DNA from: a virus | DNA length: 24,392 bases | IMG/VR virus record: IMGVR_UViG_3300031963_000898 | Location: 1-24,392 of that record | Direction: 5' to 3' (one strand) | Part shown: one piece after another, positions 1-24,392 of the stretch | Layout of the letters: the number at the start of each line of letters is the position of its first letter | Position numbering within the stretch: the first letter of the stretch is position 1 | Notes under the pieces: model-generated | What the model was told of the DNA's origin: nothing | Seen by the model: only the letters and a program-made list of their open reading frames with translations | The model's database searches: none | Made by a program: the position numbers and the translations under genes

Positions 1-559
1 TTCTTTGAGCTATTAGGTTGTACTCCCATAGCGTCTGAAAGTCGGCGGCTGACATAGTGAACAAGGGCATCAGCGGGTCGATACCCAAGCTGTAAAAAAA
101 ATCCTTCGCACCTCCCTTGCTCAGCTTCTCAAATACTTGCAACTTCTGCTCGTGGGTGTCAATGTTTATCGCCGCAGGATTCTCGTCATCGCGCACTATC
201 CAAGTAGCTGCAATGTTAAGCAAGATGTCGCGGTGAATAACTGTGTCCTGCCGCTCGCGTATGATGTGGATATACGCAGCAACAAGCGCAGCGTTCTTTG
301 CATTGCTCAGCCCTGCACTTAGCGCCTTCTCCATTCCTTCAAGTATCAGCTCCATCTCCGTGCCGCTCAGTCCGCAGCTTAATCTCTCAAGTAAGCCCAT
401 TGACATACTGAAGCGCTCCAATGGTAGGTTGAGCTCCTTCGGGAAGCGGTAGTATGTATGCCCTTCGTGCTCGAATACTTTTACTAAGTTGTATTCGCTT
501 TTCTGCTTACTGCGGAAGATAGAGCGCGCTCGCTCTTTTAATTGCTTGGTGAACTTCAT
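1..559 (-). CDS. Unrecognised phage protein, 3' end outside window
   Basis: Open frame of 186 codons beginning MKFTKQLKERARSIF and running off the left edge, so the C-terminus is missing. The product is soluble and mostly helical, with a basic N-terminus and no signal peptide or membrane segment. I recognise no catalytic motif. It follows the terminase and three small genes in the same operon, where a portal or head-assembly gene is often found, but the sequence does not look like a portal (no long portal-like core visible). Its start overlaps the upstream 85-codon gene by 53 nt; the ATG at 559 is the first in-frame start. The reading frame is secure; the function is unknown. Confidence 0.75.
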   Translation of the reverse strand, partial: MKFTKQLKERARSIFRSKQKSEYNLVKVFEHEGHTYYRFPKELNLPLERFSMSMGLLERLSCGLSGTEMELILEGMEKALSAGLSNAKNAALVAAYIHIIRERQDTVIHRDILLNIAATWIVRDDENPAAINIDTHEQKLQVFEKLSKGGAKDFFYSLGIDPLMPLFTMSAADFQTLWEYNLIAQR

Positions 560-764
560 TTATAGATTCTTTTATTTGTAATTCATTAGCGTTTGACATC
601 TTTACTATTGTACTTCTGCCATCGTGGAATATGTACATTATCTCATTTAAGTTAACAATTATATCGGTGTATCCAAGCTCCTCAGTTGTTAACTCTTGCA
701 ACTTCTCATCCTCAGTGTCCATAAACTGAATTAGCTTAGTATGAACGTGGATAAACGCTGCCAT
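507..764 (-). CDS. Small protein with a FlbD-like beta-rich core
   Basis: 85 codons from the ATG at 764, two bases after the stop of the zinc-ribbon gene. A longer upstream extension only shadows that gene. The central stretch (VNLNEIMYIFHDGRSTIVKM, then NELQIKESINEVHQAIKRA) has the pattern 'hydrophobic strand - turn - strand - KES(I/V)xEV helix' seen in small FlbD-type and related Bacteroidota phage proteins. This is only a resemblance in pattern, and no function can be assigned. An alternative start is the ATG of MDTEDEKLQE at 722. Confidence 0.65.
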   Translation of the reverse strand: MAAFIHVHTKLIQFMDTEDEKLQELTTEELGYTDIIVNLNEIMYIFHDGRSTIVKMSNANELQIKESINEVHQAIKRASALYLPQ

Positions 765-766
765 AG

Positions 767-973
767 CTACCAATAACCAAATGGGCACTCCGCATCTTCT
801 ACTCGCGTCTTTGCAGGCAAGAAGCATCCGCACTCATTGCAACTGTTTAGCTTCTTGTTCTTATGCTGGCATAAGTTACATATCGCAGTGCGAGGCTTGC
901 TCCTTGCTCTTGCGTCTCTATTGCTGGTTATATAATAAAACCAACCTTCTATGATTGCCATTATCCTGCTCAT
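767..973 (-). CDS. Small zinc-ribbon phage protein
   Basis: 68 codons starting MSRIMAIIEGWFYYI. The ATG at 973 overlaps the TGA of the preceding gene (ATGA). Four paired cysteines are visible: CNLC near residue 32 and CNECGC near residue 46, followed by FLPAKTR and a terminal CPFGYW. This C-x2-C / C-x2-CGCxLxAKTR / CPxxxW layout recurs in small proteins of Bacteroidota phages encoded near the terminase. It probably binds one or two zinc ions; the role is unknown. The family resemblance is strong, and a nucleic-acid or protein-docking role is only inference. Confidence 0.75.
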   Translation of the reverse strand: MSRIMAIIEGWFYYITSNRDARARSKPRTAICNLCQHKNKKLNSCNECGCFLPAKTRVEDAECPFGYW

Positions 974-1284
974 TGTATCAATGCAGCTGAGAATGATAAA
1001 CACTTGTAAATATCGCCATCGACTGTGATATCTTGATGGCTTTGCTCTGTTGCGGTTAGTGTTACCCATATCGTGTAGCCTTGCATCGGGTCAAGGGATA
1101 GCCCTTCAATAGTTATGTTGCCTTCGCCATCGCTCTCAGCTTCAATGAGCATCACATTGCCAGTAGCGTTGTGCTGCACCCAAACGAAGTATTCGGTATC
1201 GGCTTCAACAGCTCCGAAGGTGAAACTACCTAAGCAGGCATCAATGTAATCGCCTGCATTGTAACAAGGTGTGCATACGCTCAT
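970..1284 (-). CDS. Small beta-rich phage protein, probably virion-associated
   Basis: 104 codons starting MSVCTPCYNAGDYID. The ATG at 1284 overlaps the terminase stop (ATGA), which decides this start over the longer in-frame extension. The CxxC near the N-terminus, the phrase 'EYFVWVQHNATGNVMLIEAESDG' in shorter form (FVWV...G) and the later YTIWVTLT fit a small beta-sandwich family often found beside Bacteroidota phage packaging and head genes. Its position between the terminase and head genes suggests a virion or assembly role, which is inference. Confidence 0.65.
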   Translation of the reverse strand: MSVCTPCYNAGDYIDACLGSFTFGAVEADTEYFVWVQHNATGNVMLIEAESDGEGNITIEGLSLDPMQGYTIWVTLTATEQSHQDITVDGDIYKCLSFSAALIQ

Positions 1285-2599
1285 AAGTATCGTTTTAAAA
1301 TTGCGTTCACAAAGTAACGAAAACAATCTAAGAAATCGGCACGCTCACTTAAAATTCTTCTATTGCTCTTGATGATGCTGCCGTTGCTATCGCACTGCAC
1401 TTGCTTTGCATCGAACACGAAGCCCTTGCACTTTACCGAGTTGGCTCTGATGTCGAGCTTCCTTAGCGCAGCATTGCAATCAATGCGGCTGTTGTAGTGC
1501 GTCGGGTTGGCTGGTATTATTATCTGCGAATCGCTCAGGTGTAATCGGCGTTTGATTTGCGTGTATGCGCTTGAGTTATCGCGCTGCTGCACTGTGCCGC
1601 CCTTACCCATCGCATCGCCAGTGATCCGCAGCAAGCCCATTGGTATGCTCATTCGCTCGATGTAATCGCAGAACGCATCAACGCTGCCCTTATCAATCTT
1701 TATCTCATCGACTACCACGCAGCCTCGCGGCAGTTGTTGGATCACCAGTGCGCATAGTGGGTTGATGTTGAAATCGACACTTATGAATATCGGTATATTG
1801 CGATTGAGCGCGATGCTATCATCAATGTGCTTCTCATCCTGCCACTCGTAAAGGAATGGGTTAGCAACATCGTCTAAGATATCCCAGTCGCCTTCAACGA
1901 AACGCTGATACTGCACTGGCGGTAGTTCCTTCAATGACTCAAGGTACTCGGCAGGGATGTGAGGGTTGTCGGTTATCTTTGATGGTATGTAGCTCCAACG
2001 CTCAGGCAAGCTGCCATCCCGGTATCGGTCGTATATCACAGTCTTCACCCAATTGTTAGCAGGGTTGCAAGTCGCCAAGCAAACAATCGGCGGCTTGCCA
2101 TGCGCCTTGTTCCAACTTCCGATGCGCTCCTGCACCTTGTAGAAAGTTGGCTCTTGCAGCTCGTTGACTTCATCAAGCCCTGCGCCGTTAACTTCCAATC
2201 CTCTAAAGCGGTTGAGGTCTTTATCCTCATCGAAACTCTCTGCCATAAAGATAAGCTCGCTGCCGTTGTTGAATGTTACAACATTAGTATCTCTGTTCCA
2301 ACTTCTGATATGTGCATTTAGCCCATCGCCAAGCAGTCCAGTGAATGATGGAAACGTGGTGCGCTTTAAGTCGGGCAGCGACTTGCGGATGATTACCCAA
2401 CGACTGCCGCCATAGGTTAGCGCGAGGTGTGTGATAGTTAATAATAGCCAGTAGGTTTTTCCACCTCGTTAATCTTTCCCCCTTACATTTCTGCAAGGGG
2501 AGCCCATCGTATAGCACCCCCGAAAACAATTACTCGCTTGTTTCCGCTGGTTGCCATATCGAAGGCTGATGTTTGTGTCTTGGTTAATGTGAAGCTCAT
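1281..2599 (-). CDS. terL: Terminase large subunit, interrupted in Walker A by a 41-nt insertion
   Basis: DNA-packaging motor (ATPase plus nuclease). The ATG at 2599 overlaps the stop of the DUF5681 gene (ATGA). The first 31 codons end ...VIVFGGAIR; the frame then enters an insertion and hits TAA eight codons later. From 2465 another frame continues GGKTYWLLLT... to the stop at 1281. Removing exactly 41 nt joins the two into a 425-residue protein of normal TerL length, with Walker A GGAIRGGKT (27-35), a Walker B-like LDEVNE near 129, an ATPase-coupling motif LATCNP near 161-166, and RNase H-like nuclease aspartates near 262 (SVDFN), 315 (TGDAMG) and 408/411 (ADFLDCFRYF). Without removal, only a 38-residue peptide and a fragment lacking the P-loop could be made. 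No ATG, GTG or TTG start lies in the downstream frame before 2246. Confidence 0.9.
2466..2506 (-). other. 41-nt intervening element with hairpin in terL (bypass-like or palindromic insertion)
   Basis: In the transcript the element follows codon CGA (2509-2507) and itself ends in CGA (2468-2466), so the flanks share ACGA. It contains a stem CCCCTTGCA / TGTAAGGGG (9 bp, one G-U) closed by a GAAA tetraloop of GNRA type. AUG-UAA sits at the loop and 3' arm in the incoming frame. A purine run GGGGGAAAG follows 5 nt before the second CGA, and a TAA stands directly before it in the outgoing frame. Length 41 is not a multiple of three. The layout resembles the bypass segment of phage T4 gene 60 (matching take-off and landing codons, hairpin, internal stop, purine-rich tract before landing). 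A small palindromic repeat insertion with a 4-bp target duplication would look the same. Confidence 0.8.
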
Positions 2600-2910
2600 T
2601 GCTCTGACTTACCCTCTATTGTTCTTATAATCACCAAAGGATCGCTACTGGTAATGTTGGTCTCTTGCGTTTGCTTCGGCTTGCCATAGCCTCTATCAAG
2701 CAGCATCTCTGCCGCCTTAATGTCTCCACGTAATGCTTTAGCTTCAATCGCCTTAAGGATGCGCTCCGCAGTCGTCAGCCCGTTCTTCTCATCGCCAAGT
2801 ATATCAGCCATTAGCTTGCTCAGCTCAGGTAGCTTCTTGGGACGACCTCCTGGATTTCCACTCTCTCCCTTTTTCCAACGTGGTTCTATTTTACCTTTAC
2901 CTCCTGCCAT
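2596..2910 (-). CDS. DUF5681-type protein, possible small terminase subunit
   Basis: 104 codons starting MAGGKGKIEPRWKKGESGNP. The N-terminal motif 'RWKKGESGNPGGRPKK' is the hallmark of the DUF5681 family. A helical segment follows (ERILKAIEAKALRGDIKAAEMLLDRGYGKP) that is typical of the family and of small terminase-like DNA-binding proteins. It sits immediately upstream of terL and overlaps it by ATGA. Small-terminase function is therefore likely from position but not proven by sequence. The basic N-terminus suits DNA binding. Confidence 0.85.
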   Translation of the reverse strand: MAGGKGKIEPRWKKGESGNPGGRPKKLPELSKLMADILGDEKNGLTTAERILKAIEAKALRGDIKAAEMLLDRGYGKPKQTQETNITSSDPLVIIRTIEGKSEQ

Positions 2911-2929
2911 ACGTTGTTTTTTCGTTGTA

Positions 2930-3067
2930 TTACTTACCTCGCTTTCTACTTTTAGCAGCCTCAGCGTTGGCGATTGCCACAGCTTGTTGAGCTGAATACC
3001 CTTCGCTAATTAGCTTGCGGATGTTCATTGTAATTATCGCTTGGGTGTCTCCCTGAAATAGTGGCAT
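2930..3067 (-). CDS. 45-residue phage protein (MPLFQGDTQ family)
   Basis: Starts MPLFQGDTQAIITMNIRKLI at 3067. The longer frame upstream only reads through the preceding gene. The pattern MPL-x-G-x4-(I/V)xxNIxxLIxEGxxxxQAVAIAxxEA followed by a lysine/arginine tail is a recurrent tiny family in phages, mostly near packaging genes. It has one short helix pair and a basic C-terminus (KSRKRGK). Function unknown. Confidence 0.75.
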   Translation of the reverse strand: MPLFQGDTQAIITMNIRKLISEGYSAQQAVAIANAEAAKSRKRGK

Positions 3068-3071
3068 CGAA

Positions 3072-3386
3072 TCACTTACTTTTATTATACAAAGATATGT
3101 TTTTTGCTCTATCAATCTGCTCTTGTGTGAGCTTCAATCTTACAACCTTGTTGTACATTATCACATCGGCAGTAAGATAGCCCTTGTCATCTTGCCTTAG
3201 CGAGCCTATAAGGTATTCATTCGGCACTTGCATCTGTATATCTTCTGATGCCTCCATTATCTCCTGCATACTTTTCAATCCAAATCTTACAAGCACATCC
3301 TGAGCCCCTCCCGTTGGTGTGAGGTAGCCAATGAAGTGTTCATCTTCAATATTGAAGTAACCGCTGCGCCATCTATTTCTTTGCAT
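3072..3386 (-). CDS. Unrecognised 104-residue protein
   Basis: Starts MQRNRWRSGYFNIEDEHFIG at the ATG at 3386; a GTG two codons upstream is possible but less likely. It is a mixed alpha/beta soluble protein ending with a lysine-rich tail. It overlaps the 3' end of the RHH-like gene by 14 nt and is followed 4 nt later by the MPLFQG protein, so it belongs to the packaging-side operon. No motif recognised. Confidence 0.7.
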   Translation of the reverse strand: MQRNRWRSGYFNIEDEHFIGYLTPTGGAQDVLVRFGLKSMQEIMEASEDIQMQVPNEYLIGSLRQDDKGYLTADVIMYNKVVRLKLTQEQIDRAKNISLYNKSK

Positions 3387-3546
3387 TGACACGATATTGA
3401 AGTAAGTATTGTTTAATCATTTCGCGTATCTCATCCTTTCGGGAAGCAGGAATCCTCACAGTGAGGTTGCAAGTTGCTTCGCCGTATGCAAATGGCGGTC
3501 CTGCACCTTCGCGCACTCCGCCTCTACGTTCTATCTTCTGTTCCAT
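3373..3546 (-). CDS. 57-residue basic protein, ribbon-helix-helix-like
   Basis: Short gene reading MEQKIERRGGVREGAGPPFA and then YGEATCNLTVRIPASRKDEIREMIKQYL. The 'RGGxREGAGxP' N-terminus followed by a strand (TCNLTVRIP) and two helices is the usual shape of small phage proteins of Bacteroidota that resemble ribbon-helix-helix DNA-binding proteins. It overlaps the stop of the AT-rich 91-residue gene upstream by 23 nt and the start of the 104-residue gene downstream by 14 nt. DNA binding is inference. Confidence 0.7.
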   Translation of the reverse strand: MEQKIERRGGVREGAGPPFAYGEATCNLTVRIPASRKDEIREMIKQYLLQYRVNAKK

Positions 3547-3799
3547 CTGATAGCTCCCTTACAATCATTTTAAATGCTTCAAGAAATGTATATCTTTCTG
3601 CGTGACCTTCAAAAGTAAATTCAAATGAATCACAATACTCTCCATTTAAATATAAACTTGTTGATGCTAAATCTTCAAACTTTACAGTAACAGAAACATT
3701 GTGATAATTATCATTTTTATTTCCTTTATCTGTTAAAGTAACTTTAATGATATTATGACTTACAAATTCTTCTGAAACAATTCTAACTTCATCTTTCAT
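3524..3799 (-). CDS. Unrecognised AT-rich 91-residue protein
   Basis: Starts MKDEVRIVSEEFVSHNIIKV at 3799. It is predicted to be mostly beta-strand (alternating KVTLTDKG, VSVTVKFEDL, FEFTFEGHAE) with a final helix. It is far more AT-rich than its neighbours and uses A/T-ending codons, so it was probably acquired separately. A good Bacteroidota promoter lies directly upstream, with the -7 box ending 6 bp before the ATG, so the mRNA may be leaderless. Function unknown. Confidence 0.7.
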   Translation of the reverse strand: MKDEVRIVSEEFVSHNIIKVTLTDKGNKNDNYHNVSVTVKFEDLASTSLYLNGEYCDSFEFTFEGHAERYTFLEAFKMIVRELSDGTEDRT

Positions 3800-3804
3800 A
3801 TTTG

Positions 3805-3834
3805 CAAAGGTAACTATTTTATTTGATTATGCAA
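3805..3834 (-). promoter_or_regulatory. Bacteroidota-type promoter, near-leaderless
   Basis: On the minus strand: TTG (3834-3832), 19-nt spacer, TACCTTTG (3812-3805), then CAAAT and the ATG at 3799. This matches the Bacteroidota consensus TTG-N19-TAnnTTTG. The expected start site falls on or next to the ATG. It lies inside the 3' end of the VRR-NUC gene. Confidence 0.6.
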
Positions 3835-4149
3835 TATTACCGCAAGAAATTCCTCTTCACTTCTAACGATGTGATATTCGTGCCCAAGCGAGAGGCATAG
3901 CTGCTGGAACTTAACTTGCTCAGGCGATTGCCTTCCGCTTTCGGTCTTCCATTCAATCCAAACTGTCTTCCCTTCGGGTTTCAAATAACACATATCGGCT
4001 ACGCCTGCGACAACACCCATAGCTTTATTAAGTGCTCCTTTAATTCCGTTTTGGCTGTTGTTATTTATAGCAAACACGCGCCCACGTAGGTCTGGGCGGC
4101 TGTTCCATAGGTTCTGAAATGCCTTAGATTGGAGGGTTGCTTCGCTCAT
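3814..4149 (-). CDS. VRR-NUC domain nuclease
   Basis: 111 residues starting MSEATLQSKAFQNLWNSRPD. The ATG at 4149 is chosen because everything upstream in frame is encoded by the TTGGACCAC repeats (it would read GPSGPSGP). VRR-NUC is a PD-(D/E)XK nuclease fold. Visible are NKAMGVVAGVADM with the catalytic Asp at about 52, then WIEWK (Glu66-x-Lys68), then QSPEQVKFQ at about 74-82, the standard motif order. Phage VRR-NUC proteins are thought to act as structure-selective or Holliday-junction nucleases during replication or packaging. It lies between the putative origin and the packaging genes. Confidence 0.88.
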   Translation of the reverse strand: MSEATLQSKAFQNLWNSRPDLRGRVFAINNNSQNGIKGALNKAMGVVAGVADMCYLKPEGKTVWIEWKTESGRQSPEQVKFQQLCLSLGHEYHIVRSEEEFLAVILHNQIK

Positions 4150-4151
4150 AA

Positions 4152-4178
4152 TTGGACCACTTGGACCACTTGGACCAC
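4152..4178. repeat. Three tandem 9-bp TTGGACCAC repeats
   Basis: Perfect tandem copies at 4152-4160, 4161-4169 and 4170-4178, immediately upstream of the VRR-NUC start. The same TGGACCACTT core recurs in both orientations at 4276-4285, 4322-4331, 4342-4351 and 4352-4361 (one mismatch). Confidence 0.9.
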
Positions 4179-4211
4179 TTGTTTTAGCACTTCCCAAAGT
4201 AGCATATGTGA

Positions 4212-4246
4212 TGTGTGTGTGTGTGTGTGTGTGTGCATATATATAT
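4212..4246. repeat. (TG)12 dinucleotide tract followed by (AT)n
   Basis: Twelve consecutive TG dinucleotides (4212-4235), one C, then five AT dinucleotides. Such tracts are rare in compact phage genomes. They are prone to Z-DNA formation and melting, consistent with an unwinding element beside the repeats. Confidence 0.9.
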
Positions 4247-4361
4247 TTATAAGGGTTTAGTAAAAAGTAAGTGGTAAGTGGTCCAAAATCGCTGCGGTCT
4301 TACTGACACAATGGTTTCCAATGGACCACTTCATAAATAGTAAGTGGTCCATAGTGGTCCA

Positions 4362-6485
4362 CTACATAGTAAGTTTGGAGACAAAGTACATCCTTACTTT
4401 GGAATTACCTCTCATTTTACGCTCTTGTTGGTATCCTAAAGATGTAAGTATTGAACCAATACGCTGAGTGTTGAGGTAATTAAACTTAGTTTCCACCATC
4501 AAGTATTGCTGAATATCGGTAAGCGACATCCATTCTCCAAAGGCTCTATCTCCAATGTCAAGCTTCTTATGGATTAAGTCCTCCTCCGGTGTTGAGTGCT
4601 TAAATGAATCAGTTGATTGATTTAAGAGCGCTATCTCCTCTTTAAGGACTGTATATGATTCGCCAGCTAAATACATCGCGTACAGCTCGCGCCATAGCTC
4701 TGCCTTATCGCATTGGTTATAAAGCTCATGGTCAATGTCCAATATATGGATTGGTATTTGCCTGCGGTTGCCAGTTGGATCGGATAGTATCTGTGTTTCG
4801 TTTGATGTTCCGCAAAATACTGCGAGCCTGCGAAGGTCAACAGATACCCTGCCGTATGGCTCGCGCACGTTGATGAACTCTTTAGAGGTCAACTCCTTAA
4901 GCCGCTTCTCCTCCTTTTTGGATTTGCCGCCGTATTCATCATCAAGTATTAGTAGCTTCTTTGTCATTAGTATTTCATCGTCTTTACCAGCATCCATCTT
5001 GCTCTCGGCAAATAGGAAGCGCAGCTCTTTGGGTAATAGATACCTAAACCAATGCGTCTTGCCAGTGCCCTGCTTCTCTCCTGAGAAGATAAGCACCAAT
5101 GGTGAATGGAAACCATAAGCGGAAGCGACAACTGAAACAAGCCACTTAATGATGAACTTATCGGCATTCGGTGTATCTGTTTTAATACTACCGAGCAGCT
5201 TGGATAAGTTTGGACGGTTGTCAACTGGCTTAACATCTGACTCAAAGAACTCATGCAGCGGGTTGTATGTTTCGATTCTGTTGGAGAATAGTATGGCGGT
5301 GATAAGGTCTTTAGTTGATTCTTTGAATAACGCTTTAGAGTCCAGAAATATGGAGTTAATATCACTATCGTCAATCGGCTTGTTGTTGAGTTCCACGTTG
5401 CGGGTTATAACATTTTTGCGCAGCGGGAAGGTCTTTACGAATGCGGTGATGTCGGCACTAACATTCTCCGATTTATACTTAATATCCTTGCTTACTATCT
5501 GATTAACTATCTCGGTGCTCACTTCATTTGAGATGCCGCCATGCTTTTCCAGTGTTTCAATAATTGCATCTGTGGAAAGCCCAGCGGCTCGCTGCGAAGT
5601 TGCTGAACGCATTATCTCTTTTGTCTGATTTGAATAGGCATCAATTCCGTTTTGCTTAGCGTGGAAGTAGATGGTTGCAATGGTTGACTTCTTGCCTTTG
5701 CTTTCGCTGTGGTTCTTAAGGCAGGCGCTGTACTGCCTATCGCAATCGTCTGAGTTGTACTTAGAGGAGTGAGAGGATAAAGTATGGAAGTGGTCGCGCC
5801 CCTGCTCTCCGAACTCGGAGACAAGCGCATAAGCAATTGAAATCCAATCGGAATAATCTTCGCATAGGTTGAGCTGCTTGCGGTCCATTTGCTCAATCAT
5901 TGCATCGAAGTCGTTTTTTACTACTACTACCTTATGAGTTTTTAGCTCCTTTTGCTTGGCGAGATACTTCTTGAATTGTTGCGCTTTGGTGTTAACGAAG
6001 ATAAACGGATCATAAGAAACAAAGCGGGCGCGTGCAAGGTTCTTGCATGACTGGTCAACGATTAGTTGATAGTTGTTGTAAAGGTAGGAAGCGATGCCGT
6101 TGAAGGCATCGAGGTGTCGCGTTCCATCGATGCGGGATATAACACACAATCCGCTGCCGCTAATGGATATAAAGCAGGCATAAGTATAAGGATCATTGCT
6201 CAGGAGCTTTCGCGTTTCTTCGATGTTTTCAACGTGGTCAATGTCGATTGCGATGAATCCTGAATGATTGCGCAGGGCATCGTCTTTACGAGCTGCAAAT
6301 GAGCCGCTAACTGTAACAAGTGGCGCGGTTTTTTTCTTTAGGTCGCGTATCTCTTTAGTTGGTGCTGCTCTGATGTCGAGCACTACATCTTGCCATTTTC
6401 CGGTGCGTATGCCTTCGAGAAAGGAGTTAATTTCGATGTCCACATCTTGGTCATCTCTGATATTCTTGTAGTAGGAAATCTGCAT
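4362..6485 (-). CDS. Primase-helicase, BT4734/VapE type
   Basis: 707 residues. The N-terminal half resembles BT4734-like/AEP primase domains: GFIAIDIDHV (about 77-86, metal-binding Asp81 and Asp83) and a following ISGSGLCV segment. A middle region with DWISIAYALVSEFGEQGRDHF matches the primase-C-terminal-type helical domain. The C-terminal half is a VirE/VapE-like P-loop ATPase: SGEKQGTGKTHWFRYLLP (468-485), LLILDDEYGG (511-520), and sensor region RRLAVFCGTSNE near 561. A final winged-helix-like tail (about 640-707) could bind DNA. It should prime and unwind DNA at the adjacent repeat-rich region. Its start overlaps the helicase gene by 35 nt. Confidence 0.9.
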   Translation of the reverse strand: MQISYYKNIRDDQDVDIEINSFLEGIRTGKWQDVVLDIRAAPTKEIRDLKKKTAPLVTVSGSFAARKDDALRNHSGFIAIDIDHVENIEETRKLLSNDPYTYACFISISGSGLCVISRIDGTRHLDAFNGIASYLYNNYQLIVDQSCKNLARARFVSYDPFIFVNTKAQQFKKYLAKQKELKTHKVVVVKNDFDAMIEQMDRKQLNLCEDYSDWISIAYALVSEFGEQGRDHFHTLSSHSSKYNSDDCDRQYSACLKNHSESKGKKSTIATIYFHAKQNGIDAYSNQTKEIMRSATSQRAAGLSTDAIIETLEKHGGISNEVSTEIVNQIVSKDIKYKSENVSADITAFVKTFPLRKNVITRNVELNNKPIDDSDINSIFLDSKALFKESTKDLITAILFSNRIETYNPLHEFFESDVKPVDNRPNLSKLLGSIKTDTPNADKFIIKWLVSVVASAYGFHSPLVLIFSGEKQGTGKTHWFRYLLPKELRFLFAESKMDAGKDDEILMTKKLLILDDEYGGKSKKEEKRLKELTSKEFINVREPYGRVSVDLRRLAVFCGTSNETQILSDPTGNRRQIPIHILDIDHELYNQCDKAELWRELYAMYLAGESYTVLKEEIALLNQSTDSFKHSTPEEDLIHKKLDIGDRAFGEWMSLTDIQQYLMVETKFNYLNTQRIGSILTSLGYQQERKMRGNSKVRMYFVSKLTM

Positions 6486-7941
6486 TGTATAATTGTTTTA
6501 GGGTTGATTTGAGTTTGTTATCTACGAGCTCGCGGTGAAAGCGGTTAAAATTCTTGTTTTTTTCCTTGCACCAGAGCCTCGCAATTTCGTGATTCTTTTT
6601 TTCAATGTGCAAGTAATTATCAGAATTTATTTTTTTAATGTTCTTTTTCGCCATATAAGCCACGTGCTCAACAGAAAGGAATAAGGAGCGGTATTCTTTG
6701 TGATTGCTGTTCATTGCGATGAGCTTTTTTATGTCAACGCTTTCGGTCATTAACACAAAGTTGTCGATGCCTTCATCGAGTGCAATCTTCTTGGGGAACT
6801 GGTAGCCGCAGGAGCACAGCATCTTTGAGGTATGGAGTAGCGCTTGGCACTCTGGACACTCTTTAACTGGAGCTACTCCATTGCCGGGCTTCTTTGGATT
6901 GTGGAATATTGAATCCCAGTTGCGCGGTGATGCCCAAGAGCCGTGTGTGAGGCAGTTGCCGCCCAAGTCAATGATGGTGAATGTGAGCTTCACTGGATGC
7001 GGTCTTGCACCCCTGCCGCACATCTGAAGCCACAGCGGCATTGATGCTGTTGCTTTGTTAACAATGACTGTCTCGATGTCGGGCTGGTCAAAGCCAGTTG
7101 TGGCAATGCCGATGTTATTAAGTATTGCATCGGGAGTATTGGCGAACCATTGGAGTATTTCCTCGCGGTCTGCTGATGTGGCATCGAGGTGCTTGGAGTT
7201 GAAGCCAGCTGCGATGAAGGCAGCATTGACTGCTTGTGAGTGTTCCACGTTGCAGTTAAAGATAATTGTTTTACGACCTAGTGAGTGCTGCTTGTAAGCA
7301 TTGATTGTGGAGTCGATGTATTTTGGGTCTTTGAACATAGCTCCCATCTGCGCTTGGTCAAAGTCGCCCGCCTTCATCTTTAGCTTAGCGCGTTCTACTA
7401 TCTTGGCAGCGGAGTAAGTTTGCTCAGGGCAAAGGAAACCAGCATCAATGAGTTCGGGAATATCAATGCCGCAAACGATGTCGGAGAAGTAGTTGCGTAA
7501 GGGGTTGGTCTTTTTCGCAGCCAGTGGAGTGGCAGTGAAGCCGATGATGTACTGCTCTTTGAAGTGGTCGATTACCTTAGTGAAATTACCTAAATGGCAC
7601 TCGTCTACTATCACCATCCCGATATTTTGAAATAGATGCAGGCGCTTATATGCTGATTCAACCATTGCGACATAAACTCTTGCAGGAGGGATTGAGCGCA
7701 TTCCTGCTACTACTTGCTGCGTTGGTTGCTTAATAGCTTTTGTCGCTTGTGTGAGCAGTTCTTCGCGGTGAACGAGTATAAGTATATCTTGGCTTGACTT
7801 AGCGCAAAAGCGGTCGCATATCGCAGAAAAGCAGACGGTCTTACCTCCGCCAGTTGCGAGCTGCGCAACCACCTTGCGATGAGTGCGCAGCTTATCGCTG
7901 ATGTTTGAGATAAAGCGTTCTTGGTATGGGCGGAGGGTCAT
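6451..7941 (-). CDS. Superfamily 2 DEAD/H-box helicase
   Basis: 496 residues with a full motif set: Q-like RPYQ at 4-7, Walker A ATGGGKT (29-35), VDECH (112-116), FTATP (135-139), TGFDQPDIETVIV in the second RecA-like lobe (282-294) and QMCGRGARP (306-314). A zinc site CPEC...CSC (362-378) follows, and the last 110 residues are lysine-rich and helical. This architecture (SSL2/UvrB-like helicase with a zinc knuckle) is common in phage replication modules and could unwind DNA during replication or recombination. It is coupled to the next gene upstream by an ATGA overlap. Confidence 0.92.
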   Translation of the reverse strand: MTLRPYQERFISNISDKLRTHRKVVAQLATGGGKTVCFSAICDRFCAKSSQDILILVHREELLTQATKAIKQPTQQVVAGMRSIPPARVYVAMVESAYKRLHLFQNIGMVIVDECHLGNFTKVIDHFKEQYIIGFTATPLAAKKTNPLRNYFSDIVCGIDIPELIDAGFLCPEQTYSAAKIVERAKLKMKAGDFDQAQMGAMFKDPKYIDSTINAYKQHSLGRKTIIFNCNVEHSQAVNAAFIAAGFNSKHLDATSADREEILQWFANTPDAILNNIGIATTGFDQPDIETVIVNKATASMPLWLQMCGRGARPHPVKLTFTIIDLGGNCLTHGSWASPRNWDSIFHNPKKPGNGVAPVKECPECQALLHTSKMLCSCGYQFPKKIALDEGIDNFVLMTESVDIKKLIAMNSNHKEYRSLFLSVEHVAYMAKKNIKKINSDNYLHIEKKNHEIARLWCKEKNKNFNRFHRELVDNKLKSTLKQLYNADFLLQEYQR

Positions 7942-8162
7942 AAATAGGTGTCGTTGTAGTACATTTCGCCAGTTCTTAAAGGATTGCTATAAACATCTTC
8001 CTCAACTCCAGTTGTGTAGGCTTCTGAAATCTGCTCCTTCTCCATTGCTTTGGCTTTCATTTTTAGGTGTGAAATACTTATTGCATCTAATCTGCCATTC
8101 TCTACTATCACCTTTCTAAGCTCATCAATTAGCCACTCAACTGCTGTTTGCTTGCTGCTCAT
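7938..8162 (-). CDS. Small VEWLIxEL-family protein (paralogue 1)
   Basis: 74 residues starting MSSKQTAVEWLIDELRKVIV. The signature is VEWL(I)-x-EL near the N-terminus, a helix ending KAMEKEQI, and an acidic tail ending YYNDTYL. This recurrent small family of Bacteroidota phages has no known function. The next gene upstream (8159-8371) is a divergent copy. Both are joined by ATGA overlaps to their neighbours in the replication operon. Confidence 0.75.
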   Translation of the reverse strand: MSSKQTAVEWLIDELRKVIVENGRLDAISISHLKMKAKAMEKEQISEAYTTGVEEDVYSNPLRTGEMYYNDTYL

Positions 8163-8371
8163 TTCTTATATTTCTTTAAATAAAACTGTTCACCAACGGA
8201 CTTTCCGATGGCGATTTGCCCGCGAAATATATCGGAGGCGCATTCGTTGCAGTTGTCTATTATCTGCTGCTTTTCGATTTTCTTGGCTTGCTGGAGCAGG
8301 TCGTAGTGCTCAACTGCTTTGCCCTTCTTCTTTAGCTCTTGGATGAGCCATTCAACTGGAGTTAGTGTCAT
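8159..8371 (-). CDS. Small VEWLIxEL-family protein (paralogue 2)
   Basis: 70 residues starting MTLTPVEWLIQELKKKGKAV. It shares VEWLI-x-ELKK, a helix with AKKIEKQQIID and a tyrosine/lysine-rich end (FYLKKYKK) with the adjacent paralogue, so the two probably arose by tandem duplication. It contains a CNEC pair near residue 41-44 that the other copy lacks. Function unknown. Confidence 0.75.
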   Translation of the reverse strand: MTLTPVEWLIQELKKKGKAVEHYDLLQQAKKIEKQQIIDNCNECASDIFRGQIAIGKSVGEQFYLKKYKK

Positions 8372-8574
8372 TTTTCTATTGAGTATATATCTGTTATAAG
8401 TGGATTAGAGTAATATTCAATCCTGCCTTTGGCGCTCCAGCAATGTTCAACATAGCGCAGGTCTTCTGCGAGGGTAACAAACACTGTTACGTTTTCCACG
8501 TTGTTGTAAAACATCCTAAGATGTCTCTGATGAATCTCTATGTATCTGAATTTTCGATGCAGGAAATAGTGCAT
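8368..8574 (-). CDS. Unrecognised 68-residue protein
   Basis: I chose the ATG at 8574 (MHYFLHRKFRYIEIHQ), 22 nt after the nuclease stop, over an ATG at 8646 (MQQNNSSESSW) that would overlap the nuclease by 50 nt and mostly shadow it. The product is rich in Tyr, Phe, His and Arg, soluble, with predicted strands (ENVTVFVTLAEDL) and no known motif. The stop overlaps the next start by ATGA. Confidence 0.55.
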   Translation of the reverse strand: MHYFLHRKFRYIEIHQRHLRMFYNNVENVTVFVTLAEDLRYVEHCWSAKGRIEYYSNPLITDIYSIEK

Positions 8575-8596
8575 CACGTTGTTGAATGGATAGTTC

Positions 8597-9160
8597 TCAA
8601 ATCCTTCGCAGGACCAAGAACTCTCGGATGAGTTGTTCTGCTGCATCGATTTCGTCTTGTGTATGTCGGTAAATAAAAAGTTCACCTTTGAACTTGTTGG
8701 GCACTCCTATATAGTAGAAGTTTGTTGGCGGAAAGCCAGTGAGGTAACTGTACCAAACTGCTTGGATGTGATTGTAATGCTTCACCATATCGGCAGCAAA
8801 TGTGCGTAGGTTAGTGCAGGAAGTTGTCTTGATATCGGCGTTGATTTGAAATTCTGGACAGTGCATATCAAGTATTCCTTTGGCTGCGATAAGTTGCCCA
8901 TCAATCTCGATGTCGCGTATAAATGTTATCTCTTTTGCCGACCTCTCGAATATTAGGCTAAGCATTGGGTGAGCGATGATGGCTTGGTGCACTTCCTTAG
9001 CTTGTGGCAGCATCTCACTTGGCTCGGTTTCGAGCAGGTTTCTGTGAAACTCTGCTCCTCTTTCAAGAGCACCAGCAGCAAATTGAATGCTGCCAGTGTA
9101 GTGTCTCTTGATTGATGATGCGTTGATTGCATCAATTGAATTGTAGTGGTCGCGGGTCAT
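8597..9160 (-). CDS. PD-(D/E)XK exonuclease, RecB/DUF3799-like
   Basis: 187 residues. Motif order fits the RecB-like phage exonucleases: RGAEFHRNL (34-42, Gly-x2-His), KGILDM with Asp98, ADIKTTS with Asp109-x-Lys111, and HYNHIQAVWY with Gln133. This is the catalytic core of a dsDNA exonuclease that would work with a single-strand annealing partner. It is shorter than many family members (about 250 residues). The SSB-like protein and coiled-coil protein upstream in the operon suggest a recombination module, though I see no recognisable RecT. Confidence 0.88.
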   Translation of the reverse strand: MTRDHYNSIDAINASSIKRHYTGSIQFAAGALERGAEFHRNLLETEPSEMLPQAKEVHQAIIAHPMLSLIFERSAKEITFIRDIEIDGQLIAAKGILDMHCPEFQINADIKTTSCTNLRTFAADMVKHYNHIQAVWYSYLTGFPPTNFYYIGVPNKFKGELFIYRHTQDEIDAAEQLIREFLVLRRI

Positions 9161-9163
9161 AGA

Positions 9164-9526
9164 TTAGTAGACTCTAAGTAGATTTCTTATTGCACTAAGA
9201 ACTTTCAATGTGTCTTCCGTTGGAGTTCCATTAATTAGACCTACTGATTTATTGTGGCTTATATGAATTAATTTATTTTCCAATCCAATCCACTTGCAAT
9301 TGTTAATAGTTCCAACTTCTATTAAAGTTAATTCTTCGCCATAAACTAAAATTAAATCTGGTCTTTCTCCCTTTTGATTTCCATTATTGCAAAAACCAGC
9401 CATAAGACCTTCATCAGCTATACATAAAAAATCATCAAATTGACTTTTCATAATACTTGGAAGATTAAATCTAAGCTTATCAATAATTGACTCGTGTAAA
9501 ATTCCATTTCTGTTTGGCATAATCAT
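9164..9526 (-). CDS. AT-rich PD-(D/E)XK-like protein, possible nuclease
   Basis: 120 residues starting MIMPNRNGILHESI; the ATG at 9526 overlaps the previous stop (ATGA). The segment ERPDLILVYGEELTLIEVGT (about 54-73) is the PD-x(10-13)-(E)-x-(K/G) layout of restriction-endonuclease-like folds, with Gly where Lys is usual. GFCNNGNQKGERPD just before is also compatible with a nuclease active-site loop. It is much more AT-rich than its neighbours. A nuclease role is plausible but not certain. Confidence 0.6.
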   Translation of the reverse strand: MIMPNRNGILHESIIDKLRFNLPSIMKSQFDDFLCIADEGLMAGFCNNGNQKGERPDLILVYGEELTLIEVGTINNCKWIGLENKLIHISHNKSVGLINGTPTEDTLKVLSAIRNLLRVY

Positions 9527-9738
9527 GCAATTAGTTGCCTTTTGTCAACTGGAATAAATCCGCTGCCGTTGCCGTGTACTACCTTAATGAAGTCAACCTC
9601 AACCTTTGCTGAGTTGATAATCACCTGAGCAATGTCTGCGATTGCTTTAGCTTTTTCGAGCTCCATATCGCCTTCTTTTACCATCTCGATAATCTCGAAT
9701 AAATGGTCTCTTAAATCTTCTATTTTATTGCGTGCCAT
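9523..9738 (-). CDS. Small helical phage protein (MARNKIEDLRDHLFE family)
   Basis: 71 residues, helical: MARNKIEDLRDHLFEIIEMV, then LEKAKAIADIAQVIINSAKVEVDF and a GNGSGFIP tail. This is a widely recurring small protein of Bacteroidota phages found in replication/recombination modules. It possibly forms a helical dimer. Function unknown. It overlaps the HNH gene by 19 nt. Confidence 0.8.
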   Translation of the reverse strand: MARNKIEDLRDHLFEIIEMVKEGDMELEKAKAIADIAQVIINSAKVEVDFIKVVHGNGSGFIPVDKRQLIA

Positions 9739-10316
9739 AATTTGTTAAGTGCTTTAATTGTTTCTTGTATTTCAATTGGATATTTAGTTATTCTATTGCG
9801 CTCCATATTTTCGCTCATACTTATTTTTTCAAGGTTTCCTATCTCAAAATTGCTTCTATTTTTATCTCGAAAAACAATCACTTCGTTGCGATTTATTTTG
9901 CCATATTCCTGCTCGTAAATATGCCTATGAAGTAAAGCCCACTTTCGAGGCTCTGCAATCTTTATGTATGTATAACCTTCCTCATCAATTCGAGTCGAAC
10001 CGACTGGGCGATGGTTCGGAGGGATTGTACCTTTTTTAAATTGAGTTACTTGCCCTCCTATTTGCAGCCCCTTCATTCCTTTATTCCAAGGGATATTGCC
10101 TTTTGGAAAGAATGTCAATTGGTTACCAGTCTTAAGCCTACCGCTTGATGCCGTTGCAAGGTATGCAGGTGTCTTAAACAACCTTAGCAGATTCGCTTTG
10201 CAGTAACATTGCTTAACTGTTTTATTTAATAGTTCTGCAACCTCTTTAGTGGAGCGGTGCGGATAGTGTTCTACCAGAACCGACACTTCTTGCTCAGTCC
10301 AAATCTCGCGGCTCAT
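9720..10316 (-). CDS. HNH homing-type endonuclease with N-terminal HTH
   Basis: 198 residues from the ATG at 10316 (MSREIWTEQEVSVLVEHYPH). The N-terminus is a Myb/SANT-like helix-turn-helix with two helices (about 5-45). The middle has the repeated phrases FFPKGNIPWNKGMKG and FKKGTIPPNHRPVGS typical of phage HNH proteins. The HNH core is LLHRHIYEQ...GNLEKIS (His130, His132, Asn161). It is a free-standing endonuclease, probably mobile: it is AT-rich and overlaps both neighbours (23 nt and 19 nt) without disrupting them. No intron is apparent around it. Confidence 0.85.
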   Translation of the reverse strand: MSREIWTEQEVSVLVEHYPHRSTKEVAELLNKTVKQCYCKANLLRLFKTPAYLATASSGRLKTGNQLTFFPKGNIPWNKGMKGLQIGGQVTQFKKGTIPPNHRPVGSTRIDEEGYTYIKIAEPRKWALLHRHIYEQEYGKINRNEVIVFRDKNRSNFEIGNLEKISMSENMERNRITKYPIEIQETIKALNKLWHAIK

Positions 10317-10479
10317 AATGTCTTGGATATGGCAGCCCTTGCTCACCGCTTTCGTATGCTTCTTTTAGTGCGCACTTCATCTTCTCTTTAAGCGGCTTAT
10401 GCTCTTTGCTTGGCATAATCGTGTTGAGGTATGCAGACAGTTCATTGAACTCCTCTATGATGTTGGATAGGTAGGTCAT
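10294..10479 (-). CDS. Unrecognised 61-residue protein
   Basis: Starts MTYLSNIIEEFNELSAYLNT; ATGA overlap with the upstream coiled-coil gene. A helical N-terminal half, a lysine-rich middle (KEHKPLKEKMK) and a tail ending YPRHYEPRDLD. No motif recognised. Its compact coupling to both neighbours supports it being a gene. Confidence 0.65.
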   Translation of the reverse strand: MTYLSNIIEEFNELSAYLNTIMPSKEHKPLKEKMKCALKEAYESGEQGLPYPRHYEPRDLD

Positions 10480-11129
10480 CTTATCACTTGTGTTTTATGT
10501 TCAACAATCTCAATTCCAAAGATTCCATCGGTGCCAGTCAGCTCCATTGCTTTTGGCAGCTTTCTTAGTAGTTCGGAAATGTCGAACAACTCAGCACGCA
10601 TTATTGTCATCAGCAAGGTGCTCCAATCAACTTCGCCAACTATCTCCGCTTTTTTGGTGATGCGGATGTTCTTTGTGTGGTCGTTATTGAGCGTTGTTGC
10701 GGTCATTGCATCAGTGAAGTGAGCCATAATATCGGCTACCATTCCCGCGCCGCTGTTAGCCATTGCAGCCTTAGCTTTTGCTGCAATCTTAGCATCTGCC
10801 TCTGCCTTGATGCGCTCCAGCTCGTTGGAGTATTCGACCATCAATGCCTTGCGGTTGTCGATGAAGTCTTTGAGCGGCTGTGTTGCTGTTTTTTCGATGT
10901 CCATCAGCTTCTTTTTGTAGGCATCAAGCGGAAGCGTCAGCATCTTGCGGTGGGTTTCAATGTGCTTGATGGCATCGTTTGCCGCCTTGATGGCGTGGGC
11001 GCTCAGGTCATAGCTGAACTTGTCCTCTATTTTGGCAGGTGCTGCCTTAATCATTGCTTGCGATTGCAGCACTTCGGCTGAATTTATCGCGTTGTGAAAG
11101 TCAGTTAAATTTTCTATATTTGTCTCCAT
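10476..11129 (-). CDS. Coiled-coil protein of the recombination module
   Basis: 217 residues. Residues about 50-125 form a long charged helix pair (AIKHIETHRKMLTLPLDAYKKKL... ELERIKAEADAKIAAKAKAAM), followed by a compact alpha/beta end. Similar coiled-coil proteins accompany RecB-like exonucleases and SSB/RecT-type proteins in phages; some resemble Gam-like nuclease inhibitors. I infer a recombination or replication accessory role but cannot name a family. A plus-strand small RNA candidate starts inside its first codons. Confidence 0.7.
   Translation of the reverse strand: METNIENLTDFHNAINSAEVLQSQAMIKAAPAKIEDKFSYDLSAHAIKAANDAIKHIETHRKMLTLPLDAYKKKLMDIEKTATQPLKDFIDNRKALMVEYSNELERIKAEADAKIAAKAKAAMANSGAGMVADIMAHFTDAMTATTLNNDHTKNIRITKKAEIVGEVDWSTLLMTIMRAELFDISELLRKLPKAMELTGTDGIFGIEIVEHKTQVIR
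11092..11122 (+). promoter_or_regulatory. Possible plus-strand promoter antisense to the coiled-coil gene
   Basis: TTG (11092-11094), 20-nt spacer, TATATTTG (11115-11122). It matches the Bacteroidota consensus but lies within the minus-strand coding start, where codons may produce it by chance. It is supported only by the plus-oriented terminator 35 nt downstream. Confidence 0.35.
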
Positions 11130-11156
11130 GTTTTAGGTTTTACGACGGTTTGAATT

Positions 11157-11184
11157 GGGAGCGCACTTTGCGCTCCCTTTTTTG
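11157..11184 (+). terminator. Rho-independent terminator, plus strand
   Basis: GGGAGCGC (11157-11164), loop ACTTT, GCGCTCCC (11170-11177), then TTTTTTG. The 8-bp GC-rich stem has its U-tract only on the plus strand, opposite to all genes around it. On the minus strand the same hairpin sits in the 59-nt gap before the coiled-coil gene without a U-tract. Confidence 0.75.
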
Positions 11185-11188
11185 TTTA

Positions 11189-11821
11189 TTAAAATGGTGC
11201 TTCTTCTGATTCGCCAAGCCAAGCATCTTGCGCTGGTGCTGTAACATTCGGAGTGAATGGCTTAGAAATTCGCGCAATATACTCATCAGAAATCTTGATT
11301 TTATCTTGGATAAAGTCAGGCAGCTTTAAAAATGTTACCTCGTCATGGTCCTGCGTGTTATAAGTCAGAGGCTCATTAAATGCAGGCGGGCAAACTAAGC
11401 CTTTTGGCAGCGGCGATATTCCGATGATGTTGGCATACTTAGCATCGCCTTTCTGAACGTGTGTGATGTTCAGCATACACGCCTTACCAAGTAGCGTAAA
11501 GATGTCGAATGTTGCTGCAAAATCGTCAGCCATCTTCTTCCCTGCCCAGCTTTCGATATCGCGCCTTAGAACAGACTTGCTATTCATTGACAAGTTGTAG
11601 ATTGCGCGAGCGTAAAAAGGTTTCAATCCTTCGCCTTTTTCAAATTCATGCAGCTCTGTTGGCAGCTCGAATATGAATTGAACTTTGCGTTTTTTGCCGG
11701 GATATTGTCCGGTCTGCATTGTCGTACCTAAGTCGACAATTTGGTAACATCTTGCAGGATAAGCGCCTTCAGGTGCTATCGCTCGGGAGGTGTTATTCCC
11801 TACTGGTGCTGTTAATGCCAT
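11189..11821 (-). CDS. SSB-like / NGO0469-family replication protein
   Basis: 210 residues. The start MALTAPVGNNTSRAIAPEGA and following YPARCYQIVDLGTT...KKRKVQFIFELP match the phage 'replication initiation protein, NGO0469 family', probably an OB-fold. The C-terminus is acidic and ends AWLGESEEAPF, resembling the acidic phenylalanine-ended tail with which SSB recruits partners. It likely binds single-stranded DNA for the replication and recombination proteins downstream in the operon. A short gap containing a hairpin follows it. Confidence 0.75.
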   Translation of the reverse strand: MALTAPVGNNTSRAIAPEGAYPARCYQIVDLGTTMQTGQYPGKKRKVQFIFELPTELHEFEKGEGLKPFYARAIYNLSMNSKSVLRRDIESWAGKKMADDFAATFDIFTLLGKACMLNITHVQKGDAKYANIIGISPLPKGLVCPPAFNEPLTYNTQDHDEVTFLKLPDFIQDKIKISDEYIARISKPFTPNVTAPAQDAWLGESEEAPF

Positions 11822-11824
11822 AGT

Positions 11825-12124
11825 TTATTTATTTAGTGATTGATTAATTACAATTGAATCGAAGGCTATCATTGCCTCTTGAAATACTTTGCGGTACTTG
11901 TGGTGGAACTCCGCTTTTGAACTTGAAAAATACAATCTATTGCAGTAAGGGATATCTTGAATGTCCTCTTTGCTGAACTGCCTTACTACGTTGATAGCAT
12001 CGAGGTCGCATCTTTGGAAGATGCCTTGCTTGCAGCCGTCATCAACTATGCAAAGAAGCAAGTTCTGAAGGTGGTCGTACTGCCAAAATTGGGTGTTGTC
12101 GTGGGATTTGAAATAGGTTTTCAT
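11825..12124 (-). CDS. Unrecognised 99-residue protein
   Basis: Starts MKTYFKSHDNTQFWQYDHLQ. Cysteine- and aromatic-rich, soluble, with two helical stretches (LLLCIVDDGCKQGIF; FQEAMIAFDSIVINQSL). It lies 3 nt upstream of the SSB-like gene and downstream of a strong hairpin (12142-12160). No family recognised. Confidence 0.7.
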   Translation of the reverse strand: MKTYFKSHDNTQFWQYDHLQNLLLCIVDDGCKQGIFQRCDLDAINVVRQFSKEDIQDIPYCNRLYFSSSKAEFHHKYRKVFQEAMIAFDSIVINQSLNK

Positions 12125-12141
12125 TGTGGTTTGAGTATAGT

Positions 12142-12160
12142 GGGCGGTAGTTAGCCGCCC
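12142..12160 (-). other. GC-rich hairpin in the leader of the 99-residue gene
   Basis: GGGCGG / CCGCCC stem of 6 bp with a 7-nt loop, 18 nt before the ATG at 12124. There is no U-tract, so it is not an intrinsic terminator; it might control translation or protect the 5' end of a processed mRNA. Confidence 0.5.
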
Positions 12161-12181
12161 TGATTAGTGATTAGTGATTAG
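12161..12181. repeat. Three tandem TGATTAG repeats
   Basis: Three tandem 7-bp units directly downstream of the 49-residue gene. Related units (TGAATTAG twice, plus GTGA repeats) lie upstream of that gene at 12330-12354, so similar short repeats flank it on both sides. Confidence 0.7.
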
Positions 12182-12327
12182 AGTGAAAGTATGTATTCTG
12201 CTTTTTCAACTAAGCTGATTAAAATAGCTTCTTCGGTCATTGTGATTGTTCCATCTTCGCGCTTATTTTCAAGAGTTTCGATTACTGAAACAATTGCACA
12301 AAGAATTTTTTTATTTATCGGTGTCAT
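12178..12327 (-). CDS. 49-residue protein, first gene of the replication operon
   Basis: Starts MTPINKKILCAIVSVIETLE at 12327, the ATG downstream of the promoter at 12361-12390. The longer open frame would start upstream of the promoter. Entirely helical and acidic (ENKREDGTITMTEEAILISL VEKAEYILSL, split here). Small and unrecognised. It is the first gene behind a good promoter, so possibly an early regulator or host-interaction protein; that is inference. Confidence 0.6.
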   Translation of the reverse strand: MTPINKKILCAIVSVIETLENKREDGTITMTEEAILISLVEKAEYILSL

Positions 12328-12360
12328 AGTGAGTGAGTGAATTAGTGAATTAGTATGCAG

Positions 12361-12390
12361 CAAATGTAAAACTATATTTTGAATCTGCAA
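12361..12390 (-). promoter_or_regulatory. Bacteroidota-type promoter for the replication operon
   Basis: Minus strand: TTG (12390-12388), 19-nt spacer, TACATTTG (12368-12361). The expected start lies near 12355, giving a ~28-nt leader made largely of CTAATTCA and CTCA repeats before the ATG at 12327. It sits in the largest gap (139 nt) between the lysis and replication modules. Confidence 0.65.
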
Positions 12391-12466
12391 CACACAAACT
12401 AAAATAAATGCAATATTTTTTTACATCGCAATGCAAGTAATTGAAAATCAGCGCAATAAATTTATA

Positions 12467-13090
12467 CTATTGTGCAGCCCTGCTTACTCCGAAGCCGATT
12501 AAAGCTCCAACTCCTACGTTAAAAGCGGTGGTTTGATACCACTTCTTCTCCTGCTTAATATAGATGTTATTCATTCCGGTAATCTGCATTGAAGGGTTGT
12601 CGATGCTCATTCGCACAATCTTATCTCTGCGCTTGAATAATCCTTTACGGATTGTATCACCAACGGCATAGGTGAAGTCGGCATTCATAATGAGCGAATC
12701 AATCTGCAAGTTGCCTTTAGTGGTTAGTGAGCCGCCAATCACCCAAAACTTCTCAGCCTTATAGAATTTCATTGGCAGGCGAAGGTGAGGCAGTCGGTCT
12801 ATTATAACAGTATCACCTGCTTTAAACTCGGTCTTATAAACGGTGCGCGTCTTGAATTTAACTACCTCTGTTGGGTTCTCCAACTGCAATTCAAGAGCTG
12901 CAATTTGCTCTGCTTGCATTGCCTCTTTAGAGCCCATCTGTGCAATCACCTTGCGTTGGGTAACAATAGTCAAACTATCCTGTGTTCTTGTTGTTACGAA
13001 CTTGCAAGGATCGCATTCCTGCGAGCACTCTTTAATTAAGAGCAGCAGCAGTATAAGGGAGATTGCCAATAACGGCTTGTTCAAGTCCAT
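12467..13090 (-). CDS. Membrane-anchored periplasmic protein, spanin-like candidate
   Basis: 207 residues. One N-terminal membrane segment (LLAISLILLLLLI, about 7-19) followed by ECSQECDPC, a coiled region (AEQIAALELQLENP), beta-rich repeats of short strands, and a C-terminal KKWYQTTAFNVGVGALIGFG. The N-anchor, extended periplasmic stretch and glycine-rich tail are typical of Bacteroidota phage proteins that end lysis cassettes and may act as spanins. Location after lysozyme and holin genes supports this. It overlaps the upstream gene by 59 nt. Confidence 0.6.
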   Translation of the reverse strand: MDLNKPLLAISLILLLLLIKECSQECDPCKFVTTRTQDSLTIVTQRKVIAQMGSKEAMQAEQIAALELQLENPTEVVKFKTRTVYKTEFKAGDTVIIDRLPHLRLPMKFYKAEKFWVIGGSLTTKGNLQIDSLIMNADFTYAVGDTIRKGLFKRRDKIVRMSIDNPSMQITGMNNIYIKQEKKWYQTTAFNVGVGALIGFGVSRAAQ

Positions 13091-13244
13091 CTTTTATAAG
13101 TTTAAATAGTTTCTTTTTGCTTTTTATCAGCAGCCGTTTGTCTTTTATTTCCGCATCCAAAATATTCAGCGCAACGCATACCGGCATAAACTTCTCTACA
13201 ACGTGCATTGCAGTAACTTTTACCAGCCGCTCCTCTGTTGTCAT
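13032..13244 (-). CDS. Unrecognised 70-residue basic protein
   Basis: MTTEERLVKVTAMHVVEKFM onwards. Helical with a lysine-rich middle (KDKRLLIKSKKKLFKLIKDG). The ATG at 13244 overlaps the PAS-protein stop (ATGA) and its 3' end overlaps the next gene by 59 nt, so translation is probably coupled. Function unknown. Confidence 0.65.
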   Translation of the reverse strand: MTTEERLVKVTAMHVVEKFMPVCVALNILDAEIKDKRLLIKSKKKLFKLIKDGLEQAVIGNLPYTAAALN

Positions 13245-13801
13245 ATCTCGCGTGCTGCTTTGTTAACCAATGTCTTAATCGCTTCATCGAGCTTATTAAC
13301 GCAGGCGTCAATCATTTCTAATAACGCAATTTTTTCCGACTCGGATGGTGTATCTCTTAGCATTTTGGTGAGGGAGTTAATACTTGAAAATGGCTGCCTT
13401 ATCTCGTGTGAAAGCATAAACCTAAATTCATCAAGTAGGGCGCGTTGCCTCTGATATTCATGTGATGTTATTGAGGTAACATCTACCAGCTGGATGCCTA
13501 TAAAGGTGATGCGGTCTCCGATTACAAAGATGTTCCAAACATTGAAGCGCTCAGAGAGGTTCTTATGCTTGGTCCTTGCATATACCCGCGCAGGATCGGG
13601 AGATTGTTTTATTGCTTTCTTTATGGCATCAATAAAATCTTCGCGGTCGGTTTCAATGTCAACTATGTCGGTTATCTTCTTAGGTTGGATGTGGCTAACA
13701 TAGCTCTTAAAAAGGCTGTTGTTAGTTAATATATTGCCTTCTAAGTCGGTAACAACATAGAATAAATCGAGGTTATTCTCTAAGATGTATAAGAGAGACA
13801 T
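13241..13801 (-). CDS. PAS domain plus histidine-kinase phosphoacceptor (DHp) protein, no ATPase domain
   Basis: 186 residues. Residues about 8-112 form a PAS-like sensor (LFYVVTDLEGNILTNNSLF ... FNVWNIFVIGDRITFIGIQLVDVT). A helix then leads into an H-box FMLSHEIRQPFSSINSLTKML with the phosphoacceptor His132, and a second DHp helix (MIDACVNKLDEAIKTLVNKA) ends the protein. The catalytic HATPase domain is absent; the gene stops cleanly at the domain border in an ATGA overlap, so this is not decay. Without ATPase it cannot self-phosphorylate alone. It may dimerise with host kinases or accept and remove phosphate, or sense a small ligand. It is embedded in the lysis cassette. Confidence 0.85.
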   Translation of the reverse strand: MSLLYILENNLDLFYVVTDLEGNILTNNSLFKSYVSHIQPKKITDIVDIETDREDFIDAIKKAIKQSPDPARVYARTKHKNLSERFNVWNIFVIGDRITFIGIQLVDVTSITSHEYQRQRALLDEFRFMLSHEIRQPFSSINSLTKMLRDTPSESEKIALLEMIDACVNKLDEAIKTLVNKAAREI

Positions 13802-14247
13802 TGGCGAAGCTCGGTGAATAGTTTAACCCAAGAAGATAGCGAATTGTATAACCAATATGCTGTTAGTGCAATGGTGAATGAGAATAACATTCCCATCACT
13901 GGCGCGTCAATGGTATGGTCCTGCTTAACAACAGTCTTTGGCTTAACTTCCATACGTTGATATGGCTTAGGGTGCACCAAGAAAGGCGAATTGGTAGGAG
14001 TAATTGTATCGCTTGCGTAAGTGTCATGAATCATAGGCGTCTCTTGATGTGGTAAGTTATATTCCGGCGGTGGAATCTCAAAGGTTTGCCCCCATTGGTC
14101 AACCGCGTAATACTTGCCAAATATACTGAATTTATCAAGAGGCTCCGTGTATACCCAAACATCATAATGAGTATGCAGCTTGCAGCCCTTACCAAGTATG
14201 CAGGAGGTGTCAAGAGTAACTATTGTATCGGCTCTTTCAGTTATCAT
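13780..14247 (-). CDS. Lysis-cassette protein with C-terminal membrane segment
   Basis: 155 residues from the ATG at 14247 (MITERADTIVTLDTSCILGK), overlapping the holin candidate by 11 nt. The N-terminal ~70 residues are beta-rich; a proline-rich linker follows (HPKPYQRMEVKPKTV), then one hydrophobic segment MGMLFSFTIALTAYWLYNSL near residues 121-140 and a short tail. A tail-anchored topology is likely. It could be a lysis accessory or connect to the downstream PAS protein, but neither is shown. Confidence 0.65.
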   Translation of the reverse strand: MITERADTIVTLDTSCILGKGCKLHTHYDVWVYTEPLDKFSIFGKYYAVDQWGQTFEIPPPEYNLPHQETPMIHDTYASDTITPTNSPFLVHPKPYQRMEVKPKTVVKQDHTIDAPVMGMLFSFTIALTAYWLYNSLSSWVKLFTELRQCLSYTS

Positions 14248-14437
14248 CTTCTTTGGCTTTAGGAATATAACCAGCGGCAATCATAGCCGCCACAATCGCT
14301 GCAAGTGTTTCTGTTGATATAGCTTTGAATATAAGGGCAAAGACGGAAGCTAATACCACTAATGAGCCTATTGTTGACCGCCAGTGTTTAACAACAATAT
14401 CGAGCGCCCGTCTTGACTTACTTATTTTTCGCCGCAT
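14237..14437 (-). CDS. Holin candidate
   Basis: 66 residues. A basic N-terminus (MRRKISKSRRALDIVVKHWR), then two hydrophobic segments (STIGSLVVLASVFALIF and ETLAAIVAAMIAAGYI) and a charged tail KAKEDDN. Small size, two membrane segments and position 7 nt after the lysozyme gene fit a holin that would release lysozyme to the cell wall. No holin family was recognised by motif. Confidence 0.7.
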   Translation of the reverse strand: MRRKISKSRRALDIVVKHWRSTIGSLVVLASVFALIFKAISTETLAAIVAAMIAAGYIPKAKEDDN

Positions 14438-14444
14438 AGAATAG

Positions 14445-14903
14445 TTATACGAAGGGCTTAAAATAAAGTTCTGCTTCTTTTTGCCGCCGCGTTACTAATC
14501 CGTTTACCTTCTTGCCGCCTGCATTTACCCATTTGCCGAACTCGCGGCTTATGGTAGGGTCGTTTGGATTTGCTTTCACTAATTTAAGCAGCGTTGACTT
14601 AGCAAGGGCAGCAGTTCCAAGATTAAAGGCGAAGCTAACCAGCGCATCAAACTGATTTTGGTTGACCTGCACTCCGTTGAGCAGCGCGTTAACATTCTGC
14701 TCGAAGTCGCGCACTGTCTTGCGAAGAAGAATCTCAGCCTGCTCTTTGGTGATTTTATCGCCCATCTTTACCTTCTGGTCGTTGGCATAATAGGTGCTGC
14801 CATAACCTATCGTAGCCACATTAGCCTCGCATAGGTAGGCATTGAGCCGCAAGCCTTCAAAGGATTTTATGAGCTCTAAGCCTTTGAGGCTAATCGATTT
14901 CAT
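14445..14903 (-). CDS. Lysozyme, GH24 family (endolysin)
   Basis: 152 residues from the ATG at 14903 (MKSISLKGLELIKSFEGLRL). It cleaves peptidoglycan. The catalytic pattern is E-8aa-(D/C)-5aa-T: Glu16, Cys25 (Asp in T4 lysozyme), Thr31 followed by IGYGST. The Asp-to-Cys variant is known in P22-type lysozymes. The C-terminal FNLGTAALAKSTLLKLV and KWVNAGGKKVNGLVTRRQKEAELY are classic GH24. No signal peptide, so it depends on a holin. It overlaps the tail gene upstream by 14 nt. Confidence 0.95.
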   Translation of the reverse strand: MKSISLKGLELIKSFEGLRLNAYLCEANVATIGYGSTYYANDQKVKMGDKITKEQAEILLRKTVRDFEQNVNALLNGVQVNQNQFDALVSFAFNLGTAALAKSTLLKLVKANPNDPTISREFGKWVNAGGKKVNGLVTRRQKEAELYFKPFV

Positions 14904-15366
14904 ACTGGAAGATGGCGGTAAAAATTGCACCTGAAAATGTAGAGCTACTATCAGACGCAAAGTTGATGAGATTTTCTCTTATAAATGTAGTAACTTGACC
15001 ATTTGCGTCTCTTATTCCGCAAGCACCTATTGAATTATTGCTACTTGGAGTTAATGGATAAGTGAAATTAAAATAGCCATCGGTATCGCCTTCAAAATCT
15101 AAATCAACAGTTCCATAAATTGTGCAAGTTACAATATTTCCAACCCTTGAATATTGCGCTTTTGTTAATGTTGGATTTGAACAAGCACCATCTGCCCCAT
15201 CCAATGTCGGAGTCCACGTTCCGCTTATTCCAAAATTCCCAACCTCAATCTTCTTGGTTGTACCTTCGGGCGATTGCGTGGTATCAGATACATCAACGAT
15301 GCAAAGGTAGTCCGCGCTGTCTGCTGCTGATAGCGCTGTTAAGTCTGTTATTTTTATTCCTGCCAT
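14890..15366 (-). CDS. Tail-associated beta-rich protein
   Basis: 158 residues. The start MAGIKITDLTALSAADSADY with CIVDVSDTT and GTTKKIEVGNF matches the N-terminal attachment segment found in many phage tail/fibre proteins (ItxLtaLtaaxxxDylxIVDVSD...TKki). The rest is a beta-sandwich-like domain (TWTPTLDGADG, VTCTIYGTVDLDFE). AT-rich in its C-terminal half. It is likely a virion tail or receptor-contact protein; it overlaps both neighbours. Confidence 0.7.
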   Translation of the reverse strand: MAGIKITDLTALSAADSADYLCIVDVSDTTQSPEGTTKKIEVGNFGISGTWTPTLDGADGACSNPTLTKAQYSRVGNIVTCTIYGTVDLDFEGDTDGYFNFTYPLTPSSNNSIGACGIRDANGQVTTFIRENLINFASDSSSTFSGAIFTAIFQYEID

Positions 15367-15563
15367 AAGTCGGGTGGTGTTATTGGTTTATAAGTTATCA
15401 AAGGTAATAATTTAACCCATTCAATCGAACACTGCTGTACTTCTTCGGTTGAGATTATCCAGTTGCCATCCGCATCTTGAATGGGATTGAAGTAATTGTC
15501 GGGGATGAACTGAACGCCAATAAGGCTCTGAGCCTCTTCGTATGTGAGTATGTGAACTTGCAT
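15354..15563 (-). CDS. Small tail-module protein
   Basis: 69 residues starting MQVHILTYEEAQSLIGVQFI. The pattern LTxEEAQxLxGxxFxPDxYFNPIQDxxGNWIIS(T/E)EE is a recurrent small protein encoded between tail fibre genes in Bacteroidota phages. Function unknown. It starts one base into the stop region of the upstream 272-residue gene. Confidence 0.7.
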   Translation of the reverse strand: MQVHILTYEEAQSLIGVQFIPDNYFNPIQDADGNWIISTEEVQQCSIEWVKLLPLITYKPITPPDLWQE

Positions 15564-16381
15564 TAGACTTGACGGGATAAGGTGGTTTGAAAGGCTTGTA
15601 CTGCCGTGTATAGTGCCGCTGCTTCGCCATCAGTTAAGCCGATGCCTATTGATGCAAAGGAGCATTGTTTATTAGTGTAGAAATTAGGACCTGTTACATT
15701 ATCACTTATATTAATTGCGCCAATAAATATACTAAATGTATTTCTTGCCCAAGTAATTGTTGATGAATTAGTGTTAAGTAAAGTACCATTTTTATATATT
15801 TTTCTGCTTGATGAAGATGTTATTGAGCCAGTTGTTAAACCTCTTGAATCTGTTGAAGTGCTCGTAACTATTCCAGTTACTCCAGAACTTTCCGATGATA
15901 AAAATCTATTAGTATTACCGGGTCTTCTAATTACGATATCAAATCCTGTACCTCCAAGACTTCCACTAACACCCATAGGAATCTCTGATGTAAATGCACT
16001 ATTTGTTCTGGTGTAATAACTCAAATGACCTGAATTAGCTGTAAGTGATATATTTGGAATGAGAAAGCTATCCGCATAAGCATTAGTTCCGTTCGGCAGT
16101 GCACCATTACTTGAATGAGTCCATCCGCCAATAAAGCTTAATCGGAATGCTGCATTCAAATCTCTTGGGTCTTTTAAATTCCAACGGTGGGTTGTAGCCG
16201 TTCCACCAACAAAAGGATAAATCGCGCTACACTTCGCCCAAGTGCCATTTGCTTTCATTGATGTAACCAATGTGCAGATGGCTTGGCTGATTGTCGCGTC
16301 AGTGATTCCTGCCGCAGTTAAGAACGCATTTGCATCAGCATCACCGCAGCCATACCAATATGGATTAACTAAAAAGCTCAT
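15563..16381 (-). CDS. Tail/fibre protein, LamG-like candidate
   Basis: 272 residues. The N-terminus (YGCGDADANAFLTAAGITDATI SQAI, shortened) is a conserved helical adaptor; residues about 60-265 are serine/glycine-rich beta strands with SFIGGWTHSSNG, RKIYKNGTLLNTNSS and FSIFIGAINIS, the arrangement of a concanavalin/LamG-like sandwich used for glycan binding. The central part (roughly 15660-16080) is much more AT-rich than its flanks, suggesting exchange of the receptor-contact domain. ATGA coupled to the 978-residue gene. Confidence 0.7.
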   Translation of the reverse strand: MSFLVNPYWYGCGDADANAFLTAAGITDATISQAICTLVTSMKANGTWAKCSAIYPFVGGTATTHRWNLKDPRDLNAAFRLSFIGGWTHSSNGALPNGTNAYADSFLIPNISLTANSGHLSYYTRTNSAFTSEIPMGVSGSLGGTGFDIVIRRPGNTNRFLSSESSGVTGIVTSTSTDSRGLTTGSITSSSSRKIYKNGTLLNTNSSTITWARNTFSIFIGAINISDNVTGPNFYTNKQCSFASIGIGLTDGEAAALYTAVQAFQTTLSRQV

Positions 16382-19314
16382 GCGTAAGTACCGATTAACA
16401 TTACTTTCAATCCCGTTGCTGTGCCATTGCCTATTTGGTCAATGTCGATTGTTATCTCAGCATCATCGGCGAGAGAGGTGTCGCTAATCACTGGCGGCGT
16501 TGCAGCTGTTGCACTTGTCTTTTCAGTGTTGTCAATGGTTAGCTTAGTGCTTAGGATACTTGTTCCGTTTTCGTTGATATCCACTGTAAAGATACTTCCG
16601 CTTGCTTGCGCTGTTGTGAGCGATGCTCTAACCGCAGTTAGTGTAACTGCTCGTGGCATCCTGAATGTTATCTTTCCATTGCCTACCGTCAGCGCAGTGC
16701 CCTCATCTGAGGCAGCAACAACTAATTCAAATGGTGTTGCAAGGTTGCCGCTTCCGAGAATCGAAGTGCCATTGATTGTCTTAATGTTTGTGCCGCTTGT
16801 TAGCGCATCCTGCTTGCCGTTGAAGGTATTCCAATCAGCGGATATCAAGAAGCCCTTAGTGCTTCCACTTGCTGCCTGCCCGTTGGTATAATCAATGCTT
16901 ATTACTCCTGCCGTTGCGTTAAAGTCGGCAGCAGTGAAAGCCGCAGCTCCTTTAGTTGTGCCATCCGCCGCAGCATCTGCAATGCTTATTGCAGGAGTTA
17001 CCCCACCGCTTGAAGCAATCGGTGCAGTGCCGCTAACCGAAGTAACCTTTCCATTGAATGCAGTCCAATCAGCCGAGCTTAGCGCACCTCTATTGCTTGC
17101 GCTTGCCGTTGGTAGATTGAAGGTGTGAGTGGCAGTTGTTGAACTGATGCCGAAGTCCGTGCCAGCCGTTCCAGTTGCGAAGTTCTGCACTTGCGCGGTC
17201 AAGCCGTTCAATGCGTTTAGCCCTGTGGTGAACGTGGTGATTACTTGGCAAAGGTTGTTGTCCTCAGTATGCAGCGTAATGTTTCGCCCCGATGTTGTTA
17301 CGAAAATGCGTATTGCGAGCCTATCTGTTGCAAGTAGCACTGTGCTTGGTACTGCAAGCGCACTAACATATAAATCGACCACCGTACCGCCTGTAATCGC
17401 TTCGGGATTTGTAGACCCTGAAGATATGAGCGTAAAGGCTGTGCCATCGTACTTATACAATTCAATGTAAAAGCTCGGATTGCCACCACCACTCGAAGCA
17501 TTGAAGTAGGTTTCAAAGTTCCAATTCCCTGAAGGGATTGCCAAAAGATTCGGATCGCCTGCATCGGTTAGGAATTGCGCAATGTAGCCATTACCCTGCG
17601 CATTAGTTCGTGTGAAGTTCGTACCACCACCAAGCACAGGCACTCGGCTCATTTCAAAGTATTGATTCCCGCCTATAGTACCCTGACTGATTGAGCCGTT
17701 CAGGTAGTAATTAACCGATGCACCACCACCGCCTCCAAGCGGAAAGTTCGCAAGGCTGCCATCGCCACGCACGTATTGGCTCACTACTCCGTTGGCTGTG
17801 ATGTCCACGCTCGGAGTAGTGGTATTGTTCGGCACGTTAACGCTGAACGCAGGGTTTGTAGGTGTTGGAACGGTTGCCGATACCGATGTTACCGTGCCAT
17901 TGGTCAAAGTCGGAAACGGTGTAGGTGTTCCAGTGCCGTCAAGATAGTCCGCGCTTGTTCCCGTTGGTACATCGAACTTGCCGTTGAAGGTTGTCCAATC
18001 GGCTGATGTAAGATAGCCATCATCGAAAGAATTTGCAGGCTGAATTGAGATGTCAGGAGTAGTTCCTCCACTTGAAAATATCGGAGATGTCGCAGTTACG
18101 TTAGTAACTCCTCCAGTGCTTACCACCGCCCAAACTGCTGCACCGATTGTAGCATCGCTGCATAGGTAAACAGTGCCATCATCTAAACTCCAACGAGAGC
18201 CGTTTACAAAGCCCTTAGAGCTATCATCTGTCGGCTGAGGTACTATTGCAAAGTTATGCGTTACATCGCGAATGGTGAAGCCGTCTTGCTCCATATAGTA
18301 AAGCCGCCCTGCTTCCCACTTTAGCTCATAGCTTATTGAGCAGATTTGCGCAGTGCCCTTAGCGCCGCCGTTGCCTGCATCGGTTGTACCTTTGCGGAAT
18401 AGCGCACCATTGTCAAAGGTCAGTCCTGCATTTGCTATAAAGTCAATGTCGTTGGTTGTGCTATTGCCAACATCGGTAACATCTTGCAATGATCCAACGC
18501 CGCCGCCTCCTGATGGAATATTTACCTCAACTACTCCCGGTGATGTGAGTGTTGCAGTTACTCCATCGCCAGTGAAGTTAAGTGTTGTTGTGTTGGTGCT
18601 TACGTTGCTGCCTTCATCTTGAGTTCTAAGAGGTGTTCCGCCTCCGCCACCGATTGCCACCAATGGATCTGCTTCTGTTCCGTTTCCAGTTATTGTAACG
18701 CCATCAACAGCAACCTCTGTTAAGCAAGGTGTGCAAGGTTGCAAGTCAGGAAGCGGAATATCGCCCGTTGCGCAAGTGTCATAACAGCCATCTTCGCTCG
18801 ATGTGATAACCTGCACATCCATATCAACAGAAACGCAAGCCCATTCATAGTTGGCTGTTAAGGTCTTAATCTCGTTGATGTAGCCCGTTGGTACTACCTC
18901 ATAGTTAATAACCCCTATGTTTTGCTTGAATAGCGGGTCAGTGCCTGATGCGAGCTTGTAGATTCTTGATGCTAACCAATCCTGCGCGTCTTCACCATCG
19001 CAAGGTAGGTGCGATTTGCGCACGATTGCATAAGCCGTCAGCGGGAAGGTCGTGATGTATAACTGCTTACATCCGCTCATCTTGTAGGCATCGGTCTTGT
19101 TAACTGTTACCTTGCTGCGCTTAGCCCAAAAAAGCGTTCCGTTCTTTGCATCAAAGTTGGTAACAACCTCAGCCTGCCCGTTGCCGATGTAATGCACCCA
19201 AGCCTTATCGTTGCCGTTTGCGTTAAGCTCGCATAAGCTGAACTGCTTATCGAAGATATTAGCTACCTCAATGCGCTGATTAAGTCTTTCAATTATGGTC
19301 TTTAGTAGATTCAT
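16378..19314 (-). CDS. Large tail/fibre protein
   Basis: 978 residues. The N-terminal ~200 residues form a distinct Cys-containing domain (WVHYIGNGQAEVVTNF; VSVDMDVQVITSSEDGCYD), probably attaching to the tail. A Thr/Gly/Ser-rich beta-fibre follows. Three copies of the fibre signature (L/I)xSADWxxFNGK occur (near codons 435, 750 and 820), with ITGNGTEADPL and GDGSLANFPLGGGG linkers. It ends in a beta domain (LVVAASDEGTALTVGNGKIT ... KVMLIGTYA). No DGR-like reverse transcriptase or adenine-rich variable repeat was seen. It is the main structural candidate for host attachment. Confidence 0.85.
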   Translation of the reverse strand: MNLLKTIIERLNQRIEVANIFDKQFSLCELNANGNDKAWVHYIGNGQAEVVTNFDAKNGTLFWAKRSKVTVNKTDAYKMSGCKQLYITTFPLTAYAIVRKSHLPCDGEDAQDWLASRIYKLASGTDPLFKQNIGVINYEVVPTGYINEIKTLTANYEWACVSVDMDVQVITSSEDGCYDTCATGDIPLPDLQPCTPCLTEVAVDGVTITGNGTEADPLVAIGGGGGTPLRTQDEGSNVSTNTTTLNFTGDGVTATLTSPGVVEVNIPSGGGGVGSLQDVTDVGNSTTNDIDFIANAGLTFDNGALFRKGTTDAGNGGAKGTAQICSISYELKWEAGRLYYMEQDGFTIRDVTHNFAIVPQPTDDSSKGFVNGSRWSLDDGTVYLCSDATIGAAVWAVVSTGGVTNVTATSPIFSSGGTTPDISIQPANSFDDGYLTSADWTTFNGKFDVPTGTSADYLDGTGTPTPFPTLTNGTVTSVSATVPTPTNPAFSVNVPNNTTTPSVDITANGVVSQYVRGDGSLANFPLGGGGGASVNYYLNGSISQGTIGGNQYFEMSRVPVLGGGTNFTRTNAQGNGYIAQFLTDAGDPNLLAIPSGNWNFETYFNASSGGGNPSFYIELYKYDGTAFTLISSGSTNPEAITGGTVVDLYVSALAVPSTVLLATDRLAIRIFVTTSGRNITLHTEDNNLCQVITTFTTGLNALNGLTAQVQNFATGTAGTDFGISSTTATHTFNLPTASASNRGALSSADWTAFNGKVTSVSGTAPIASSGGVTPAISIADAAADGTTKGAAAFTAADFNATAGVISIDYTNGQAASGSTKGFLISADWNTFNGKQDALTSGTNIKTINGTSILGSGNLATPFELVVAASDEGTALTVGNGKITFRMPRAVTLTAVRASLTTAQASGSIFTVDINENGTSILSTKLTIDNTEKTSATAATPPVISDTSLADDAEITIDIDQIGNGTATGLKVMLIGTYA

Positions 19315-19793
19315 GGTTTGCTTAGATTGTTTGCGATTTGTTCCGCTAATAATTCTGCGTGTAGTTCAAGCATTTTATTCTGCTCCTCGTCTGTTGGTTG
19401 GAAGATTGGTCCGTAACCTTTAAAGCCTTTTCCATTTCCATATTGTAATCCTTCTGCTTTTCCTGCTTCATCTGCTGCTATAAAAATAGCCGACCCGAAG
19501 CCCTGATTAAATACAGAATCTTTGTCTTTTCCAAACGACCTTCTTAAAAAGCCAGTTAGTTCTAATGGCGGTCTGCCATTCTTTTGCTTGATTAGCGCAT
19601 ACGCAGGAGTGTATGGCTTAGTTGGTAGCTTCTGTCCTGCGGTATTACTCCCGCCGCTTGTACCTATTCCAAATATTCTGATATCCATCAATCGCTTCAT
19701 ATCAAGCACTGCGAAAAATAACGGAGTAAAGCCGCCGCTCCATTCTGCAAAGAGCGCGTCAATTCGTTCGCTGATCTGTTTGGGTGTTGCCAT
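19311..19793 (-). CDS. Head-tail/tail completion-like protein
   Basis: 160 residues from the ATG at 19793 (MATPKQISERIDALFAEWSG), in a TAATG overlap with the previous stop. Features LTGFLRRSF and a LQYGNGKGFKGYGPIFQPTD segment resemble virion-morphogenesis/HK97 gp10-type tail completion proteins, where a (L/M)xxTGxLxxSF phrase is typical. Assignment is by this resemblance and by position between virion proteins. Confidence 0.6.
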   Translation of the reverse strand: MATPKQISERIDALFAEWSGGFTPLFFAVLDMKRLMDIRIFGIGTSGGSNTAGQKLPTKPYTPAYALIKQKNGRPPLELTGFLRRSFGKDKDSVFNQGFGSAIFIAADEAGKAEGLQYGNGKGFKGYGPIFQPTDEEQNKMLELHAELLAEQIANNLSKP

Positions 19794-20806
19794 TATGGAA
19801 GCGCTGTTACATACTTCATGTTCTTGCGGCAATCAAAGCAGTTGTTGTCATCAGGTAGGCGCATATTCTGCAACATCGCTGCAAGCTCCTCATTGTATCT
19901 TGTTGCTGCAATGTCTCTTGCTTCAATTATCGTTTCCCTTGTAACACTCACCGTTGTATTCACTCTAATGGTTGGTGCAATGGTTAGCGAGTAATCGTAT
20001 ATCTCCACCGCCGTTGCATAAGCAAGCGGCATCGCCATCAATCCACCAATGCTGCACAGCCACGCCTCGCGGTCGCAGTTAACATTATAAACCATTGACA
20101 TACCTTGAGTGTATTTCTTGTTCTTAGAAGTCAGCACATCAGTGCCGTCTGTTGTCAGCTCAATTCCAATAGCATCGACAAATGGGCAAATGTGTGCAGC
20201 TCTCACTCCGCCGCCGCAATCGTAGCAACTGCCCTTCTTGGTTATCATTTTTGTTGTATCATAAAGCGACTCATAGACAAAAGCTAAATCTAACTTCCTG
20301 CGATTCGCCTTGTAGGTCCTGCCGATAAACTCCTCAACCGCCTCTGATTGATAGTTGAATGTACCAACGAGCTTAAGCGTTTGCATATCAAATACCAATA
20401 TCGGCACTGGCGTTGCCATTGTATATATGTCAATCTTTAGGCTCGATAAATAGAAGTTGAGAAAGCTAAGTTGATTTGGGTCGATGGTTACTCTTATACC
20501 TGCATACTTGCCAGCACCGAGCGCTAAGTCAAGATTGCTCGCGTTGGTCAATACTTGTCCAATCCTCTTGCTATCAATTACAGTGTCAGCCTTCATCATT
20601 GGAGACAATCGCGAAAGCATATCACTTGACATCTTACGCCACGCAAACGCGAGCTTCGCATCAAATAGCTCAACACCGCTCATATATTGGTTAGTGATTA
20701 GCTGACCAAGTAAGGTCTGATTTATTCCTAAGTCATCTATATATAGCCCCGTTGTAGGCTCAGGTCTATCGCACCCCTTCAATCCAAGTAGTTTATCGTA
20801 GCACAT
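19793..20806 (-). CDS. Cysteine-rich virion-module protein
   Basis: 337 residues, starting MCYDKLLGLKGCDRPEPTTG and ending in a CFDC pair. CYDCGGG in the middle and the N-terminal GLKGCxxxEPTTGLYIDDLGI match a recurrent Bacteroidota phage structural-module protein of unknown fold. It has the second position after the capsid gene and its own -7 box just behind the capsid terminator. Probable head-tail connector or virion component; inference from position. Confidence 0.7.
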   Translation of the reverse strand: MCYDKLLGLKGCDRPEPTTGLYIDDLGINQTLLGQLITNQYMSGVELFDAKLAFAWRKMSSDMLSRLSPMMKADTVIDSKRIGQVLTNASNLDLALGAGKYAGIRVTIDPNQLSFLNFYLSSLKIDIYTMATPVPILVFDMQTLKLVGTFNYQSEAVEEFIGRTYKANRRKLDLAFVYESLYDTTKMITKKGSCYDCGGGVRAAHICPFVDAIGIELTTDGTDVLTSKNKKYTQGMSMVYNVNCDREAWLCSIGGLMAMPLAYATAVEIYDYSLTIAPTIRVNTTVSVTRETIIEARDIAATRYNEELAAMLQNMRLPDDNNCFDCRKNMKYVTALP

Positions 20807-20825
20807 TGATTGATATTTTTATTTG

Positions 20826-20833
20826 CAAATATA
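20826..20833 (-). promoter_or_regulatory. Possible -7 box behind the capsid terminator
   Basis: TATATTTG on the minus strand, 19 bases upstream of the ATG at 20806 and directly joined to the terminator's T-tract. No clear TTG at the -33 position, so the promoter is weak or only partly recognised. Confidence 0.4.
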
Positions 20834-20861
20834 AAAAAAAAGGAGAGGCATACACCTCTCC
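20833..20861 (-). terminator. Rho-independent terminator after the capsid gene
   Basis: Minus-strand GGAGAGG (20861-20855), loop TGTATG, CCTCTCC (20848-20842), followed by nine T. It lies 5 nt after the end of the possible frameshifted capsid extension (20866). Confidence 0.9.
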
Positions 20862-20865
20862 AATT

Positions 20866-20946
20866 CTATTGCGTTAGTAGATTATCTCCGCTCTCGCTCA
20901 ACAGTTCATCCAAGTCTTCACTTAGTAGAAACTGCGAGCCTAAGAC
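20866..20946 (-). other. Possible -1 frameshift extension of the capsid protein
   Basis: At the capsid 3' end the heptamer A-AAC-CCG (20952-20946) has the X-XXY-YYZ form. Slipping back one base before the TAG at 20942 gives a 24-25-residue extension, VLGSQFLLSEDLDELLSESG then DNLLTQ, ending with TAG at 20868-20866, right before the terminator. The stretch has natural acidic-helix composition and fills the otherwise empty gap. No downstream stimulator was identified other than the terminator hairpin, and a sequencing indel would look the same. Confidence 0.4.
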
Positions 20947-21983
20947 GGGTTTACAATTGAAACGCAGTTTACATAGTTCACACCTGCAAACTTATCGCTT
21001 GCTTCATAGATGTCAGTTGGCAATGCAGCCAAGATTCCAGTTGTAGTTAATACAATAGATAAGTTACCGCAATCATCCTTCATTGTCAAATCAACTGGTA
21101 AGCCAGCAGGAGTGAACAATAAAGTTTTTGAATAGTTGCTTCCTGCAACTGGAGTGATGCCAGCGTTCCACTCAGCTAAGTTGAATGATAACCACTGCAA
21201 CGCACCCGCTGTTGTGATTAACGCTTTTGTTTGCGATCCTTGCGCAGCAGCTAATCTTGAATCATAAGCAAAGCCAAAGCCGTTTTGCTGTGTGATTTCC
21301 AATAAGTTGATGCCGTACTGAGAGCAGCACCCAGCAGCCATCGCATTTGCGTAACGCTGCATTGCAGCACCACCGAATGCAACTGGAGCAGATGGATAGT
21401 TTGCCATTCTTGTAGCTTGCTGAATGTCAGCAATAGCAAATGGGTTAGGCTCATTGCCGTTGATTGTATCAATCACTAAGCAGTCAGAAGTTACGGTATA
21501 GAAACCTTCAACATCTGTTCCCCAGTTACCGATAGCAGCAACCGCTTGAACAGCAGCAGCAGAAGCTACTTTGCGGTCAAGTACATCCATCAAACGCATG
21601 ATGCTCTCAAGCACATAGCGAGAGTTCTCTTGGCAATGGCGAGCGATGTCAGCAGCATTGATTAATTGAGAAGCAATGTAAGTGTCAGTTGTATCAACTG
21701 TGTAAGTTGTAGTTGTATCGCCGTAAGTGTTATCAGAAGTACAAGTTAAGATGTTGCCACCTTCTTCAACTTCTGTTTCAGGCAAGCGCTGAATCCAACG
21801 AGCTTGTACGGTTTTTAATTTGCCGCCGCCCGGTGCAACTTCGGTTCTGATTAATTTTACATTCTCAGGAGACAATAAAAACTCTAAGAAAGGTAGTTGC
21901 TCGCGTTGACCAACTTCGATAAATAATTCTCCTAACCACATCTGTACGTTAGGACATTCGGATAGTATTCTTGATATTGACAT
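20940..21983 (-). CDS. Probable major capsid protein
   Basis: 347 residues from the ATG at 21983 (MSISRILSECPNVQMWLGEL); an upstream TTG could add 8. It follows the scaffold candidate and is flanked by two strong terminators with its own promoter and ~100-nt leader, as expected of the most highly expressed gene. Content fits an HK97-fold capsid: an N-terminal helical arm, VRT-type strand region (KLIRTEVAPGGGKLKTVQARWIQRLP), a long helix (RYVLESIMRLMDVLDRKVAS) and PNPFAIADIQQATRMANYP with FGGAAMQRYANA. No motif is diagnostic, so the call rests mostly on context. Confidence 0.75.
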   Translation of the reverse strand: MSISRILSECPNVQMWLGELFIEVGQREQLPFLEFLLSPENVKLIRTEVAPGGGKLKTVQARWIQRLPETEVEEGGNILTCTSDNTYGDTTTTYTVDTTDTYIASQLINAADIARHCQENSRYVLESIMRLMDVLDRKVASAAAVQAVAAIGNWGTDVEGFYTVTSDCLVIDTINGNEPNPFAIADIQQATRMANYPSAPVAFGGAAMQRYANAMAAGCCSQYGINLLEITQQNGFGFAYDSRLAAAQGSQTKALITTAGALQWLSFNLAEWNAGITPVAGSNYSKTLLFTPAGLPVDLTMKDDCGNLSIVLTTTGILAALPTDIYEASDKFAGVNYVNCVSIVNPS

Positions 21984-22085
21984 GATATAGTCGTTTGTAG
22001 TTTTCAAATTAGTACATCGTATTCTAAAGGCTGATGCGATAATGCCTACTGGTTGCAGCTAAAGTCCTGCCGACTACACATAGAG
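21984..22085 (-). other. ~100-nt 5' leader of the capsid gene
   Basis: Predicted untranslated leader between the promoter and the capsid ATG. It contains a small stem AGTC-GGCAG-GACT near 22065-22077 and an 11-codon ORF starting ATGTGTAGT. All other predicted leaders here are under 30 nt, so a long one before the capsid gene is unusual. No known riboswitch recognised. Confidence 0.4.
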
Positions 22086-22090
22086 AATGG

Positions 22091-22120
22091 CAAAGGTATA
22101 AAAAAAAGTGCTGAACAAAA
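22091..22120 (-). promoter_or_regulatory. Bacteroidota-type promoter for the capsid gene
   Basis: Minus strand TTTTG (22120-22116), 17-nt spacer, TACCTTTG (22098-22091). The -33 element lies inside the loop of the preceding terminator, so termination and initiation are fused in about 50 bp. Confidence 0.6.
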
Positions 22121-22140
22121 CAAGCCCAGCACTTAAAAAA
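22100..22140 (-). terminator. Rho-independent terminator after the scaffold gene (bidirectional)
   Basis: Perfect 8-bp stem AAGTGCTG (22106-22113 on plus) / CAGCACTT (22127-22134) with a 13-nt loop. A/T tracts on both sides let it terminate in either direction; the minus-strand U-tract is 22107-22100. Confidence 0.9.
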
Positions 22141-22188
22141 CAACATCAACCACGATGCGCTATACGATTACCAATTGCAAATGGTTAC

Positions 22189-23001
22189 TTACTTTGTATA
22201 AAATCTTGGATTGATAGATTTCAACTTGCTATTCTGCTGCTCAAGTATTGGAGTGAACGGCGTTTGCTTTGGAAACTTTGCACCAGCGTGCGGATTCTTT
22301 TGGATTATTCCTGCTTCTGTTGCCTCTTTCAATAGCACATCTGAAACGCTTAAGAATGAGCCTGCTTTCTCTTTAGACTTCAGGCGCTCGCCCGTCTTTT
22401 TATCTTTGACAATGAACGCTCCATCCTCCTCTAAGTCGATTGCATACTTCTCAGTAACGGCAGACTTAAAGCCGCGAATGGTGTACTCGTTAACTGTTGG
22501 GTCAAGTTTCAAATTCGCCAGCTCCTTCTCGAATGAATTGTTAATCTTGCTATTCTTCATCTCTGTTGCAACTTGCTGCTTATAATTCTCGAACTGCGAC
22601 ATCACATCTTGGCGAGCGCTATCAAGCTCGTTGCTCTTGCGCTCAAGTGATTTATACTTTTTCTCCCACTCTTGGATAAGCGCCTCTGACCCGTTGCCTG
22701 ATGCTCGCTTTTCCCAATCCTCGCGCTGCTTTTCGTATTCTGATTTCGCCTTCTCCGATGCGTTGCGGATAACCTCCTCAACTTTTTGCCCTTTGAAATC
22801 TTCATCAGTTAGCACAATGCCGAAAGGCTCAAATGCTTTGCGTGTTACATTTGCAATAGTGCCAGTTAGCTTGCCGATTTTACTGCTTACCTCCTCCTGC
22901 TTAATCCAATTTTCTTGGAACTTTTCTTTTGCTGCTTCGAGGTCGGTTGCCTCCTCTAAGTTCAGGAACTTCACCAGCTCCAATGCTTCCTCTTGTTTCA
23001 T
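22189..23001 (-). CDS. Capsid scaffold-like coiled-coil protein
   Basis: 270 residues, very rich in Glu and Lys. Long coiled coil at about 85-160 (EKAKSEYEKQREDWEKR ... WEKKYKSLERKSNELDSARQ), then a compact domain with FEKELANLKLDPTVNEYTIRG and a basic C-terminus. This matches GP20-type phage minor scaffold proteins in length and layout. It sits directly before the capsid gene. Scaffold function is a strong inference from composition and position. Confidence 0.78.
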   Translation of the reverse strand: MKQEEALELVKFLNLEEATDLEAAKEKFQENWIKQEEVSSKIGKLTGTIANVTRKAFEPFGIVLTDEDFKGQKVEEVIRNASEKAKSEYEKQREDWEKRASGNGSEALIQEWEKKYKSLERKSNELDSARQDVMSQFENYKQQVATEMKNSKINNSFEKELANLKLDPTVNEYTIRGFKSAVTEKYAIDLEEDGAFIVKDKKTGERLKSKEKAGSFLSVSDVLLKEATEAGIIQKNPHAGAKFPKQTPFTPILEQQNSKLKSINPRFYTK

Positions 23002-23116
23002 AATTTATTTCTATTGGTGTGAGTTTTAATTCTCTTGCGCCCCGTTTAATAAGCTCTTTGGCAAGCACGTCTGTTGCTTGTTTTACTGTGCCATCGCTTA
23101 ATATATAATAGGTCAT
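22901..23116 (-). CDS. 71-residue head-module protein
   Basis: Starts MTYYILSDGTVKQATDVLAK at 23116. The first ~45 residues look like a folded small domain; the last ~30 (RGSIGAGEVPELRGGNRPRS) are read within the scaffold gene in another frame, an overlap of 101 nt that is unusually long here. A TATCTTTG box ends 4 bp before the ATG. Function unknown; the C-terminal end may not be functional. Confidence 0.6.
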   Translation of the reverse strand: MTYYILSDGTVKQATDVLAKELIKRGARELKLTPIEINYETRGSIGAGEVPELRGGNRPRSSKRKVPRKLD

Positions 23117-23120
23117 GCCA

Positions 23121-23128
23121 CAAAGATA
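23121..23128 (-). promoter_or_regulatory. Possible -7 box for the head-module operon, near-leaderless
   Basis: TATCTTTG on the minus strand, then TGGC and the ATG at 23116. No clear -33 TTG is visible in the very AT-rich upstream DNA. If used, the transcript would begin at or next to the start codon. Confidence 0.4.
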
Positions 23129-23170
23129 AATATTATTTGAAAATAAAATACATAATTATTTTGTTTGTGT

Positions 23171-23201
23171 GTTGCGTAATTAAAATAAAGAGTTATATTT
23201 G
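23171..23201 (+). promoter_or_regulatory. Bacteroidota-type promoter for the plus-strand cassette
   Basis: GTTG (23171-23174), 19-nt spacer, TATATTTG (23194-23201). An alternative upstream TTTG lies at 23164-23167. The leader before the ATG at 23234 is about 25-28 nt. It is divergent from the minus-strand box at 23121-23128. Confidence 0.7.
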
Positions 23202-23233
23202 CCATATAATTATTCACTCAAAAAATCGAAAAT

Positions 23234-23518
23234 ATGAACACAGCAACAACAATTTTAAATCAATTAGGAGGTAACAAATTTATCGCTATGACTGGCGCAA
23301 CTTGCTACTCAGACGGTAACACATTAATTTCAAAGTTCAAAGGCTCTAAGGTTGCAAACATTATGTATGTTACCTTAAATGAGAATGATACTTACGATGT
23401 TAAACTTTGCAAGTTCAGAGGTCTTGATGTTAAAACAATTAAAGAAGTTACTGGTGCTTATGCTGAAATGTTGAAGCCTATTTTTGAAGGAACTACTGGA
23501 CTTAAAACTTCATTCTAA
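23234..23518 (+). CDS. Conserved small protein of Bacteroidota phages (QLGGNKFIAMTGA family)
   Basis: 94 residues. The N-terminal MNTATTILNQLGGNKFIAMT with GATCYSDGNTLISKFKG and YVTLNENDTYDVKL, and the final MLKPIFEGTTGLKTSF, match a family I recall from Bacteroidota phages and mobile elements. The role is unknown; the fold is likely mixed alpha/beta. It is on the opposite strand to the head genes and is the first gene behind the promoter. Confidence 0.82.
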   Translation: MNTATTILNQLGGNKFIAMTGATCYSDGNTLISKFKGSKVANIMYVTLNENDTYDVKLCKFRGLDVKTIKEVTGAYAEMLKPIFEGTTGLKTSF

Positions 23519-23519
23519 T

Positions 23520-23747
23520 ATGATACACCGCCTCCGATTAATTGACTGCACCCGATGTGAGGGTGCAGGCTACATTCTTGAGCATTCAGTGCGCTGCTAT
23601 GTCAACGACTGCGAAGTTGAGACAATGTGCAGCGATTGCACCCCCGAATGTAAGCGCATCAATACAATAGAATGCCGCCAGTGCGATGGCAGCGGCGAAG
23701 AATACGAAGAAGCACCTAACCGATTTGATGACCCCGAAAGATTTTAA
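23520..23747 (+). CDS. Small DnaJ-type zinc-finger protein
   Basis: 75 residues from the ATG at 23520 (MIHRLRLIDCTRCEGAGYIL), 1 nt after the previous stop. Two CxxCxGxG knuckles (CTRCEGAG at 10-17, CRQCDGSG at about 52-59) flank a Cys-rich middle (CYVNDCEVETMCSDCTPEC). This is the DnaJ central zinc-finger pattern without a J domain. Such stand-alone zinc proteins may bind nucleic acids or unfolded proteins; the function here is unknown. Confidence 0.75.
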   Translation: MIHRLRLIDCTRCEGAGYILEHSVRCYVNDCEVETMCSDCTPECKRINTIECRQCDGSGEEYEEAPNRFDDPERF

Positions 23748-23750
23748 ACT

Positions 23751-24194
23751 ATGGAAACAATTATAATAATATCACTAGGAGTAATGCTGATAATAGCATT
23801 GCTTAAATTAAGAAGTAATGAAGTTTTGCTTCAAACTTTAACCAATAAACTTAATGCCGAAGTAAGTTTAAAAGAATACAATAACTCAGAATCAAAAAGA
23901 AGAGAATCAAAATTAAGTAGGTTACAAGATAAATATGATACTGCACTTGCTGCAATAAATGAAAAAAAAGAGGTAATTAGATTACGCGACTTGAAAATAA
24001 TTGATTTGGAGAAAACAAATAAAGAATATTCCGCAAGAGTTTATCAGTTGCAGACTGTAAGAGATACTGAGAAAGATGCAGCAATTAAACTTTGTAAGAA
24101 ATCAGTTGCAGCAGTTGCTCATCTTAGGGCAGAGTTAGATACCATTGAAGTTCTTTTATCTAAGCATACCCCTCCGCCTTCGCTCTTGCAATAA
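23751..24194 (+). CDS. Membrane-anchored coiled-coil protein
   Basis: 147 residues. One N-terminal membrane segment (IIIISLGVMLIIALLKL, about 4-20), then a long coiled coil (about 25-110) and a short tail ending HTPPPSLLQ. It is AT-rich compared with the phage genes. Its last 35 nt overlap the 3' end of the head gene on the other strand. It could be a host-envelope or superinfection protein, but nothing in the sequence proves this. Confidence 0.75.
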   Translation: METIIIISLGVMLIIALLKLRSNEVLLQTLTNKLNAEVSLKEYNNSESKRRESKLSRLQDKYDTALAAINEKKEVIRLRDLKIIDLEKTNKEYSARVYQLQTVRDTEKDAAIKLCKKSVAAVAHLRAELDTIEVLLSKHTPPPSLLQ

Positions 24195-24392
24195 CACTTG
24201 CAGGAACACGCTGCTTAATCACCGGCACGAGGTAGTGGCGGCAGTTCCAACCGCCAACAAAGGTGAAGATTGTCTTGCTATCAGTGCCATCAATGCGACC
24301 ATCCCAAGTGCCGCCTCGTATGTCGTTAATGCCTGCGCTATTTTCGCCATTGCCCCATGATTCAATCTCTTTGCGGTGAAATATCTGCCCTT
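24160..24392 (-). CDS. C-terminal part of phage head-morphogenesis protein (SPP1 gp7-like)
   Basis: Partial frame entering from the right edge and ending with TAG at 24160; 76 residues are visible. The phrase DSKTIFTFVGGWNCRHYLVPV is the C-terminal hallmark of phage Mu gpF/SPP1 gp7-type minor head proteins (GWxCRHxLxPV), and the segment before it (HRKEIESWGN ... RGGTWDGRIDGTD) agrees. It starts outside the window and would normally follow the portal gene. It shares its last 35 nt with the plus-strand cassette. Confidence 0.8.
   Translation of the reverse strand, partial: GQIFHRKEIESWGNGENSAGINDIRGGTWDGRIDGTDSKTIFTFVGGWNCRHYLVPVIKQRVPASVIARAKAEGYA

Follow-up and report, generated by a model that had tools for sequence, protein, structure and literature searches.

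Mitochondrial byp elements carry a hairpin between their take-off and landing sites. In Magnusiomyces capitatus, these byps are short inserts in essential genes and show presence/absence variation (PMC5009743, PMC8211752); they number 81 per genome and have been described as largely independent of the mRNA context (PMC5009743). In phage T4 gene 60, ribosomes slide over 50 nt, driven by matched codons together with a 5' stem-loop and a take-off stem-loop (PMC5009743, PMC11194080). A 2016 review treats this gene as the characterised long bypass of prokaryotes and phages, with others only suggested (PMC5009743). For the terminase gene of Streptomyces phage Hau3, bypassing was proposed from sequence, with a UUA codon and a gap much shorter than that described here (PMC5009743). 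A mobile T4 cassette composed of a homing endonuclease and a bypass sequence was reported by Bonocora et al. (2011), as summarised in later accounts (PMC5009743, PMC8300805, PMC4592705).

The window analysed here is a 24,392-nt stretch of viral DNA (IMG/VR record IMGVR_UViG_3300031963_000898), in which the terminase gene terL is encoded on the minus strand. The first coding segment of 31 codons (2599–2507, MSFTLTKTQTSAFDMATSGNKRVIVFGGAIR) starts with ATG at 2599–2597 and ends in ...GGU GCU AUA CGA, with the putative take-off codon CGA at 2509–2507. The following 41 nt (2506–2466) read UGGGCU-CCCCUUGCA-GAAA-UGUAAGGGG-GAAAGAUUAA-CGA, and comprise a hairpin of 9 bp with a GAAA loop (2500–2479), a purine-rich spacer (GAAAGATTAA, 2478–2469), and the putative landing codon CGA (2468–2466). 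The terL frame then restarts with GGU GGA AAA ACC, and the second coding segment (2465–1281, 394 codons, Terminase_6N) starts with GGKTYW. Omission of the gap generates a TerL of 425 aa (31 + 394) with the Walker A motif GGAIR/GGKT at the joint; the coordinates and the joined frame agree with the original prediction that removal of the 41 nt restores GGAIRGGKT and a 425-codon gene. The joined TerL matched Terminase_6N from profile position 2, the same as a natural gapless relative, while the match of the second segment alone began only at profile position 9. Folding of a 71-nt region with the gap hairpin gave −22.7 kcal/mol (z = −2.91 in comparison with shuffles). An identical sequence was present at locus L087.

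We consider programmed translational bypassing the best explanation, with a probability of about 0.84: the 41 nt would represent a non-coding gap that is bypassed by the ribosomes translating terL. Two general hallmarks of bypassing were found, namely a non-coding gap that unites two segments of a single conserved protein when it is left out, and RNA structures at the take-off site and in the gap, as indicated by covariation and recoding tests. The comparison of homologous sequences showed same-site conservation, covariation, codon restriction, presence/absence variation, and purifying selection; we infer that translation rather than RNA excision joins the segments, and likewise which tRNA is involved and in what sequence the steps occur.

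The architecture appears analogous to that of T4 gene 60, with a 5' stem-loop, a gap, and matched codons. The two differ in the gene (topoisomerase versus terL), the codons (GGA versus CGA/CGN), and the gap length (50 versus 39–41 nt). The terL element further differs from T4 gene 60 in its GNRA loop and in the many natural terL variants, some gapped and others gapless, and the sequences are unrelated. T4 gene 60 has a stop directly after the take-off codon, whereas the window has UGG there. The missing immediate stop counts against bypassing, as does the position of the hairpin 6 nt past the take-off codon, where a ribosome about to take off would already unwind part of it. With regard to a nascent-peptide signal of the gene 60 kind, the 31-aa segment is conserved, but the carrier L046 and its gapless relative L045 encode the same peptide. 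We found no sequence homology, GGA codons, or immediate stop that would assign the terL gap to the T4 gene 60 element itself. Byps and the terL gap share short hairpin inserts in essential genes, variable presence, and a hairpin between take-off and landing. Unlike byps, the terL gap is confined to a single site in a single gene of each phage, belongs to a bacterial system, and is accompanied by a conserved upstream RNA structure in the coding sequence; the many copies in many genes per genome that characterise byps were not seen. Hau3 likewise involves a phage terminase, but the terL gap has CGA codons, a 39–41-nt hairpin-bearing gap, and covarying structures. As far as the summarised accounts of the T4 cassette describe it, both bypass sequences vary in presence among related phages, and that cassette carries a homing endonuclease, while terL in the window has no adjoining one and an HNH gene elsewhere does not track the gap.

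A search of IMG/VR for terL relatives yielded 80 loci, the majority without an insert and some with an insert at exactly the same codon. Pattern scans for further carriers followed, and revealed an insert at that codon in 48 IMG/VR stretches from 43 metagenomes (counted by contig name). All collected loci together formed 59 rows, representing 46 distinct carriers and 26 distinct gaps. The alignment of related terminases, proposed with the original prediction as a check, showed that the insert is absent from close relatives of the carriers and present in others at the same codon. Occupation of the same site in 48 IMG/VR stretches, together with the stem covariation described below, excludes chance; by these alignments, the 41-nt insert is real and reflects neither random decay nor an assembly error.

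The gaps are 39, 40, or 41 nt long, covering all three frame classes at one codon, which excludes frameshifting as a general mechanism, as had been argued from the stops of the window alone. An incoming-frame stop was present in every gap, as predicted: in the window, the incoming frame ends with AUG-UAA at gap codon 8, and all ten 39-nt gaps, which are in frame, stop at codon 1 or 2. The predicted outgoing-frame stop was confirmed in the window, where UAA lies immediately 5' of the landing CGA, but did not extend to the TTATCGA/TTATCGT gaps (L010, L011, L014, and L017) or to the 39–40-nt gaps. The open outgoing frame in these four loci would permit ordinary −1/+1 frameshifting or stop-codon readthrough across the gap, which is nevertheless the least probable of the alternatives: in the window, the incoming stop precedes the last outgoing stop, one site holds gaps in all three frames, and the product would contain ∼13 extra residues inside the Walker A motif.

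The gap hairpin was strongly conserved. A 9-bp stem capped by a GNRA loop (GAAA or GCAA) was retained throughout the 14 distinct 24-nt cores, and the L101 gap contains an 11-bp version with a GUAA loop. Overall, 98.4% of the stem cells were paired, and the covariation score was 0.531 as compared with 0.215 for shuffled alignments (0/500), with slid pairings scoring 0.096 or less. The predicted 9-bp stem with its GAAA loop thus agrees with the fold of the window and covaries among the carriers. The spacer before the landing codon, described earlier as purine-rich and Shine-Dalgarno-like, was only partly conserved, and we give it little weight. An identical 22-nt hairpin was observed in two unrelated phage contigs (L082:2877–2898 and L090:780–801), followed by T-runs and resembling an intrinsic terminator. 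A 22-nt match by chance is unlikely, and these terminator-like copies may point to where the gap hairpin came from. The hairpin as a common host terminator was rejected, as the exact 22-mer was absent from 395 Bacteroidota genomes.

We examined the selection on terL in the carriers. In the first segment, pN/pS was 0.22, and over the first 60 codons of the second segment it was 0.094, indicating that both segments are under purifying selection. The synonymous divergence in carriers was suppressed in the first segment (0.183) relative to the second (0.423), in comparison with nearly equal values in non-carriers (0.505 and 0.475, respectively). The low value fits an RNA-level constraint, recent shared recombination, or both. 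A single terL locus was found in each of 20 large carrier records, G020 excepted; in G009, terL is merely split across the contig ends. The 52-kb G020 (the contig of L124; loci L134 and L135) contains two terL alleles separated by 35.7 kb; one has both a 39-nt gap and the stem-loop, the other has neither, and the surrounding stretches are mostly ∼93% identical. G020 is probably an assembly that continued beyond a single genome length into a sister strain; in any case, both terL alleles occur in one sample.

These data bear on the rival explanation raised with the original prediction, in which a palindromic insertion inactivated terL in defective phages. The insert does interrupt the terL frame, and the same 22-nt hairpin is terminator-like in two unrelated phage contigs. 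However, the carriers number in the dozens and come from 43 metagenomes, no second intact copy was found within a genome, the second segment is open wherever it is complete, pN/pS is well below 1 on both sides, and the changes in the insert stem are compensatory, so that inactivation appears very improbable. The originally favoured interpretation as a phage byp-like element gained strong comparative support from the shared site, the three lengths, the matched codons, the covarying stems, and the low pN/pS.

Beyond that interpretation, we identified a 5' stem-loop ending at the take-off codon, together with the presence/absence pattern among relatives. Folding of whole carriers revealed this second structure, in which codons −19 to −1 of the first segment (2562–2507 in the window) form a long hairpin. 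Its 3' strand ends in GCY-AUA-CGA, placing the take-off codon at the hairpin base. The proportion of paired cells was 94.9% in carriers and 54.1% in non-carriers. In the representative sets, the covariation exceeded all 500 shuffles in carriers and did not in non-carriers, and it was seen for the gap stem and the 5' stem-loop together. In the clearest covarying pair, the first position of codon −12 (Asn/Asp/Tyr) is matched to the third position of codon −7 (Val). When the last 63 nt were compared with synonymous recodings, the carriers showed a mean z of −2.89 (20/24 below −2), as opposed to +0.46 in non-carriers (0/60 below −2).

In ∼9/9 independent contrasts on a second-segment tree, the stem-loop is found together with the gap (sign test, p ∼0.004). 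Linkage may account for part of this association, as the two are usually inherited together. The carrier L046 suggests more than linkage: its 31-aa peptide is identical to that of the gapless L045, and the codons in which it differs form a different stable hairpin (−23.4 versus −19.1 kcal/mol), with a recoding z for L046 of only −1.49. We also noted a possible extension of the helix, in which GCC (2566–2564) may pair with the first gap nucleotides (2501–2506). The Ala codon −20 is GCC in 44/45 carriers and mostly GCA in non-carriers. This GCC could pair with a gap-start GGY in 15/16 gaps of 40–41 nt and in 2/10 of 39 nt, which suggests two structural subclasses.

The take-off site was GCY-ATA-CGA in all 46 distinct carriers. 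Non-carriers varied at these positions, with ATA as the Ile codon in 32/66, and CGA in 26/66 and AGA or AGG in 7/66 as the Arg codon. The landing codon in carriers was CGA (21), CGT (14), or CGC (11), and none of the 46 had CGG or AGR. A scan in which the landing codon was left free detected no true carrier with any other codon; its 18 extra distinct sequences were false, comprising 16 contiguous terL genes with an out-of-frame ATACGA and 2 unrelated stretches. Since CGG is also missing from non-carriers, its absence at the landing site says little alone. In bacteria, the tRNA-Arg with the anticodon ICG reads CGA, CGU, and CGC. The landing set corresponds to what this tRNA should read, and a single tRNA could read both the take-off and the landing codon in all carriers (CGA to CGA/CGT/CGC).

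Precise excision and ligation of the 39–41 nt at the RNA level, by a self-acting or host-assisted mini-intron, would equally explain the same-site conservation, the three frame classes, and the conserved RNA structure, and CGA/CGN forms a short direct repeat at the gap boundaries. However, a single Arg codon would suffice for excision, yet take-off and landing are both restricted to CGN, and the early in-frame stops in the 39-nt gaps have no role in splicing. Furthermore, 41 nt is far too small for a group I or II intron, and the Rfam scan of the window matched neither these nor any other RNA family. We saw no conserved helix joining the boundaries (bulge-helix-bulge type), and pairing between the take-off and landing sites was possible only for the L010-type gap. 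We thus regard excision as unlikely, while ranking it first among the alternatives to bypassing.

Termination-reinitiation or an internal start could instead yield a truncated yet functional TerL encoded by the second segment. In nine of the ten 39-nt gaps (e.g., L104 and L108), the 3' arm of the hairpin holds an in-frame GTG, a possible start for a peptide MGAKIRGGKT, and an ATG overlaps the take-off codon in the TGG-type 41-nt gaps. However, the L109-type 39-nt gap lacks a start codon, and most 40–41-nt gaps, including that of the window, have outgoing-frame stops after any possible start. No ATG, GTG, or TTG was found in the outgoing frame of the window gap. Such a product would also be missing the beginning of Walker A, even though the first segment is conserved up to GGAIR. 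This route seems highly doubtful, on a par with inactivation.

Mapping of the gap onto the terL tree required 11 changes, at least 9 of them on well-supported branches, and close pairs differed mainly upstream of the joint. The window contains an HNH-type endonuclease-like ORF (9720–10346, minus strand). Homing by this gene was rejected: its relatives occur in carriers and non-carriers alike, are missing from many carriers, and are distributed independently of the gap. In the window, terL has no endonuclease gene next to it. The search for the hairpin inside the reading frames of other genes, suggested with the original prediction, gave no further example, as a degenerate pattern of the element matched only terL across IMG/VR. 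Similarly, the strong matches of model R1 were only at terL, one per carrier record. The element had no match in 84,980 bacterial and archaeal genomes or in the 395 Bacteroidota genomes.

No DNA match to the region was found in 50,697 phage records, and the terL relatives of cultured phages were below 30% identity among the best 20 listed. The only genome relative of TerL was a gapless prophage terL of Fibrisoma montanum (29% identity). From this relative and a TAnnTTTG-like promoter sequence in the window, we propose that the host is probably a member of the Bacteroidota. Separately, a cluster of TGGACCACT / AGTGGTCCA repeats in both orientations lies beside a (GT)n tract at 4140–4370. It adjoins the 3' end of a 707-aa minus-strand ORF (4362–6485), and is perhaps a regulatory or replication site.

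In the proposed bypassing mechanism, the ribosome would translate 31 codons, and the upper part of the 5' stem-loop would refold behind it as CGA enters the P site. The ribosome would pause at CGA, where the weak I:A pair with tRNA-Arg(ICG) and the structured mRNA might help codon and anticodon to separate. The lower stem-loop would then pair with AUA-CGA, hiding the take-off codon and pulling the mRNA. The gap hairpin would compact the path and shorten the distance to the landing site. The peptidyl-tRNA-Arg could then re-pair at CGA/CGU/CGC before GGN-GGN-AAR, so that TerL synthesis continues and the Walker A motif is intact. Together, the 5' stem-loop and the gap would constitute a module that recombines among phage terL alleles.

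A wider interpretation stands, in our estimate, at even odds. A recombining RNA-encoded module, consisting of the 5' stem-loop, the CGA take-off codon, the GNRA gap hairpin, and an inosine-read CGA/CGU/CGC landing codon, may have spread at the terL Walker A codon in uncultured phages that probably infect Bacteroidota. It would form a second, independently evolved family of natural phage bypasses, without a dedicated nascent peptide, perhaps throttling TerL synthesis. Annotation pipelines will call a gap-bearing terL broken or split. If bypassing holds, comparing the 26 natural gap variants with each other and with gapless sister alleles, across all three frames and the degenerate landing codons, would allow the rules that govern take-off and landing to be tested, and the element would show how an essential gene can keep an insert within its most conserved motif.
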